Source: Aquimarina sp. MMG016
GTDB taxonomy: Bacteria; Bacteroidota; Bacteroidia; Flavobacteriales; Flavobacteriaceae
DNA: 64,000 nt
Direction of reading: 5' to 3'
Assembly (NCBI RefSeq): GCF_018100805.1
Contig: NZ_JAGJEA010000005.1
Span: forward strand, 124,001-188,000
Shown here: one piece after another, positions 1 through 64,000 of the stretch
Position numbering within the stretch: the stretch's first letter is position 1
How the letters are laid out: the number at the start of each line of letters is the position of its first letter
Notes under the pieces: generated by a model
Told to the model about the DNA's origin: nothing
The model's input: only the letters and a program-made list of their open reading frames with translations
The model's database searches: none
Program-made: the position numbers and the translations under genes

Positions 1-82
1 TTGTCATTCCTGCGTAGGCAGGAATCCATCGACTAATCCTTATTACAATGTTGTGGATTCCGCATCAGGTGCGGAATGACAA
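1..82. repeat. Compound palindromic repeat, copy 1
   Basis: Two hairpins in a row, cattcctgcg/taggcaggaat and ggattccgca/tcaggtgcggaat, joined by about 24 variable bases, with ttgtca and tgacaa at the outer ends. The copy at 571-652 has the same length and orientation and identical arms. It looks like a non-autonomous intergenic repeat. Confidence 0.85.
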
Positions 83-162
83 GGTACTACTTTTGTTATT
101 TCTTCTTCTTTGTCATTCCTTCCGTTCGACTACAGCTCAAGGTAAACTCCAATAGGAATTCA

Positions 163-465
163 TCAATCGCACCAATCTTTTGCTAAATCATTCCAATCTT
201 TATTTTCTTCTTCTATCAGGTCAATTTTCCATTGCCGTTTCCACTTTTTTAATTGCTTTTCCCTTTTAATAGCGTCATTGACATATTGATATATTTCAAA
301 ATAAACCAGTCTATCTAATCCATATTTTTTAGTAAACCCTTCTGTCAATTTGTTTTTATGCTCAAAAACCCTTCGTTCTAAATTATTAGTCATGCCGATG
401 TATAATGTGCCGTTCTTTTTATTGGTAAGGATATAAACAGCATATTGGTGGTTTGGTTTTAGCAC
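163..465 (-). CDS. GIY-YIG domain nuclease, small single-domain type
   Basis: A 100-residue protein made almost entirely of a GIY-YIG fold of the UvrC N-terminal / YhbQ-like type. The two motif strands are visible as YAVYILTNKKNGTLYIGMT near the N-terminus, followed by NNLERRVFEH with the conserved Arg, and the EIYQYVNDAIKREKQLKKWK segment typical of this group. Family members are thought to cut DNA, but the cellular role of these short versions is unclear. The start is a GTG at 465; no in-frame ATG lies near it. The gene sits alone between copies of a palindromic repeat, in the opposite orientation to no obvious partner, so a link to those repeats is possible but unproven. Confidence 0.85.
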   Translation of the reverse strand: MLKPNHQYAVYILTNKKNGTLYIGMTNNLERRVFEHKNKLTEGFTKKYGLDRLVYFEIYQYVNDAIKREKQLKKWKRQWKIDLIEEENKDWNDLAKDWCD

Positions 466-491
466 AGTATAATTATTTCATTCTAACACTA

Positions 492-521
492 CTTTGGATT
501 CCGGGTCAAGCCCGGAATTAC
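492..521. repeat. Single-hairpin relative of the palindromic repeat
   Basis: The sequence ggattccgggtcaagcccgg forms a hairpin with ccgg(g/a) arms and has the same ggattcc/ggaat boundary as the 82-bp repeats, but only one of the two hairpins is present. A further half copy follows at about 665-686. Confidence 0.6.
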
Positions 522-570
522 AATTTAATGCGCTTCATTTTTATAGAAGCACATTACTTTTCAACCTTAC

Positions 571-652
571 TTGTCATTCCTGCGTAGGCAGGAATCCATT
601 GATTGATCATTGCAACACTGCTTTGGATTCCGCATCAGGTGCGGAATGACAA
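571..652. repeat. Compound palindromic repeat, copy 2
   Basis: Same 82-bp structure and orientation as positions 1-82. The first and last 29 bases are identical and the middle about 24 bases differ. Together with copy 1 it brackets the GIY-YIG gene as a direct repeat. Confidence 0.85.
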
Positions 653-698
653 AAAATGATACAAATCGGGTCAAGTGCGGAATGACAAAAGAGTCTTT

Positions 699-1367
699 TT
701 ACAACAACCCTAAATCCTTTACGATGGCAACCAAATGCGTAGTATTCTTGGCTTTGAAATCATCAAAAAGTTTACTGACTCTTTTGTCAATCGTACTTTC
801 ACTATTAGGAGATATATTTTGTTTTTTAAGCTTGCTTACGATTTCTTTTTTAGTGAGTCCTTGTGATAATTCTTCTAACAATATCATATCGAAATCATCC
901 AACTGAATCATGGCATTGCTATTAGAAGCATTAGTCAATTCTGGAGGTAACACGGTATCACCTTGATACACATTATTGACACAAGTTATTAATTCTTTTA
1001 CCGCATGCTGACCTTTACAAACATACCCGTTGATGTTTAGTTTATCAAACAACATCTTTATTCTATCGGGTCTGCTTTCCTGAGAATATACAATCACTTT
1101 AAGATCCGGTTGAATTTTTCTGATATCTTGTATCAGTTCTATCCCAGAAGCTCTGGTTTGGATCTTATGGTCTTCTTTAAAAGAAAGATCTGTAATCAAT
1201 AGATCGAATTCATTATGATCATTATGTGCCTTACGGAATTTTAGATAGGCATCATCACAATATTTGGCTTCCTGGATATTCTGGATGCCAACGCTATCCT
1301 GTAAAACTTTTATAATACCGTGGTTGGCAATTTCATAGTCCTCTGCCACCAATACCTTAGTAAACAT
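699..1367 (-). CDS. Response regulator, REC domain plus C-terminal helix-turn-helix-like region
   Basis: A 222-residue protein. The receiver domain fills roughly residues 1-130: acidic pocket E9/D10, phospho-acceptor D60 in LLITDLSF, and the late conserved Lys in GYVCKGQ. The C-terminal part (about 150-222) begins LDDFDMILLEELSQGLTKKEI, which resembles the LuxR/NarL-type HTH helices, though it is divergent. It ends an operon on the minus strand: the kinase gene at 1379-3346 stops 11 bases upstream. It is therefore the likely phosphorylation partner of both kinases upstream. Its target genes cannot be told from the sequence. Confidence 0.9.
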   Translation of the reverse strand: MFTKVLVAEDYEIANHGIIKVLQDSVGIQNIQEAKYCDDAYLKFRKAHNDHNEFDLLITDLSFKEDHKIQTRASGIELIQDIRKIQPDLKVIVYSQESRPDRIKMLFDKLNINGYVCKGQHAVKELITCVNNVYQGDTVLPPELTNASNSNAMIQLDDFDMILLEELSQGLTKKEIVSKLKKQNISPNSESTIDKRVSKLFDDFKAKNTTHLVAIVKDLGLL

Positions 1368-1378
1368 CTACTCACTTT

Positions 1379-3346
1379 TTAATTAGGGATTTGTATCTCG
1401 GCTTTAAAGCCTTTGTCTTTTTCTGAGTCAAAGATAATGGTTCCATTGATGGCTTGAATACGCTTTTCCGTATTGCGGAGTCCGTTACTGGATTTTTGAT
1501 CAATTTGATTCATTCCTACCCCATTGTCTGAATACTTTATAGTCAGTTGGTTCTCAGTATTATTAAAAACTAAAGCTACTAAAGTTGCCTGACTATGTTT
1601 TTGCATATTGGTCATCAGTTCTTGTAGTACTCTATAGACCGTAATTTTGATATTTCTACCAATGTTATCCCACTCCATTTTATCTAATCCTCTCAGGATT
1701 AATTGAACCTCGTTTTGGGTGTAGTTTTGTAGCATATTAGTTAATTCCTTTGGATAGGTGCCTCCAGTATCGAATTCACTGTTTTCTCGTGAGATATCCC
1801 TGGCTTTATGATAAGTTGTATTTAGTTTTTCTGGTATGGTTGGATCTTGTGGATTATGCTGATATTGCAGCATCACCTGAAAGATGTCATTACCCAACTC
1901 ATCATGTAAGCGTTTAGAGATACGGGTTTCTGTATCATAACTAGCCTGAAACTGTACAATTTTATTTTGCTGAGCTAGATATTTGGTGCGTTGTCTAAAG
2001 AAAAAGAATGTAAAACTAATGATAGTTAAAAGTAATAACATACCAAGTAGATAGATGGTATTTTTGTTTTGTACCTCAATGATTTGTTGTTCTTTTTCAT
2101 CAGTTTCGAAGCGGATGCGGGCGAATTTGTCTCTATAAAGGCGTTCTTCTTTGATTAGGCTATCGTTTAGCTTTATGTATTTTTGAGCATATTGCAATCC
2201 TTTATTGTTATTTGAGAGCTTTGATAATAATTGATATGCTTGTAATAACTCATCATTATCATTCACAATAGACGAAATCTCTTCTATTTTTAATGCATAA
2301 TCTCTGGCAATACTATCTTTCCCCCAAGTCATATAGTATTCAGTATAATGTAAATTACTTGTTGAAATATTATGAATATCATTTGTACTGTCTCGAATTT
2401 TATATGCTTTGTCAAATAAGTCTAAAGCGCTTTTATCATCCTTATTGGATAAAAACCTCACATATCCTAAATTATCCAGTAACTGAGCATGATTTTTTGG
2501 TATTCTCTTTAAAAAACTTTTGTATGAAAGAGCTTTTAAATAATATTCTTCAGCTTTTTTATATTCTTTTTTAGACTTATAAATTGTTCCTATATTATTA
2601 TAGGCTGATGTTGTATAAAAAGTATCTTTTGGAGTATTCTTTGCAAATTTAATTGATTCATAATTATACTTAATTGCATCTTCATAACGTTCCAAATATT
2701 TTGCGATTATTCCTAAAGTGATATAACATAATGATATATATTCTAGATTTCCAGAAAATTCAAATTTCTTAATGGAGCGTATAGTTAAATCTTCACTTTC
2801 GCTATAGTCTTTAACTCTCCTTAATAATTTTGCTAAATCAATTAATACTGCACCATGATCAAAAGCATATTTTTTGCGATTTATTGAGCCATTTTTATCA
2901 AATGAAAGATATATTTTATCTGCTTTATAAAAATTTCTATAAGCACTATCCAACTGCTTATATCTATAATAAATTCCTATATTTTTATATGATTTCGCTA
3001 TAGTCAATGAATCTAATATTTCTAAAGAGATTTTTAGAGCTATGTCATTTAAGTTTTTGTAAGTTTTATGATCGTTTTCATAATTAAAATATATATAAGA
3101 GAGCTCGTGAATTCTATTAACTTTGGAAGAATCATTAGGAAGTTTTTTAACCTCTTCAAAGACATTTTTTAAAATATCTTTCCTCTGATCTGAAGTTATT
3201 GCTATATCTTCTGCTTTAGCAATATAAGAATTGATCAAAGCGTATTCTTCGTTCTCATTTTGCTTATCAGTAGTACAGCTTACACCAAGGAAAATGCAAC
3301 CTATACAAAGAAATATGATTCTTATTATTATAGACAAAGCATTCAT
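1379..3346 (-). CDS. TPR-containing sensor histidine kinase (HisKA_3 / NarX-like)
   Basis: A 655-residue protein. The N-terminus has a hydrophobic segment ending LGVSC, a lipobox with Cys at about residue 24. Residues about 60-400 are tetratricopeptide repeats, read from recurring Y-x-A-x-x-Y blocks. One membrane helix is at about 430-450, then a short coiled linker, the phospho-acceptor H481 in ISKRLHDELGND, and a HATPase domain with N box (LQELMTNMQKHSQ) and G1 box (YSDNGVGM). The layout predicts a sensor outside the cytoplasmic membrane and a kinase inside. The gene starts 2 bases after the stop of its paralogue at 3349-5283. From about residue 395 onward the two proteins are nearly identical, while their TPR parts differ strongly. 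Confidence 0.93.
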   Translation of the reverse strand: MNALSIIIRIIFLCIGCIFLGVSCTTDKQNENEEYALINSYIAKAEDIAITSDQRKDILKNVFEEVKKLPNDSSKVNRIHELSYIYFNYENDHKTYKNLNDIALKISLEILDSLTIAKSYKNIGIYYRYKQLDSAYRNFYKADKIYLSFDKNGSINRKKYAFDHGAVLIDLAKLLRRVKDYSESEDLTIRSIKKFEFSGNLEYISLCYITLGIIAKYLERYEDAIKYNYESIKFAKNTPKDTFYTTSAYNNIGTIYKSKKEYKKAEEYYLKALSYKSFLKRIPKNHAQLLDNLGYVRFLSNKDDKSALDLFDKAYKIRDSTNDIHNISTSNLHYTEYYMTWGKDSIARDYALKIEEISSIVNDNDELLQAYQLLSKLSNNNKGLQYAQKYIKLNDSLIKEERLYRDKFARIRFETDEKEQQIIEVQNKNTIYLLGMLLLLTIISFTFFFFRQRTKYLAQQNKIVQFQASYDTETRISKRLHDELGNDIFQVMLQYQHNPQDPTIPEKLNTTYHKARDISRENSEFDTGGTYPKELTNMLQNYTQNEVQLILRGLDKMEWDNIGRNIKITVYRVLQELMTNMQKHSQATLVALVFNNTENQLTIKYSDNGVGMNQIDQKSSNGLRNTEKRIQAINGTIIFDSEKDKGFKAEIQIPN

Positions 3347-3348
3347 AG

Positions 3349-5283
3349 TTAACAGGGGATTCGCATCTCGGCTTTAAAGCCTTTGTCTTTTTCTGTGGTA
3401 AAGATAAGGGTTCCATTTATGGCTTGAATACGCTTTTCCGTATTACGGAGTCCGTTACTGGATTTTTGATCAATTTGGTTCATTCCTACCCCATTGTCTG
3501 AATACTTTATAGTCAGTTGGTTCTCAGTATAATTAAAAACTAAAGCTACTAAAGTCGCCTGACTATGTTTTTGCATATTGGTCATCAGTTCTTGTAGTAC
3601 TCTATAGACCGTAATTTTGATATTTCTACCAATGTTATTCCACTCCATTTTATCTAGTCCTCTCAGGATAAATTGCACCTCGTTTTGGGTGTAGTTTTGT
3701 AGCATATTAGTGAGTTCTTGTGGATAGGAAGCATCGGTATCGAATTCACTGTTTTCTCGTGAGATATCCCTGGCTTTATGATAAGTTGTATTTAGTTTTT
3801 CTGGTATGGTTGGATCTTGTGGATTATGCTGATATTGTAGCATCATCTGAAAGATATCATTACCCAACTCATCATGTAAGCGTTTAGAGATACGGGTTTC
3901 TGTATCATAACTAGCCTGAAACTGTATGATTTTGTTTTGTTGTGCCAGGTATTTAGTGCGTTGCCGAAAGAAGAAGAAGGCAAAACTAATGATGGTTAAA
4001 AGTAATAGTATACCGAGTAGATAGATGGTGTTTTTGTTTTGAACCTCGATGATATGTTGCTCTTTTTGATCGGTTTCGAAGCGGATGCGGGCGAATTTGT
4101 CTCTGTGTAGACGTTCTTGTCTTGTTAAACTATCATTTAGTTTGATGTATTTTTGAGCATACACTAACCCCTTCTTACTATCCAAAACTTTAGATAAAAT
4201 CTGATACGATCGCAATAATTCATCATTATCATTGGCTATTGATGAAGCATCTTCAACTTTTAATGCGTAAGATATAGCAAGGCTATCATTCCCTAGAACC
4301 TTATAGTATTCAGCATAGTGCAAATTACTTGTTGAAATATTTTGGACATCATTTATACTATCTCTTATTTTGTATGCTTTATTAAATAGGTCTAAAGCAG
4401 TTGTATCATTTTTATTAGATAAAAATTTTATATATCCTATATTATCTAGTAACCTAGCACGGTTTTTTGGGTTTTTATTAAGATAATCCTTATAAAGTAA
4501 TGCTTTTTTAAAATAACTAATTGCTTCTTTGTATCTTTTTTGATTTTTGAAAACTATACCTATATTGTTATATGCTAGTACTTCTCTTTCAATTCTATTT
4601 TTAAGGGCTTTGGCGTATTCAATAGACTTTTTATGATAATTAATTGACTCATCAAACTCTTCCAAACGATTACAAACTATTCCTAAATTGCTATATGATA
4701 TTGTTAAATAATTATTTGCTTTACCATCTAATTCAAAATATTTTATTGCTTCAATGGTTGAGGAAATACTATTAGGATAATCCTTTATTTGTCTATGAAT
4801 TATAGCTATCCCTAATAGTGCTTTTCCATGTTCGTAATGTTTTTTAATATTTAAATTAGAATAAATTTCTTCAGCTCTTTTATGAAAGGCATAAGCACTA
4901 TCTAGTCTATTCAATCCTTTATAAAGAATTGCATAGTTATTATAATTAAATGCGATTCCAGCTGAGTCAAAAATCTTTTTTGATAGAATTATCGATTCCT
5001 CTATAATCTCAATATATTTGTCTTTTCTGTTCAGATTCAGATATGCTAAAGATAGACTGTTTAATTTCTTTCTTTTCTGAATATTATCATCCATATCTTT
5101 AACTAAAGCATAAGCTTTGTTAGCATTCTCCAATCTAAAATGAATACCTTTTTCTTTATTCTTCGCATTAGAAATATAAGTTTCTAACAATTCACTCCCA
5201 TTATGGTCTATTATTTGACTTTCTTTAATAGTACAACTATAAAAAATTATAAAACTTACACAAGAAAGAAAAAAGTATTTCAT
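3349..5283 (-). CDS. TPR-containing sensor histidine kinase, paralogue of the next gene
   Basis: A 644-residue protein counted from the ATG at 5283; a GTG three codons upstream is also in frame but the signal peptide starts at MKYFFLSCV. The signal ends IFYSC, a lipobox. The order is as in its neighbour: TPR region, one membrane helix, phospho-acceptor His in ISKRLHDELGND (about residue 470), and HATPase with YSDNGVGM. In the last 174 residues after the His, I count about 13 differences from the neighbour (roughly 92 % identity), whereas the TPR halves are only loosely alike. It is likely the first kinase of the operon kinase-kinase-regulator. What the TPR domain senses is unknown. Confidence 0.93.
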   Translation of the reverse strand: MKYFFLSCVSFIIFYSCTIKESQIIDHNGSELLETYISNAKNKEKGIHFRLENANKAYALVKDMDDNIQKRKKLNSLSLAYLNLNRKDKYIEIIEESIILSKKIFDSAGIAFNYNNYAILYKGLNRLDSAYAFHKRAEEIYSNLNIKKHYEHGKALLGIAIIHRQIKDYPNSISSTIEAIKYFELDGKANNYLTISYSNLGIVCNRLEEFDESINYHKKSIEYAKALKNRIEREVLAYNNIGIVFKNQKRYKEAISYFKKALLYKDYLNKNPKNRARLLDNIGYIKFLSNKNDTTALDLFNKAYKIRDSINDVQNISTSNLHYAEYYKVLGNDSLAISYALKVEDASSIANDNDELLRSYQILSKVLDSKKGLVYAQKYIKLNDSLTRQERLHRDKFARIRFETDQKEQHIIEVQNKNTIYLLGILLLLTIISFAFFFFRQRTKYLAQQNKIIQFQASYDTETRISKRLHDELGNDIFQMMLQYQHNPQDPTIPEKLNTTYHKARDISRENSEFDTDASYPQELTNMLQNYTQNEVQFILRGLDKMEWNNIGRNIKITVYRVLQELMTNMQKHSQATLVALVFNYTENQLTIKYSDNGVGMNQIDQKSSNGLRNTEKRIQAINGTLIFTTEKDKGFKAEMRIPC

Positions 5284-5368
5284 ATCTAACACACTAATAA
5301 TATATGTTTCAAAAGGGCTTTATTGAAAATAAATAAAGCCCCCTAAAGATAGAATAATTTGATTTGTA

Positions 5369-5542
5369 CTAAGACCTTTCTTTATTCTCTTCTTCAACAA
5401 TTTCAACATCGCCCGAGTCTTCCTCAGAATCAAAAGAATTCACTTCCTCAACTCCAACTTCCTCACTGATAGCAGGAGTCTCACAAGAAACAAGGTTGAT
5501 TCCTAAAAGAATAGCTAATAGTATGTATTGTAAAGTTTTCAT
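5369..5542 (-). CDS. Small acidic lipoprotein
   Basis: A 57-codon ORF with a clear lipoprotein signal: MKTLQYILLAILLGINLVSC, lipobox Cys at residue 20. The mature part is short and very acidic, rich in Glu and Asp (for example EEVGVEEVNSFDSEEDSGD), and has no recognisable domain. The stop lies 85 bases before the start of the first TPR kinase on the same strand, so it may lead that operon. A role as ligand or accessory protein of the lipid-anchored sensors is possible, but only the position supports it. Confidence 0.7.
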   Translation of the reverse strand: MKTLQYILLAILLGINLVSCETPAISEEVGVEEVNSFDSEEDSGDVEIVEEENKERS

Positions 5543-5581
5543 GATATTAATTGTTTTTTGTATTCCACAGTTTGGGGTACG

Positions 5582-5722
5582 CCCATAGGTTTGAACCCCA
5601 GATTGTACAACTCGTGTACAGCACCTATGGGAAATGATCGATTAGTTATTGGGAAAGTGACATCCTGTACAGTTGCGTATCCCTACTTTCCCCTTATGGG
5701 ATCGCGCAACTGTAGGGTGGAT
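5582..5722. repeat. Two strong adjacent hairpins in a 540-base gene-free spacer
   Basis: The first hairpin pairs cccataggt (5582-5590) with acctatggg (5623-5631) and has tgtaca twice inside it. The second pairs tacagttgcg (5668-5677) with cgcaactgta (5705-5714), and inside this atccc (5679-5683) with gggat (5698-5702). Open frames across this stretch are by-products of the repeats. It may be a structured RNA or a repeat element. Confidence 0.65.
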
Positions 5723-5730
5723 GTGATTAT

Positions 5731-5758
5731 GGATTCCGGCTCGGAGGCCGGAATGACA
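5731..5758. repeat. Single-hairpin palindromic repeat
   Basis: The sequence ggattccggctcggaggccg with following gaatgaca is a one-hairpin member of the family found at 1-82, 571-652 and 6816-6896. Confidence 0.7.
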
Positions 5759-5804
5759 GTTTCATTGTGATTATCATAGTAACTTAGACTGTATTGTGTT
5801 ACAA

Positions 5805-6029
5805 TGTCAGCCTGAGCCTGTCGAAGGCCTATTAATTGATGTTGTTTACACTTCGCTTCCCGAGGTTTCGGAACAGTGTGGCATCAATACAAGTCTTGAC
5901 ATTTCTACAGAAATCTTGGATAAACCGGCAAGCTTGATAGCGGATATCTATAAATGTTGATCGAAAATAGTGGTGAATATTAGTCCTTCAATCACACTTC
6001 AACTCCCGAGATTTTGGGACAGTGTGACA
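5805..6029. repeat. Degenerate repeat cluster
   Basis: Position 5805-5828 carries tgtcagcctgagcctgtcga, a half copy of the family at 23208-23282. Two related units follow at about 5849-5880 and 5994-6029. Each runs cacttc, cccgag, a short spacer, and acagtgtg, so the ends (cacactt / acagtgtg) are partly inverted. No gene is visible in this stretch. Confidence 0.55.
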
Positions 6030-6082
6030 AAAAAGCTTCATCACTTACTACAATCAAACTATTTAGGATATCAGACCGACGC

Positions 6083-6322
6083 TTACGAAATAAATGCTTT
6101 GTCAGAAACACCTGCAACTAGATTGCGTATTGCATGAATATCATCTGACATCCATAAAAAGGTGGATTCTGGTCTGTTATTGCCTTTTGATTCAGGCATC
6201 TTTATGAGAAGTGGATTGACAACCGAAGTATATCCACTAACTCCAAGGATGCTTCCGAACGCATCGGTAAACAGGTCATTGCTGATCTCCTGCTCCTTGT
6301 TATTAAATTGATTATACTTCAT
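6083..6322 (-). CDS. Orphan small protein of unknown function
   Basis: A 79-codon ORF starting MKYNQFNNKEQEI. It has no signal peptide, membrane helix or recognised domain; the C-terminal part is mildly acidic (MSDDIHAIRN). Support for it being real is indirect: an A-rich stretch of the usual Bacteroidota type precedes the ATG, and a promoter-like TTTG-N19-AATCTTTG lies upstream at 6564-6594. Repeats lie on both sides. I do not recognise the family, and it could still be a chance frame. Confidence 0.45.
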   Translation of the reverse strand: MKYNQFNNKEQEISNDLFTDAFGSILGVSGYTSVVNPLLIKMPESKGNNRPESTFLWMSDDIHAIRNLVAGVSDKAFIS

Positions 6323-6390
6323 TGTTCTATCTTTTAATTTATTTTGTTAATGGTACTAATTTGATTTCTCTGTTTTATTAAGAATCTGAA

Positions 6391-6482
6391 TTGTCAGTCT
6401 GAGCTTGTCGAAGACTAAATAAACTATTCTTTTTATTATACTTCTACACCTGTCCGTCTTTGGAGGAGGTTCAGTTTGACAA
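6391..6482. repeat. Inverted repeat of the cttcgac/gtcgaag family
   Basis: The left part reads ttgtcagtctgagcttgtcg and the right part ends ggttcagtttgacaaa, so the ends are inverted ttgtca.../...tgacaa. It is a degenerate member of the family at 23208-23282 and 35315-35408. Confidence 0.6.
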
Positions 6483-6563
6483 AAAAACTATTAATATTAG
6501 CCTTCTTAATTACATTAAAATCATTTGGTATGAAACGATTTATATTGTGTTTCAATTACATTG

Positions 6564-6594
6564 CAAAGATTATATTTTTTTTTAAATCTGCAAA
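6564..6594 (-). promoter_or_regulatory. Bacteroidota-type promoter candidate
   Basis: Read on the minus strand: TTTG (6594-6591), 19 bases, then AATCTTTG (6571-6564), close to the -33/-7 pattern TTTG and TAnnTTTG. It would serve the ORF starting at 6322, leaving a leader of about 235 bases that includes the repeat at 6391-6482. Confidence 0.4.
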
Positions 6595-6815
6595 GAAAAG
6601 TTGATTTATTTTATTGGTAATCAGATAGTTAAATACAAAAATTAAGCATAAGAATTCCTGTCCGTTTTACGACGGATTTTGGATGTTTTGGCAATCTTCT
6701 GTATATCTGATGCTTACTTTCCAACTACTATTTCTTATGTCTGATTATATGCTATTCATATTGGTAAAAAAAAATTTTACTTTTTTTAATTTATGGCTCA
6801 TATTCTGTTTGCTTT

Positions 6816-6896
6816 TTGTCATTCCGGCCTTGAGCCGGAATCCAGATAATGTAACAAGGGTTAATCAATGGATTCCTGCCTACGCAGGAATGACAA
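6816..6896. repeat. Compound palindromic repeat, copy 3 (different first hairpin)
   Basis: It starts ttgtcattccggccttgagc and ends with gcaggaatgacaa. Length is 81 bases with two hairpins, as in copies 1 and 2, but one hairpin is the ccgg-type and the other is the cctgc-type read in the opposite direction. An open frame through it (6683-6925) is not a gene. Confidence 0.8.
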
Positions 6897-6987
6897 AATT
6901 ATTATTAATAAAACTCCTTCTCTAAAACAGAGGTGAATTAGACTAGATTTAAAGCATTCACTTCGTTTTTGTTCAAAAAGTCTCCAT

Positions 6988-7016
6988 AAAAAAAGCGCCC
7001 AGTTTCCTGGACGCTT
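6988..7016 (-). terminator. Rho-independent terminator
   Basis: On the minus strand: aagcgtccag, loop gaaa, ctgggcgctt, then a run of T. The 10-bp stem has one G-T pair and a GAAA tetraloop. It lies 27 bases after the stop of the 41-codon ORF at 7043-7168, which is the only candidate transcript it could end. Confidence 0.85.
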
Positions 7017-7042
7017 ACTTCTATTTTAGTTTTTAATTTATA

Positions 7043-7168
7043 TCACTTCAAAAAATGATTAAAATAGTCACATAGCATCCTGTTTGACATGGGTACTCCA
7101 TAAATCCAAAGGTTATCCCCGGGATTAAACATTACTTTTGGTTCGATATGTACTCTATTTTGTTTCAT
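7043..7168 (-). CDS. Putative 41-residue protein with its own terminator
   Basis: The ORF starts MKQNRVHIEPKVMFN and ends CDYFNHFLK. It has no signal peptide or membrane helix. It contains a plausible globular pattern (GDNLWIYGVPMSN) but no family I can name. Support comes from the strong terminator just after the stop and the absence of any other gene that could use it. It may be a genuine small protein or the surviving end of a longer decayed gene. The bases from 7169 to the rtcB stop at 7390 hold only AT-rich sequence. Confidence 0.45.
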   Translation of the reverse strand: MKQNRVHIEPKVMFNPGDNLWIYGVPMSNRMLCDYFNHFLK

Positions 7169-7389
7169 TTCGTTGTACAAATATTTGTCATTTATTATAT
7201 AATATACAAATTTACTTTCAAAAAAGGAAGCTATCTTTTATTTCGAATTAATCTTGTCCTAAATAATCTTTCTTTTCTTTTTTTCATTGCCAAAAAAAGA
7301 AACAAACCTGCCTGCTCACCACAGGTAGTCAAGAAAGTCTAGGCTTACGAAAGTTTGGCTAAAAAACTTAAACCACTATTAAAAACAAA

Positions 7390-9077
<1,688 letters not shown>

Positions 9078-9163
9078 AACTTCTTTTTTGAAGCTCCGCC
9101 GACTCCCCGTTCGACGGAGCGTTACCTTAAAGCCAATGTTTCATAGCTTGTTTATGATTCCGG

Positions 9164-9202
9164 TACAAATATTACATTGAAGTACGCAATTATTCCGCGT
9201 AG
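9164..9202 (-). promoter_or_regulatory. Shared promoter/operator module, copy 1
   Basis: On the minus strand: CTACGCGGAATAATTGCG, 15 bases, TTTGTA. The same 39-base layout, with identical spacing, occurs at 10064-10102 before the next gene. The AATATTTG part resembles a -7 box. It would drive the small gene and rtcB. Confidence 0.6.
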
Positions 9203-9215
9203 CAAAATATAATTC

Positions 9216-9254
9216 AAAAAAAATCCTCAAATGAAAATCTATCACTTGAGGATT
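9216..9254 (-). terminator. Rho-independent terminator
   Basis: aatcctcaa (9222-9230) pairs with ttgaggatt (9246-9254); on the minus strand the stem is followed by eight T. It ends the transcript of the lipoprotein gene at 9277-9912. Confidence 0.85.
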
Positions 9255-9276
9255 ATTCTATAATTGAAGCTATTAC

Positions 9277-9912
9277 TTATTGTCTGAGAAATATTTTTAG
9301 ATCATCGCTTTTTTTCATTGCATAAGAAAGTGATTTGTCGCTAAATGATTTTTCTGGTTTATAATTTGTTAGTGATAGTACGTTGGGTAATTTCATACCC
9401 CAAGAACCTGATTTTTTACTTTCTCCAGGAACAATCATCACTACATGCCCATAGGTTTCTGATGTGTCGATTATAAGTGCCAAACCTCCTCTGTTAGTAT
9501 GTTCCAGTGCCTGATCTATAGTTTCCTGATTGATGGTTCCTAGCTGTATCCAGTTTCTGGATGATTCGGCAATGGGGCGAATACTATCATAAACGACATA
9601 GCCTAATTTAGGGTCATTAAATTCAGTTAAATCAAATCCTTCAGAAATAATTTTGGTGATACTATTTCTACAATCATTACGCTCGGTTGCTGCCTTTTTA
9701 CAGGTGATAAAGTTTTGTACTTCTTGCTCAAGGTCCAAAGTTTTGGAAGCATTTGTGGGGCTGGAAGTTTTTTGGGGAGTTGAACTTGTCTCAGTATCAG
9801 AAACAACTTCATTTTTATCAGAGGTTTTATTTTCTGCATCTTTAGATTTTTGATCGTCTTTACAAGAAATAATTAAAAGTATAGATGCTAATATGAGCAA
9901 TGTCTTTTTCAT
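9277..9912 (-). CDS. Lipoprotein with a possible papain-like (NlpC/P60- or CHAP-like) domain
   Basis: A 211-residue protein with signal MKKTLLILASILLIISC (Cys17). A Ser/Thr/Lys-rich, low-complexity linker runs to about residue 60. The C-terminal part contains DCRNSITKII (Cys81), a long helical segment, then RGGLALIIDTSETYGHVVMI with His156, and VPGESKKSGSWG. The order Cys, then G-x-A/V-strand, then GH-V-V, followed by PG and WG, resembles amidase-type papain folds that act on peptidoglycan or other amides. This is a pattern-based guess; the catalytic pair Cys81/His156 is inferred. It is a single-gene unit with its own promoter module and terminator. Confidence 0.75.
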   Translation of the reverse strand: MKKTLLILASILLIISCKDDQKSKDAENKTSDKNEVVSDTETSSTPQKTSSPTNASKTLDLEQEVQNFITCKKAATERNDCRNSITKIISEGFDLTEFNDPKLGYVVYDSIRPIAESSRNWIQLGTINQETIDQALEHTNRGGLALIIDTSETYGHVVMIVPGESKKSGSWGMKLPNVLSLTNYKPEKSFSDKSLSYAMKKSDDLKIFLRQ

Positions 9913-10063
9913 GGTTGTTTAGTTTTAGTGATATAATGATAAGTAATTATTAGAGAAAGAACAAAAGAAATAAATCCAACAATCCTTTGTTTTATTTATA
10001 ATGCTTTTTTTTGTTCGGTTTTTGGATTATGTTTTCTGCACCAAATGTCTTTTTCAATTACAA

Positions 10064-10102
10064 TACAAAGATTTAATCATTGCGCGCAATTATTTTACGT
10101 AG
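10064..10102 (-). promoter_or_regulatory. Shared promoter/operator module, copy 2
   Basis: On the minus strand: CTACGTAAAATAATTGCG, 15 bases, TTTGTA. It matches the module at 9164-9202 base for base in its fixed parts and in spacing. It lies about 150 bases upstream of the lipoprotein gene starting at 9912. Confidence 0.6.
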
Positions 10103-10166
10103 AAAAAAAAGTGAAGATTAGGTGGTAAATAGAAAAGTGTTTAAACAAAAAAAGCGCTATTATGCG

Positions 10167-10487
10167 CTACTTACAAGGTAAAATTTTAACGACTTTACCA
10201 TAAACGTTTTTAGTCCATCCATTGATACGACCATGATTATTTCCAATCAATAGTCCTCTCTTTGGATCTTTTCCTTTTACTAAATGAGTAAAACAATTAC
10301 CTCTAACTTTACAATAAACAATATCCCCTTTCTTACAATCTTCCCAATTGACAGGGTTTAGTACCACAGGTTGTTTAGATCTTAAAATCGGTAACATCGA
10401 ATTACCCGGTTCTTTTGAAATAATGGTTTCTCCATTCAGTAGCTTTTGAATTTTCCAATTCATTTTCATAGTATTTAAATTAAACAT
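10167..10487 (-). CDS. S24/S26-like small protein (LexA/signal-peptidase fold)
   Basis: A 106-residue protein whose whole length resembles a stand-alone peptidase S24 domain. The motif GNSMLPIL places the nucleophile at Ser30, and FTHLVKG gives a possible general base at Lys71, about the usual distance away. There is no HTH domain, so it is not a complete repressor, and no membrane anchor, so it is not a signal peptidase. Proteins of this kind are common and poorly characterised in Bacteroidota. An internal start at Met7 or Met9 is possible. It is divergently transcribed from the WYL regulator, which suggests a regulatory link. Confidence 0.75.
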   Translation of the reverse strand: MFNLNTMKMNWKIQKLLNGETIISKEPGNSMLPILRSKQPVVLNPVNWEDCKKGDIVYCKVRGNCFTHLVKGKDPKRGLLIGNNHGRINGWTKNVYGKVVKILPCK

Positions 10488-10541
10488 AAATTCAAAGACT
10501 ACTGACTAGTAACAAAAAAATAATGAACTAATTTTATATTG

Positions 10542-10571
10542 CAAATATAATAGGAATTATACTTTTTACAA
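10542..10571 (-). promoter_or_regulatory. Promoter for the S24-like gene
   Basis: On the minus strand: TTG (10571-10569), 19 bases, TATATTTG (10549-10542), an exact match to the TAnnTTTG -7 box with standard spacing. Start codon 55 bases downstream. Confidence 0.6.
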
Positions 10572-10605
10572 TGTATTATAATTCTAGCTCTTATATAAAT
10601 CAATT

Positions 10606-11616
10606 ATGGCTCAAAATAAAAATGCATTAATCCGTTATAAAACCATTGATAAATGCTTGCAAAACAATAACCGTTCATGGACATTAGATAATCTTATCGA
10701 AGCTTGTTCCGATGCATTGTATGAATATGAAGGAAGAGATATAAATGTAAGTAAGCGTACTGTGCAGCTAGATATCCAAATGATGCGCAGTGATAAATTG
10801 GGATATAATGCTCCTATAGAAGTTTATGATAAAAAGTATTACAAGTATGCTGATGAGGATTATTCGATTACTGATATCCCACTAACCGAAAATGATATGA
10901 ATGTACTATCAGAAACTGTAGAAATGCTGAAACAGTTCAAGGACTTTTCCCTATTTTCTGAACTTGGTGGCATTATCCAAAGATTAGAGGACAAAGTATA
11001 TACCGAAAAGACACAACAAGCTTCTGTAATTCATCTGGATAAAAACGAAAAGCTAAAAGGATTAGAGCATCTTGATATTTTATACCAAGCCATTCTAAAG
11101 AAACTTGTTTTAAAGATAAAATATCAGTCTTTCAAAGCACAACAAGCTTCAGAATTTGTCTTTCATCCTTTTATCCTAAAAGAGTTCAATAACAGATGGT
11201 TTTTGGTTGGTAAGTCTTCAGCTAAGAAACCTATTGTAAATTTAGCATTAGATAGGATTATCGACATTGATTTTGATACTAGCATTCCTTACTTGGATGA
11301 GAAATTTGATGGAGATGCATATTACAAGGATATTATCGGTGTAACGGTTGCTAATTCTAGAGCTCAGCGCATTCAATTTTGGGTTGATAAGCAAAATGCC
11401 CCTTATGTAATTACCAAACCTTTTCATAGCTCACAACGAATTATAAAGGAAGATGAAAACGGAGTCATTTTTAATATTCTTGTTCAGATCAACTTTGAAC
11501 TGGAACGTATGCTTTTAGGTTTTGGAGATTCAATTGAAGTCCTAAAACCCGAAAAACTCAGAAAAAGAATTCTAAAGAAACTAGAAAGAGCAACTGCTCT
11601 CTACGATACACCATAG
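10606..11616 (+). CDS. WYL-domain transcriptional regulator (YafY/PafC-like)
   Basis: A 336-residue protein. Residues about 1-75 form a winged-helix DNA-binding region (RYKTIDKCLQNNNRSWTLD, then VSKRTVQLDIQMMR). Residues about 140-250 fit the WYL domain, here with KIKYQSFK and the FILKEFNNRWFLVGKS core, followed by a WCX-type C-terminal extension ending near residue 330. WYL domains bind nucleic acid or nucleotide ligands and are found in DNA-damage and defence regulators. In this window it stands alone, divergent from the S24-like gene, with no defence genes next to it. Its targets are unknown. Confidence 0.9.
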   Translation: MAQNKNALIRYKTIDKCLQNNNRSWTLDNLIEACSDALYEYEGRDINVSKRTVQLDIQMMRSDKLGYNAPIEVYDKKYYKYADEDYSITDIPLTENDMNVLSETVEMLKQFKDFSLFSELGGIIQRLEDKVYTEKTQQASVIHLDKNEKLKGLEHLDILYQAILKKLVLKIKYQSFKAQQASEFVFHPFILKEFNNRWFLVGKSSAKKPIVNLALDRIIDIDFDTSIPYLDEKFDGDAYYKDIIGVTVANSRAQRIQFWVDKQNAPYVITKPFHSSQRIIKEDENGVIFNILVQINFELERMLLGFGDSIEVLKPEKLRKRILKKLERATALYDTP

Positions 11617-12264
11617 ATTTAAACCTTTATGAATCAGTTAAGCTAATTTTTATTGAAACGGTAATTATCAAGTTTTACGGCTCTAAATGATCATAAGATA
11701 CCCCTATCTAAAACCAGGTTTCAATACATAAAAACACTTATGTATTTGATCATCATCGTAAAATAAAATATTTAGATACTTTCCTCATAACATTCAACTC
11801 AATAAAACAGCCATTACTTATTTTGTTTATTTTAATTTTTTAAACCTTTAGAACGTTCTCTTTTTTTACTTAAAACTTCACAAAAAAATATACCTATTGC
11901 TTGACATTCCAATTAGATAAAAGATTTGAAGTAAATCTTGTATATCATGTATAAAAATAGACTTATACAACTACCACATTATAAGTCGTATTTACATCTA
12001 TTTTTAAAAAACATTTAATGCTAAATGACTTTATCTTGTCCCAATTGCATAGTACATGTTTATAAATAACAACCCTATAAATAAAAAAATTGAAGCAAAT
12101 CATATAAACCATGTTGCATTTTAAATTTTGACAACGAATTAATCAGTCAAGTAATTAAAAAATAACTTAAATTCAGTTTCTTATGAATCACATCAGGTTA
12201 TAAAACTTACCATCCCCTTACCATTTTTGTAATCATTTATACTCATATTAGAAATTTATCCGGT
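11617..12264. other. Long gene-free upstream region of the LacI-family gene
   Basis: 648 bases without a credible ORF. Three blocks recur in the spacer before aceA: tttattgaaacggtaat (11649-11665 and 15568-15584), a short ctcnaaatgatca block (about 11681-11694 and 15612-15625), and tttttaaacnttta followed by an AACGTT palindrome and a T run. The order is the same in both places, so the two regions are probably related by descent or by a shared regulator. Confidence 0.7.
11850..11859. promoter_or_regulatory. Candidate LacI-family operator
   Basis: The perfect 10-bp palindrome AGAACGTTCT has the central AACGTT typical of operators for LacI-family proteins (as in PurR sites). It lies 405 bases before the LacI-family gene and matches, in context and core, the site at 15873-15886. 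Confidence 0.5.
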
Positions 12265-13305
12265 ATGAAAAAAAAGAGAATAACGCTAAAAGATATTGCA
12301 AAAGAGTTTCATGTATCTATTGCCACCGTATCCAAAGCACTTAATGACAGCTACGAAATTAGCGTTGGGACAAAGACAAAAATTCAGGAATATGCCAAAG
12401 TGCATAACTATAAATCCAGTAATATTGTCCTACAAGAAGATACCAGGCAAAACACCAAAACTATTGGAGTAATTATCCCCAATATGTTAAATCATTTTTT
12501 TACCAAGGTTTTTGTGGGTGTTGAAAAAATAGCTGCCGAAAAAGGTTATAATGTCATAACCTGTATTTCTAATGAGTCATTTAAAAAAGAGGCTGAAGCC
12601 ATAGAGCTTCTAAAAAATTCGCACTTAGATGGTATTATTTTATCAATTGCAGAGGAAACAGAGGTAAAACAAGATTTTAGACATTTTCAGAATACGATCG
12701 ACCAAGGTATTCCTATTATGATGATAGATCGTGTTACAGACAAAATAGCAAGCGATAAGGTAATTGTAAATGACAAAGAAGGGGCGTATAATGCTACCAA
12801 TCATTTTATCCAAACTGGTTGTAAGAATATTGCTATTGTATCTAACATTCATCGCCTCAGTGTTGGTAAACTTAGACTAGAAGGATATAAACAGGCTCTT
12901 TTGGAAGCAAACCTGATGATAGATGATGCTCTAATTCTGAATGTTGATGAATTTAATGATATAGATACGTTATTAAAGATTTTGCTGGACTCCAAAAAAG
13001 TCGATGCCATTTTATGTCTTGAAGAGGATGCTGCGGTGAGCACGTTGAAACTTGTAAAATCCAAGGGATATAAAGTCCCTGAAGATATCTCTATAATTGG
13101 TTTTACAAATGGAGTATTACCACGCTATGTGACACCATCGATCACAACCATAAGTCAACATAGTATCTATTTAGGCGAAATCGCTACTAGAATACTTATT
13201 GATAGAATTGAGCTTATGGATACTAAACCCACCTATACTACTAAAGTCATCAAAACTAATTTGATTGAAAGAGAAAGTACAAAGAGATTATTAGAAAGTT
13301 TTTAA
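12265..13305 (+). CDS. LacI-family transcriptional regulator
   Basis: A 346-residue protein. The N-terminal HTH reads ITLKDIAKEFHVSIATVSKA (residues 5-24) with the hinge helix after it. The rest is a periplasmic-binding-protein fold (start of the core at TIGVIIPNMLNHFF; effector-pocket segments LDGIILS and SIIGFTNG). The ligand is probably a sugar or sugar derivative, which is general for the family. The nearest candidate targets are itself and isocitrate lyase, based on shared upstream blocks with AACGTT palindromes. The stop codon overlaps the stop of the convergent SUMF1-like gene (TTAA at 13302-13305). Confidence 0.95.
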   Translation: MKKKRITLKDIAKEFHVSIATVSKALNDSYEISVGTKTKIQEYAKVHNYKSSNIVLQEDTRQNTKTIGVIIPNMLNHFFTKVFVGVEKIAAEKGYNVITCISNESFKKEAEAIELLKNSHLDGIILSIAEETEVKQDFRHFQNTIDQGIPIMMIDRVTDKIASDKVIVNDKEGAYNATNHFIQTGCKNIAIVSNIHRLSVGKLRLEGYKQALLEANLMIDDALILNVDEFNDIDTLLKILLDSKKVDAILCLEEDAAVSTLKLVKSKGYKVPEDISIIGFTNGVLPRYVTPSITTISQHSIYLGEIATRILIDRIELMDTKPTYTTKVIKTNLIERESTKRLLESF

Positions 13306-14147
13306 GACTTGTTTCTACAAATTCGAAAGCCTTGATCTGGTCCGACTCCACTGGCTTCAAAATACCCTCTATCACTATTTTCGCTATATAACTCAACGCC
13401 TATCCAACCTCCTCCTCGCTGGGATCGAAAATGTCCTCCAGGCATCTTATTATTCTCATACCAGTCTGTGCACCACTCTCTTACATTGCCTGTCATATCG
13501 TACAAACCAAGTTCATTAGGTGCTTTATCCCCAACAGGATGAGTTTTACAATTATTTTTTTCTATAATCTTATAATCCCAATGCTGAGTCAACAAAGTAT
13601 CTCCACAATTTCTCCAATACCAAGCTACATCTTCTACCATATTACTTCCGCTATAGGTATAGTGTCTACTAAGCTGTCCTCCCCCTGCTGCATATTCCCA
13701 TTCTATTTCTGTAGGTAAGCGATAACCATTTGCTTTGGGGTTTATTTTTACCAACCATTTAATGGTATCAAACTCTGATTTATTAAAGGAATCTATAGAA
13801 TCCTTATAAATTTTATAATAAGGCTTCAGTCCGTCTTTTTTACTTTTTTTAATGCAATATGTTATGCAATCATACCAGCTAACCATCTCAACCGGAAGAT
13901 TATCAGCTTTGAATTCAGAAGGGTTGTTTCCCATAATTTCAATCCACTCTTTTTGGGTAACTTCAAACCTACCTATATAAAAGTCGCCTACAAACACATT
14001 TTTTTTATACAAATTTGATTTTTTATTTATAAAAACTCCTCCTTTTATTAAAAGTAAATTATCCTGCAAAACCTCATCTTGTTTCTCTTTTTTGCAGCAA
14101 TAAAGAATCAAACTTCCAAAAACTATAAGCCAAGATATTTTTTTCAT
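13302..14147 (-). CDS. SUMF1/FGE-fold lipoprotein, non-catalytic type
   Basis: A 281-residue protein counted from MKKISWLIVFGSLILYCC (Cys17/18 lipobox). Further upstream in-frame codons do not give a signal peptide, so I place the start at 14147. Characteristic formylglycine-generating-enzyme-fold motifs are present: FYIGRFEVTQKEW, VEMVSWYDC, GYRLPTEIEWEYAAGGG, GLYDMTGNVREWCTDWY and GFRICRN. The Cys pair needed for copper-dependent catalysis in true FGEs is missing from the region after QRGGGW, so it is likely structural or binding, like GldK, whose fold it shares. It lies downstream of the xylanase gene but behind a terminator. Confidence 0.88.
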   Translation of the reverse strand: MKKISWLIVFGSLILYCCKKEKQDEVLQDNLLLIKGGVFINKKSNLYKKNVFVGDFYIGRFEVTQKEWIEIMGNNPSEFKADNLPVEMVSWYDCITYCIKKSKKDGLKPYYKIYKDSIDSFNKSEFDTIKWLVKINPKANGYRLPTEIEWEYAAGGGQLSRHYTYSGSNMVEDVAWYWRNCGDTLLTQHWDYKIIEKNNCKTHPVGDKAPNELGLYDMTGNVREWCTDWYENNKMPGGHFRSQRGGGWIGVELYSENSDRGYFEASGVGPDQGFRICRNKS

Positions 14148-14194
14148 GAATTTACAATTACTTATATAAGAAAGGTGTACACAAACAGGTGTAC

Positions 14195-14229
14195 AAAAAA
14201 TGAGGCAGTTAATACAATTAACCACCTCA
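14195..14229 (-). terminator. Rho-independent terminator after the GH11 gene
   Basis: tgagg-ca-gttaat (14201-14213) pairs with attaac-ca-cctca (14217-14229), leaving one 2-base internal mismatch. On the minus strand it is followed by a T run. A tandem gtgtacac/gtgtacaa sits just beyond. Confidence 0.75.
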
Positions 14230-14248
14230 TTTTACACGTTATACTTTT

Positions 14249-14962
14249 TTACCACACGGTTGCGTTAATTTTTCCCCAACCACCGCTATAGGATTCAATT
14301 CCAAAAACTTGGTAATCAAAATTTTTGAGATTACCATTGTGTCCTCCATGTTTATTCCAGTGATTAATATGTGCCTGCATGTTTACTTTTTGATTACTTC
14401 CTAATGCGGCATTACCATGTTGACTTATATACTGATAAAAAGTTCGGGTACCCAGAATTGAAGGAGCGTTAGATCGTTTTTGCTTTTTAAACTGATAGTT
14501 TTTTCCATTAGCGTTAAAATTCTTGTTCTGATTTTGACCCTGGATATTTCCTCTTTCTACAATATAATATTCTATAAGTGGGGATCTGGTCCAACCATAA
14601 ACACCTACAAAATTATATGACCCTTGCAAAAGGCCAATATTGTAATTAACAGTTCTGCCACTGCCTGTTCTCCAACCTTTCCCTCCTACAATATCCTGGT
14701 TGTCTTTATATTCAATTTCAAAATTACCACTATACTGATTAGCATAAGGGAATCTCAATCTTCCCCATCCTCCCTCTTTATAAATAGTCCAAAAATAGCC
14801 ATTGTTATACCCATCAGTTCTATTATCGCTGATGTATCCATTTGAATCGATCGATTTTTGTTCTATGTCTGTATTTTGAGAAAAGTTATCATTCTCAAAA
14901 TCGTCTGAACAACTAATAAACAGCAATAAAGCTGTAGTCATAAAAATTAGATTTTTTTTCAT
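14249..14962 (-). CDS. GH11 endo-1,4-beta-xylanase, surface lipoprotein
   Basis: A 237-residue protein with a lipoprotein signal ending LLLFISC (Cys18). From about residue 50 it reads as a glycoside hydrolase family 11 jelly roll: GYFWTIYKEGGWGRL, GGKGWRTGSGRTVNY, VYGWTRSPLIEYYIVERG, then APSILGTRTFYQY, HINHWNKHGG and FGIESYSGGWGKI. The nucleophile is Glu131 in PLIEYY and the acid/base is Glu223 in GIESYSGG; both are present. It should cut internal beta-1,4 bonds in xylan. No other xylan genes are nearby, which is unusual for a Bacteroidota polysaccharide locus. It is a single-gene transcript with a terminator and a 25-bp palindrome upstream. Confidence 0.93.
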   Translation of the reverse strand: MKKNLIFMTTALLLFISCSDDFENDNFSQNTDIEQKSIDSNGYISDNRTDGYNNGYFWTIYKEGGWGRLRFPYANQYSGNFEIEYKDNQDIVGGKGWRTGSGRTVNYNIGLLQGSYNFVGVYGWTRSPLIEYYIVERGNIQGQNQNKNFNANGKNYQFKKQKRSNAPSILGTRTFYQYISQHGNAALGSNQKVNMQAHINHWNKHGGHNGNLKNFDYQVFGIESYSGGWGKINATVW

Positions 14963-15134
14963 AATTAGATAGTTTTACATTAGAATAATTCAAAAAATCA
15001 TATCTCATATTATTTATTTGACGAACAAATAATTTTTATGTCAATATGATTGAGTTTGTGTTAAAAATTAGTTATACCCACAAAATTAAGATGTAAATAA
15101 TAAGTATTTCATAATTCAGTTGAATGCGCATCAT

Positions 15135-15159
15135 TTTTTACGAAAACTTTTCGTAAAAA
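15135..15159. promoter_or_regulatory. Perfect 12-bp inverted repeat, 1-base spacer
   Basis: tttttacgaaaa, c, ttttcgtaaaaa. It lies about 175 bases upstream of the GH11 start. The symmetry and position suggest a binding site for a dimeric regulator of the xylanase gene. Confidence 0.55.
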
Positions 15160-15872
15160 GACTTCAAACAAGCAACTGATTATCAAATAATTACCTTGAA
15201 TTTTAAATGTACGAATCATCAAGATTTAAAGCCTCATTTCTCATCTCTTAAAACCAAGTTCTTAGAATTAGAAGGAAGTATCGATGGTGATAATATGCAA
15301 AAGCTGGGATCCTCAAAAAAGAGAAAACCAATCGAATCTATCCAGAATCCAGTTATGATATATCATGTTTTGCTCAAAAAAATATAACGACTTCTGTTAC
15401 CATAACGGATATATACTAGTATATTTAGACTTAACTATTTTGATGTAGAAGGTCAATTTATGATCAAAAAATACTACTAAATAGATTTAATATAATCTAC
15501 CAAATCTACTTCTTCCTGAATACTCATTCTTTTTCGTAAAAGACTCCTTGATTTTTTTCATCTACTATTTATTGAAACGGTAATGAACTCCAAATTTTAT
15601 CGAGTTCCACCGCTCGAAATGATCAGACAACACATCTAATTCCTAAAAAAAAAGGAAGAAAGTGATCAGCTTTCTGAATATTCTTCTTTTTATCAATTTA
15701 ATTAAAACCTGATTTTAACACGTCAAAAAACTACAGCTTACCCAATACACAACCATTCATATATATTTGATTTTCAGGTTAAAACATAAGAAATTGGGTT
15801 CTTTCTTCATGATTTTCAACTAAACAAAACAGCTGTCGCGTACATCTATTATTTTACATTTTTTAAACATTT

Positions 15873-15886
15873 AGCGAACGTTCGCT
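15873..15886. promoter_or_regulatory. Candidate LacI-family operator upstream of aceA
   Basis: The perfect 14-bp palindrome AGCGAACGTTCGCT lies 279 bases before the aceA start. It is flanked by ttttttaaacattt on the left and a T run on the right, as is the site at 11850-11859. Confidence 0.55.
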
Positions 15887-16030
15887 TTTTTTATCAAAAA
15901 CTTTTTTATAATATTGCCCTGTAATTAATTTACAAGGACGCTTAGTAAAACACATTACAAAAAAAAAAGAATCTGGCAGACGCTACTAAGTAGCAATTAG
16001 AATTATTAATAAATAACAAAATCTAAAGGG

Positions 16031-16120
16031 ATGAAATCAAAAGCAAAAACTAAAACATTGGTTACCAATTGGGCTATTAATAATACGATTGATTACAATG
16101 TGGAAAAAACCAATAATTAA
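16031..16120 (+). CDS. Possible 29-codon ORF before aceA
   Basis: The ORF starts MKSKAKTKTLVTNW and ends EKTNN, 44 bases before aceA, with aaaggg just ahead of the ATG. It could be a leader peptide, a small protein or chance. No similarity is recognised. Confidence 0.25.
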   Translation: MKSKAKTKTLVTNWAINNTIDYNVEKTNN

Positions 16121-16164
16121 CATTTAAAGACATTAACCTAAAATAAAATCTAAAAAATTATATT

Positions 16165-17772
16165 ATGACTACTTATAATTCGGCACTTGATACTGTACGC
16201 ACATTAAAAGCAAAACACGGAAATACGTGGGCAACCATAAAGCCGGAAAACGCTGCGCGTATTGCTGTACAAAACAGGTTTAAAACAGGATTAGATATTG
16301 CTAGATACACAGCGTCTATCATGCGTAAAGATATGGCAGAATACGATGCTAACAGTGTAAACTATACTCAATCACTAGGTTGCTGGCATGGTTTTGTGGC
16401 TCAGCAAAAAATGATCGCAGTAAAAAAACATAAAGGTACAACTGAAAAAACATATTTATATCTTTCCGGCTGGATGGTGGCAGCATTACGTTCTGAATTA
16501 GGACCTTTACCAGATCAGTCCATGCACGAAAAGACTTCAGTTCCTAAATTAATCGAGGAGATATATACTTTCTTACGTCAGGCGGATGCAGTAGAGTTAA
16601 ATGATCTTTTTCGTCGTCTGGATGCTGGAGAAGATGTGCAAGCAAAGATTGATAATTTCGAAACCCACGTGGTACCTATTATTGCTGATATTGACGCAGG
16701 TTTTGGTAACGAAGAAGCAACCTACCTTTTAGCTAAAAAAATGATCGAGGCTGGTGCTTGTGCACTTCAGATCGAAAACCAGGTATCTGACGCTAAGCAA
16801 TGTGGCCATCAGGATGGTAAAGTAACGGTACCACACGAAGATTTTATCGCTAAGCTAAATGCACTCAGATATGCATTCTTAGAATTAGGTGTAGACGAAG
16901 GTATTATCGTTGCTCGAACAGATTCTGAAGGAGCTGGTTTAACTCAAAAACTACCAGTATCTATGGAAGAAGGGGATCTGGCATCACAGTATATGGATTT
17001 TGTTGAAGCAGAAGAAGTTTTAGTAGAAGAGGTTAACGAAAATGATGTATTATTCAAACGTGATGGTAAATTAGTGCGTCCGGTGAGATTGCCAAATGGT
17101 TTGTATAAATTTAAAGAAGGTTCTAATATCGATCGTGTTGTATTGGATTGTATTACCAGTCTGGAAAATGGTGCGGATTTATTATGGATTGAGACGCCAA
17201 CTCCAAATGTGAAACAAATTGCACATATGGTAAATAGAGTAAAAGAAAAGGTGCTAAATGCCAAATTAGTATATAATAATTCTCCATCATTTAATTGGAC
17301 GATCAATTTCCGCCAACAGGCATATGATCTTATGGTAGAACAAGGTGAAGACACTTCTGCTTATAACCGTGCAGAGCTAATGGATGCTAAATATGATGGT
17401 ACTGAATTATCAAATCGAGCAGACGAAATGATCCGTTTGTTCCAGGCAGAAGCGTCTCGTGATGCTGGTGTATTCCATCACTTAATTACACTACCAACGT
17501 ATCACACCACGGCATTACATATGAATGATTTGGTAGAAGGGTATTTTGGAGACAGAGGTATGTTACAATATGTTGATTCTGTTCAACGTCAGGAAATACG
17601 AAAAGGAGTATCCTGTGTAAAACATCAACGTATGGCAGGTTCAGACTTAGGAGATGATCACAAAACCTTCTTTGCTGGTGAAAAAGCTTTAAAAGCTGGC
17701 GGTGAGAAAAACACAAGTAATCAATTTGAAGTTAAAGCAAGTACTAAAGAACCAGTACTGGCAGATAAATAA
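16165..17772 (+). CDS. aceA: Isocitrate lyase
   Basis: A 535-residue enzyme that splits isocitrate into glyoxylate and succinate, the first step of the glyoxylate shunt used for growth on acetate and fatty acids. The active-site signature is KQCGHQDGKV with Cys213; ADIDAGFGN (about 174-182) is the Mg-binding strand, and RTDSEGAG, WIETPTPN and YNNSPSFNW are further family blocks. The length exceeds the E. coli form and fits the longer bacterial type. Malate synthase, usually adjacent, is not in the window, so the shunt must be completed by a gene elsewhere. The operator-like palindrome upstream points to control by a LacI-family protein. Confidence 0.97.
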   Translation: MTTYNSALDTVRTLKAKHGNTWATIKPENAARIAVQNRFKTGLDIARYTASIMRKDMAEYDANSVNYTQSLGCWHGFVAQQKMIAVKKHKGTTEKTYLYLSGWMVAALRSELGPLPDQSMHEKTSVPKLIEEIYTFLRQADAVELNDLFRRLDAGEDVQAKIDNFETHVVPIIADIDAGFGNEEATYLLAKKMIEAGACALQIENQVSDAKQCGHQDGKVTVPHEDFIAKLNALRYAFLELGVDEGIIVARTDSEGAGLTQKLPVSMEEGDLASQYMDFVEAEEVLVEEVNENDVLFKRDGKLVRPVRLPNGLYKFKEGSNIDRVVLDCITSLENGADLLWIETPTPNVKQIAHMVNRVKEKVLNAKLVYNNSPSFNWTINFRQQAYDLMVEQGEDTSAYNRAELMDAKYDGTELSNRADEMIRLFQAEASRDAGVFHHLITLPTYHTTALHMNDLVEGYFGDRGMLQYVDSVQRQEIRKGVSCVKHQRMAGSDLGDDHKTFFAGEKALKAGGEKNTSNQFEVKASTKEPVLADK

Positions 17773-17796
17773 AAACTTGTCTTGAAGTTTATTCAT

Positions 17797-17830
17797 AAAG
17801 GTGATCCGATCTCGGGTCACCTTTTTTTAT
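17797..17830 (+). terminator. Rho-independent terminator after aceA
   Basis: aaaggtga-tccg (17797-17808), loop atct, cggg-tcaccttt (17813-17824), then a T run. The 12-bp stem has one G-T pair. Confidence 0.92.
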
Positions 17831-17930
17831 AGTTTTAAAATTAGGAAAAGGATAAATGGTATAAAATGTAACAGAAAAGAAATTTGAGCGTTTTTTATAT
17901 AATTTAGCAATCTACCGTTACTCAAATTAT

Positions 17931-18449
17931 TTGAATAAAAAAATTACATCGAATTCCATTAAAGAGGCAAAATTCTCCAATTTGTTTGACAGACACTATA
18001 GCAGATTGTACAATTATGCTTTCAAAGTTTTAAAAGAAACTGACCTTTCTGAGGAGTTAGTGCAGGAAACATTTATTAAGCTTTGGGAAAACTTTGAGAA
18101 CATCAAAGAATCAGAACGCTCTATAACATCATTTTTAATCACAGCACTCAAAAATAAAATTATAGATGACTATAGAAAAAAACAAACCAGAGAAAAGCAT
18201 ACTAATTTGTATACGCTAAATACAAGTATCGAAACTCAGATTGATCAGCAATGGGAATTAACACAGCGCATTGAAGATATTTACACTACGTTAGAACAAA
18301 AAACAACAGATATTTTCAAGTTATCAAGAGATAAAGGTTTGACCTACAAAGAAATTTCCAAAAGAAAAGGTGTTTCTGTAAAAACCGTAGAACTTCATAT
18401 TTCAAAGGCTTTAACAGCATTTAAGAAAGGGTTAAAAGATTATTTTTAA
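17931..18449 (+). CDS. ECF sigma-70 family sigma factor
   Basis: A 172-residue protein with region 2 (FDRHYSRLYNYAFKVL, ELVQETFIKLWENF) and region 4 (LTYKEISKRKGVSVKTVELH) as in FecI/RpoE-type sigma factors. It starts with TTG at 17931; no Met occurs near the N-terminus. It is followed by an anti-sigma FecR gene and a TonB receptor with an STN domain, the standard Bacteroidota arrangement in which substrate binding at the receptor passes through FecR to release the sigma factor. It therefore probably controls the downstream receptor genes. Confidence 0.93.
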   Translation: MNKKITSNSIKEAKFSNLFDRHYSRLYNYAFKVLKETDLSEELVQETFIKLWENFENIKESERSITSFLITALKNKIIDDYRKKQTREKHTNLYTLNTSIETQIDQQWELTQRIEDIYTTLEQKTTDIFKLSRDKGLTYKEISKRKGVSVKTVELHISKALTAFKKGLKDYF

Positions 18450-18522
18450 GAAAAAAAAACACATCTCCGATAGGGTAGTCTTGTTTGGCATACGTCTTAT
18501 AGGTAGTTAACACCTTTAAGGT

Positions 18523-19485
18523 ATGGATCATTTTAAAATTACAGAAACTGAAATTTGGGAATATATTTCCAAAACTGCTGATGATATAACCATTCAGAAA
18601 GTAGAAAAATGGATGGGTTCTACGGATTATGACGAAGATTTATTTAACAAAATAACTACCATTTATAAGCATACTTCTAGAGAACACCCATCTGTTGAAC
18701 AAGCGAAAAAACGTTTTTTTACTACTGTCAAATCGAAACCAAAAACAACAGTTTGGAAAGAGGTACTAAAGTACGCAGCTATATTGATCGTTATTATTTC
18801 CGGAACGTATTTCTACAATTCCGTATCCTCCAATAAGAATCAAATAGTAGTACAAACTACTTATGGAGAACAAAAAAGTATTGAATTATCAGATGGTTCC
18901 AAAGTATGGATAAATGCTTCAAGTAGCCTAACCTATAATTCAGAAACTCCAAGAACTTTATATCTGGAAGGAGAAGCATTTTTTGAGGTTGCCAAAGATT
19001 CATTGAACCCATTTACCGTGACCACACCCAATCATATCACAGTAAAAGCACTGGGAACAAGTTTTAATGTAAAATCGTATCAAGATAGTCCCACCACAGA
19101 AACAAAATTGCTTACCGGCAAGGTCGAAGTTACTTCTAACATACAGTTTAAAGAACGTATAATCCTCGTTCCTGATGAAAAAGTAACTTTTTATAAGCAT
19201 ACCCAAGAAGTGGTGAAATCCAAAATGAATCATAATGAGTCCATCATTGCCTGGAGAGAAGGAAAAATACAATTCGAAAACATAAGTTTCAGGGAAATAG
19301 CAGTCGATTTAGAAGCTCAGTTTGGTCAACAAATCCTTTTTAAAAATGAAGACATCGCGACTACTAAATTTACAGGCTCTTTTGACAATACAACTCCTAT
19401 AGATGAGATTTTTGAGGTTCTTAAAATCTCCAAAGACTTTACATATCAATTAAACACAAAAACGAATGAGTGGATGATAAAATAA
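18523..19485 (+). CDS. FecR-family anti-sigma factor
   Basis: A 320-residue protein. The cytoplasmic N-terminal part (1-80) should hold the sigma factor; one membrane helix lies at about 82-99 (VLKYAAILIVIISGTYFY); the periplasmic FecR domain follows (YGEQKSIELSDGSKVWINAS, FFEVAKDSLNPFTV) and a C-terminal STN-like DUF4974 region (IAWREGKIQFENISFREI, FTGSFDNTTPIDEIF). It lies 73 bases after the sigma gene and passes the signal from the receptor downstream to that sigma factor. A hairpin sits between this gene and the receptor. Confidence 0.94.
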   Translation: MDHFKITETEIWEYISKTADDITIQKVEKWMGSTDYDEDLFNKITTIYKHTSREHPSVEQAKKRFFTTVKSKPKTTVWKEVLKYAAILIVIISGTYFYNSVSSNKNQIVVQTTYGEQKSIELSDGSKVWINASSSLTYNSETPRTLYLEGEAFFEVAKDSLNPFTVTTPNHITVKALGTSFNVKSYQDSPTTETKLLTGKVEVTSNIQFKERIILVPDEKVTFYKHTQEVVKSKMNHNESIIAWREGKIQFENISFREIAVDLEAQFGQQILFKNEDIATTKFTGSFDNTTPIDEIFEVLKISKDFTYQLNTKTNEWMIK

Positions 19486-19490
19486 AAAAA

Positions 19491-19514
19491 GTGAGGAAAC
19501 TGCCATTTCCTCAC
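19491..19514. terminator. Hairpin in the fecR-receptor gap
   Basis: gtgaggaaa (19491-19499) pairs with tttcctcac (19506-19514). The T run follows it only on the minus strand, where there is no gene. On the plus strand it could act as a stability element or partial terminator that sets receptor output below that of the sigma/FecR pair. Confidence 0.5.
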
Positions 19515-19569
19515 TAAACGTTAAAAATTCTAATCGCGAAATCAGTATTAATTAACAATATTCAAATGT

Positions 19570-22266
19570 ATGAAAATATACCATTTTGGGGTCATACCTT
19601 GGCCAAAAAATAGCTATGGAAAAACCATTTTTTTAATGAAATTATCCTTCTTTTTTTATTTGCTTTTCTGTTTTCAACTCCTGGCATTCAATGGGTTTTC
19701 TCAAAAAAACGTAACTCTAGAAGAACAAAATAGTTCATTAAAATCGATTATACATAAAATTGAAGAACAGACATCTTACAGTTTTATTCTAAATAACGAT
19801 GTGATCGATGTGGATCAAAAATTTAGCATAACAGTTATAAAAAAGGATGTAACAGAAACTCTTGAACAGCTTTTTAAGAACGCTACCATTTCTTACAAAA
19901 TCAAAAAAAAGCATATTATTCTTTCTAAAGCTAAAAGAAAAGACGACCATTTTACTATTAGTGGGATTGTTACAGACGCTAGTACTGGTGAAATACTGTT
20001 AGGTGCTAGTATAATCATAAAAAACACTACCAAAGGAGTATTTACTAATACTTATGGATTTTATTCCATAACCTTGCCCAAAGGAGATTATATTTTTGAA
20101 GTTACACATCTAGGCTATGCTACCAAAGAAATTAAAGTACAACTGCAGCGCAATCTAAGCTTAAAAATAGCACTCATCCCTTCTTCCAGTGAATTAGATG
20201 AAATTGTAATACAGTCCAATCAAAATTCTAAAAGTCAGGTAACCCGAGTTTTGGGAGGTACTACCAGTTTGACAGCTTCAGAAATAAAGAAAACGCCTGC
20301 GTTACTGGGCGAACCTGATATTAACAGAGCCATACTTACGCAACCAGGTATTAGCAGTGTGGGAGAAGGAACTAGCGGTTTTAATGTACGAGGTGGTAAT
20401 GTGGATCAAAATTTAGTATTGATAGACGAAGCTCCACTTTACAATACCTCACACTTATTTGGATTGTTTTCTATTTTTAATGCTGATGCTATTAAAACTT
20501 CTACGCTATATAAAGGCGAAATCCCAGCCCAGTTTGGGGGTAGAGCCTCTTCTCTACTTGATATTCGACAAAAAAACGGAAACTCAAAAAGGCTTAAAGG
20601 TGAAGGTGGATTAGGATTACTATTTTCTAAGTTTACTATAGAAGCCCCTATTAAAAAAGATAAATTGAGTTTTTTAGCATCAGGAAGAAGGTCTTATTTT
20701 GATTTATTTTTTCCTTTATTTAAAGATATTCGTTTTACAAAATTTCACTTCTATGATTTGAATACCAAAGTGTCCTGGGATGTTAATAAAAATAATAAGA
20801 TATATGCCTCAGGATTTTTTGGTGCAGATGTTATCCAATTCAAACAAGATGATGTCGATGATCAAAATATCACAGCAGATTTGGGCTGGACCAATACTAC
20901 AGCGACCTTACGTTGGAATCATATTTTTTCTAATAAATTGTTCACAAATATTACAGGTATCTATAGCAGATACAAGTATTCATTAGGTGCAAGAGAAGAA
21001 GCCGTAGAAGAAGATATTGAAGGAATTTTAAATCGATCTATTGAAAACTGGATCTTTAAACCAGATTTCACCTATTATTCGAGTCCTACTACAAAAATGA
21101 GATTCGGTCTTTATGGTAATTTGTATCAATTTATCCCTAAACTAAGCGGTAATGCCATACAGCAATCAATTGATAAAGAAAAAGCTTTAGAACTAGCAGC
21201 CTATTATAGCATTCACAAACAATGGGATAAATTATCATTACAAGCCGGGCTTCGAGCTTCTTGGTTTGGAAATTTTGGGCCAGAGCGTGTAGCAATCTAT
21301 GATCCTAACTTTCCACAAACTCCAAGCACAATAACTGGTTTTAGAAATGTTAAAAAAAATGAAGTTTCCAAAAGCTTTTTGGGGTTAGAACCCCGGCTAG
21401 CATTAAAATATGATGTAAATGATTGCAAAGCTTTAAAAATAGGATACAACAGAATGTTTCAATATATCCATTTAATATCCAATCAAACAGTGGCTTTACC
21501 AAACGATCTATGGAAACCTTTCGGGGTACATATTGAACCTTTAGAAGTGAATCAATGGTCTGCAGGATATGCCTATGACACCAAAGACCAGAATTATAAC
21601 TTTTCGGCCGAAGGATATTATAAACACTTCGATAATATCGTAGAATATAAAAACGGAGCAAACATTGGGTTAATCGACCCAGGATTAAATGAAAACATAG
21701 AAACCGAACTAGTCTCAGCCGAAGGCTTTTCTTATGGATTGGAATTAGCCGCTTATAAGAATAAAGGAAAATTGACAGGAAATGTAAATTACACCTATTC
21801 TGTATCCAAACGAAAAACGAAAAGTGATTTCTCTTCAGAACAAATTAATAACAACAATTATTTTCCTTCAAACTTTGATCGACCACATATATTCAATATT
21901 ACGGCCAATTACAAATTATCCAAAAAGTGGGAAGCAGGAGCTTTTTTCACCTATCAAACCGGAAGACCTAATACTCAGCCAAATGGTAGAATACGTTTTG
22001 AAGGAGTTTCGTTTCTTACCTATGCTGACAGAAATGCTTTTAGAATTCCGAACACCCATCGAGCAGACATATCATTTACCTATACCCCTACCGGAAATCC
22101 TAAAACCAACTGGGCAGGAAGCTGGAGTTTTGGCGTATATAATGTCTATGGTCGTAAAAACGCGTTTTCGATCAATACTATTTTTGAAGATAACAAAGTA
22201 GAAACCGGTCAATTTTCTTTGATTGGAGCTCCAATTCCATTCATCTCTTATAATTTTAAATTTTAG
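19570..22266 (+). CDS. TonB-dependent receptor with STN signalling domain
   Basis: An 898-residue outer-membrane receptor. The signal peptide ends FNGFSQ near residue 45, after the long basic N-terminus usual for Bacteroidota STN receptors. Then come an STN secretin/TonB domain (about 50-120), a carboxypeptidase-D regulatory-like domain (about 128-215, ISGIVTDASTGEILLGAS), the plug (about 230-345, FNVRGGNVDQNLVLIDEAP) and a beta-barrel ending in Phe (ISYNFKF). The STN domain and the preceding sigma/FecR genes mark it as a transducing receptor. The substrate is unknown. It is followed by a DUF4249 lipoprotein gene, the usual partner of this receptor subclass. Confidence 0.95.
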   Translation: MKIYHFGVIPWPKNSYGKTIFLMKLSFFFYLLFCFQLLAFNGFSQKNVTLEEQNSSLKSIIHKIEEQTSYSFILNNDVIDVDQKFSITVIKKDVTETLEQLFKNATISYKIKKKHIILSKAKRKDDHFTISGIVTDASTGEILLGASIIIKNTTKGVFTNTYGFYSITLPKGDYIFEVTHLGYATKEIKVQLQRNLSLKIALIPSSSELDEIVIQSNQNSKSQVTRVLGGTTSLTASEIKKTPALLGEPDINRAILTQPGISSVGEGTSGFNVRGGNVDQNLVLIDEAPLYNTSHLFGLFSIFNADAIKTSTLYKGEIPAQFGGRASSLLDIRQKNGNSKRLKGEGGLGLLFSKFTIEAPIKKDKLSFLASGRRSYFDLFFPLFKDIRFTKFHFYDLNTKVSWDVNKNNKIYASGFFGADVIQFKQDDVDDQNITADLGWTNTTATLRWNHIFSNKLFTNITGIYSRYKYSLGAREEAVEEDIEGILNRSIENWIFKPDFTYYSSPTTKMRFGLYGNLYQFIPKLSGNAIQQSIDKEKALELAAYYSIHKQWDKLSLQAGLRASWFGNFGPERVAIYDPNFPQTPSTITGFRNVKKNEVSKSFLGLEPRLALKYDVNDCKALKIGYNRMFQYIHLISNQTVALPNDLWKPFGVHIEPLEVNQWSAGYAYDTKDQNYNFSAEGYYKHFDNIVEYKNGANIGLIDPGLNENIETELVSAEGFSYGLELAAYKNKGKLTGNVNYTYSVSKRKTKSDFSSEQINNNNYFPSNFDRPHIFNITANYKLSKKWEAGAFFTYQTGRPNTQPNGRIRFEGVSFLTYADRNAFRIPNTHRADISFTYTPTGNPKTNWAGSWSFGVYNVYGRKNAFSINTIFEDNKVETGQFSLIGAPIPFISYNFKF

Positions 22267-22270
22267 CATC

Positions 22271-23074
22271 ATGAAAAAACTACATATATATTTAATTGTT
22301 ATCTCTCTATCCAGCTTTATAAGTTGTGTTGATGAAATTACTCCTGATTTTGAATTTGAAGAGCAAGTATTCATTTCGGGATTAATGACCGATAAAGAAG
22401 ATTTTGTTTCTGTTCAGATTCAAAAAACCGTCCCGGTAACAGACACCACAGTAAGCATTGTAAATGATGCACAAATATCATTGTATACCAGAGATGCATC
22501 CAACACGGTCTCATTGGTTTCGGATTCTTTTGCGGTTACCGATGGAATATATACCACCACAGAGGTAATCACTCCTGTTACAGGAAACACCTACTGGATC
22601 GAGGTAATGTTACAAGACCAAACTATGTATAGATCAGAAGAAGAAATTTTAAAACCTCCTATACCTATTCTGGACCTGGTAAAAATCGATAATACCGTAA
22701 GGATAACTTTTAGAGATCAATTAGGGGAACAAAATTTCTATTTAGGTCGTATAGAGATCCTGAGAAACGGAACATTATTAACAAATGAATTATTGGTATT
22801 TAATGATACTATTATAACAGACGATTTAGAAGAATCTCTTGAAATTAGTATTGTAAATGATGGTGACACAGTTAGAGTAAGTGCCTACACCATCAACTTT
22901 AATACCTTTCAGTTCTATAGTAACATATTAGGTGAAGACCGAGATAACCTGGACATATCATCATTATTTTCGCCCATAAATATTGTAGGCAATATTACCA
23001 ATACCACGACAAACAAACTGGCACTTGGCAATTTTGGTGTAGCAGGGTTTAGTACTATGACCATGGATTTCTAG
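22271..23074 (+). CDS. DUF4249 outer-membrane lipoprotein
   Basis: A 267-residue protein from the ATG at 22271, 4 bases after the receptor stop; codons further upstream lie inside the receptor gene. Signal MKKLHIYLIVISLSSFISC (Cys19). The mature part follows the DUF4249 pattern: EQVFISGLMTDKEDFVSVQI, VSIVNDAQISLYT, and a late FSPINIVGNI. DUF4249 proteins are found beside TonB receptors and may bind the substrate at the cell surface, much as SusD-type proteins do; this is inferred from gene context. Confidence 0.9.
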   Translation: MKKLHIYLIVISLSSFISCVDEITPDFEFEEQVFISGLMTDKEDFVSVQIQKTVPVTDTTVSIVNDAQISLYTRDASNTVSLVSDSFAVTDGIYTTTEVITPVTGNTYWIEVMLQDQTMYRSEEEILKPPIPILDLVKIDNTVRITFRDQLGEQNFYLGRIEILRNGTLLTNELLVFNDTIITDDLEESLEISIVNDGDTVRVSAYTINFNTFQFYSNILGEDRDNLDISSLFSPINIVGNITNTTTNKLALGNFGVAGFSTMTMDF

Positions 23075-23207
23075 ACTATTATCATATATACTTTTTATAA
23101 CCAAGTCGGCATAAAAACTATCCCGATCTCATGCTTTGATTTTAATCAATTATTACGTTTTAATCCGGATTATCAATGTTTTTAAGTCAGAGGACATAAC
23201 CATCTTT

Positions 23208-23282
23208 TTGTCACACTGAGCCTGTCGAAGTGCATTTAAAAAATCAGAGTCTTGTTAGTCTTCGACAGGCTCAGTCTGACAA
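23208..23282. repeat. Inverted repeat, gtcgaag/cttcgac family
   Basis: ttgtcacactgagcctgtcg then aag at the left, and cttcgacaggctcagtctga then caa at the right: 23-base arms with one mismatch. It lies between the DUF4249 gene and the hydrolase gene. Relatives are at 35315-35408, 6391-6482 and 5805-5828. Confidence 0.85.
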
Positions 23283-23326
23283 CTTATTTAATTAAATCAT
23301 TACAAACAATTTGAAAACAAGTTATT

Positions 23327-24202
23327 ATGAAACATTATTTCAAGTACACAACAGCACTTATTTTATCATTCTTTGTTATCAGCTGCGGATCTGATGACAC
23401 TATTGGAATATCACCCGATGACAACACTATTGGAATATCGGAAGAAATTAAAGACTTAATTTATTTCAAAGGAGATGAAGATGCTTCTACAGTTCTAATC
23501 AATGTGCAAAGTGGTCCCGATACAGAACTTAGTACAGGTGAAGTTGACGAAATTTTTCAATCTTTTGATACAACAGACCTTTTAGCTGTAAACGTGCACC
23601 AATCACAAACCTTAGATCCAAGTCTATTGGAAGGTGATGATATCACATTTGATGAAGCTATTAACTATAATGCAGAAAGTGTAGAAATACTCTACAAGGT
23701 TGTCAAATATTTTAAAGATCAAGGAAGAACAGTGTATGTGTTGGGAATTTCATTTGGTGCATTTATGACGCAAGAACTTATTGCAAAAAAAGGAATAGAT
23801 GTGGCCGACAACTATTTACTAATGGTAGGTAGATTAGATATACATGATATTATCTGGCAAGCTCTTTCTGAAGGAAGGTTCGCATATTTTGAAAACGGAA
23901 TTACGCCTATCGTAGAGCAAGAAGTTGGCACAGATATAACTGATAGAAACTTGGACAAACTAACAGCTGGATTAGGAATGCAGAGATATACGCAACTTCT
24001 TAATACCTTTTCGGACTTATCTAACATCACCTATGTGTATGGAGAAACCGATCAAGCTGTTGGTAGACTGACAACTTCTGAAATTGAATTCTTGCAATCT
24101 AAAAATGTAAATATAATAGTTGGACCTGGAGATCATGATACAACTATTAATGATTTTGTGATCCAAGGTTTTAATAAAGCATTTGGGATAGAATTGCAGT
24201 AA
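23327..24202 (+). CDS. Alpha/beta-hydrolase-like lipoprotein
   Basis: A 291-residue protein with signal MKHYFKYTTALILSFFVISC (Cys20). Just after the Cys an 8-residue unit (DDTIGISP / DDNTIGIS) is repeated in tandem. The body has a nucleophile elbow GISFGAF (Ser142), a possible acid in YGETDQAVG, and a late GDHDTT with a candidate catalytic His near residue 267. This fits an alpha/beta hydrolase, perhaps an esterase or peptidase, but the substrate is unknown. It follows the receptor locus on the same strand after a repeat-containing gap of about 250 bases and may not belong to that operon. Confidence 0.75.
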   Translation: MKHYFKYTTALILSFFVISCGSDDTIGISPDDNTIGISEEIKDLIYFKGDEDASTVLINVQSGPDTELSTGEVDEIFQSFDTTDLLAVNVHQSQTLDPSLLEGDDITFDEAINYNAESVEILYKVVKYFKDQGRTVYVLGISFGAFMTQELIAKKGIDVADNYLLMVGRLDIHDIIWQALSEGRFAYFENGITPIVEQEVGTDITDRNLDKLTAGLGMQRYTQLLNTFSDLSNITYVYGETDQAVGRLTTSEIEFLQSKNVNIIVGPGDHDTTINDFVIQGFNKAFGIELQ

Positions 24203-24298
24203 TTAAGTATACGTTGGTATCAGGTGTTTTAAAAAAAATAAAGCTCTACAGCCTTAATTCAACAAAAGTAGGTCCAAACATTACCCTTACCAAAATTA

Positions 24299-24436
24299 AA
24301 AAGAAGGTGTCTAAAAAATCCTTCCTCTGTCATTTCTAACAGTGTCGAGAAATATTACTTTATGATTTTCAATATATTTCGACTCCAATCAATGTGACAG
24401 AATAGGAAATTTAATACTTTTTAGACACCTTCTTTT
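24299..24436. repeat. 138-base imperfect hairpin with perfect 19-bp arms
   Basis: aaaagaaggtgtctaaaaa (24299-24317) is exactly inverted at 24418-24436. Inner parts also pair in places (ttcctctgtcat with atgtgacagaat; gtcgagaaatat with atatttcgac). It sits between convergent genes and could be a terminator for both or a small repeat element. Confidence 0.8.
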
Positions 24437-24491
24437 ACCATTCCTACATACTCCAACACCAACCATACTTACACTTCAATACCATGAAATT

Positions 24492-25211
24492 TTAACCTAT
24501 AATTTCTTCAGGTTTTGATTTATAAGCTACAATTGATAATAAAATAAAACATCCAGCTAATACTAATCCAATATAATCTTCACTATGCATATAAGGATCT
24601 GCTAATTTAATTGCCGGTATAACAAAGACAGTAATCCCAAACACACCTATGATAAGTGATTTTACTTTATGAGCGGTACTCTTACTTATCATAAATCCAA
24701 AACCCATTAGCCAAATACCTAAAAGGATTTCTGAAAACAATCTAAAATCTTTTGTCAAATCTGCAAACATATTACCTGTCATTACTAATATATCTACTGG
24801 CACCATTCCTTTTACTGCAGCATTTGCCAGTTCTGGAATATTGGCAAAAATAAATATAGGACCAGCCATCGCTATAATAACACCAGCAGTTCCTAATAAA
24901 GCAAAGTAAAAGGAGTAAACAGAATTATGCGTTTTTGACACAAGGTTATGTAGTGCAAAGGGAACAGGAAGTAGTACTAATTGCGATATAAAATAGCATA
25001 TCATTAATCCTTGAAAAACACCGGAGGCTTTTGCTTTTACATACCAATTAATGGCTGCAACATGGTCATCCAGCATTTCAAAAGTAAATCCAAAAAGAGG
25101 TAATATAATTGCAAAATAAATACTAGTTAAAAAAATACTTGCAGCTGCTGCAGCTGAAGATTTCCAGGCGATACTTCGCCATTGCGTAAATTGTGATGTT
25201 GTCATAATCAT
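24492..25211 (-). CDS. Multi-pass membrane protein (DUF4386-like)
   Basis: A 239-residue integral membrane protein with about seven predicted helices (for example SAAAAASIFLTSIYFAIILP, GVIIAMAGPIFIF, GIWLMGFGFMI, IIGVFGITVFVI). The layout resembles the DUF4386 group, which is uncharacterised. A second ATG two codons in (25205) is an equally good start. It is preceded by the other membrane gene at 25217-25618, with five bases between them, so the two form an operon on the minus strand. No enzymatic motif is visible. Confidence 0.78.
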   Translation of the reverse strand: MIMTTSQFTQWRSIAWKSSAAAAASIFLTSIYFAIILPLFGFTFEMLDDHVAAINWYVKAKASGVFQGLMICYFISQLVLLPVPFALHNLVSKTHNSVYSFYFALLGTAGVIIAMAGPIFIFANIPELANAAVKGMVPVDILVMTGNMFADLTKDFRLFSEILLGIWLMGFGFMISKSTAHKVKSLIIGVFGITVFVIPAIKLADPYMHSEDYIGLVLAGCFILLSIVAYKSKPEEIIG

Positions 25212-25216
25212 GATGT

Positions 25217-25618
25217 TTAAAAATTTAATAATAATGGGGTTGCTCTTCTTTTTAATAAATAATAAGATATGGCTGATAGCAGGAAGAAAATAATAGCTTC
25301 ACTCCAAACGAATGAAGCACCACCAATCCATAAAACAAATCGAGGGATTATAGGCCAAATTCCAACCCATGTATACAGATAAATAGTTGGAAGTTTCGGT
25401 AATAATTTTTCTTTAAAAAGTAATAATACCACTACCATCGTATCATGAAATCCTACGAATAGAAATAATATCAATGTACCAAAGGTGTCCATTTCCAGGG
25501 CATTCGATATATCATACATATATTTTGTACCAATAAATGCTTGAATAGACTGTTTAGCATACGTAATAACAAGCATTATAAAAGGAGCATAAAACAATAA
25601 TTTAACCAACCTCTCCAT
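25217..25618 (-). CDS. Small membrane protein, four helices, unknown function
   Basis: A 133-residue protein with helices at about 5-22, 48-68, 80-98 and 100-120. The segment GTLILFLFVGFHDTMVVVLL carries a His-Asp within a predicted helix. It precedes the DUF4386-like gene in a two-gene operon. No family name can be given with confidence. Confidence 0.72.
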   Translation of the reverse strand: MERLVKLLFYAPFIMLVITYAKQSIQAFIGTKYMYDISNALEMDTFGTLILFLFVGFHDTMVVVLLLFKEKLLPKLPTIYLYTWVGIWPIIPRFVLWIGGASFVWSEAIIFFLLSAISYYLLKRRATPLLLNF

Positions 25619-25705
25619 ATAATTAAGTATTTAATCCACACAGAAATGTGTGCTGTTTATCCATACAAACTTATCCTTAGATAGGTCCATATCAAGAAAA
25701 AATAT

Positions 25706-25855
25706 GATAAGACTGGATTTTTGTTGATGAAACTGAGAACTGTTTCGATCGAAGGTAATTGTTCTTAGAATTCTTAAAAACTGGATTCTCTTTTTTTGGT
25801 TAAAGACCTTTTTCAACTCTTTTGACCGGTTTATCGGAAAAAATCCAGTCTCATC
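25706..25855. repeat. Imperfect inverted repeat, 150 bases
   Basis: gataagactggattttt (25706-25722) is inverted, with one mismatch, at the right end (aaaaatccagtctcatc). A third actggatt copy lies in between. It fills the divergent gap between the membrane operon and the second TonB receptor. The 77-codon frame across it is not a gene. Confidence 0.6.
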
Positions 25856-25921
25856 TTTTTTCATATTAAACCCTTTTGACTCCTAAATAGTTTTGTCCTG
25901 TAATTTAAAATCAAAAAGCTA

Positions 25922-28300
25922 ATGAAGTTTTATGCTAGTATTTTGTTTGGACTGTTTTTTTTAACAACACAAGCGCAGGAGAAATATACCTTGAGCGGTT
26001 ACGGAAAAGATATTACCTCTGGAGAAAGTCTTTGGGGAATAAATATTATTGTTGGGCCAAATCAGGGTACTATCACAAATGATTACGGGTTCTATTCCAT
26101 CACGTTAGAAAAAGGGACCTACACCGTTGAATTTTCTTTTATTGGATTCAAAACCATTATCAAAGAAATCGTAATTGATGGAGATATGAAACTGAACTTC
26201 GAAATGGAAGAAGATGCAGCGGCATTAGACGAAGTGGTGGTAACGTCATCCAAAGCAAGTAGAAATATTAAATCTACTGAAATGAGTGTTGCAACTATTA
26301 AAGCAACTACTATGAAAAAATTACCAACAGGTCTTGGTGAGGTAGATTTAGTAAAATCTATACAACTACTCCCCGGAGTTTCTAGCGTTAGCGAAGGCTC
26401 TTCCGGTTTTAATGTAAGAGGAGGTTCCGCGGATCAAAACCTTGTATTATTAGATGAAGCTACCATTTATAACGCTTCTCATCTTTTAGGTTTTTTCTCC
26501 GTATTTAATGCCGATGCTGTAAAGGATGTGAAACTTCATAAAGGAGCAATACCCGCAACTTTTGGCGGTCGACTGTCCTCAGTTTTGGATATCAAGCAAA
26601 GAGAAGGTAATACTAAGGAATTCAATGGAGAACTTGGCCTTGGCCTTATTTCAAGTAGAGCATTAGTCCAAGGACCTATAAATAAAGATGATAATGGAGA
26701 AGGAAAAGGAAGTTATCTATTGGCGGGAAGACGTTCTTATATAGATTTATTTGCCCCTCTCATAGATGATTTTAAAGACACAAAACTATTCTTCTATGAT
26801 GTGAATCTAAAAGTGAATTATAATTTAAATGATAAAAACCGTCTTTTTCTTTCCGGATACTTCGGAAGAGATAGATTTGCCATTGATAATGTATTCGGAA
26901 ACACCTACGGAAATGGTTCTGCCACCTTACGATGGACTAGTGAGTTAAGTGACAAATTGTTCTTTCAAGCTTCTGCTATATATAGTGATTATGAATATGA
27001 GGTGGATGTTTTAACCTCAGGATCAGAATTTCGTTGGAAATCAAATATTGTGAACTATAATTTTAAACCTAGGTTTAGCTGGTTTATAAGTTCAGGAAAT
27101 ACACTTAGAACTGGCGCTGACTTTACATATTACAACTTCAATCCCGGAGAGATATCGGCACTCAACAACTCTTCCACAACACCCCAGGACTTTCAGGATA
27201 AATATGCTTTAGAAATAGCTCCTTATATAGATTTTGAACATAAATTATCTGACAAACTGAGTTTGCAATATGGAGTACGATGGTCCAATTTTCAACGTAT
27301 AGGAAAAGAAACCGTTTCACAGTATGCAAACGGAAGCCCATTGACATACAACCCAACACTAGATTTGTTTGAAGAAAATGAAGTAGTAGGAACAACTAGT
27401 TTTGACTCTGGAGATGCCATTAAGACTTTCAACAATATAGAACCTCGTGCTTCTGCCCGATATTTATGGAACAAAACCACTTCTATAAAAGCTAGTTATA
27501 ATAGAAATTATCAGTATTTACATCTAATTTCAAATTCAACCTCTGCCACACCATTAGATATTTGGACACCTAGCGGCTCCTACCTAAAGCCACAATACTC
27601 AGATCAATTTGCCATAGGGTATTTTAAGACTTTAAAAAATAACACATATGATTTTAGTATAGAAGCGTATTATAAAGACCTAAGAGACGTAACAGATTTT
27701 GTAGATGGTGCTGATCTTCTTTTCCAAGAAAACATAGAAACCCAAGTTGTACAAGGCAAAGGAAGAGCTTACGGGATAGAATTTCAACTAAACAAAAATT
27801 CCGGTAAACTTACAGGATGGCTAAGTTATACACTTGCAAAATCTGAAAGGCAGGTTCTAGGAATTAATAATAACGAGTACTACCCTTCAAACAATGACCA
27901 GACACACGAGCTTAGTATAGTTGGATTATATAAGCTTAATGACAGGTGGGATTTTGGCGCAAATTTTGTCTACGGTTCAGGAAAACCTGTTACGTATCCA
28001 ACCGGTAAATTTGAACAAAACGGGCTTGTAGTAGCAGATTATGAGGGCAGAAACGGAAACAGATTACCTGCATTTCACCGATTAGATCTTTCTGCGACCT
28101 TAAACCCAAAAGAAGGTGGCAATGGCACCTGGATTTTTAGTATCGGAAACGTATATAACAGACAAAATGCAGCAACTATTTTTTTTAGAGAAAGAGTAGA
28201 TGAAATAAACAATGTCAATATTCCAACCGGTCAAACGGAAGCCAGTAAATTCTCATTTTTGGGAATAGTACCCTCAATAACTTATCAGTTTAAATTTTAA
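25922..28300 (+). CDS. TonB-dependent receptor without STN domain
   Basis: A 792-residue outer-membrane receptor. The signal peptide ends TTQAQ at about residue 19. A carboxypeptidase-D regulatory-like domain (about 22-105, LSGYGKDITSGESLWGINI) is followed by the plug (about 120-235, FNVRGGSADQNLVLLDEA) and the barrel ending TYQFKF. It is clearly related to the receptor at 19570-22266 (shared plug wording and barrel end) but lacks the STN domain, in line with the absence of a sigma/FecR pair next to it. A DUF4249 gene and a LytS/LytTR pair follow, so regulation is likely through that two-component system. Confidence 0.95.
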   Translation: MKFYASILFGLFFLTTQAQEKYTLSGYGKDITSGESLWGINIIVGPNQGTITNDYGFYSITLEKGTYTVEFSFIGFKTIIKEIVIDGDMKLNFEMEEDAAALDEVVVTSSKASRNIKSTEMSVATIKATTMKKLPTGLGEVDLVKSIQLLPGVSSVSEGSSGFNVRGGSADQNLVLLDEATIYNASHLLGFFSVFNADAVKDVKLHKGAIPATFGGRLSSVLDIKQREGNTKEFNGELGLGLISSRALVQGPINKDDNGEGKGSYLLAGRRSYIDLFAPLIDDFKDTKLFFYDVNLKVNYNLNDKNRLFLSGYFGRDRFAIDNVFGNTYGNGSATLRWTSELSDKLFFQASAIYSDYEYEVDVLTSGSEFRWKSNIVNYNFKPRFSWFISSGNTLRTGADFTYYNFNPGEISALNNSSTTPQDFQDKYALEIAPYIDFEHKLSDKLSLQYGVRWSNFQRIGKETVSQYANGSPLTYNPTLDLFEENEVVGTTSFDSGDAIKTFNNIEPRASARYLWNKTTSIKASYNRNYQYLHLISNSTSATPLDIWTPSGSYLKPQYSDQFAIGYFKTLKNNTYDFSIEAYYKDLRDVTDFVDGADLLFQENIETQVVQGKGRAYGIEFQLNKNSGKLTGWLSYTLAKSERQVLGINNNEYYPSNNDQTHELSIVGLYKLNDRWDFGANFVYGSGKPVTYPTGKFEQNGLVVADYEGRNGNRLPAFHRLDLSATLNPKEGGNGTWIFSIGNVYNRQNAATIFFRERVDEINNVNIPTGQTEASKFSFLGIVPSITYQFKF

Positions 28301-28311
28301 TTATAAAACCT

Positions 28312-29187
28312 ATGAAAACGATCATAACAACAATCAAACGGGTCATACGTATTAGCATCATCGTATTATTTTTTTCTTGTGAGACAGATGTTAGCGATGA
28401 TATCAATTTAGCGACCTTTCCAGCAAAACTAGTCATCAATGGAGGTATAGAACGAAACACCGTAAGTCCCTTAACTGCTCAACAATTAAGATTGACCACA
28501 ACCAATAATTTTCTATCCAACGAACCCAATCCAATTGTAGCAGATGCTGATGTATCAGTTACTGATGGAACTAATATCTGGTCCTATGATCACCAAGGAG
28601 ATGGTTTTTATACGAATACAGCACTAGTTCCAGAACTTGGCAAGACGTATACCATAACTATCTTATGGAACGGGGAAACCTACCAGGGTTCTGATACTCT
28701 AAATGAAGTTGCCGGATTTGATAATTTTTTCGCTGAATTTGAAGAAGAAACTATTTTTTCACCTGGTGGTTATTTTTTGAAGTTTGACAGTACCGACCCG
28801 GTTAATATTGAAAATTATTATTACAATAGACTATTCAAAAATGGTGAATTTGTCATATCTCCAGATCCTGGTAATGCTCAGAATCTAATTACCTCAGATG
28901 AGTTCTTCGATGGTCAGCAGCGCGTTAATGTAGATGTAAATGGAGAGATTAGTTTTGAAATTGGTGAAACTGCAACTGGTCAGCAACTTGGTATATCTAA
29001 AGAATATTTTGATTATCTTTTTGAATTATTTACTCAAACCGGCAATACAGGAATCTCTTTCGGGGGTAATCCTCCACCTGCTACAATTAGAAGTAATGTG
29101 ATCAATACCACGACACCTAGTAACAGAGCAGTAGGGTTTTTCTATGCTGCCGATGTGATAGAGAATTCGATCATAATAACCCAATAA
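28312..29187 (+). CDS. DUF4249 outer-membrane lipoprotein, second copy
   Basis: A 291-residue protein starting 11 bases after the receptor. The signal is long and basic (MKTIITTIKRVIRI) and ends IVLFFSC (Cys24). The mature part has the family pattern KLVINGGIERN, VADADVSVTDGTNIW, and a late FFYAADVIENS. It is predicted to sit at the outer membrane with the receptor upstream and to take part in substrate capture, by analogy with other receptor-DUF4249 pairs. Confidence 0.9.
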   Translation: MKTIITTIKRVIRISIIVLFFSCETDVSDDINLATFPAKLVINGGIERNTVSPLTAQQLRLTTTNNFLSNEPNPIVADADVSVTDGTNIWSYDHQGDGFYTNTALVPELGKTYTITILWNGETYQGSDTLNEVAGFDNFFAEFEEETIFSPGGYFLKFDSTDPVNIENYYYNRLFKNGEFVISPDPGNAQNLITSDEFFDGQQRVNVDVNGEISFEIGETATGQQLGISKEYFDYLFELFTQTGNTGISFGGNPPPATIRSNVINTTTPSNRAVGFFYAADVIENSIIITQ

Positions 29188-29203
29188 TTAAAATCGTAGC
29201 ACA

Positions 29204-30247
29204 TTGAATATTAATAGATTTTTATTTTACTTTTTACTATGTACACTAGTAAATGTAGTCAATTTCTTAAGGGATTTACAAGATGAATCTGTAATAGAAG
29301 CTTTAAAATATGTCCCTTATGTTTTTCCTACCATTTTGACGTTTACGATCGGTATGTATTACCTGCGATCCTATATTTTAGAGCTTCCCGGGGTGAATAA
29401 AATTATACCTAAAAATAAGCGAAGTATAAAATGGGGATACTGGTTATTATTAATCACAACTAAGTCTGTACTATTTGCTATAATCGCTATGGGATTGTCA
29501 GAATTATTTTTCCCAGGTTATTATAACACTTCAATTACAAGTTTATTCTTTTGGGGAAACTTTACAGCTGTATTTTGTATAATACTTTTTGTATATGTAA
29601 TGGAAGCATTTTTAGAATCTGAAGCGGAGAAACAAGAATTTGCTATGAAACTAAATGAGATAGAAAACGAACGTACCCTGGCAAAATATCAAGCCCTTAA
29701 AAATCAATTAAACCCACATTTCTTGTTTAATAGTTTTAATAGCTTGTCCGCCTTAATAGGCATCGATACTCATAAAGCTGATGATTTTTTACAACAGTTA
29801 TCCAATATATACCGATATAATTTGGATCATAGTGAAGACCTTGTTGTTTCTCTGGATAATGAAGTAAAACTAATTAAGTCTTATATGGTAATGCAACATA
29901 TTCGCTTTCGTGAAAGCATACAGATTACTTATCAGATTGATGAATCAAAAAGCAACTACCTCCTACCCCCAATGACTTTGGAGTTATTGGTGGAGAATGC
30001 CATTAAGCACAACATTATAGAAAAGACGAACCCCTTGTATATTAATGTATTTACCAAAGGGGATTATATCATTGTAGAGAACAATTACCAACCCAGGGGA
30101 ACAGCAGTTAATAAAGAGGCATCCTTTGGGATAGGTCTTAAAAATTTAAAAAAACAATATGAACTTATGCACACCGTAGTGCCTACATTTACCATTGAAA
30201 ATAACACCTATATAGCGCGTATACCCCTAATAACACCCGACATATGA
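29204..30247 (+). CDS. LytS-type sensor histidine kinase
   Basis: A 347-residue protein starting with TTG at 29204. About four membrane helices fill the first 135 residues, followed by a helical linker and the His_kinase domain (PF06580 type) with QLNPHFLFNSFNSLS and phospho-acceptor His172. A HATPase with LVENAIKHN closes the protein. It overlaps the LytTR regulator by four bases and lies 16 bases after the DUF4249 gene. It probably senses the membrane or cell-envelope state or the substrate handled by the receptor locus. It has no large sensor domain outside the membrane. Confidence 0.93.
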   Translation: MNINRFLFYFLLCTLVNVVNFLRDLQDESVIEALKYVPYVFPTILTFTIGMYYLRSYILELPGVNKIIPKNKRSIKWGYWLLLITTKSVLFAIIAMGLSELFFPGYYNTSITSLFFWGNFTAVFCIILFVYVMEAFLESEAEKQEFAMKLNEIENERTLAKYQALKNQLNPHFLFNSFNSLSALIGIDTHKADDFLQQLSNIYRYNLDHSEDLVVSLDNEVKLIKSYMVMQHIRFRESIQITYQIDESKSNYLLPPMTLELLVENAIKHNIIEKTNPLYINVFTKGDYIIVENNYQPRGTAVNKEASFGIGLKNLKKQYELMHTVVPTFTIENNTYIARIPLITPDI

Positions 30248-30993
30248 TTAACGCAATAATAATAGAAGATGAAGATATCGCAGCCATAAAGTTGCAAAAG
30301 ATGATACAAGAGCTAGATTCTGAAATTCATATTGCTCGTATCTTGTCTTCAGTAAAAGAATCCGTTGCATATCTAAATGAAAATACTCCGGATTTAATAT
30401 TTCTTGATATTAATTTATCTGATGATAACTCGTTTGAAATTTTTAATCTGGTCGATAATATTACTTCAAAAATAATTTTTACAACCGCTTATTCTGAATA
30501 TGCCATCAAAGCATTTGAGCAAAACAGTATAGATTATTTATTGAAACCAATTCCAAAGGAAGCACTACAACGCAGTTTGGAGAAATTAAGAAAGTACGAC
30601 AGCCATCCGAATCCAGATTATAACAAAGTTTTATTTAATCCTGGGGATACTTATAAAAAACGGTTTTTGGTAAAGATCAATAACAATCTTAAAACCGTTG
30701 AGGTAAAGGAAATAGCTTATTTTTATTCAGAAGATAAAATTACATTTATTAAGCTTAAGAATGACAAGAAATTACCAATAGATCATTCTCTAAAAAGGCT
30801 TGAAGAAATCCTCGATCCCAAAGAGTTCTACCGTATTAATAGAAAATATATCATTCATATATCTGCTATATCAAAAATGTACTATTCTTCAAAATCCAAA
30901 ATCATGCTGCATCTAGAACCAGTAGCAGAAGACCAACAAATATCTGTTGCTATTGAAAAGCTTGGCAAGTTTAAAAAGTGGTTATCTAAATAG
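30244..30993 (+). CDS. LytTR-family response regulator
   Basis: A 249-residue protein. The receiver domain has acidic residues E8-D10, phospho-acceptor Asp55 in IFLDINLSD, and Lys in DYLLKPIPK. The LytTR DNA-binding domain covers about 130-249 (RFLVKINNNLKTVEVKEIAY, FYRINRKYIIHISAI). The ATGA overlap with the kinase gene makes them a pair. It may control the receptor operon in which it lies. LytTR sites are short tandem repeats; I did not find a clear pair upstream of 25922. Confidence 0.94.
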   Translation: MINAIIIEDEDIAAIKLQKMIQELDSEIHIARILSSVKESVAYLNENTPDLIFLDINLSDDNSFEIFNLVDNITSKIIFTTAYSEYAIKAFEQNSIDYLLKPIPKEALQRSLEKLRKYDSHPNPDYNKVLFNPGDTYKKRFLVKINNNLKTVEVKEIAYFYSEDKITFIKLKNDKKLPIDHSLKRLEEILDPKEFYRINRKYIIHISAISKMYYSSKSKIMLHLEPVAEDQQISVAIEKLGKFKKWLSK

Positions 30994-31075
30994 GAATAGA
31001 ACCTATACATTTAGCATTGATCCAAAATAGGTCTTAATCCTTTCAAAAATCCCGAGTAATAAACATTATAACAAC

Positions 31076-31101
31076 AAAAAAGCCTCACATTTCTGTGAAA
31101 C
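31076..31101 (-). terminator. Terminator of the initiator tRNA
   Basis: On the minus strand: gtttcaca, loop gaaa, tgtgaggc, then six T. The 8-bp stem includes two G-T pairs. It starts just after the 3' end of the tRNA. Confidence 0.8.
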
Positions 31102-31111
31102 TTTCTCTTCG

Positions 31112-31184
31112 TAGCGGGAACAGGACTCGAACCTGTGACCTTCGGGTTATGAGCCCGACGAGCTGCCTACTGCTCTATCCCGCG
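31112..31184 (-). tRNA. Initiator tRNA-Met (CAT)
   Basis: The cloverleaf is complete: acceptor CGCGGGA/TCCCGCT, anticodon loop CTCATAA, T arm ACAGG-TTCGAGT-CCTGT. The anticodon stem holds three G-C pairs in a row (GGG/CCC), and position 1 does not pair with position 72 (C against T). Both are marks of the formylmethionine initiator tRNA. The stretch GTAGCTCGTCGGG (here GCAGCTCGTCGGG) is the usual initiator sequence. CCA is not encoded. Confidence 0.93.
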
Positions 31185-31505
31185 CTATTGGACGGCAAAT
31201 ATACAACCTTTTTTAGCTTTGCAAAGCATAATTCATAAAATTTAATATTCTTTTTGCATTACTTTCGCTTAGCTGCTGATTTTAAATCATATACCAGAAC
31301 AAAAAATATTATTATTCTGTAAAATCGACCTTTTTTTATCAAATTATCTAAAATTCCTCCTAAAACTGAAATATACTTAAAACTACTACCCTCTTTGCGT
31401 TTTTATTAGCTCTTATCTATAGTATCTCGTAAATTTGTTTCCTTTTTAACATTTTAATAACAAGATGCGAAAAGCATCATCACTATAGTAGTTAAAGATC
31501 ATAAA

Positions 31506-32918
31506 ATGAGTAAGACATTATTTGACAAAGTGTGGGATTCGCACGTAGTACGTAAGATAGAAAATGGACCTGATGTATTTTTTATTGATCGACATTTTAT
31601 CCACGAGGTAACTAGTCCGGTAGCCTTTCTGGGATTAAAAAGCAGAGGGAATACGGTGTTATACCCGGAACGTACATTTGCAACAGCAGATCATAATACC
31701 CCGACAATCAATCAACACTTACCTGTTGAGGATCCATTATCTGCTAACCAACTAAAAGCGCTAGAAGAAAATGCCGCAGCATGGGGTATCTCACACTGGG
31801 GATTAGGACATCAGAAAAATGGAATTGTACACGTAGTTGGACCGGAAAACGGAATTACACTTCCTGGAGCCACCATCGTATGTGGGGATTCGCATACCTC
31901 TACGCACGGAGCTTTTGGAGCAATTGCCTTTGGTATTGGTACCTCTGAAGTAGAAATGGTACTTTCTTCTCAATGTATTATGCAGCCTAAACCTAAGAAA
32001 ATGCGAATCAATGTTGATGGAGCACTTGGTTTTGGTGTTACTCCTAAAGATGTTGCATTATATATCATCTCCCAACTAACTACCTCAGGTGCTACAGGAT
32101 ACTTTGTAGAGTATGCCGGTGAAGTATTTCGCAATATGACTATGGAAGGCCGTATGACCGTTTGTAACCTAAGTATCGAAATGGGAGCACGTGGAGGAAT
32201 GATTGCCCCAGATGAAAAAACCTATGAGTATATCAAAGACCGACTGCATACTCCAAAAGGAGAAGCCTGGGATACTGCTATGGAATATTGGAAAACCCTA
32301 AGTACTGATGAAGATGCTGTTTTTGATAAAGAGCTTACCTTTAATGGTTCTGATATTGAACCCATGATTACCTATGGGACCAATCCTGGAATGGGAATCG
32401 GTATTACCAATAATATCCCTGATGCCGAAATGGTAGAAGGTGGAGTAGCAACTTATAAAAAGTCACTAGGCTATATGGACTTTAATGAAGGAGAGGCTAT
32501 GATCGGTAAAAAAGTAGATTATGTATTCTTAGGGAGTTGTACCAATGGTCGAATCGAAGATTTCAGAGCATTTGCTTCTATCGTAAAAGGAAAAAAGAAA
32601 GCAGAAAACATTACTGCCTGGCTGGTTCCCGGTTCCCATATTGTAGAAGATAAGATTAAAGAAGAAGGGCTACTGGAGATTATTACCGAAGCAGGATTTA
32701 CGTTAAGAGAACCTGGATGTTCTGCCTGTCTAGCAATGAATGCCGATAAAATTCCTGCAGGAAAACTAGCAGTAAGTACCTCTAACAGAAACTTCGAAGG
32801 AAGACAAGGACCAGGATCACGAACCTTATTAGCCAGTCCTCTAGTAGCAGCAGCTACCGCAGTAACCGGTGTAGTAACCGATCCTAGAACGCTTTTAAAA
32901 GAAGAAGCATTAGCATAA
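31506..32918 (+). CDS. leuC: 3-isopropylmalate dehydratase, large subunit
   Basis: A 470-residue aconitase-family subunit that isomerises 2- to 3-isopropylmalate in leucine synthesis. Cys ligands of the 4Fe-4S cluster are in FLGSCTNGR and [11 protein letters not shown]. Other blocks are [15 protein letters not shown] and the C-terminal [20 protein letters not shown]. It forms a complex with the LeuD subunit encoded next. It is the first gene of leuC-leuD-leuA-leuB. A TAAATTTG at 31430-31437 fits a -7 box. The 99-base gap to leuD is filled with a repeat. Confidence 0.97.
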
Positions 32919-32934
32919 AAATAACTTAGAATTG

Positions 32935-33014
32935 AAAATACGAAATTCAGAATCTAAAACGAATACTAATAAAACGCTGAATTCGTAATTCTTAATTCAT
33001 TAATTCGTAATTAA
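32935..33014. repeat. AATTCGTAATT-type repeat between leuC and leuD
   Basis: tacgaaattcag (about 32939-32950) is inverted at ctgaattcgta (about 32982-32992), followed by ttaattcattaattcgtaat. Such aattcgtaatt runs are common short intergenic repeats in Flavobacteriia. Confidence 0.6.
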
Positions 33015-33017
33015 AAC

Positions 33018-33614
33018 ATGGCATACGATAAATTTAATATACTAACCAGTACAGCAGTACCACTACCCATAGAAAATGTAGATACAGATCAGATCATTCC
33101 TGCTCGTTTTCTTAAGGCCACAGAACGTAAGGGGTTTGGAGATAATCTATTCAGAGATTGGAGATATAATAGTGATGATACTCCAAAAGAAGATTTTGTA
33201 CTAAACAACCCAACCTATAGCGGTAAAATCCTGGTGGGAGGTAAAAACTTTGGATCTGGATCTTCACGTGAACACGCTGCCTGGGCAGTATACGATTACG
33301 GATTCAGATGTGTGGTTTCTAGTTTCTTTGCTGATATCTTCAGAGGGAATTGTCTAAACATTGGCGTATTACCTGTTCAGGTAAGTCCTGAGTTTTTAGA
33401 AAAAATATTCAGTGTTATAGATGCTGATCCCAATACAGAAATCGAAGTCAATCTTCCGGAACAAACGATTACGCTAAAAGCTTCAGGGGAATCGGAATCC
33501 TTTGAGATCAATAGTTACAAAAAAGAAAATATGCTGAATGGTTATGATGATATCGATTACCTAACCAAAATGAAATCAGAGATTCAGGAATTCGCAGCAG
33601 AACGTCCTTTCTAA
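33018..33614 (+). CDS. leuD: 3-isopropylmalate dehydratase, small subunit
   Basis: A 198-residue swivel-domain partner of LeuC. Characteristic segments are ENVDTDQIIPARFLKAT, LVGGKNFGSGSSREHAAWA and SSFFADIFRGNCLNIGVLPV. Length and motifs are normal for bacterial LeuD. It is located in the leucine operon, with repeats on both sides of the gene. Confidence 0.97.
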   Translation: MAYDKFNILTSTAVPLPIENVDTDQIIPARFLKATERKGFGDNLFRDWRYNSDDTPKEDFVLNNPTYSGKILVGGKNFGSGSSREHAAWAVYDYGFRCVVSSFFADIFRGNCLNIGVLPVQVSPEFLEKIFSVIDADPNTEIEVNLPEQTITLKASGESESFEINSYKKENMLNGYDDIDYLTKMKSEIQEFAAERPF

Positions 33615-33625
33615 ATATATAATTT

Positions 33626-33712
33626 GGGCGTTTCCGCTAAGGCGGCCAGGCTATCCGCTATATCTTTTCTGCCCTACCAGTCAGAAAAGGATGTCGCTAC
33701 TATCCTTAACGC
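33626..33712. repeat. Structured GCGTT...AACGC repeat between leuD and leuA
   Basis: An 87-base element bounded by gggcgtt and ttaacgc, whose ends pair (GCGTT/AACGC). Inside are hairpin ccgc-taag-gcgg (33634-33645) and a second stem ttttctg/cagaaaa with a 10-base loop. The layout looks like a three-way junction. The wording (ggctatccgctatatc ... ggatgtcgctactatcc) resembles a repeat family that I know from other Bacteroidota genomes. Confidence 0.7.
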
Positions 33713-33725
33713 AAAAAACAATAGT

Positions 33726-35249
33726 ATGACCAAACGATCAATAGAAATCATGGATACTACCCTACGCGATGGCGAACAAACATCAGGGATATCCTTTTCT
33801 GCTTCAGAAAAACTAACGATCGCTCAACTGCTGATCGAAGAGTTAGGAGTGGATCGTATCGAAGTAGCATCTGCCAGAGTATCCGAAGGAGAGTTTGAAG
33901 CTGTAAAGAATATTATTGATTGGTCAAATGAAAACGGATATATAGATCAGGTAGAAATCTTAACTTTTGTAGATGGTGGTCAATCCATACAATGGATGAA
34001 AGATACTGGAGCCAAGGTACAGAATCTACTGACTAAAGGATCTCTTAACCACCTCACCTATCAACTCAAAAAAACTCCTGAACAGCATTTTTCGGCTATT
34101 GCAGAAACTTTTGATCTTGCGCAAAAAGAAGGAATCACCAACAACATTTATCTCGAGGACTGGAGTAATGGTATGCGCAACTCACCGGAATATGTATATC
34201 ATTTCCTTGACTTCCTAACCTCACAACCAGTAAAACGTATATTATTACCTGATACACTGGGAGTACTTATTCCTTCTGAAGCATATCAATACCTATCATC
34301 CTTAAGAAGTAAATATCCAGAACTGCATTTTGACTTTCACGCACATAACGATTATGATTTGGGTGTAGCCAATGCTATTGAGGGTGTAAAAGCCGGGGTC
34401 AATGGTTTACACCTTACGATGAACGGAATGGGTGAACGTGCAGGTAATGCACCATTGGCCAGTGTAGTTGCCGTTATCAATGACTACATTCCGGAGGTAA
34501 CAATCAATATAAAAGAAGCTGCACTTTACAAAGTAAGCAAGTTGGTGGAAACTTTTTCCGGATTTAAAATCCCTGCCAATAAACCTGTGGTAGGTGCCAA
34601 TGTATTTACCCAGACTGCCGGAATCCACGCAGATGGGGACAATAAACATAACCTCTATTTTAATGACCTGATGCCTGAGCGTTTTGGACGAAAACGGAAA
34701 TACGCTCTCGGAAAAACTTCAGGAAAAGCCAATATCGAAAAAAACCTTCAGGAATTAGGACTAAAACTAAGTCCTGAGGATATCAAAAAAGTCACTCAAA
34801 AGATTATTAAACTGGGAGATAAGAAAGAAGTCGTTACCCAGGATGATCTTCCATATATTATATCAGATGTATTAGATAGCAAGCTCTATCAGGATCACGT
34901 AAAAATTAAGTCCTATGTGCTCAATCACGCCAAAGGATTAAAACCTTCTGCTACGGTAGCCATAAAAATAGATGATGAAACTATAGAACAGCACGCACAA
35001 GGAGACGGACAATATGATGCATTTATCAATGCACTGAAAAAGGTGTATGATCAAAAAAATAAGGAATTACCTATGCTTATTGATTATGCTGTACGCATTC
35101 CTCCGGGAAGTAACTCAGATGCACTCTGTGAAACCGTGATCACCTGGAAAACTGAAGCAAAAGAATTTGTGACCAGAGGATTAGACTCGGATCAGACCGT
35201 TTCGGCCATCAAAGCCACAGAAAAAATGCTGAATATTATTGAATTATAA
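33726..35249 (+). CDS. leuA: 2-isopropylmalate synthase-type enzyme with LeuA allosteric domain
   Basis: A 507-residue enzyme starting MTKRSIEIMDTTLRDGEQTS at 33726. The frame stays open further upstream through the repeat, but that is not a plausible start. The HMGL-like barrel has the DTTLRDGEQ strand, HFDFHAHNDYDLG (metal-binding HxH) and the usual NGMGERAGNAPLA. The C-terminal about 130 residues are a LeuA dimerisation/regulatory domain, where leucine would bind. It condenses acetyl-CoA with 2-oxoisovalerate, or in some relatives with pyruvate (citramalate synthase); the operon context favours leucine synthesis. Confidence 0.88.
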   Translation: MTKRSIEIMDTTLRDGEQTSGISFSASEKLTIAQLLIEELGVDRIEVASARVSEGEFEAVKNIIDWSNENGYIDQVEILTFVDGGQSIQWMKDTGAKVQNLLTKGSLNHLTYQLKKTPEQHFSAIAETFDLAQKEGITNNIYLEDWSNGMRNSPEYVYHFLDFLTSQPVKRILLPDTLGVLIPSEAYQYLSSLRSKYPELHFDFHAHNDYDLGVANAIEGVKAGVNGLHLTMNGMGERAGNAPLASVVAVINDYIPEVTINIKEAALYKVSKLVETFSGFKIPANKPVVGANVFTQTAGIHADGDNKHNLYFNDLMPERFGRKRKYALGKTSGKANIEKNLQELGLKLSPEDIKKVTQKIIKLGDKKEVVTQDDLPYIISDVLDSKLYQDHVKIKSYVLNHAKGLKPSATVAIKIDDETIEQHAQGDGQYDAFINALKKVYDQKNKELPMLIDYAVRIPPGSNSDALCETVITWKTEAKEFVTRGLDSDQTVSAIKATEKMLNIIEL

Positions 35250-35314
35250 AAAAACAACACTAGTACATTTTGACTTTGCTAAATATAATAGCAAATCAGA
35301 GAATATAAACCAAA

Positions 35315-35408
35315 TTGTCAGCCTGAGCCTGTCGAAGGCAATTTGGAATATGATTACTAAAAACTTCGACAGGCTTGTGCTCAACTTGATTGGGTACTCA
35401 GTTTGACA
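35315..35408. repeat. gtcgaag/cttcgac repeat between leuA and leuB
   Basis: The left arm ttgtcagcctgagcctgtcg + aag is nearly the same as at 23208. The right arm starts cttcgacaggctt and ends tcagtttgacaa with an insertion of about 16 bases (tgctcaacttgattgg) that breaks the symmetry. Confidence 0.8.
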
Positions 35409-35436
35409 AAAAAGAATAATTTTTTAGAATAAAAGA

Positions 35437-36495
35437 ATGGAATTAAACATAGCCTTACTACCCGGAGACGGAATCGGACCAGAAGTCATCGACCAAGCTG
35501 TAAAAGTTTGTGATGCCGTTGCCAAAAAATATAATCATAACATCAAATGGACCACTGCTCTAACCGGTGCTGCTGCTATTGATGCTGTGGGAGAACCTTA
35601 TCCTGATGAAACTCACGACATATGTGTTAATGCAGATGCTGTATTATTTGGAGCGATTGGTGATCCTAAGTTTGATAATGACCCTTCTGCCAAGATACGT
35701 CCTGAACAAGGGTTGCTAAAAATGCGTCAGAAACTAGGCTTATTTGCCAATGTACGACCAACCTTTACTTTTCCTTCATTGATTGATAAATCTCCACTAA
35801 AACAAGAACGAATAGAAGGAACTGATCTAGTATTCCTTCGCGAGTTAACTAGCGGTATCTACTTTGGAAAACGAGGCAGAGAAGACAATGGTGATACTGC
35901 CTATGATACGTGTACATATACTCGTGCAGAAGTTCAACGCCTTGCCAAAAAAGGATTTGAAACCGCTATGGCACGAAGTAAAAAGCTATGTTGTGTAGAC
36001 AAAGCTAATGTATTAGAATCTTCTCGCTTATGGAGAGAAACCGTACAAGCCATGGAAAAAGATTATCCCGAAGTTGAGGTGAGCTATGAATTCGTAGATG
36101 CTGTAGCAATGCGATTGGTACAATGGCCTAACTCCTATGATGTGTTGATCACAGAAAACTTATTCGGAGATATCCTAACAGATGAAGCCTCGGTAATCTC
36201 AGGATCTATGGGATTAATGCCTTCTGCATCTTTGGGAGAGAAAACTTCTTTGTTTGAACCTATTCACGGATCCTACCCCCAGGCAGCTGGAAAAGATATT
36301 GCTAATCCACTAGCAACTGTGCTTTCTGCTGCGATGATGTTTGAAACTGCTTTTGGATTAACAGAAGAAGCAAAAGCCATCAGAAATGTTGTAGACAAAT
36401 CTTTAGATCAAGGTATTGTAACCGAAGACCTGTCTGGAGAACAAAAATCATACAAAACCAGTGAAGTTGGTGACTGGTTGGTAGCCAACATTTAG
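35437..36495 (+). CDS. leuB: 3-isopropylmalate dehydrogenase
   Basis: A 352-residue NAD-dependent beta-decarboxylating dehydrogenase that converts 3-isopropylmalate to the 2-oxo acid precursor of leucine. Signatures: LLPGDGIGPEV, LRELTSGIYFGKRG (substrate-binding Arg and the active-site Tyr), VDAVAMRLVQWP, and ENLFGDILTDEASVISGSMG. The end of the operon is marked by the terminator at 36522-36553. The 187-base gap to leuA is partly a repeat. Confidence 0.97.
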   Translation: MELNIALLPGDGIGPEVIDQAVKVCDAVAKKYNHNIKWTTALTGAAAIDAVGEPYPDETHDICVNADAVLFGAIGDPKFDNDPSAKIRPEQGLLKMRQKLGLFANVRPTFTFPSLIDKSPLKQERIEGTDLVFLRELTSGIYFGKRGREDNGDTAYDTCTYTRAEVQRLAKKGFETAMARSKKLCCVDKANVLESSRLWRETVQAMEKDYPEVEVSYEFVDAVAMRLVQWPNSYDVLITENLFGDILTDEASVISGSMGLMPSASLGEKTSLFEPIHGSYPQAAGKDIANPLATVLSAAMMFETAFGLTEEAKAIRNVVDKSLDQGIVTEDLSGEQKSYKTSEVGDWLVANI

Positions 36496-36521
36496 GAAGT
36501 ATAATATATATATTGTATATC

Positions 36522-36553
36522 AAGCCCAAAGGACATTGTTTCTTTGGGCTTTT
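36522..36553 (+). terminator. Terminator of the leu operon
   Basis: aagcccaaag (36522-36531) pairs with ctttgggctt (36542-36551), then tttg. A 10-bp perfect stem, 27 bases after the leuB stop. Confidence 0.88.
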
Positions 36554-36745
36554 GAATTACTAGAGTTTCCCCTTCTATCTATAGTTAAACCAACATAAAT
36601 TGACATTAATCTTTCTAGTAAAAAATCTATAAAATAGCACGTAAAGAGAATTTTGTATCTTCCTGATGTTATACCCTAGAACCAAATAACACAGAAACGC
36701 TTTCTGTAAGAAATGATGAGTTAAAATTCGAATACACCAATTAAG

Positions 36746-37102
36746 ATGCTAAAAGATATCCACCCAAAATTACCAATGCGTAACAAAAGAATTACCAAGG
36801 AATTCTATATAAACAGATTAAATTTTCAAGAATTAGGAAATGTGGATTATGATGGCTACCTGATGCTAAAAAAGGACTCTATTGAGCTCCACTTTTTTGA
36901 ATTCAAAGCACTTGATCCAAAAGAAAATTACGGGCAGGTTTATATACGTGTGGATGATATTGAAAAGTTTTACCAAGTATTGTTGGATAACAGAACAAGT
37001 ATCCATCCTAATGGAAACCTGGAGATAAAACCTTGGGGACAAAAGGAATTTTCTATTCTTGACCCAGACAATAATTTGTTAACTTTCGGAGAATCAATTT
37101 AG
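36746..37102 (+). CDS. VOC-fold (glyoxalase/bleomycin-resistance) protein
   Basis: A 118-residue protein with the two beta-alpha-beta-beta-beta modules of the vicinal-oxygen-chelate fold: HPKLPMRNKRITKEFY, LKKDSIELHFFEF, YIRVDDIEKFYQ and EFSILDPDNNLLTFGE. The first metal position (usually His in PVLPV..D) is weak. In small bleomycin-resistance-like members the protein sequesters a ligand instead of catalysing. The natural ligand here is unknown. It is alone or in loose tandem with the membrane protein gene 20 bases downstream. Confidence 0.8.
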   Translation: MLKDIHPKLPMRNKRITKEFYINRLNFQELGNVDYDGYLMLKKDSIELHFFEFKALDPKENYGQVYIRVDDIEKFYQVLLDNRTSIHPNGNLEIKPWGQKEFSILDPDNNLLTFGESI

Positions 37103-37122
37103 AATAGGAGTAAACAATTGTC

Positions 37123-37608
37123 ATGGAAAGAGAGAACTATGAAAAAAGAATTCATAAAAAAGGAGGCAGAGCATACGCCATACCTAATCCATTGTCGCAT
37201 CAAATTATTACCTACATCACTGTCTTAAGTTTTTGTTGTATCACTATACTCTCTTGCATTTGGATGGTTACATTAATAAAAACAGAAGGATTAGTAGCTG
37301 TTGGGGGTATTCCTGTTATTACCTTTTTTGCAGGATATGCTTCCTATGTGGGCTTGCTAGTGCTAAGGTATCGAACCGCTCAGGTTACCTATCATAAAAA
37401 TGGTTTTATCATCCTTAAAAGAGGGAATACTTCTAGTTATTCTTGGTCAGAAATAAAAAAAACAAAATACCACGGCATGCTTCGGGTTTTAAGACTCCAC
37501 AATGCCAATGGAAAAAATATATACACTATTCATGGCATAACACGTGACAATAAAAAGTTCATTCAAGAAGTAAATGAAATTATAGGATTCTCAACTGATG
37601 TATTTTAA
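37123..37608 (+). CDS. Membrane protein with C-terminal PH-like domain
   Basis: A 161-residue protein. Two close membrane helices (about 29-52 and 58-80) form a hairpin, and the C-terminal part reads as a small beta domain (AQVTYHKNGFIILKRGN, SWSEIKKTKYHGMLRVLRL) like bacterial PH or YdbT-type domains. It lies 20 bases after the VOC gene. No function can be assigned. Confidence 0.7.
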   Translation: MERENYEKRIHKKGGRAYAIPNPLSHQIITYITVLSFCCITILSCIWMVTLIKTEGLVAVGGIPVITFFAGYASYVGLLVLRYRTAQVTYHKNGFIILKRGNTSSYSWSEIKKTKYHGMLRVLRLHNANGKNIYTIHGITRDNKKFIQEVNEIIGFSTDVF

Positions 37609-37823
37609 TATCGAAGAGAATAAAACAGATAACAAATACTAAAATAACTGATTAGTGTAGAAACATCTTTCTCTCTTCAAAGCAATTTAACAATTAGGGA
37701 AGTATGGAGTACCCTTATTATCTAGCTTCAATTCTAATAACTGAGATATCCTGAACATAATTTCCAATAAAATCAGGCCTTCTTGTCCCTATTTATTATT
37801 GCTCTATTTGTAATAGTTAATTT

Positions 37824-37853
37824 TGTTTAAACATTTTAAAATAATATTAAACA
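37824..37853. promoter_or_regulatory. Inverted repeat TGTTTAA-N16-TTAAACA, site 1
   Basis: TGTTTAA at 37824-37830 and TTAAACA at 37847-37853. The arms and the 16-base spacing are the same as at 41097-41126. A -7-like TATCTTTA follows at 37859, and the start codon is at 37880. Confidence 0.65.
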
Positions 37854-37879
37854 TTTTGTATCTTTATGAAAAAAGAGAT

Positions 37880-38101
37880 ATGGAACTTATTGACAAAGCT
37901 TTAGAGTTCGAAAGTAGAAAGATGAGCAATATGACCACCAGTGATAGGGTAGCGGCTTCAAGAGAAGCTAAGGCACTTGTTTTAGCGATTAACGAAGTCT
38001 ACAAGAAAACAAAAGACTCAAAATTGATGGATGTTATGAAATCGCTCACTGCAAAAAAAAGAAAAATAGAGAAACGTCTTAAAGGAGTTCCTACCGTATA
38101 G
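37880..38101 (+). CDS. Small helical protein of unknown function
   Basis: A 73-residue protein from MELIDKALEFESRKMSNMTT. Further upstream in-frame codons lie in the putative operator, so I take the ATG at 37880. It is charged, Lys-rich and probably all-helical (VAASREAKALVLAINEVYKK, LMDVMKSLTAKKRKIEKRL). No family is recognised. It is the first gene of a likely operon with the 143-residue protein (30 bases downstream) and the DUF2237 gene, behind inverted-repeat site 1. Confidence 0.7.
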   Translation: MELIDKALEFESRKMSNMTTSDRVAASREAKALVLAINEVYKKTKDSKLMDVMKSLTAKKRKIEKRLKGVPTV

Positions 38102-38131
38102 ACTAACAATAATAATTAAGAATTCTCCAAA

Positions 38132-38563
38132 ATGTTATTAGAAACTACGTATAGTAATAAGAAAAACAAAGAGCTTATCAATGATCTGGTTGGAAAGCCC
38201 TTTTCCTTATTGAGTTCTATGAAACTTAAAGGTGTTGGTTCTAAGCGCATGATCATAGAGGATGTGAGTCCTAATTTGAAAAAATATCTGAATACCGTTT
38301 CAGATGTAAACTATGGCAGTATAGAGTTAAGACCTGGTGGAATTTTGATAGCGATTAATAAAGGGTTACAAAACTTCACTTGGGTAATCCCCTACTACCA
38401 ATTTTATCTTTATAAAACAAACGGGATTAGTATTCACGCACAAGGTAAATTTGTTCATTTTAGAAATAATCGTACGCATCAAGAAAATGCTCCTTTTTTT
38501 AAGAAGTTAACACGATTAAAAACGGAATATGATCAAAGGTTCCCACATGTGGACTCTATTTAA
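38132..38563 (+). CDS. Conserved-looking protein, unknown function
   Basis: A 143-residue soluble protein. Mixed alpha/beta pattern: LLSSMKLKGVGSKRMIIEDV, YGSIELRPGGILIAINKGL, NFTWVIPYYQFYLYKTN and a His-rich tail (SIHAQGKFVHFRNNRTHQ). I do not recognise it. It lies 30 bases after the small helical protein gene and 27 before the DUF2237 gene, in the same direction, which suggests one transcript. Confidence 0.75.
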   Translation: MLLETTYSNKKNKELINDLVGKPFSLLSSMKLKGVGSKRMIIEDVSPNLKKYLNTVSDVNYGSIELRPGGILIAINKGLQNFTWVIPYYQFYLYKTNGISIHAQGKFVHFRNNRTHQENAPFFKKLTRLKTEYDQRFPHVDSI

Positions 38564-38590
38564 CATTCTTCAATTTAAATCAAAGTATAT

Positions 38591-38962
38591 ATGGCTACAG
38601 AACTGAATGTATTAGGAAGCCAACTACAGCCTTGTTGTTATGAACCAATGACAGGATATTTTAGAGACGGGTTTTGTAGAACTACTGCAGAGGATACTGG
38701 TACACATACTGTTTGTGCAGTAGTGACCTCAGCGTTTTTAGCATACACCAAATCTAAAGGGAATGATCTGTCTACACCAATGCCTTATTGGAATTTTCCT
38801 GGATTAAAACCAGGCGACAAATGGTGTTTATGTATTTCAAGGTGGCTGCAAGCCAAAAAAGCTGGAAAAGCACCGCTCATTATACTAGAAAGTTGTCATC
38901 GAAAAACTTTAGAATATACTGATATTGAAACCTTACTGGAATATAAACACACAACACTATAA
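38591..38962 (+). CDS. DUF2237 family protein
   Basis: A 123-residue protein that closely follows the DUF2237 pattern: LQPCCYEPMTGYFRDGFC, TGTHTVCAVVTSAFLAY, KSKGNDLSTPMP and LKPGDKWCLCISRW. Six Cys residues occur in pairs, but no metal or redox role has been proved. It ends 11 bases from the end of the convergent oxidoreductase gene. Its operon partners and the upstream inverted repeat suggest joint control with the neighbouring stress-type genes. Confidence 0.88.
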   Translation: MATELNVLGSQLQPCCYEPMTGYFRDGFCRTTAEDTGTHTVCAVVTSAFLAYTKSKGNDLSTPMPYWNFPGLKPGDKWCLCISRWLQAKKAGKAPLIILESCHRKTLEYTDIETLLEYKHTTL

Positions 38963-38973
38963 GGAATCCGTTT

Positions 38974-40254
38974 CTAATTAAATTCTGACGTGAATTCTTC
39001 TACAATCAAGCCATCTTCTAACGTTTTAATAATACCCAGAGCAGCTCGCTCACCCGATATCATCGCTGCGTTTAAAGATCCATTAAGCAATTGATCTCCT
39101 GCTAGAAAAATTCTACTGGTTAGCTTTGTTTCTGTTTCTGAAAGCTCGTATTGTAGGTTTTGTAATTTTGGCAACGCCTGTTTGATATAATAATGCTTTA
39201 TAAACCTACATCCATTAATCCCACAATATTTACCTAATTCTTCGACAACCTTTTCTATCAACTCTTTTTCGCTGAATTGATGATCTTTAACTACAGTTAC
39301 CGAAAGAAGCTCTTTCTTAGGAGTAGATGAAGTTGTTAAACTGGTGTGATAAAAAATATTATTTATCAAAGCTTCTTCATTAGCAATAAGACCAATTAAC
39401 GGTTTATCAATTACTCTATGATCAACCTCAAAATACAAAGTATCACAAGATTTCCATTCCATCTCCTGATTATTGAGATTAGCAATCAACTGATGTGCCT
39501 GTGAAGTGACGATAGTAAAATCACTTTTTAGCTCTTCGCCATTATCTAGGAATACACTTCCATCGATCACTTGTTTTACCGGAGAATTAAATAGAAATTT
39601 TGTTTTCCCTAATTTTGAAACTAATTGATGTACAATCTTCTCGATACCATCTTTTGGAAGTGCAGCATAGCCTTCACCAAACATTTTATACACAAACTGA
39701 AACATACGACTGGATGTTTCTAGATTTGGCTCTAAAAAAATACCACTAAAGAAAGGTCTAAAAAAATCATGAATCATTTCTTCAGAAAAACTATAATTCT
39801 GTAAATACTTTAATGTTGTGGTTTCATTTTTATTGAAGATATCAGCTATTGATTTTTTCTTCAACATAGTATTGAGTCGTAGCACCCTTACTTTGTCAGA
39901 AAAATTCCCAATATTAGAAAACAATGTCGGAATCAGAAGAGATGGATTGCGAAGCGGATCACCAACGGTTTTTAGCTTTCCCTTGGTAAAAATCGACGCT
40001 CCGGATAAAAACTTTTGTAGCGATAACTTATCGAAATCCAGATATTTCTGAGCTGCCGGATATGCCGTTAATAAAACCTGAAAACCATGATCTAATTGAT
40101 ATCCATCTATGATATCGGTTTTTACACGACCACCTGCACGATCAGTAGCTTCTATAATCACAGGCGAATATCCATGATTTTCTAATATTTGAGCTGCAAT
40201 TAAACCACTAATACCGGCGCCAACAATATGAATTTTATATGCTTCTTTTTTCAT
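38974..40254 (-). CDS. FAD-dependent amine-oxidase-fold protein (protoporphyrinogen/phytoene oxidase-like)
   Basis: A 426-residue flavoprotein. The dinucleotide-binding motif is HIVGAGISGLIAAQILENHG with the acidic strand end VIIEATDRAGGRV; DHGFQVLLTAYP follows, as in a conserved group of short NAD(P)/FAD amine-oxidase-like proteins. A C-terminal FAD-binding patch reads RIFLAGDQLLNGSLNAAMIS. The substrate is unknown; related genes are often found in light- or carotenoid-linked clusters. A degenerate version of the TGTTTAA-N16 inverted repeat lies 102-131 bases upstream. Confidence 0.88.
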   Translation of the reverse strand: MKKEAYKIHIVGAGISGLIAAQILENHGYSPVIIEATDRAGGRVKTDIIDGYQLDHGFQVLLTAYPAAQKYLDFDKLSLQKFLSGASIFTKGKLKTVGDPLRNPSLLIPTLFSNIGNFSDKVRVLRLNTMLKKKSIADIFNKNETTTLKYLQNYSFSEEMIHDFFRPFFSGIFLEPNLETSSRMFQFVYKMFGEGYAALPKDGIEKIVHQLVSKLGKTKFLFNSPVKQVIDGSVFLDNGEELKSDFTIVTSQAHQLIANLNNQEMEWKSCDTLYFEVDHRVIDKPLIGLIANEEALINNIFYHTSLTTSSTPKKELLSVTVVKDHQFSEKELIEKVVEELGKYCGINGCRFIKHYYIKQALPKLQNLQYELSETETKLTSRIFLAGDQLLNGSLNAAMISGERAALGIIKTLEDGLIVEEFTSEFN

Positions 40255-40724
40255 ACATCATGTATTTTGATATGTATATAAAAATTTGGTTTACCTCACA
40301 ATTTCAAATGATAAAAAGTATTCCAAGTTGCTAATAATAGTACTTTATTAATTTTTGTTTAGTCTAAAAACTGAGGTATCAAACGATTCACAAAAACCAA
40401 GTTAAATGCCTTATACGGCTATAAATTTTATAACTTACGTGAAATTTATTAGATACAATTAAGAACTTTATGAGCACATTCTTAATGGGCTTTACGAGTT
40501 GTTTTTCATATTATAATCCTCAGAGAATGACTGTAATCAATAAATAAACAAAATTGTTATGGCAAGTCAGTCTTATAGTCCGGAATTTATGACTGTGCCT
40601 TTGGGGATTTTTTAGATTTAATTTATTTAGTTTTCAAGCTTTTATCTTATTACATCTTTGTTTCTTAATGATAATAGAAGTTAATTGACATCATCATCAA
40701 CCAAATAAAAATATCTATCCAAGG
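40255..40724. other. Gene-free spacer
   Basis: 470 bases between the oxidoreductase start and the tiny membrane-protein genes. The only structure I see is the inverted-repeat candidate at 40356-40385. The rest is AT-rich with frequent stops. Confidence 0.6.
40356..40385. promoter_or_regulatory. Degenerate inverted repeat TGTTTAG-N16-TCAAACG, site 3
   Basis: TGTTTAG at 40356-40362 and TCAAACG at 40379-40385, again exactly 16 bases apart. It matches 11 of 14 arm positions of sites 1 and 2. It lies upstream of the FAD oxidoreductase gene. Confidence 0.4.
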
Positions 40725-40832
40725 CTAATCATTTTTTTGATTATAATTCTTATTGTAAGACCTTATTACAAAAACAATCCAGGCCAGAAAAATAGTGGTA
40801 ACTACTATAGAATATAAAATAACTGGATCCAT
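40725..40832 (-). CDS. 35-residue single-helix membrane protein
   Basis: The ORF starts MDPVILYSIVVTTIFLAWIV, continues FVIRSYNKNYNQ and stops at 40725. It has one membrane helix (about 4-23) and a short basic/polar tail on the cytoplasmic side. Its ATG comes 2 bases after the stop of the 59-residue membrane protein, so translation of the two is likely coupled. Tiny proteins of this kind often regulate or stabilise a larger membrane partner. Confidence 0.6.
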   Translation of the reverse strand: MDPVILYSIVVTTIFLAWIVFVIRSYNKNYNQKND

Positions 40833-40834
40833 TA

Positions 40835-41014
40835 CTAGTTGCTTTTAAAATAATTAAGAAAACCTAAAATTGTAGGAGCCCATAGACCAATAAAAATAGC
40901 TTCAAGATGTCTGCCACTGCTGAATGAATAGTGTGATAAACAAATAACTCCTATAACAGTTAATAGCATGATGATGTTCATCATACCCACTTTTTTTATA
41001 AAGTTTTTAATCAT
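40835..41014 (-). CDS. 59-residue membrane protein, two helices
   Basis: From the ATG at 41014 (a TTG two codons earlier is a weaker start): MIKNFIKKVGMMNIIMLLTV. Two helices (about 11-29 and 38-54, AIFIGLWAPTILGFLNYF) are joined by a short loop with SHYSFSSGRH. It is the first gene of a two-gene unit with the 35-residue protein. The divergent gap to the QueD homologue holds inverted-repeat site 2, so all three may be controlled together. Confidence 0.7.
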   Translation of the reverse strand: MIKNFIKKVGMMNIIMLLTVIGVICLSHYSFSSGRHLEAIFIGLWAPTILGFLNYFKSN

Positions 41015-41096
41015 GTTCAAGATAGTGAATTAAATTTTACTTTGGTTCAATCATCTCGGGATCATTTTAAAGTATACGCTCTTATGTTTGTAGTTT

Positions 41097-41126
41097 TGTT
41101 TAAACTATTGTTAAAAACATTAAACA
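41097..41126. promoter_or_regulatory. Inverted repeat TGTTTAA-N16-TTAAACA, site 2
   Basis: TGTTTAA at 41097-41103 and TTAAACA at 41120-41126. The left context TTTTGTTTAAAC is also identical to site 1. It lies between the tiny membrane genes (minus) and the QueD/PTPS gene (plus). Confidence 0.65.
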
Positions 41127-41225
41127 AATATACAATATACTTTAACTTTACCAAAATATATTAAAAAATAACCCAAAAGACTTTGCATTAACAGGTGTCA
41201 TTATCTCTAAAAATTTTCATTACAA

Positions 41226-41663
41226 ATGATTGATAAAGTAGAAAACTTTTCTGAAAGAAAAATCGCCATCATTAGAAGAGAACATTTTAATGCAGCTCAT
41301 AGACTACATAATCCTAATTGGAACGAAGAAAAAAACAAAAAGATTTTTGGTAAATGTAATAATCCCAACTATCACGGTCATAATTATGAACTGGAAGTTA
41401 AAGTTATTGGTTACGTCCAACCAGAAACCGGATATGTTATTGACACTAAGATATTATCAGACCTTATTAAAGAAAAAATAACTGACCGTTTTGATCATAA
41501 AAACTTGAATTTGGATGTCGCAGAATTTAAAAATTTAAATCCTACTGCCGAAAACATTGCAATTGTGACTTATAACATATTAAGAGAGCATTTAAATAAA
41601 GAGCTAGAACTTAAAATAAAGCTATACGAAACTCCAAGAAATTATGTGGAATACCCTTATTAG
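41226..41663 (+). CDS. 6-pyruvoyl-tetrahydropterin synthase / QueD family protein
   Basis: A 145-residue T-fold enzyme. The zinc ligands are His25 (FNAAHRLHN) and His50/His52 (NYHGHNY), with catalytic Cys44 in FGKCNNPN. Later blocks are FDHKNLNLD and KLYETPRNYVEY with the pterin-anchoring Glu. The family either makes 6-pyruvoyltetrahydropterin or the queuosine precursor CPH4. The context (GPx next, no other queuosine genes) hints at a pterin product, but this cannot be decided from sequence. Same direction as, and 55 bases before, glutathione peroxidase. Confidence 0.92.
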   Translation: MIDKVENFSERKIAIIRREHFNAAHRLHNPNWNEEKNKKIFGKCNNPNYHGHNYELEVKVIGYVQPETGYVIDTKILSDLIKEKITDRFDHKNLNLDVAEFKNLNPTAENIAIVTYNILREHLNKELELKIKLYETPRNYVEYPY

Positions 41664-41718
41664 CCCTAATATATTGTATTTGATATAAATTATGGTGAAC
41701 TACCTCAAACGTTAAACT

Positions 41719-42255
41719 ATGAAAATCATTAATAAAATTAAGACTGCTCCTAAAAAATCAAGCCATACAATTTCAAAATTTGCTGAACCTATTTACAATA
41801 TCAAAATAAATAGTTTAGAAGGTAAGATTATTAACCTTACAGATTTTAAAGGAAAAAAGATATTATTTGTCAATGTAGCATCTAAATGTGGTTTTACAAG
41901 CCAATATAAAGATTTACAAAAACTATATAACACATATGAAGATAGGTTGATGATTATAGGGGTTCCTTGTAATCAATTTGGTAAGCAAGAACCAGGAAGT
42001 GCTTCTGAAATTCAATCATTTTGTGAACGTAATTATGGGGTAAACTTTATAATAACTGAAAAGATTGATGTGAAAGGAAGTAATCAACACCCGCTATATG
42101 ATTGGTTAACTAGTAAACAAAAAAATGGTAAGAAAAATTCAAGTGTAAAATGGAATTTTCAGAAATACCTGATTGATGAACACGGTGAACTCATGGATTA
42201 TTATTTTTCGACCACAAGTCCAATGAGTTCAAAAATCACAAAGCACCTCAAATAA
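41719..42255 (+). CDS. Glutathione peroxidase family protein
   Basis: A 178-residue thioredoxin-fold peroxidase. The catalytic residues are visible: Cys57 in NVASKCGFTSQY, Gln90 in CNQFGKQEPGS, and Trp145-Asn146 in VKWNFQKYL. Cys57 instead of selenocysteine is normal for bacteria, which usually couple the enzyme to thioredoxin. The N-terminal about 22 residues are an extra basic stretch without a clear signal peptide. It probably forms an operon with the QueD-like gene. Confidence 0.94.
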   Translation: MKIINKIKTAPKKSSHTISKFAEPIYNIKINSLEGKIINLTDFKGKKILFVNVASKCGFTSQYKDLQKLYNTYEDRLMIIGVPCNQFGKQEPGSASEIQSFCERNYGVNFIITEKIDVKGSNQHPLYDWLTSKQKNGKKNSSVKWNFQKYLIDEHGELMDYYFSTTSPMSSKITKHLK

Positions 42256-42303
42256 TTATCTTTCATTCTATAATCTTTCTACCTAACTTGGGAATATCCA
42301 TAT

Positions 42304-42338
42304 AAAAAAGCTAAACAAATACAGCATTGTTTAGCTTT
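42304..42338 (-). terminator. Terminator of the S41 peptidase gene
   Basis: aaagctaaacaa (42307-42318) pairs perfectly with ttgtttagcttt (42327-42338). The T run follows on the minus strand. It may also slow read-through from the GPx gene. Confidence 0.85.
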
Positions 42339-42392
42339 AACAAACATAATACTCTAATAATCCATATCGATTATTAAAACTTGACAAATTGC

Positions 42393-43754
42393 CTATTGCT
42401 GAAGTATTTCAATAGCGCGTTCTATCCCACTATCCTTTTTTTCTTGAAAATCTAGTGTCGATAAAAATGGTATTTGATTTTCTTGATTTTCAGGCCCGAT
42501 TCCTACCACTTCAAAAATGACTCCTTGCGGATCTTCATATACTTCATTAGATAAACCTATTTCTGCACCATTTGGTAACGTGTGACTAAGAACATTGGAC
42601 AAAGCACCAGCGGTGTTCTCTCCTACAATAGTAACATACGGTAAGTCTTTCATACACAAAGCAAAAAGATCAGCGGCACTTATGGATGCTGGACTGGTAA
42701 GTAATACGATATCTCCAGTAAACTGAAAATCTCCTTTAGGACCTACAGAGACTGCTCTTTTTTCTGTAAAACTATCCCCTAATCTAAATTTTTTAGTATA
42801 TAAAAATCGCTCTTGATCCATAAAACGAGATACTATATCCAAAGCTGCCGTATCATGTCCTCCTCCATTTAATCGTATATCGATAATCAGTTTAGAAACT
42901 CCTGATGCAGAAATATCGTTCATCATTGTGTCTAATATGAGATTTAATGTTGACATCTCATTACTAAAATCACTTCCATATCCTGCCATCGTTAAGATAT
43001 TAACGTATCCTACGGTATCATTGATCAATCCCCATACGATATTTCTTCTTTCATCTATTTCAAAATCTCCTCCTAAATATTCTGTTACTATGGTTGTGGC
43101 TTTTTGATTAAAAAGTTCTCCTACATCGTCTCCATTTTCCACAATTAAATCCCCACTTAAGTTCTCGTTGAATTTTTCTAATAATTTTGGTAATCCTGAA
43201 TCAATTTCAATACCATTCTCATCATCAATGATACTTACATGACCATCTTCTAATAAAACTACAAGCTCCTCTAAAATATCATAGAAGTTGTCCGTGGTCA
43301 CTTGATCTCTCAAACTTTCGTACTGAGACCAGTCCACGTTTCTAGCTTCAAAAAAAGCATAATAATCGTTAAAGATATTCCAGAAATGATCAAAATTCAC
43401 CTTTGGATCATCTGTATCTGCAATCTGATCAGGAAGACACGTTGGGTTTTGATTTGATAATCGAGTAAATTCAAAATCAGATTCATTTAAGTCTGTAGTT
43501 AATATCAGTTCATTTCCACTTACCAGATTTGGAACAAAATCTTCTAGTTCAAAATCATCATCTGCAATTGCGCATCCTGCACTATTGATATTATAAACTA
43601 CATCCTTTCCGTCTGTAAACTCCAAAATGTATCCTAGTTCTTCTGAGAGCCAAAAACCATTGATCGAATCTTCTGTTGGTGGAAGTGTAGTATCATCGTC
43701 AGATTGACAAGAAGAAATAAAGAATAATAAGAAACATACAAACCATTTTTTCAT
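42393..43754 (-). CDS. S41-family peptidase, lipoprotein (C-terminal processing protease fold)
   Basis: A 453-residue protein from MKKWFVCFLLFFISSC (Cys16 lipobox) at 43754; an in-frame ATG 14 codons earlier is less likely. The N-terminal part (30-100) is an unassigned domain with paired Cys. Then comes the tail-specific protease core: VGYVNILTMAGYG, KLIIDIRLNGGGHDTAALDI, LLTSPASISAADLFALC with the presumed nucleophilic Ser, and VGENTAGALSN. A PDZ domain is not obvious. It should act in the periplasm or on the cell surface; the target is unknown. It is followed by a strong terminator. Confidence 0.9.
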   Translation of the reverse strand: MKKWFVCFLLFFISSCQSDDDTTLPPTEDSINGFWLSEELGYILEFTDGKDVVYNINSAGCAIADDDFELEDFVPNLVSGNELILTTDLNESDFEFTRLSNQNPTCLPDQIADTDDPKVNFDHFWNIFNDYYAFFEARNVDWSQYESLRDQVTTDNFYDILEELVVLLEDGHVSIIDDENGIEIDSGLPKLLEKFNENLSGDLIVENGDDVGELFNQKATTIVTEYLGGDFEIDERRNIVWGLINDTVGYVNILTMAGYGSDFSNEMSTLNLILDTMMNDISASGVSKLIIDIRLNGGGHDTAALDIVSRFMDQERFLYTKKFRLGDSFTEKRAVSVGPKGDFQFTGDIVLLTSPASISAADLFALCMKDLPYVTIVGENTAGALSNVLSHTLPNGAEIGLSNEVYEDPQGVIFEVVGIGPENQENQIPFLSTLDFQEKKDSGIERAIEILQQ

Positions 43755-43881
43755 AATTATATAAGGCATTTCTTTTTTGATTACTTGTAGCATCATAGTT
43801 TTAGTTTTTTGTAATGTTAAGAGTTAAGAAAATAGAACCTGATTATGTTTATGCTCTAACTAGGTTCCTTGTTGTATCATG

Positions 43882-44499
43882 TTAAAATCGATATCCAATT
43901 TTGAGATTAAAATAAGGTGTAAGACCAATTTCTCTGCCTGTATCATTTCCAAAACCAAGTCCTGCACCAACTCCAACTTCATAATTAAAATGATTACCAA
44001 TATTCCTTCTAATTCCCCAGCTTACTGCTGTAAATGGATGACTTGACAAATTTCTATCAGTACCACTATCCGCATTGTCATAAAAATAGTAACTCCCTCG
44101 TAGCGCTATATAGTTACCGCTGTTACCATCTATTCTCTTGCCTTGACTTGCTCGTTTACTTAAGTTATAGTACCAACGAGGTTCTAAGGCTACTATAGGT
44201 AATGAATAACCAGTACCAATCAAGGTGTCATTACCTTCTGTCCACATACCTACAATAGATATTCCTGCTTCACTTCGTAAAGCGATTTGATTAGATATTT
44301 TTAATTCGTTATGCACCCATACGCCCATAACCCCAATTTGAATTCCAAAAATTGATTTTTCTACCGATGCATCTTCTATATTTTGTGAAATTCCAACATA
44401 AGAACTAAGGAGGAATAATGAGATAAAAATTACTTTTTTCATACTAACTATTAATTTTGAAAAGGTATTATCGATTAATACTAAGTAGTAGTTTTCCAT
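43882..44499 (-). CDS. Outer-membrane beta-barrel-like protein, duplicate B
   Basis: A 205-residue protein with signal peptide MKKVIFISLFLLSSYVGISQ. This starts at 44442; a longer reading from 44499 adds 19 residues, which also align to the N-terminus of duplicate A, so both starts are open. The body has alternating strands rich in aromatic residues (IALEPRWYYNLSKR, NSGNYIALRGSYYFYD, WGIRRNIGNHFNYEVGVGAG) and ends NLKIGYRF, a barrel signature with C-terminal Phe. It is a tandem copy of 44668-45246. Function unknown. Confidence 0.82.
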   Translation of the reverse strand: MENYYLVLIDNTFSKLIVSMKKVIFISLFLLSSYVGISQNIEDASVEKSIFGIQIGVMGVWVHNELKISNQIALRSEAGISIVGMWTEGNDTLIGTGYSLPIVALEPRWYYNLSKRASQGKRIDGNSGNYIALRGSYYFYDNADSGTDRNLSSHPFTAVSWGIRRNIGNHFNYEVGVGAGLGFGNDTGREIGLTPYFNLKIGYRF

Positions 44500-44589
44500 T
44501 TTTTATTTTTTTAATGTCCCGATGTAAAAGTATCCGTATCAAAAAAATAAAAGGACGATTTTGAGATTGAAGAAGTACTAAAACAATAG

Positions 44590-44650
44590 AATTTTACGAA
44601 TCAGGACGTTTCTTGACGTTTACTATATACTCCTTGAAGATATATTTAAG
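44590..44650 (-). pseudogene. Remnant of the 3' end of the AraC gene
   Basis: Between the two duplicated outer-membrane genes, the bases aggacgtttcttgacgttta and their neighbours align with the last codons of the AraC gene (45351-45400) exactly 747 bases away, the same offset as between the two OMP starts. Several changes, including a TAG, have destroyed the reading frame. Confidence 0.6.
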
Positions 44651-44667
44651 ATAAAGGCTGTTCCTTA

Positions 44668-45246
44668 TTAAAATCGATATCCAATTTTGAGATTAAAAAT
44701 GGTTGTATACCCTATTTCTTTTCCTTCTTCATCACGAATTCCAAGCCCTACACCAAGTCCCGCTTCATAATTAAAATGATTGCCAATATTTCTTCTTATC
44801 CCCCAGGAGGTAGCAAGTATTAGATAGTCTTGATTATTGTTTTCGGCTTCTGAAATATCAAAGAAACGATAGTTTGCTCTGAACGATATGTAATTCCCAC
44901 TATTACCATCTATTCTTCTACCTTTATTAGCTCGTCTATTTAAATTGTAATACCAACGAGGTTCTAATGCTATCAAAGGTTCTATGTGGGCCGAACTAAC
45001 ACCTCCCCAACCTATTTCGCTCCGCAAGGCAATTTGATTAGATAATTTCAATTCATTATGAGCCCAAACACCAATAGGACCAACTTGAACTCCAAAAACG
45101 GATTTTTCTACGGATGCCTCTACTGCTTTTTGTGAAAATCCAACATAAGAACCAAAGAAGAATAGTGAGACCAGAATTACTTTTTCTATACTGGAGATTG
45201 ATTTTGAAAAAATATTATTACCAAATATTACACAGTGTTTTTCCAT
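44668..45246 (-). CDS. Outer-membrane beta-barrel-like protein, duplicate A
   Basis: A 192-residue protein with the same architecture and C-terminus (NLKIGYRF) as duplicate B. At the position where B has the MKK start, this copy has an ATA codon, so translation must begin at the ATG at 45246, giving MEKHCVIFGNNIFSKSISSI before the hydrophobic stretch (VILVSLFFFGSYVGFSQ). It lacks about 13 residues present in B (around GTGYSLP). It is located 100 bases after the AraC gene on the same strand, which may control it. Confidence 0.8.
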   Translation of the reverse strand: MEKHCVIFGNNIFSKSISSIEKVILVSLFFFGSYVGFSQKAVEASVEKSVFGVQVGPIGVWAHNELKLSNQIALRSEIGWGGVSSAHIEPLIALEPRWYYNLNRRANKGRRIDGNSGNYISFRANYRFFDISEAENNNQDYLILATSWGIRRNIGNHFNYEAGLGVGLGIRDEEGKEIGYTTIFNLKIGYRF

Positions 45247-45347
45247 TTTACGTTTTTTTGATGTACCGATATAAAAGTATCTGTATCAAAAAAATAAAAG
45301 GGCAGTTTTGAGATTGTAGACGTACTAAAACAATAGAATCATACGAA

Positions 45348-46442
45348 TTAGGACTTTTTCTGAAGTTTTCTATAGGCTCCCGGAGACATTCCTAAACCGG
45401 TATTAAAAGCATTATAAAAAGCACTCTTGGACTTAAAACCAGCTTCTAAGCCAATGGCTTCGATAGAGTATTTATTAAATACCGGATCGTGTAATAGATT
45501 TTTAGCAGCTTCAATTCTATATTCATTTACGAACTGAATGATGCTTTTATTGATTTCCTGATTTATGATCTGCGATAGATATCCTTCGCTTGTTCCTAAT
45601 CGAGTTGCCAGATCTAATCGGCTTAAAAGAGGGTTTTTATATAACTCTTCTTCATCCATTATTCTGTATAACCCAGTGACAATTTTAGAAACGGTAGTTT
45701 CATTTATTTTTTTCTTTGGTAGTGAAGTATTTACCTTTTTCGAAACCAGATACTGGTGTATTTCATCTTTTTGAGCTATTATCTGCAACTTGAATATCCC
45801 ATAATACAAAATCCACCAGAATAAAAATGAGAGTGACATCCATAGAAAGCTTGTAGCATATTCTGAATCGTATATATAGAGTTCTATATTAGATAAAAGC
45901 CAAACGATAATAAGACATATCATAAAAAGATTTAATCGCAACAACCAACGCCTTTTCTCTTTAGAAATTGTATTGGATTTTTTAACTAAATACCTTCCCC
46001 AAAAGATTAAAAACACATTATAGATAAATGACCCATGATCCTTAATATCCAATATAAGATCATCAAAATCTGGATCATAAAGATCAAAAACAGCATGAAA
46101 AAAAGTAATGGAAATTTCAAAAACTACAGAAATAATAAAAGGAGCATAAAGCAATTTATACCACCTTTTTGTAAGGTACTTATGCTGGATCTGAATTAAA
46201 AAATAAGTAAAAAAGGTAACCGCAAACAGCGTTTCTAACATGATATTGTCTAAAAACAACAAGACAAAATGTTCTATATCATACCAACCTAGAAAGGTTA
46301 AACTTGTCAGCAAGAATAGTGATATAGCAAGGTATTTATTTGCACGATTCTTATAAAAAGAAGAAGTGACTAATGAGATACTTATAAAATATCCCATAAT
46401 TCCACTGGCAATAATCGTGAAGTCTAATATAGTTATATTCAA
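45348..46442 (-). CDS. AraC-family regulator with N-terminal membrane domain
   Basis: A 364-residue protein. The first about 215 residues hold six or seven membrane helices (for example IIASGIMGYFISISLVTSSF, TLFAVTFFTYFLI, LNLFMICLIIVWLL). The C-terminal about 105 residues are an AraC DNA-binding domain with two HTH motifs: LSRLDLATRLGTSEGYLSQI and YSIEAIGLEAGFKSKSAFYN, ending MSPGAYRKLQ. The start is a TTG at 46442; an ATG 15 codons later would cut the first helix. A membrane-bound sensor-regulator of this type typically acts on neighbouring genes, here the two outer-membrane proteins. Confidence 0.9.
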   Translation of the reverse strand: MNITILDFTIIASGIMGYFISISLVTSSFYKNRANKYLAISLFLLTSLTFLGWYDIEHFVLLFLDNIMLETLFAVTFFTYFLIQIQHKYLTKRWYKLLYAPFIISVVFEISITFFHAVFDLYDPDFDDLILDIKDHGSFIYNVFLIFWGRYLVKKSNTISKEKRRWLLRLNLFMICLIIVWLLSNIELYIYDSEYATSFLWMSLSFLFWWILYYGIFKLQIIAQKDEIHQYLVSKKVNTSLPKKKINETTVSKIVTGLYRIMDEEELYKNPLLSRLDLATRLGTSEGYLSQIINQEINKSIIQFVNEYRIEAAKNLLHDPVFNKYSIEAIGLEAGFKSKSAFYNAFNTGLGMSPGAYRKLQKKS

Positions 46443-46630
46443 TCGTTGAAGAAATTAATGATATAAAATTCAATGAGAAGCATACATCATTGGAGTATAA
46501 ATGTTTAATCCTCCAATACAATACATCACACTAATAACTATAAATATTCTGAGATATTACAAGAGTTTTTTGTTTTGTGGTAAATATAAACTGATTTGCC
46601 TTTTTTTGATAAACCCATTTAGAAAGAACA

Positions 46631-46661
46631 AACCTTACAAGTTTCAGAGACCTGTAAGGTA
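46631..46661 (-). terminator. Probable terminator of the CPXCG gene
   Basis: accttaca (46632-46639) pairs with tgtaaggt (46653-46660). On the minus strand it is followed by tttgttcttt, a weak T run. Confidence 0.55.
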
Positions 46662-46669
46662 TAAATTTA

Positions 46670-46852
46670 TTACTGCTCAATACTTAGGGCTTCAAAAGCC
46701 ATTAATTCCTGATCTTCAAATCGAGGGTGTAATTCAATGGGGTTACAGCATACTTCGCAATCCTCGACATATACTTGATATGTAATGGATGGATCTAAAA
46801 GCATCGAAATTTCTTCCCAGCAATAGGGACATTGAAAAAAGTGTTCAAACAT
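46670..46852 (-). CDS. CPXCG-motif Cys-rich protein
   Basis: A 60-residue protein with two Cys pairs, CPYC (residues 8-11) and CEVC (32-35, followed by another Cys), separated by about 20 residues, plus the HPRFEDQ tail. This is the CPXCG family, small zinc-ribbon proteins found widely in Bacteroidota and Proteobacteria with no known function. Zinc binding is inferred from the Cys pairs. It stands between the AraC gene and the efflux operon, flanked by hairpins. Confidence 0.88.
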   Translation of the reverse strand: MFEHFFQCPYCWEEISMLLDPSITYQVYVEDCEVCCNPIELHPRFEDQELMAFEALSIEQ

Positions 46853-46921
46853 TCGTAATTATCCTAATTACAAGCTATATATTTTTCTTAACAAAAACTA
46901 TTAAAAACCGTATCAAAACTT

Positions 46922-46946
46922 CAAAAACCTACCACAAAAGGTAGGT
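46922..46946 (-). terminator. Terminator of the efflux operon
   Basis: acctacc (46927-46933) pairs with ggtaggt (46940-46946); on the minus strand a T run follows. It lies about 185 bases after the TolC-family stop. Confidence 0.7.
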
Positions 46947-47130
46947 GATGAGAGTATTTAGATCAGGTATATAAAGGTTCTGAACTCAGTGAACTTAATC
47001 TTAGAGATCCGTAGCACCTAGCAAAACATTGAGACAACAGGTTCGTCCTCCTGGAACACCTCTAATACCTCCACCAGTAACTTAAAAGGTACCTTATACA
47101 AACTTATAATGTTATATTTTAATATCTTAC

Positions 47131-48528
47131 TTAAAACTCTACATTTAATAACTGCCCTGTAAGCTGTAATAATTGTAATTCTGCCAGCTTAGCATCATAT
47201 TTAGCCAGATTCTTATTGGTTTGGGCATTAATCAAATTAATCTGTGCCTGTCTGAATTCTATAGAGGTGATCTGCCCTAGCTTAAAACGTTCTCGGGAAC
47301 GATCAAAGTTATTTTGATTTGTTAGCACATTTTGTTGTTGGATATCATATATACTTAATCGATTCTCATAATTACCCAATGCATTGGCTATATCCCGTTT
47401 AACTTGTTGCTCTACCTGAGCTTGCACAAGTTCCTGATTATCTAAGGCAATCTTTGCATTTTTAACTCTGGTAATTGTACCGCCACCATCAAATAGATTC
47501 CAGCTTAAGGTTACTCCGGCCGCTAAGGTGTATGTGTCTGCTATATTTCCTGGAAAAAATGCAGAAGGAGGATTTCGGTTTTCATTCCACCCATAGGAAC
47601 CTGTTAGCCCTATTGTAGGCAAATACCCTGATTTACTTACCTTAATATCGTAATCACTAATTCGAATATTCGTTTTGTTTTGCAATAATGTTACATTATT
47701 CTCAACTGATGTTTCCAGAAATCCATCAACTTCAAGCTTAGAAATAAAACTGACTGTCGTATCCACAGAAAACTGATCTTCTAATTCATTAACCAGCAGT
47801 ATATTCAGATCGCGTTTGGTATTGATTAGTTGTTGTCTGGTATTTAACAAATTAATACTATCATTAGCTACATCAACTTCTGCATTCAAAACATTAAGTT
47901 TAGTATTCTGACCATACTCGAATTGATAATTTGCCCTAGACACTCTTTCTTTAGAAATACGAAGTGTTTGCTCCAGAATATCTACATTTTCTGATAACCT
48001 GGCAATCTCGTAATATACTGAAAATAGTTGTAAAACAGTATTTTCTATAGTTTCCCTAGCTTGTAATTCGGTTAGATTATACTGTTCTTTTAGTCTTTTA
48101 TAATTATAAAATCTCCCCAAACCATCAAATAAAGTGTAATTAAGGTTTAATCCGGCATTATAACGTTGGGTTTCTGCACCGAGGATTTCTATATCCGGAC
48201 GAGGCCTGATAATAGTATCTGTAGTACCTTCTGGAACAAATTCTTGTAGCACCCCTGGAAAAGAAGTATTTGATGAAGTAGATTGGTAATTCGCCCCTGC
48301 ACTTAAAGCCAGAGATGGTAGATATCCCGAATTTAGGATGTTTTTATTATTCTTTGCAATCTCTATATTATTGGTAGCAATCAGTATCCCAAAATTATTT
48401 TCTAAAGCCAATCTTAGGGCTTCCTGTTTTGTTAACTTTTGGGCATTCAAATTCCCTAAAGCAAAAAACAGAAAGAAAACAAGTTGTAGTATATACCTAT
48501 ACTTCTTGCAATTCCTGATGTTCTTCAT
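47131..48528 (-). CDS. TolC-family outer-membrane efflux protein
   Basis: A 465-residue protein with signal peptide ending LGNLNAQ. It has the two OEP repeats of long helical hairpins (LTKQEALRLALENN at the first, then ITSIEFRQAQINLINAQTNK in the second) and barrel strands such as LGLNLNYTLFDGL and AGVTLSWNLFDGGG. It forms the outer-membrane channel of the tripartite pump. Its start overlaps the end of the RND gene by 32 bases, in a different frame, so the genes are co-transcribed and closely linked. Confidence 0.95.
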   Translation of the reverse strand: MKNIRNCKKYRYILQLVFFLFFALGNLNAQKLTKQEALRLALENNFGILIATNNIEIAKNNKNILNSGYLPSLALSAGANYQSTSSNTSFPGVLQEFVPEGTTDTIIRPRPDIEILGAETQRYNAGLNLNYTLFDGLGRFYNYKRLKEQYNLTELQARETIENTVLQLFSVYYEIARLSENVDILEQTLRISKERVSRANYQFEYGQNTKLNVLNAEVDVANDSINLLNTRQQLINTKRDLNILLVNELEDQFSVDTTVSFISKLEVDGFLETSVENNVTLLQNKTNIRISDYDIKVSKSGYLPTIGLTGSYGWNENRNPPSAFFPGNIADTYTLAAGVTLSWNLFDGGGTITRVKNAKIALDNQELVQAQVEQQVKRDIANALGNYENRLSIYDIQQQNVLTNQNNFDRSRERFKLGQITSIEFRQAQINLINAQTNKNLAKYDAKLAELQLLQLTGQLLNVEF

Positions 48529-51500
48529 GTATTTCTTTTTGTTCTTTTATAGCGCGTTCCACCTCTTCTTTAGTGATATTATTTCCTGTAGCCAACCATT
48601 TTGTATTCACTTTTACATAATTACTAAAAGATAAATATAATGGCAGCAATAATAATGTAAGTACCGTAGCAAAACCAATCCCATAAGCAATAGAAATTGC
48701 CATTGGTTTTAGAAATTGTGCTTGTCTGCTTTTTTCAAAAATCAAAGGAGCTAATCCTGCAATAGTAGTTAATGAGGTAAGAAAAATTGCTCGAAAACGA
48801 GATTTTCCTGCTTCATATATAGCATCATCAAAAGTCATCCCGGATCTTAGGTTACTATTAAACTTACCGATGAGCACCAATCCATCATTTACCATAATCC
48901 CAATAAGTGCAATAATACCTAATAATGATAATATGTTGATCGGAAAACCGTGAACCCAATGACCAAAAGCAACAGCAGGAAGACTTAGTGGTATAAGTAA
49001 TAGAAGTAACAACGGTTGACTATAACTTCTAAAAGTAAATGCGATAGTAATATATATTAAAGCCAATGCTGTAAGCCCTACTGGTCCCAAAGATCCTAAA
49101 AACTTACCTGCTTCTCGGTTCTGCCCCTCATAAGAAGGAGTTACTGTAGGATATTTAGAAATGATTTCGGGCATAATTACTGTTCGAATTTCTTCCAAAA
49201 CATCTGTCGAACTTGTAGTTTCAGGATCTTTTATATCCGCAGAAATTTGAATTTCGCGTCTACTATCCAGATGATTTACAGCTACATCACCTCGCTCGAT
49301 ACTATAATCTGCAATTTCGTTTAGAGGTACTCGTTCACCTGATGTCGTGACAATCCTCATATTATCCAGATCTAGGATAGAGGAGCGATTCTCACGATCA
49401 TAACGTACCCAAACTCTAATTTCATCCTGTCCCCTCTGGAATCGCTGTGCTTGCACTCCAAAAAATCCAGAACGTACTTGGGCCATCACATCCCTTAAAT
49501 TGAGGCCAAGAGCATACGCATTTTCTTTTAGTTCTAATCTGATTTCTTTAATTCCTGCAGGATCATTATCAGCCACATCCTTTAACCTGGCATCATTTTC
49601 CAAAACTTTTTTAAACTCTTCTTTAGCTGCCTTTAATTCTCTAATATTATTTCCTAGTAAAGAAACTGAAACTGGGCTTCCGCCAAAATTCCCACCAGAC
49701 CCAAAGATTAATCGCTCATTACCAAATACCGGACCTACCTTTTCGCGTAAGCGGTTTGCCACTAGTCCAGAGTTCACAGCATTAGGCCGCTCCTCACCAG
49801 GTAACATATTAATTCGTAAAGAAGCATTGGAAGAAGAATTGACACTTCTGATGATATTCTCGAATAACTCTTTGCCGCTATACTCTTCACCCTGTAAAAA
49901 TTCTTCACTTAATTCTTCATTAACTATCCAGGCTTTTTCTTCGATCATAGAAATAATGGAATCTGTGATTTTTTCATTAGTTCCATTAGGCATCCCTAAA
50001 TCAACCGATATCACATCACTAGCAATACGTGGAAAAAAAGAAGTTCTTACGATACCACCACCAATACCTCCTATAGTAAATATGAATATCACTATGAAAA
50101 TAGAAAAGGTAAAAAACTTGTGTTGTAAAGCAAAACGAAGGGTAGGACTATACATGTTATCTCGTAACCATCGCATGATCTTATCTCCAAAAGTATTGAT
50201 ATAACGAAGCTTAGAAAACAGCTTTGCTATCCCTTTTTTAGGCTTTCCATCATCTGCTTTTAATGCCTTAGAATGCGCTAAGTGGGCAGGAAGAATAATT
50301 AACGCTTCTACCAATGAGATCGAAAGTGTAAGAATTACTATAACAGACACTTCGCCAAAAAAGTCCCCTATACGACCATCTAAAAATAAAAATATACCAA
50401 AAGCTATGATAGTGGTTAATATTGCAGAAACAATAGGTGGAATTACCTCCATTACTCCATCAATCGCTGCCTGAACTGGACTTTTACCCCTTTCATAATG
50501 CTGATAGATATTCTCAGCTATCACAATACCATCATCTACCAATATCCCTATAACAATGATCATCCCAAACAACGACAATACATTAATCGTTACATTAAAA
50601 TACCCAGCAAAAATAAACATCCCCAGGAAGGCTATAGGTAATCCAAAAGCTACCCAAAACGCTAATCTTGTATTAAGAAACAAAGACAAAAAGGTAAGTA
50701 CCAAAAGCATTCCAATAACAGCATTTTCTGTTAGGAGTTTTGTACGCTGCACCAAGGTAATAGAGCGATCACTAATAACATTAAGTTGTACATTATTATA
50801 CTTCTCATTAAAGCTTTCAATGTATTCTTTAGTTTTTTCTGCAGAAGAAATCAAATCTTCAGTATTCGTACTGGTAATTTGCACATTAACCGACAGCTCT
50901 CCATTAAAATAAGAGGCATTGGGTGATTCTGAAAAGCGATCCCTAATATCGGCAACATCCTTAAGCCTAATGGTACGACCCGAAGCATCTGCCCGTATCA
51001 CTAAGTTAGATAATTCACTGCCATAATAGGATCTATTATTTGCACGAATAAGATATTCCTCAGCACTTGTTTTAATTGTTCCACCTGTGGTTAAAATATT
51101 GGCTCGATTTACTGCCTGAGCAACTTCATTAAAACTAAGCCTATATGCAAGTAAGTTATTTTCATTTACGGCTATCTCAATTTCTTCATCAGGATAACCA
51201 CTAATTGTAATCTGAGAAATACCTTCGATTCCTCTAAGATCATTTTCTATCTGACGTCCGATCTGTTTTAAGGTAACCAAGGGTATATTATCACCACTTA
51301 CTGCAAAATTGATAGTAGGTCTAATAGCCTCTTGTTTAGCAACTACTATTGGCTCCATTCCGGTTGGAAATGTAGGAACCCTATCTACAGCATTCTTAAC
51401 CTCGAGTAACATAAAATCAATATCCTTACCTTTCTCGATTTCGACATTGATACTTCCACTATTTTCTCTGGAAGTCGATGTTACTCGTTCCACTCCTTCT

Positions 51501-51724
51501 AATCCCTTAAGATTATCTTCTATTTTCAGTATAATACCTTCTTCTACTTCTAATGGAGAGGCACCAGGATATACAACATTAATACTAACGTTTTTAGAAT
51601 CTGTAAGTGGGAAAAAAGAAGATTTAAGCGAAAGTGCTCCAAAAACTCCAAAGGCAATAAAAGCAATTACAATAACGTCTACGGCCACATGATATCTAAT
51701 AAAATAGGAAATAATCTTGCGCAT
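48497..51724 (-). CDS. RND-family efflux transporter, inner-membrane pump (AcrB type)
   Basis: A 1075-residue protein with the HAE1-type architecture: N-terminal helix, a first large periplasmic loop (GASPLEVEEGIILKIEDNL), helices 2-6 with the proton-relay Asp pair in GILVDDGIVIAENI, a second periplasmic loop, and helices 8-12 with IALIGIMVNDGLVLIGKFN. It exchanges protons for drugs, detergents or metals; the substrate cannot be inferred. The middle gene of MarR...HlyD-RND-TolC. The start is 2 bases after the adaptor gene stop. Confidence 0.97.
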   Translation of the reverse strand: MRKIISYFIRYHVAVDVIVIAFIAFGVFGALSLKSSFFPLTDSKNVSINVVYPGASPLEVEEGIILKIEDNLKGLEGVERVTSTSRENSGSINVEIEKGKDIDFMLLEVKNAVDRVPTFPTGMEPIVVAKQEAIRPTINFAVSGDNIPLVTLKQIGRQIENDLRGIEGISQITISGYPDEEIEIAVNENNLLAYRLSFNEVAQAVNRANILTTGGTIKTSAEEYLIRANNRSYYGSELSNLVIRADASGRTIRLKDVADIRDRFSESPNASYFNGELSVNVQITSTNTEDLISSAEKTKEYIESFNEKYNNVQLNVISDRSITLVQRTKLLTENAVIGMLLVLTFLSLFLNTRLAFWVAFGLPIAFLGMFIFAGYFNVTINVLSLFGMIIVIGILVDDGIVIAENIYQHYERGKSPVQAAIDGVMEVIPPIVSAILTTIIAFGIFLFLDGRIGDFFGEVSVIVILTLSISLVEALIILPAHLAHSKALKADDGKPKKGIAKLFSKLRYINTFGDKIMRWLRDNMYSPTLRFALQHKFFTFSIFIVIFIFTIGGIGGGIVRTSFFPRIASDVISVDLGMPNGTNEKITDSIISMIEEKAWIVNEELSEEFLQGEEYSGKELFENIIRSVNSSSNASLRINMLPGEERPNAVNSGLVANRLREKVGPVFGNERLIFGSGGNFGGSPVSVSLLGNNIRELKAAKEEFKKVLENDARLKDVADNDPAGIKEIRLELKENAYALGLNLRDVMAQVRSGFFGVQAQRFQRGQDEIRVWVRYDRENRSSILDLDNMRIVTTSGERVPLNEIADYSIERGDVAVNHLDSRREIQISADIKDPETTSSTDVLEEIRTVIMPEIISKYPTVTPSYEGQNREAGKFLGSLGPVGLTALALIYITIAFTFRSYSQPLLLLLLIPLSLPAVAFGHWVHGFPINILSLLGIIALIGIMVNDGLVLIGKFNSNLRSGMTFDDAIYEAGKSRFRAIFLTSLTTIAGLAPLIFEKSRQAQFLKPMAISIAYGIGFATVLTLLLLPLYLSFSNYVKVNTKWLATGNNITKEEVERAIKEQKEIHEEHQELQEV

Positions 51725-51726
51725 GG

Positions 51727-52893
51727 CTACTGTGTTAAGTTATTACTAATCACATTACTATCAGGGGTAGAAGATTTTTGTCCTTTCTCTTTATATACCT
51801 TAACCAACATCCCAGCGTAGGCTCCGGGAACAGGTTTGTTAAGTATGATATTTCCATCAGGAACTCCTTTAAGCACTACTTTTTTATCAGTAAAATATAC
51901 TGGTTGCACATCGATCATATCTAAAATACTATCTCTGACTACAAAAATTCTACTTCCTTCCTGAAGTAGGTTTCTATCAATCTCTATAGCATTTTCCTCT
52001 TTTTTCGCATCCAGGTTAGCTTCGAGATATATCCCTTCTCTGAGCGCAGGGTCTTTGACCTCAATAAATGCGGTTATGGTTTGCGTAGCTTGATCTACTC
52101 TGCTATTGATTCGGGTTACAACACCTGAAAAGGTTTTAGTTTTATTCAGATTAGAAAGCTTTACAGATTTCCCCTCACGCAATAGATCGCCGTATTCTTT
52201 TCCTATAGCAACTTCCATCTCATATACACTAGTATCGATATATTCTCCCAGCTTTTGACCTTGACGAATCAGAGTTCCTTCAGTGACCAATGCTTCGGTT
52301 AACACTCCATCAAAAGGAGCAGAAATAGTATATTTTGCTAATCGTTGCTCTAGGTTCTTCACATTGTAATAAGTAGCGTATATATTTCTTCCTGTAATGA
52401 AATACTTCTCTTTTTCTGAAGTAATTTCTGGCAACTTAGGAGTAGCCTTATTCATATCAAAACTACTAAGATACTGCTGCCACTTATCATAAATCTCCGG
52501 ATAATCCAATCGAAGATCCGGCATGATAGAAGTCACTAAGTTATACAGATTACTTTTGGCCGACTGCACTGAGGCATAATACTCTGAAGCATCTATACGA
52601 ATCAAGGGTTGTCCTTTTTTATATTTTTGACCGGTTTTGAATAGTTTACTTCCACCCCTAAAAATACCCTGAACTTCAGCATATAATTCTAACCTTCTTT
52701 TGGCAGTAAGATTACCATTGGCGGCAATACTAATAGGTATGGTTGCATTTTTTATAGTATCTACAAAAACAGTTTTAACCTCCTTTACCGGTTTAGGCTT
52801 TTGCTTTGTGTTACTATCGATGATCATTTTGGCACCAAATATTGCACCCACAATCAGCAATAGTCCAAGTATAGAAAGTATAACATTTCTCAT
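51727..52893 (-). CDS. RND efflux periplasmic adaptor (HlyD/MFP family)
   Basis: A 388-residue protein from MRNVILSILGLLLIVGAIFG; a TTG two codons earlier is weaker. One N-terminal membrane helix anchors it. It has the barrel-sandwich lipoyl segment (GQKYKKGQPLIRIDASEYYA and TISAPFDGVLTEALVTEGTL), a helical hairpin in between, a beta-barrel and a C-terminal domain. It bridges the RND pump and the TolC channel. First gene of the efflux operon; the MarR gene lies upstream behind a terminator. Confidence 0.95.
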   Translation of the reverse strand: MRNVILSILGLLLIVGAIFGAKMIIDSNTKQKPKPVKEVKTVFVDTIKNATIPISIAANGNLTAKRRLELYAEVQGIFRGGSKLFKTGQKYKKGQPLIRIDASEYYASVQSAKSNLYNLVTSIMPDLRLDYPEIYDKWQQYLSSFDMNKATPKLPEITSEKEKYFITGRNIYATYYNVKNLEQRLAKYTISAPFDGVLTEALVTEGTLIRQGQKLGEYIDTSVYEMEVAIGKEYGDLLREGKSVKLSNLNKTKTFSGVVTRINSRVDQATQTITAFIEVKDPALREGIYLEANLDAKKEENAIEIDRNLLQEGSRIFVVRDSILDMIDVQPVYFTDKKVVLKGVPDGNIILNKPVPGAYAGMLVKVYKEKGQKSSTPDSNVISNNLTQ

Positions 52894-53012
52894 AAACAAT
52901 TTGTTTAATCTTAAGCCTTAAAAAGTTACACAAAACTATCGACAACAAAGCTAGCTTGCCGTTAAAGAACTCATAAAAGTTCGCTTGCTTTTTTTACTAA
53001 TCTACCGAAACA

Positions 53013-53042
53013 AAAAAAACATCTACAGAATAGATGTTTTTT
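53013..53042 (-). terminator. Terminator after the MarR gene
   Basis: aaaaacatcta (53016-53026), loop cagaa, tagatgttttt (53032-53042). The A run on the plus strand gives the T run on the minus strand. It separates MarR from the efflux operon. Confidence 0.9.
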
Positions 53043-53065
53043 AGGATAAAAAATATGTGAAATTA

Positions 53066-53521
53066 TTATTCTGCTATATCAGCAATTTTAGTTTTTATCT
53101 TCTTAAGTGTTGCAATCAAGGTTTCTATTTCTTCGTGAGTTAGGCTTTCCTGAACTGCTGGAATCAAATCATACATAATAGGGGTTACTTTCTCTATGAC
53201 TTCTTTACCGTGATCTGTTAAAAAAATACGATTGACCCTTCTATCATTCTCGTCACTTCTACGAACTACCAGATCTTTGCTTTCCATCGTATTCACCAAT
53301 CTGGTCATTGATGTTTTATCGCGATGCGTAATAAAGGCCAAATCATTCTGTGGTTGCCCATCATTTACTCGTAAACGCTTTAACACACTCCATTGTTCTT
53401 TAGAAAGATCTAATCCATTCTCAGTAAAAGCTTTTTGAACCAAAAAACCAAAATCATAATGAATCTTTCCTATCCAAGAAAGTGCGTGAGCGTTTAAATC
53501 TATAGCTTTTGTACTATTCAT
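53066..53521 (-). CDS. MarR-family transcriptional regulator
   Basis: A 151-residue winged-helix regulator. DNA-binding region at about 45-105: NDGQPQNDLAFITHRDKTSM, NTMESKDLVVRRSDENDRR (wing with the DxRxxR motif) and FLTDHGKEVIE. It is transcribed in the same direction as the HlyD-RND-TolC genes and lies just upstream, so it is a natural candidate repressor of that pump. It has its own terminator. Confidence 0.95.
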   Translation of the reverse strand: MNSTKAIDLNAHALSWIGKIHYDFGFLVQKAFTENGLDLSKEQWSVLKRLRVNDGQPQNDLAFITHRDKTSMTRLVNTMESKDLVVRRSDENDRRVNRIFLTDHGKEVIEKVTPIMYDLIPAVQESLTHEEIETLIATLKKIKTKIADIAE

Positions 53522-53735
53522 ACATTTATGCTGTTAAATTTTAAGCTACAAAAATATCTATAAAAATCTAGTTGTACCCTCTACTGGCGATAAAAATATC
53601 ACAAAAGTAACCTATTGATTTTCACATAACATTAACTTAACATAGATTGTTTTTAAGCATTTTCAAAAATAGAAGAAACTATTGAAAATATGTCAAAGTA
53701 ACCTAAGCAATACTTATAATTCCTTAAAAATTACC

Positions 53736-55658
53736 CTAATTAGATAAGGAATCTATTTCCTCCTGTAGCACCTCCCAATCTTCCATTAGTGTCGATAATT
53801 GGTCTTTTTTTGCTTGGTAATGATCAAAAAAATCAGGTTGAGCTATGGTTTGATCATAATTAATAGCCAATTCTACATCGATTTCCTTAATTTCTTTTTC
53901 AAGTTTATTGATTTTGGCTTCGACATTACTTAGTTTATTATTTAATGATTTTAGCTTCTTTTGATCCTGATAGGACTTTTTTGCAGTTTCTTTGGTATCA
54001 GAAACATCTTTGGGCTGTTGCTTATCTTTCTTTTCAATATCTCTCAGGTCATCCACTCTTCGTTGTTCCAGATAGAAATCTATATCACCCAGATATTCCT
54101 TGATTTGCTTATTCTTAAACTCATATACCGTATTAGTTAACCCTTGTAAAAAATCTCTATCGTGCGATACCAAGATCAAGGTACCTTCAAAACTTTTTAA
54201 AGCTTCTTTTAACACATTCTTGGACTTTATATCTAAATGGTTAGTAGGCTCATCCATCACTAGCACATTGAATGGCTCCAGAAGCATTTTACACAATGCC
54301 AATCGATTACGCTCTCCTCCAGACAGCACCTTTACCTTTTTATCTACTTCATCACCCCTAAATAAAAAAGCTCCAAGCATATCTCTAACCTTAGTGCGAT
54401 TTTTCTCATTAGCGGCATTTACCATAGTTTCATGGATCGTAATCTCTCCATCAAGATATTCTGATTGATTCTGGGCAAAATACCCTATCTGAACATTGTG
54501 ACCTAATTTCAGCATTCCCTGATATGAGATTTCATCAATAATGATCTTTGCCAATGTAGTTTTACCTTGTCCGTTCTGCCCTACAAAAGCTATTTTGGAG
54601 CCTCGCTCTACCAAAAGGTCAATATCACTAAGAATTTCTTTTTCACCATAAGATTTTCCAACACCATCTGCTTCAATGACCACCTTTCCAGGTTGTACGC
54701 TTACAGGAAAAGTCACATTCATTACAGCATTATCATCTTCATCAACCTCAATACGCTCGATTTTATCCAACTTCTTGATCAGTGATTGCGCCATAGAAGC
54801 TTTGGTTGCCTTTGCTCTAAATTTCTCAATCAATTTTTCAGTATGTTCAATTTGTTTGGATTGATTTTTCTGAGCTGCTAACTGCTGTTCGCGCATTTCA
54901 TCACGAAGCACTAAATATTTAGAATACGGTTTATTATAATCATAAATCCTACCCAAAGAAATTTCAATAGTACGATTGGTAACATTGTCCAAAAACATTT
55001 TATCGTGTGACACAATCACCACAACGCCTGAATAATTCTTTAGGAAACTTTCTAACCAAATTATAGATTCTATATCCAAATGATTAGTAGGCTCATCCAA
55101 TAATAAAATATCGTTGCTCTGAAGTAAAAGCTTTGCTAGCTCTATACGCATACGCCATCCACCAGAAAATGTATCGGTCAATCGATCAAAATCTTCTCTT
55201 ACAAACCCTAATCCCTGTAAAACTCTTTCTGTTTCTCCTTGATAATTGTATCCACCAAGAATCTCATAATGATGAGTTAAGTCACTAAGCTCGGTAATTA
55301 GTTGATTATAACTTTTACTTTCATAATCTGTACGTTCTGCTAACTGAGCATTAATTTTATCTATTTCTCGTTCTGCTTTTTTAATTTCTGTAAAAGCCTC
55401 ATATGCTTCATCAAGTACTGTTCTGCCCTCGATAAAATCTATGTCTTGTTTTAGGAAACCAATTTTCACTTCTTTATCCATCGCAAGTTGTCCGGAATCT
55501 GGCTCCTGCTCTTTGGATAAAATTTTCAGCATTGTCGACTTTCCTGCTCCATTCTTACCAATTAATCCGACACGATCTCCTGCCTGTAACCTGAAGCTTA
55601 TTTCTTCAAAAAGATACTCTCCTCCAAACGAAATCGATAAGTTATGTATGTTTAACAT
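53736..55658 (-). CDS. ABC-F family ATPase (Uup/EttA-like)
   Basis: A 640-residue protein from MLNIHNLSISFGGEYLFEEI at 55658; the frame extends to 55739 but would then overlap the divergent DUF983 gene. Two ABC domains are seen: Walker A GKNGAGKST and GQNGQGKTT, signatures FSGGWRMRI and LSGGERNRL, Walker B LLLDEPTNHLD and LVMDEPTNHLD. An inter-domain linker with basic helices (the P-site tRNA interaction motif of ABC-F proteins) is followed by a C-terminal coiled coil (about 560-635). There is no membrane domain. It acts on ribosomes or, like Uup, on DNA/RNA structures. Confidence 0.95.
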   Translation of the reverse strand: MLNIHNLSISFGGEYLFEEISFRLQAGDRVGLIGKNGAGKSTMLKILSKEQEPDSGQLAMDKEVKIGFLKQDIDFIEGRTVLDEAYEAFTEIKKAEREIDKINAQLAERTDYESKSYNQLITELSDLTHHYEILGGYNYQGETERVLQGLGFVREDFDRLTDTFSGGWRMRIELAKLLLQSNDILLLDEPTNHLDIESIIWLESFLKNYSGVVVIVSHDKMFLDNVTNRTIEISLGRIYDYNKPYSKYLVLRDEMREQQLAAQKNQSKQIEHTEKLIEKFRAKATKASMAQSLIKKLDKIERIEVDEDDNAVMNVTFPVSVQPGKVVIEADGVGKSYGEKEILSDIDLLVERGSKIAFVGQNGQGKTTLAKIIIDEISYQGMLKLGHNVQIGYFAQNQSEYLDGEITIHETMVNAANEKNRTKVRDMLGAFLFRGDEVDKKVKVLSGGERNRLALCKMLLEPFNVLVMDEPTNHLDIKSKNVLKEALKSFEGTLILVSHDRDFLQGLTNTVYEFKNKQIKEYLGDIDFYLEQRRVDDLRDIEKKDKQQPKDVSDTKETAKKSYQDQKKLKSLNNKLSNVEAKINKLEKEIKEIDVELAINYDQTIAQPDFFDHYQAKKDQLSTLMEDWEVLQEEIDSLSN

Positions 55659-55716
55659 CAGCTTTTGAATATTTTGTGCAAAGATGATTAATTTTGTGTT
55701 AGCATAAAAGTCGCTT

Positions 55717-56103
55717 ATGAACTTCTTAAAAGGAACCAAAATTTATAGCATTCTTACAGGCAGTTGTCCTGTTTGTCAGGAAGAAAGCATGTATAAAACT
55801 TCGAACCCCTACAAGCTAAACCAAACCTTAAAAATGCAAGAACGCTGTAGTCATTGTAATACCAAATATAAGATAGAGCCATCATTTTTCTACGGCGCTA
55901 TGTATGTAAGCTATGGAGTAGGTATCGCTTTTGCTGTAGCTGCTTTTGTTATTTCTAATCTTATTCTTAAACTTGGATTACTTAGCACTTTCTTTTCGAT
56001 TGCAGGAACGTTGATTGTATTTCTTCCTGTAATTCTTAGGTTATCTAGGAATATCTGGATTAATCTTTTTATGCATTATAAAAAAGAAAAAAGCCTATCG
56101 TAA
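55717..56103 (+). CDS. DUF983 family membrane protein
   Basis: A 128-residue protein. It begins with a zinc-ribbon-like pair of Cys motifs (GSCPVCQEESMY and RCSHCNTKY) and then two membrane helices (about 63-84 and 88-108), as is usual for DUF983. The family is uncharacterised. It is divergent from the ABC-F gene (58 bases between starts) and overlaps the convergent FAD oxidoreductase gene by nine bases. Confidence 0.88.
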   Translation: MNFLKGTKIYSILTGSCPVCQEESMYKTSNPYKLNQTLKMQERCSHCNTKYKIEPSFFYGAMYVSYGVGIAFAVAAFVISNLILKLGLLSTFFSIAGTLIVFLPVILRLSRNIWINLFMHYKKEKSLS

Positions 56104-57141
56104 ACCGTCAAAACGTTTGATATCTATTTCAGGATCCATATCAATACCTTTTTCTATATAATCATATAGCATTTTCGCAACAGAAGGTCCTATCATTATC
56201 CCTCTACTACCAAAACCATTAAGAATATGGATTTTTTCTTGTTCAGGATGTGTGCCTATTAAAGGTCTACGATCTTTTACAGTTGGCCTGATTCCCGCTA
56301 CCTGGTCGACAATTTTATAATCAGCTTTTAGAAACTTTGCTAATTTTTCTTGCAACTCCTCCTTTGCTACACGTGTAGTATCAGAAGATTTATCCTGATT
56401 ATTATAGGTTGCTCCAACTTTATACAAATTTTCTCCTAACGGAATGATAAATATTGATGATTTTACAGCTTCTTTTAACTGAAGTTCTGTAGATTTAATA
56501 ATAAGATACTCTCCTTTGTTTCCCACCAAAGGCAGATAATTGAAAAATGGGTTCTTTTTAACTCCAAAGCCTTCACAAAAAATAATATTTTTTGCTTTAA
56601 CTCCTTTATATTCAACACTATCTTCTTTTATGGTTAACCTATCATACTCGAAGGATTCCTCTATATAACGTTTACCTTCTTTTAGATAATCTACATAGAT
56701 GGATAACATTTTTTTAATGTCAATTCTTCTAGTTTTATGTACCTGTCCGTAATAATAAGGTACATCCAAAGATGAATTCTCATTTTTAACCAACTCAGAA
56801 GAAAGAAATTCAGCTAAAACAGGTTTATCACAAGCTTCAAACCAAGTGTTTTGTTCCTCTATAGAATTAAATCTTCGAAATATCGGAAGGTCAACAACAA
56901 AAGACTCACCTAATTTATCCTCTATGTTTTTATAAAAAGTAACCGCAGTTTTAAGCTGATCAGAAGCATTCCAAGCAGCTGTAAAACGTTTTAATATAAC
57001 CGGATTACACAATCCTCCTGCTACTCTTGAAGATTTCTGAGAATTATCTTCAATAACTATATATGAGTTACTATTATTTTCCAGTTGTTCTGCAAAGGAC
57101 AATCCTGCTAATCCAAAACCAACAATGATGTAATCAACCAT
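56095..57141 (-). CDS. FAD-dependent oxidoreductase (DAO/ThiO-like)
   Basis: A 348-residue protein. The N-terminal dinucleotide motif VGFGLAGLSFAEQLE and Glu-ending strand (YIVIEDNSQ) are followed by RVAGGLCNPVILKRF. The C-terminal part has IRPTVKDRRPLIGTHPEQ and HILNGFGSRGIMIGPSVAK, as in the DAO superfamily. The overall layout resembles glycine oxidase or MnmC-type C-terminal domains. The substrate is probably an amine or amino acid, but is undetermined. The gene ends inside the DUF983 gene on the other strand. Confidence 0.86.
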   Translation of the reverse strand: MVDYIIVGFGLAGLSFAEQLENNSNSYIVIEDNSQKSSRVAGGLCNPVILKRFTAAWNASDQLKTAVTFYKNIEDKLGESFVVDLPIFRRFNSIEEQNTWFEACDKPVLAEFLSSELVKNENSSLDVPYYYGQVHKTRRIDIKKMLSIYVDYLKEGKRYIEESFEYDRLTIKEDSVEYKGVKAKNIIFCEGFGVKKNPFFNYLPLVGNKGEYLIIKSTELQLKEAVKSSIFIIPLGENLYKVGATYNNQDKSSDTTRVAKEELQEKLAKFLKADYKIVDQVAGIRPTVKDRRPLIGTHPEQEKIHILNGFGSRGIMIGPSVAKMLYDYIEKGIDMDPEIDIKRFDGLR

Positions 57142-57150
57142 AGTTCAAAA

Positions 57151-57182
57151 ATAAAAAACGCCCAACTATTAGTTGAGCGTTT
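57151..57182 (-). terminator. Terminator of the gld operon
   Basis: aaacgcccaact (57156-57167), loop att, agttgagcgttt (57171-57182), with one mismatch. On the minus strand a T run follows. It closes the gldK-L-M-N transcript. Confidence 0.85.
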
Positions 57183-57208
57183 CTATATTTATTTAGACAT
57201 AATCAAGC

Positions 57209-58099
57209 TTAATATGCCCACATATCCATTTCGAAGTTTCTGATACTTTCTTTGATACGTTCACTTTCCAGTAACTGCATCAAAGCATTATCAACGATAT
57301 AATCCTTAATCTCCCGGTCACCCTGTTCATTATCTTCTCTATAGATAATGGAGTTAAACCTTCGTGCATTAAGGATATGATCATAATTAAAAGGGAATGA
57401 GGTATTTCTTCTGTTGAATGCTTTTGCATTATGAAGAATTTCCCTCACATCCGGATACCACACCCAAAATAAAGGTACCATATCAGGCTCATCATCATCA
57501 ATAAAGTTAACATCTGGAGCCACAGGTGCTATACCTAGCAATCTATATCTTAATTCTCCCTGACGCTTATCAAAATACCAGTATCCTCTAATCTTATATT
57601 CTGCGATATCAGCCGCAGTAATATCTCTTTGATTAATATATTGCTGTTCAACTTCTTCTCCTGCATTGAACTGCTCGAACCCAAGGTCAGTAGTATCAAC
57701 TCTGGATAGTGTAGTCTTAAGATCCTCAAAAGTACGAGTCTCAGTAAAATATGAATCCGAATATAAATTCTTAATCTTACCATTTTTAACATTAGCGATC
57801 AAAACGTCATATAAAGAACGACGGTGAGCACCTATATTAAATGTATCAATAGGATAATACAAAGGAAAATTGATTCTTTCATCAAGATCAATGGTTTCCC
57901 ATGTAGTTTTAGCCCATAATACGTCACGCTCATCGACATATCCATACTCTAACGGATGGTCATTATCATACTTGATCTGTTCTTGAGTCTTCTTTCCTAT
58001 TTCATCAGGAGTATCTGCGTTTAGTACATTTGCCTGACCGTATGAAAAGAAAGTTAAGAAAAGACCAAAAACGGTCGCTAAAAAATTTCTCAAATTCAT
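57209..58099 (-). CDS. gldN: Gliding motility / type IX secretion protein GldN
   Basis: A 296-residue periplasmic protein with signal peptide ending FFSYGQ. GldN forms a ring with the lipoprotein GldK that lies under the outer membrane, and it is required for T9SS secretion and surface gliding. Typical segments are GYVDERDVLWAKTTWETIDL, YWYFDKRQGELRYRLLGIAP and FWVWYPDVREILHNAKAFNR. The last gene of gldK-L-M-N, 14 bases after gldM. The terminator follows at 57151-57182. Confidence 0.95.
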   Translation of the reverse strand: MNLRNFLATVFGLFLTFFSYGQANVLNADTPDEIGKKTQEQIKYDNDHPLEYGYVDERDVLWAKTTWETIDLDERINFPLYYPIDTFNIGAHRRSLYDVLIANVKNGKIKNLYSDSYFTETRTFEDLKTTLSRVDTTDLGFEQFNAGEEVEQQYINQRDITAADIAEYKIRGYWYFDKRQGELRYRLLGIAPVAPDVNFIDDDEPDMVPLFWVWYPDVREILHNAKAFNRRNTSFPFNYDHILNARRFNSIIYREDNEQGDREIKDYIVDNALMQLLESERIKESIRNFEMDMWAY

Positions 58100-58113
58100 A
58101 ATTATTAATCTTT

Positions 58114-59661
58114 TTAGTTTGTTAACTCAACAATAACCGGAGATATTTTCTTTAATCTATATGACTTGTTAGTAGTTAACTTAGCTTTTACATCTATGAT
58201 TTGCACAGAAGACCCTCTCTTAGCTTTACGTAAAGCTGATTTAGCCTTCGTATTTAATCTTTTACCATTAACACTAACAGTCGGTTGACCTTCTACTTTA
58301 AACTTAAATCCAGTAACATTTAGTTTAATATCAAAATCAAAGTCCGGTAAAATAGCTCCTATAGAAGCAATTTCAAGAGCTTTCTTAGACATCTTTACAG
58401 CTCCATCTTCACCACGAACAGTTCCAACAGGTCTAGGAATATCTTTAATTCTAAATTTCTTACTATCACTTACAGTAGAACCGTTTGGCAATTTACCACT
58501 AACCTTAATTCTAACCTCACGAGCTTTTACTGTAGTTACGTTCATCATATATTTACCCGCACCACCTAATTTTCTTAAACCAGGTGCTGAAGCATTAACA
58601 GCCGGTACACCAGGGATAGAAATAGTCATTGGGTTATTTACTCCACGATATACCACATTCATTTTATCAGCAGAGATTACTGCAGAATTTGGTTTCGGTA
58701 TTACTGCATAAGAACTCTGGATTGGAATTTTTACTATAGAATCTCCTTCTTTAAATTCAAGTTCTCCTTTTACTTCTCTTTCTCCAACATTTCCTGCTGG
58801 GAAATCAAGCATGATCTGACCATTCTGAACTTCATTCTGCTCTTTACCATTAACCATTACTTTAGTTGGCTTCAAAGTAGCATCAAAACGTCCAAGAACG
58901 ATTCTTCCTTTAAAACTCTCTCCACTAAAGAAAGCTGTCTTATCCGGAACCACAATTGCTTCATAGTTACTAAACGAAAGTTCTGAAGCTTGCTGACCAG
59001 CCAATAAAGCAGATAACACTTTACTCTCTGTAGTTTTCACATCAGTTTGCATCTGAGTAAGCTTAGTAATAGATGCTACCATTGGAAAACCTTCAAAGTT
59101 ATATTTTAACCAATCTACAGGTCTGTTATCTCTATTTCTTACTTCTCCAGTAGCAAATGTTTTATCAACATCATCTGCAACTTGAGCATCAACTTCTTTT
59201 ACAGTTCTAATAGTTGAAGAAACACCATCTCTATACGTGTTAATTTTTTCTACAAACTCCTTAGCTGCTGCCGTCAGGTTACCTCCTTCAAAAAACTTTT
59301 GATCAAGAGCAGCAGATTTATCCATTGTTTCATAATCTGTAGGATCGTCAGCTCCTTCTAAAATTTCAGCTTTTAATTGATCTATATAAGCATTAAACTC
59401 ATTAGATAGCACACTAATTTGATCTGCTTTTTCTTTAAGAGGGGTATATTTTTCTGGTTGCTCTGAAACTTTTTCAGCCAAACCTGCCATAAAAGCAGTA
59501 TTACGTTCAGTAGAGATAGCGTTAGAGCTAGTCAACTTCTCATTCATTAAACCGAAAGCTGATAGTACTTCTTTCGACATATTTAATGCCATCATCGCTA
59601 TAAATACCAAGTACATAAGATTAATCATCTTCTGCCTTGGTGATAATTTTCCTGCTGCCAT
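58114..59661 (-). CDS. gldM: Gliding motility / type IX secretion protein GldM
   Basis: A 515-residue protein with one N-terminal membrane helix (about 13-30, NLMYLVFIAMMALNM) and a large periplasmic part made of successive beta-rich domains. GldM is the shaft that turns with the GldL motor and reaches the GldK/GldN ring. The N-terminal helix carries polar residues expected from a proton-driven motor. Length and location match the family. It is preceded by gldL (47 bases) and followed by gldN. Confidence 0.96.
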   Translation of the reverse strand: MAAGKLSPRQKMINLMYLVFIAMMALNMSKEVLSAFGLMNEKLTSSNAISTERNTAFMAGLAEKVSEQPEKYTPLKEKADQISVLSNEFNAYIDQLKAEILEGADDPTDYETMDKSAALDQKFFEGGNLTAAAKEFVEKINTYRDGVSSTIRTVKEVDAQVADDVDKTFATGEVRNRDNRPVDWLKYNFEGFPMVASITKLTQMQTDVKTTESKVLSALLAGQQASELSFSNYEAIVVPDKTAFFSGESFKGRIVLGRFDATLKPTKVMVNGKEQNEVQNGQIMLDFPAGNVGEREVKGELEFKEGDSIVKIPIQSSYAVIPKPNSAVISADKMNVVYRGVNNPMTISIPGVPAVNASAPGLRKLGGAGKYMMNVTTVKAREVRIKVSGKLPNGSTVSDSKKFRIKDIPRPVGTVRGEDGAVKMSKKALEIASIGAILPDFDFDIKLNVTGFKFKVEGQPTVSVNGKRLNTKAKSALRKAKRGSSVQIIDVKAKLTTNKSYRLKKISPVIVELTN

Positions 59662-59708
59662 ATTCTTTTTAGATTTTGGTAGTTATATATTTTCTTTCTA
59701 AATAAATG

Positions 59709-60335
59709 TTAACTTCTGTTCATTGCAGTTAACATACCACCATAAACCCCATTAAGAGAAGACAGGTTACTAGACAAGCTCTTCATTTGCTCTTCCAATG
59801 CTTTAGCATTATCCGCAATTGCAGCGTTAGCTTCAGCTTGTTTTGCAGAAGATTCCAACTGTACTTTATAAAGGCTATTTAAAGATTCTAAGTGACCAGC
59901 AGCAGTAGCCATTTCTTCACTATATTTTTTAGTTCCCTGAATAGCATCTACACTAGGAGCAATTCCTTTTGCAGCACCTTCGAAGTTACGGATACTTTCT
60001 CCAAGGCTATTCATTAAATTAGTATCTAATCTAGCTTCTTTAAGCATATCATCTAATTTTTTAGACAATAAACCTTCTGGAGTTTCTTTTTCTTTTTTAT
60101 CTCTTTTGCTACCTCCAGCTAATTCTGGATATACTAGAGACCAATCTACATCATCATCAACAGGTTCGAATGCAGAAACAGTAAATACTAATGCTTCTGT
60201 AATAAGACCTATGATAAGCATTTCGTTACCAAATGGCCAGTGCATAATTTTAAATAATGCTCCAAGGATTACTACAGCCGCTCCTAGACCGTATACCATA
60301 TTCATTAACTTCTTGCTTGATTTTGAATTTGCCAT
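59709..60335 (-). CDS. gldL: Gliding motility / type IX secretion protein GldL
   Basis: A 208-residue protein with two N-terminal membrane helices (about 12-30 and 38-56) and a cytoplasmic helical domain (about 70-205, KLDDMLKEARLDTNLMNSLG). Charged residues inside the helices (Lys29, Glu47) fit the proton-channel function established for GldL, which powers the type IX system together with GldM. It is located between gldK and gldM. Confidence 0.96.
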   Translation of the reverse strand: MANSKSSKKLMNMVYGLGAAVVILGALFKIMHWPFGNEMLIIGLITEALVFTVSAFEPVDDDVDWSLVYPELAGGSKRDKKEKETPEGLLSKKLDDMLKEARLDTNLMNSLGESIRNFEGAAKGIAPSVDAIQGTKKYSEEMATAAGHLESLNSLYKVQLESSAKQAEANAAIADNAKALEEQMKSLSSNLSSLNGVYGGMLTAMNRS

Positions 60336-60416
60336 AATAATAAATGTGTTTAGTTTTTTTAAAAAATTTAATAATTAAAAAAGGTTAGTAATTAAGTTGA
60401 TAGAAAATTTTGGGAC

Positions 60417-61790
60417 TTATTTCTCGTTTCGAGTATTATCTTCTCCAGTAATGTCAGTACCCATATAGTCCTGAACAGTTCTGAATCCAATATAACTTCT
60501 CGCAGAGTCGGCGTACTCATAATCTCGGGTGCTTACCTGTAGGAAATAAGCAACATCTTTCCAAGATCCTCCACGCACTACTTTACGTTTGTTCTCATCA
60601 TCATTGACATTTGGGTTCATTGATGATACATATTCATATGCTGATGGGTCGTAGGATGATTGCACCCACTCTGCCACATTACCTGCCATATTATAAAGAT
60701 TATAATCGTTTGGCTCAAATGCGTCTGCCTCTACAGTATATAAAAAGTTATCCGCAGCATAGTTTCCTCTTAAAGGTTTAAAATTAGCTAGAAAACAACC
60801 TCTGTCGTTCAAAGCGTAGGGTCCACCCCAAGGAAAAGTAGCTGATTCTAAACCACCTCTTGCAGCGTACTCCCACTCAGCTTCCGTAGGAAGTCTGAAA
60901 TAGTTCACAAGTTCTTTATTACGTTTCTTTTGGAATGTATTTTTCTCTATAGTTCTCCAACGGCAGAAAGCTTTTGCTTGCTCCCACGAAACGCCAACTA
61001 CAGGATAGTCGTCATATGCACTATGCCAGAAATAATCATTATGCATAGGCTCATTATATGAATAATTAAAATCTTTGATCCAAACCGTTGTATCAGGATA
61101 CACCTCAATCACTTCTTCTTTTACGAAGTCTTTTCTTCTTCCTTGTTTAGCGCGTGCAGCTGCTTGAATATCCATCCAAGTAAATCTAAACTCGAATTTA
61201 CTTACATCAAGAGTACGTCTACCATTATATGACTCTTCTAATGGTATATACATAGTATCCATTACTTCAGCATAAAACTCATCAGGATAATCTTCTGCAT
61301 CCCACTCAATATCTATATCTTTATTAAGTTTTCTACCTTCATATCCGGTTTCACCAGTACCACTATAATTATCGTACATATACTTCTCGTATACAGACAT
61401 ATTTTCAGTATCGGCGTCTAAAAATGCATATTCGCCAATACCATCATCTCCTGGGGTTTTTCCTAATTCATCAGCCATAATAGCTAGTCTCATACGAATT
61501 GTAGAATCACGAACCCATTGAACAAACTGTCTATATTCACTATTAGTGACTTCGGTTTCATCCATGTAGAAAGAACGGACGGTTACCGTTTTTGTAGGCG
61601 CATTAGATAATGCTGCCTTGTCGTCATCCGATTTACCCATGATAAACGATCCTCCGGGGATGAGGGCCATTCCATAAGGTTTTTGTGGATGCCATTTTTT
61701 ACCTTGTGCTCCGATTAGTTCTCCGCGGTTTCCACCACCACAACTATAGAGCATTGCCAAAATAGCAAAGAGTGATACAAATTTCTTCAT
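60417..61790 (-). CDS. gldK: Gliding motility / type IX secretion lipoprotein GldK
   Basis: A 457-residue lipoprotein: signal MKKFVSLFAILAMLYSC (Cys17), then a SUMF1/FGE-like fold (GMALIPGGSFIMGKSDD, FYMDETEVTNSEYRQF, YFRLPTEAEWEYAARGG, LYNMAGNVAEWVQSSY, RKVVRGGSWKDVAYF). The catalytic Cys of real FGEs is absent, as in all GldK proteins. It forms the outer-membrane-attached ring with GldN. First gene of gldK-L-M-N; the arginase-fold gene lies 110 bases upstream in the same direction. Confidence 0.97.
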   Translation of the reverse strand: MKKFVSLFAILAMLYSCGGGNRGELIGAQGKKWHPQKPYGMALIPGGSFIMGKSDDDKAALSNAPTKTVTVRSFYMDETEVTNSEYRQFVQWVRDSTIRMRLAIMADELGKTPGDDGIGEYAFLDADTENMSVYEKYMYDNYSGTGETGYEGRKLNKDIDIEWDAEDYPDEFYAEVMDTMYIPLEESYNGRRTLDVSKFEFRFTWMDIQAAARAKQGRRKDFVKEEVIEVYPDTTVWIKDFNYSYNEPMHNDYFWHSAYDDYPVVGVSWEQAKAFCRWRTIEKNTFQKKRNKELVNYFRLPTEAEWEYAARGGLESATFPWGGPYALNDRGCFLANFKPLRGNYAADNFLYTVEADAFEPNDYNLYNMAGNVAEWVQSSYDPSAYEYVSSMNPNVNDDENKRKVVRGGSWKDVAYFLQVSTRDYEYADSARSYIGFRTVQDYMGTDITGEDNTRNEK

Positions 61791-61900
61791 AACGTGTTTT
61801 AGGTTAAGATCTTCTAGATTTAAGGTCGTAAACCTATTTATTTATTTCCAGAAAAACAATTTTTTTCCAAAAAAAACCTTAAATCAGCCTAATAAAAATG

Positions 61901-63064
61901 TTAAACTTCGTTTTTTCGTTTTGCCTTATACCATCTTTCAGGTATTTCTTGATTACAAGCGCGCTCATAATCGTTGTATGTGCAAGGTAATAACGTGTGT
62001 CTTTTCAATTTATTATTCCCTGAAGCAATAAAAGGTATTTCTATCCACCATCTTTGTGTTTTCACACTCTTATAAAAGGATAAAATCTCATCTTCAACAG
62101 GAACATTATAATGAAGTGTGCCTTTAGCATTTTTGATATTCAATTCATCAGACCTGTAATTGAATCCTTCAATAAAATACCAAATAATCTGAGCTATTAA
62201 TAACGCTGGTGTTTCTTCTTGTTTAAAATTTTTGAATTCATATATCCCAAAACTTTTTACCTTATCACTAATTCCTGCATACCTGGATATCGCACAAATC
62301 TCTCTGCCATCAAATCCATTGGGTGAAGCATACATATTATTAATACAATTAGCATTCATTGCCCCCATATCTACTGTTACTATATCAGCATCCCGCATAA
62401 TAGGCTCAACAACGGTTACATCTGAGATTACCTCTCCTAAACGATACGCATCAAAATAAAGTTTCTCTATAAGATCAATCTCCTCCTGAGCATTAAAATA
62501 CGTTTGATACCCTATATTACTATAATTAAATAGGTTATATGGTTGCTCTACAATAATTTTACCTATAAAAGATTTATTGGTTATCGGCTGAGAAGAGTTA
62601 CCCAGATCGAATCGACTATCTACATTAGCCAGATTTACCATTCGCTCTAAGACATCAAAAGATCTATATTGAGCATATACTAAATCCTGACTCCCTCCTA
62701 ATATTATCGGTAAGATATCTTTTTTTAATAAAGAAGATAATACTTCCTGAACCAAGTAATAGGTGTCACTAACTTCATTTCCTGGAGCAATATCCCCTAA
62801 ATCCACGATTTTAGCATCCCAATTACCTGGAAAAAGATCATAAAATGATTTACGAATAGTATCAAAATTCAATTGCTCTCCAAGATAATTTTCATCATTT
62901 CTATTCTCCTGCACTCCTATAATAGCAATATCAACCTCATCTAGATCCGGAACCCCAGACTCGGCAGTATGAATTTTGATATGTTTTCCTAAAGCATAAT
63001 CCGAAACTAATGCGGTATGTGCGGCTACTAAATCACTAACAGGTGACAAAAATTCGAAAGACAT
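61901..63064 (-). CDS. Arginase/formimidoylglutamase-fold protein with altered metal site
   Basis: A 387-residue protein that reads as a member of the ureohydrolase superfamily, often annotated as formimidoylglutamase. The motifs that hold the two manganese ions are changed, however: GGDH is GGSQ (123-126), DxHxD is DSRFD (149-153), and SxDxDxxDP is VDMGAMN (231-237). Several His/Asp ligands are therefore missing and normal hydrolase activity is doubtful. It lies directly upstream of gldK and 3 bases after topA, on the same strand. A role linked to gliding or secretion is possible by context alone. Confidence 0.85.
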   Translation of the reverse strand: MSFEFLSPVSDLVAAHTALVSDYALGKHIKIHTAESGVPDLDEVDIAIIGVQENRNDENYLGEQLNFDTIRKSFYDLFPGNWDAKIVDLGDIAPGNEVSDTYYLVQEVLSSLLKKDILPIILGGSQDLVYAQYRSFDVLERMVNLANVDSRFDLGNSSQPITNKSFIGKIIVEQPYNLFNYSNIGYQTYFNAQEEIDLIEKLYFDAYRLGEVISDVTVVEPIMRDADIVTVDMGAMNANCINNMYASPNGFDGREICAISRYAGISDKVKSFGIYEFKNFKQEETPALLIAQIIWYFIEGFNYRSDELNIKNAKGTLHYNVPVEDEILSFYKSVKTQRWWIEIPFIASGNNKLKRHTLLPCTYNDYERACNQEIPERWYKAKRKNEV

Positions 63065-63067
63065 ATT

Positions 63068-64000
63068 TTATTTCTTTTTTGCAGAAGTCTTTTTAGTAGT
63101 TTTCTTTTTGGTTGTTTTCTTCTTAGGAGCGTTTTTCTCGATTAGGTCTTTTACTTTTTCTAAAGTTAATTTAGAAGCATCTACAGTTTTAGGTAACTCG
63201 ATTTTAATTTTACCTTTTATAATATTACTTCTGCCCCATCTGGCTTTTTCTACACGAATACCTTCTTCCTCCCAATTATGGATTACCTTATCAATCTCCT
63301 TTTGTTTCTTTTCCTCGATCAATTGTACAATATCCTCATCAGAAAGGTTATCAAAATCGTATTTTTTATTTACATTGATAAACATCCCGTTCCATTTAAT
63401 AAATGGACCAAATCGACCTTTACCTTTTTGCACAGGAAGATTCTCATACGTATATATTGGAGCATCTGCTTTTTCTTTAGCATCGATCAATTCAATTGCT
63501 CTTTCTAAAGAAGTATTTAATGGATCTTCTCCTTTATCTAGCGAAACAAATTTTTCGCCAAAACGCACATAGGGGCCAAAACGACCATTATTAACCACAA
63601 GAGTTTCTCCTTTATATGTTCCGATCTCCTTTGGTAACTGAAATAAATCCATTGCTTCTTCAAAGGTAATACTGCTTAATGTCTGACCAGGAGGTAAACT
63701 TGCAAACCTAGGTTTATCCTCATCCTCTGCAGTACCAATCTGAACCATTGGACCAAATTTACCTAAACGCACACTTACAGGCTTTCCTGTTGCAGGATCT
63801 TCTCCTAGTATTCTCTCCCCGACTTCTCGATCAGCATTCTGAGCTACATCTTCTACTCGCGGATGGAATTCATCATAAAACTCTTTCATGACGTGAGTCC
63901 AGTCTTCCTGACCTTCTGCTATCTCATCAAAATCCTGCTCTACCTTTGCGGTAAAATTATAATCAAGGATTGAAGAAAAATGATTCACCAAAAAGTCATT
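63068..64000 (-). CDS. topA: DNA topoisomerase I, C-terminal part (runs off the window)
   Basis: About 311 residues of the C-terminus are visible; the rest lies beyond position 64000. The segment NHFSSILDYNFTAKVEQDF ends the toprim-containing core, and then three related C-terminal repeats follow (GKFGPMVQIG, GRFGPYVRFGEKFVSLDKGE, GRFGPFIKWNGMFINVNKK), as in Bacteroidota TopA, where the Cys zinc fingers are replaced by this repeat type. A lysine-rich tail (about 30 residues of KKTTKKK type) closes the protein. It relaxes negative supercoils. The frame is open to the window edge, so no start is given. Confidence 0.95.
   Translation of the reverse strand, partial: NDFLVNHFSSILDYNFTAKVEQDFDEIAEGQEDWTHVMKEFYDEFHPRVEDVAQNADREVGERILGEDPATGKPVSVRLGKFGPMVQIGTAEDEDKPRFASLPPGQTLSSITFEEAMDLFQLPKEIGTYKGETLVVNNGRFGPYVRFGEKFVSLDKGEDPLNTSLERAIELIDAKEKADAPIYTYENLPVQKGKGRFGPFIKWNGMFINVNKKYDFDNLSDEDIVQLIEEKKQKEIDKVIHNWEEEGIRVEKARWGRSNIIKGKIKIELPKTVDASKLTLEKVKDLIEKNAPKKKTTKKKTTKKTSAKKK

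Follow-up and report, generated by a model that had tools for sequence, protein, structure and literature searches.

Our computational analysis indicated, with a probability of roughly 0.8, that the inverted repeat found at three places in the window (the whole 64-kb stretch of DNA that was analysed) serves as operator for a CarH/LitR-type, B12-binding MerR regulator encoded in the same genome, which would act as a dark repressor released by light. The support is sequence evidence, namely the dyad at promoter boxes, the co-occurrence of the regulator, a site on the start codon of carH, and the covariation of a recognition-helix residue with an operator base; there are no binding or expression data. 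In the inferred mechanism, AdoCbl-bound CarH would occupy the dyad in the dark and block RNA polymerase, and blue or green light would split the Co-C bond, so that the CarH oligomer would dissociate and the regulon be transcribed. The recognisable part of the predicted regulon comprises photolyases, rhodopsin and retinal synthesis, carotenoid genes, the pterin genes FolE, PTPS and SDR, peroxidases, and methionine sulfoxide reductase. Its putative uncharacterised members in the window are the three-helix protein p73, the PH-like protein p143, DUF2237 and, less surely, FADox.

The inverted repeat and the genes it precedes in the window

The DNA of the window is Aquimarina-like (Flavobacteriaceae). 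The initial annotation had described an inverted repeat, TGTTTA[AG]-N16-T[CT]AAAC[AG], at three positions, one of them a degenerate copy of the same spacing before the FAD oxidoreductase gene. All three were recovered with zero mismatches under that IUPAC code (TGTTTAR-N16-TYAAACR), and it is only from the strict form, TGTTTAA-N16-TTAAACA, that the copy before FADox departs (Table 1). In the dyad, a 16-bp gap separates two TTAAACA half-sites, both of which include TnnACA.

Table 1. Predicted operators and neighbouring genes, in window coordinates
Feature	Position	Strand	Remarks
Operator 1 (TGTTTAAACATTTTAAAATAATATTAAACA)	37824-37853		Exact match; precedes the p73-p143-DUF2237 run
p73, 73 residues, function unknown, predicted three helices	37880-38101	+	AlphaFold2 pLDDT 87.5
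p143, 143 residues, function unknown, predicted PH-like fold	38132-38563	+	pLDDT 90.9
DUF2237 protein	38591-38962	+	PF09996
FADox, FAD-dependent amine-oxidase-like protein	38974-40254	-	PF01593
Operator 2, before FADox	40356-40385		Exact in IUPAC form; 3 mismatches against the strict form
TM61, small membrane-type protein; operator 3 separates its gene from the divergently oriented PTPS gene	40835-41020	-	
Operator 3 (TGTTTAAACTATTGTTAAAAACATTAAACA), between TM61 and PTPS-GPx	41097-41126		Exact match
QueD/PTPS-type pterin synthase	41226-41663	+	PF01242; second genome copy (two in total)
Glutathione peroxidase-type protein (GPx)	41719-42255	+	PF00255

The initial annotation would have been refuted by a motif equally frequent in random spacers, which was not the case. 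The three window matches compare with a simulated mean of 0.02, and none of 300 first-order Markov simulations reached three; when 31 spacings were compared in the window, three matches fell at N16, one at N4 and none at any other. In the 5.35-Mb genome the same pattern occurred exactly at nine places, three of them inside one 3.3-kb stretch in the window, and the strict half-sites (TGTTTAA-N-TTAAACA, N4 to N34) occurred at 15 places, seven of which had exactly N16, versus four places in total for a reversed control pattern over the same range. Across 199 genomes of the family, 581 exact sites were counted against 25 for the reversed control, without correction for kinship. What can be said for functionless, AT-rich chance repeats is that matches with two or three mismatches were no commoner than expected, the counts being 74 against 95.5 expected in the window at up to three mismatches, and, in the genome at up to two, 321/325, where the reversed control gave 362/385. 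Degenerate matches alone are therefore uninformative, and matches with at least two mismatches were never used as sole evidence. With the reversed controls, the spacing locked at N16 and the simulations all against it, chance was rejected and can be considered virtually excluded.

The p73 and p143 proteins had no match in Pfam or NCBIfam. Against PHROGs, p73 gave a single weak match of unknown function (E 0.0016) and p143 gave none; a sequence search of p143 against the PDB returned nothing convincing (best E 0.05), and its Foldseek matches were mostly PH domains but weak (best E 6e-3). Of 80 relatives, 77 have a site ahead of p143 or of the p73-p143 pair, and the other three p143 loci lack one. 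A p73 homologue lay within 5 kb of p143 at 68 of the 80 loci, a GPx homologue within the same distance at 52, and DUF2237 was present at 11. According to the accessible part of one source, DUF2237 is commoner in rhodopsin-bearing flavobacteria, and a cyanobacterium needs it to show normal phototaxis (PMC5932025).

Operator 2 is the least certain of the three predicted operators, and its backing comes from relatives: the orthologous FADox promoters carry the site with no mismatch in A. amphilecti (L252) and with one in A. latercula (L253), one truncated locus of 24 (L186) being left out of the count. All NCBIfam matches of FADox were far under their cut-offs. Operator 3 is identical in A. latercula L253, a species syntenic with the window, where TM61, which has no Pfam match, is kept together with it. 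At PTPS loci the site was present in the genome under study and its six nearest orthologues (7/7) and in none of the other 23 loci examined; one of these 30 loci (L214) is truncated on one side.

Promoter registers and predicted regulon members

Three registers recur in the placement of the sites at core-promoter boxes, with TAnnTTTG sigma-A boxes found repeatedly at constant positions relative to the sites; at operator 1 the TAnnTTT box (TATCTTTA) begins at site position 36. The sample of 81 sites was non-random, consisting of the first 17 other genomes among the matches listed and one locus each from 12 more, and three sites were dropped from the register analysis because no downstream gene was in range or a contig end was near. 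A reading of the motif as an ECF-sigma promoter was set aside because the dyad serves both directions and because of the recurrent sigma-A boxes.

In the genome under study, sites precede photolyases, folE, rhodopsin/beta-carotene dioxygenase, SRPBCC-SDR-photolyase and a TetR/ABC1-kinase pair; the sites C7:15486 and C13:24364 were left out of target assignments. The scan for the motif near photolyase, phytoene and MerR genes that the initial annotation had proposed was carried out. One of the three photolyase-domain genes in the genome lies directly behind a site, another stands third in a series of same-strand genes that follows an N17 site, and the remaining one belongs to the same cluster as the first. 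In relatives, sites were found before phytoene desaturase genes and on the start of the gene for a MerR-type, B12-binding regulator. These results support the earlier suggestion of a light or oxidative-stress regulon under a MerR/CarH-type regulator, in which the light signal, dark repression and joint expression remain inferred in the absence of expression data.

Peroxidases and MsrA are also among the predicted regulon genes (MsrA matches were missed among the 81 sampled sites, the reference being out of frame, and L153 was recognised as MsrA by eye). Their presence is compatible with the possibility that CarH binds the sites but responds to coenzyme B12 supply or oxidative stress, or is partly an activator, as are the lack of light-response data and the divergent sensor domain of CarH; a partial activator role was suggested for the MerR-like protein of Vibrio cholerae in the portion of PMC5241685 available. 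We regard this possibility as unlikely. Genes for photolyases, rhodopsin, retinal and carotenoids predominate among the targets that can be recognised, and the W-x9-EH motif, crucial for CarH photochemistry according to the available text of PMC8156234, is kept. Furthermore, the sites occur in several promoter registers, and blocking therefore fits better than MerR-type activation.

The CarH-type regulator, its probable own operator and helix covariation

The carH gene (298 codons, C9:55194-56087, minus strand) lies outside the window. Its product has an N-terminal MerR helix-turn-helix (PF13411, E 5.4e-15; PF00376) and a four-helix B12-binding domain (PF02607, B12-binding_2, E 5.5e-8), and a second, Rossmann-type B12-binding domain was not detected with Pfam at E 1e-3. 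The protein contains both W-x9-EH, found in 55 of 56 distinct CarH sequences, and ExHxxG, the putative axial-histidine motif of the Rossmann-type domain, found in 54 of 56 and aligned with the CarH of T. thermophilus, to which its full-length similarity is low (phmmer E 2.8e-12). It scored 70.1 bits against the CarH equivalog NF052513 of NCBIfam, for which the cut-off is 400, and is therefore not the same equivalog. As read from the sequence, a phytoene-desaturase-like gene lies directly behind carH; homologues adjoin carH in 11 sampled genomes. Of the 29 other genomes that were sampled by site among the matches listed, 11 have a site in the interval from carH to crtI.

Of 150 genomes encoding a close CarH-type (MerR and B12-binding) regulator, 147 had sites, as against only six of 38 without CarH, those six being assemblies that are 73-88% complete; neither count is corrected for kinship. 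The close-CarH genomes without a T-type site were G092 (Ala26), G135 (Val26) and G020, which is unexplained. It is conceivable that CarH only co-occurs and that another regulator binds the motif, the best candidate being a TetR_C_23 protein, whose own gene follows a site at a distance of about 30 bp in many genomes. At 10 of the sampled loci a TetR gene follows the site. Sites are present in 117 of the 119 genomes that have both close CarH and TetR, as well as in two incomplete genomes with TetR and no CarH (six sites in G079, three in G147). However, 30 of 31 genomes with close CarH and no TetR retain sites, and three with TetR and no CarH of any kind (G059, G158, G180) have none, on which grounds TetR_C_23 was rejected as the main binder. 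The start-codon site and the helix-operator covariation described below are, moreover, specific to CarH and not to TetR, and binding by another regulator appears very improbable.

The left half-site ends exactly 16 bases before the carH start codon at 34 of 44 distinct loci, and at 25 of 30 among the nearest CarH loci, the first codons of carH (usually ATGAACA) forming an imperfect right half-site. In the genome under study, the N16 site ends within the GTG start codon; an N26 pair at C9:56071 was dropped, the real site there being this N16 one. The loci were the 30 nearest CarH matches, 11 with an adjacent site and four exception genomes, of which one genome was present twice (45 fetched, 44 distinct); at four of the 44, the position taken as the start codon is neither ATG nor GTG.

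A change of Ile26 to Lys in the recognition helix follows the operator change from TGTTTAA to TGTCTAA. T-type sites accompany Ile26 CarH in 33 of 34 cases and exact C-type sites accompany Lys26 CarH in six of 10. One genome (G185) has Ile26 yet a C-type site on carH. Three Lys26 genomes (G014, G040, G098) lack exact sites of both types, and a single T-type site is present in each of two others (G028, G168). The variant TGTCTAA-N16-TTAGACA was found in five of 11 genomes with divergent CarH versus five of 188 others.

Comparison with characterised systems and significance

The CarH proteins of Thermus thermophilus, Bacillus megaterium and Myxococcus xanthus (class I LitR) share with the protein described here a MerR-type DNA-binding domain and a B12-binding region in which W-x9-EH is joined by an axial-histidine motif, putative in the present protein, and linkage to carotenoid genes and the half-site core TnnACA are likewise common to both. 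As far as the accessible part of PMC8156234 describes them, their operators overlap the promoter, as here, and are tandem 11-bp direct repeats (nAnnTnnACAn), whereas the present half-sites form an inverted pair at a fixed N16; the predicted regulon is also larger and dispersed. The class II LitR proteins of Pseudomonas (PplR1, PmlR2), in the available portion of PMC9758184, govern a light regulon with PhrB, FolE and CryB and resemble the proposed system as repressors acting at paired TGTACA hexamers in the promoter region. They differ in that the hexamers are spaced by N12, compared with TGTTTA-N18-TAAACA here, only the four-helix bundle is retained, and the partner is a LOV protein. In Vibrio cholerae, a MerR-like gene that shares its operon with a photolyase gene also has a role in blue-light regulation, but it acts beside the ChrR-sigmaE pathway, and the part of PMC5241685 at hand describes no MerR operator dyad.

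In conclusion, we propose with moderate confidence that across the Flavobacteriaceae a CarH-type B12 photoreceptor controls a dispersed global light regulon, which takes in rhodopsin-based phototrophy, the photorepair of DNA, carotenoids and pterins, defence against peroxides, and unknown proteins, via head-to-head half-sites 16 bp apart. The carH operator would run into the start codon of carH, and base 4 of the half-site would be read by recognition-helix residue 26, Ile specifying T and Lys specifying C. As part of the same proposal, the inverted N16 pair would be a new operator form for a CarH-type regulator, and, being unlike characterised CarH sites, it bears on DNA recognition by this photoreceptor family. 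The short, scannable motif makes the regulon testable in any of these flavobacterial genomes, and DUF2237 and two nameless protein families are placed in a likely photoprotection programme.

Inverted repeat and its candidate regulator

The initial annotation had proposed a light or oxidative-stress regulon marked by the inverted repeat TGTTTAR-N16-TYAAACR, and its three sites in the window proved real, exact under that pattern and far beyond chance (three seen against 0.02 expected); degenerate matches to the motif showed no enrichment over expectation. When all 33 contigs of the genome, 5.35 Mb in total, were searched for the strict form, TGTTTAA-N-TTAAACA with spacings of 4 to 34, 15 places were found, including seven with N16, two with N17 and one with N15, while the reversed control pattern occurred at 4 places over all of these spacings.

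The genome contains three MerR_1 genes, one of which, on contig C9, has an open frame of 308 codons and encodes 298 residues from a GTG start. Its product matches T. thermophilus CarH and carries a B12-binding_2 domain (Pfam) and the W-x9-EH and ExHxxG motifs, and a phytoene-desaturase-like gene lies 3' of it on the same strand. In Nonlabens spongiae the carotenoid cluster begins with a MerR-family gene (excerpt of PMC11855829).

The exact motif and the C9 regulator protein were searched for in 199 Flavobacteriaceae genomes (198 genera); kinship was limited by taking mostly one genome per genus, and the counts otherwise ignore relatedness. There were 581 exact sites versus 25 for the reversed pattern, and 157 of the 199 genomes had at least one. 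Sites were present in 147 of the 150 genomes with a close CarH (E <= 1e-64); where CarH was divergent (E 1e-42 to 1e-49) the figure was 4 of 11, and where it was absent 6 of 38, all six being assemblies 73-88% complete.

Three lines of sequence evidence tie the regulator to the sites: covariation of the two, the start of the regulator's own gene, and sites placed between carH and crtI. A symmetric variant, TGTCTAA-N16-TTAGACA (C-type, as distinct from the T-type TGTTTAA form), was seen in two genomes among the six closest orthologues of the window's pterin synthase (PTPS) and was found in 10 of the 199 genomes, namely in 5 of the 11 with divergent CarH versus 5 of the 188 others (p 4e-5, uncorrected for relatedness). 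The CarH recognition helix reads TIRIWE in the close type and mostly TLRKWE in the divergent type. In a set of 46 CarH sequences from 45 genomes, which comprised the 30 nearest, the divergent and a few exceptions and was not a random draw, 33 of the 34 proteins with Ile26 went together with T-type sites, among them both divergent proteins that have retained Ile (G007 and G025). Of the 10 Lys26 proteins, 6 occurred with exact C-type sites and 2 with one T-type site apiece, and the single Val26 and single Ala26 proteins belonged to genomes without T-type sites. The exceptions were genome G020, with Ile26 yet no site, and genome G185, whose CarH has Ile26 and which combines two T-type sites with a C-type site upstream of carH. 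Of 12 divergent carH genes, 7 had a C-type site (at most one mismatch) in the 300 bp in front of them.

The CarH operators described so far consist of 11-bp direct repeats in tandem, nAnnTnnACAn (excerpt of PMC8156234), and class II LitR sites read T(G/A)TACA-N12-TGTA(C/T)A (excerpt of PMC9758184). The TnnACA of the known CarH operators is also found in the half-site here, so that the CarH reading head looks conserved, while the arrangement differs. For this reason the operator is classed, by comparison, as a putative new variant among CarH/LitR sites, and the regulator is called CarH/LitR-like in terms of family only; it does not count as the CarH equivalog, for which it scored 70 bits of the 400 required. 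The whole case for a CarH operator and regulon is comparative sequence evidence. Among the matches listed from the open-access literature, no account of the motif or of a CarH regulon in Flavobacteriaceae was found, which does not exclude an earlier description.

Proposed operator at the carH gene and promoter geometry

Of 44 distinct close-type carH loci, 34 had a TGTTTAA that ended exactly 16 nt 5' of the start codon, and 38 did when one mismatch was allowed; for the 30 nearest CarH genes only, these numbers were 25 and 29. Any other gap up to 44 gave at most one exact or two near matches. The place of the right half-site is occupied by the first codons of carH, usually ATGAACA (two mismatches from TTAAACA); the Aquimarina gene itself reads TGTTTAA-N16-GTGAACA. 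A conserved CarH start of ATGAACA, Met-Asn-Asn/Lys/Ile/Arg, was observed at loci L068-L097. This start may have been fixed partly by the overlapping operator, a dual coding of operator and protein. A site between carH and the phytoene desaturase gene crtI was present in 11 of 29 other genomes sampled by site.

The sigma-A promoters of flavobacteria carry a TAnnTTTG box that spans roughly -12 to -5 (excerpt of PMC9723704). In 78 oriented sites this box started at site position 16 (24 sites), 36 (13) or -5 (8); no other start position occurred more than twice. If the final base of the box is set to -5, the start point falls within the right half-site in the first register; in the second this half occupies the stretch from -24 to -18, and in the third it is the left half that overlaps the box. 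It is inferred that all three registers would obstruct RNA polymerase, whereas a MerR-style activator would call for one register.

Genes behind the sites

The genes around the other sites of the genome were read from sequence; some were named with Pfam, and the remaining names rest on similarity to the genome's own proteins or on reading of the sequences. In other genomes the msrA-folE site (L153) and the bcp/nth site (L057) were exact.

Sites in the Aquimarina sp. MMG016 genome outside the window
Contig	Position	Site	Neighbouring genes
C31		two tandem sites	between beta-carotene 15,15'-dioxygenase (PF15461) and bacteriorhodopsin-like protein (PF01036)
C28	208869	site	upstream of photolyase, then on the same strand two photolyase/cryptochrome-like genes, DUF2805, DUF2452
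C28	216185	site	upstream of folE
C11	59289	site	between TetR_C_23-ABC1-kinase pair and htpG
C23		site	between MarR-like gene and outer-membrane-type gene
C8		N17 site	upstream of SRPBCC-SDR-photolyase-SnoaL
C29	51748	N15 site	upstream of paralogue of the window's p73
C12		weaker, one mismatch	upstream of msrA-folE
C3		weaker, one mismatch	between bcp and nth
C32		weaker, one mismatch	87 bp upstream of four-domain fasciclin (FAS1) protein (L028:1185-3023; domains by Pfam)

A scan for the family of p143, the window's 143-residue protein, found at least 554 relatives, of which the best 80 loci were used; 21 of them are from Aquimarina, a result that puts the window in or near this genus. In 77 of these 80, p143 or its pair with the 73-residue p73 was preceded by a site that had no more than one mismatch (61 exact and 9 one-mismatch within 400 bp, and 7 more before p73 in a search of 900 bp upstream), and none was found upstream at L263, L267 and L321. 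Other spacings (within 400 bp, at most one mismatch) reached a maximum of 8 of the 80, for N6. By tblastn, in which paralogues match one another, the genes within 5 kb of p143 at these 80 loci included p73 (68), photolyase/cryptochrome, FolE, SRPBCC and SDR (57 each), DUF2805 (55), the glutathione peroxidase-type GPx (52), DUF2237 (11) and the amine-oxidase-like FADox (9), indicating that p143, p73 and GPx belong to the photolyase cluster in most relatives. In Aquimarina the gene set is more dispersed, but pieces of it retain the site. In A. latercula (L253), which is syntenic with the window, all three sites are conserved, with 0, 1 and 0 mismatches, and the one at PTPS is letter-identical.

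The window's PTPS gene is a second copy in its genome. Among the best 30 PTPS loci, the site (at most two mismatches) was found at all seven comprising this gene and its six nearest orthologues, and no such site was found at the other 23. FADox is the least certain putative member: its own site has three mismatches from the strict form, and N16 sites with at most two mismatches occurred at 4 of 23 FADox loci of the Flavobacteriaceae, each other spacing giving 0-2. The eight Aquimarina FADox loci comprised two with a direct site, two that follow a site as part of a same-strand run (L258 and L260), three without a site and one that was cut.

Further genes were observed next to sites. Of the 109 flanking genes in relatives, 17 encoded secreted FAS1-type proteins (assigned by blastp clustering and by eye), the largest group behind sites. 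AstaP, an algal FAS1 protein, binds carotenoids (excerpt of PMC10147662), which makes light-induced bacterial carotenoid carriers conceivable. Divergent from a FAS1-type gene across the site was a conserved gene of 395-402 residues, MnmA-like (tRNA thiouridylase) by eye (L056, L062, L063, L113, L115, L121, L124, L135, L144 and L159), which is perhaps only a neighbour. The TetR_C_23 and ABC1 kinase-like pair (L021) lies about 30 bp from the site in many relatives, and its TetR_C_23 member is a possible second-tier regulator with an unknown target. At three Aquimarina loci (L255, L260 and L262) an exact operator separates folE from a divergently oriented gene for a conserved 177-residue protein, CIA30-like by eye.

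The predicted structure of p143 is a barrel with a C-terminal helix (high confidence, pLDDT 90.9), for which the Foldseek matches, among those listed, were mostly PH domains and weak (best E 6e-3, TM about 0.4-0.5); p73 is predicted to be a three-helix protein. By analogy only, FolE, PTPS and an SDR in one putative regulon resemble the three steps of tetrahydrobiopterin synthesis. DUF2237 is enriched among flavobacteria that have rhodopsin, and knocking it out in Synechocystis reduced movement in phototaxis assays (excerpt of PMC5932025). We infer that a regulon shared with rhodopsin may be the regulatory reason for the correlation of DUF2237 with rhodopsin.
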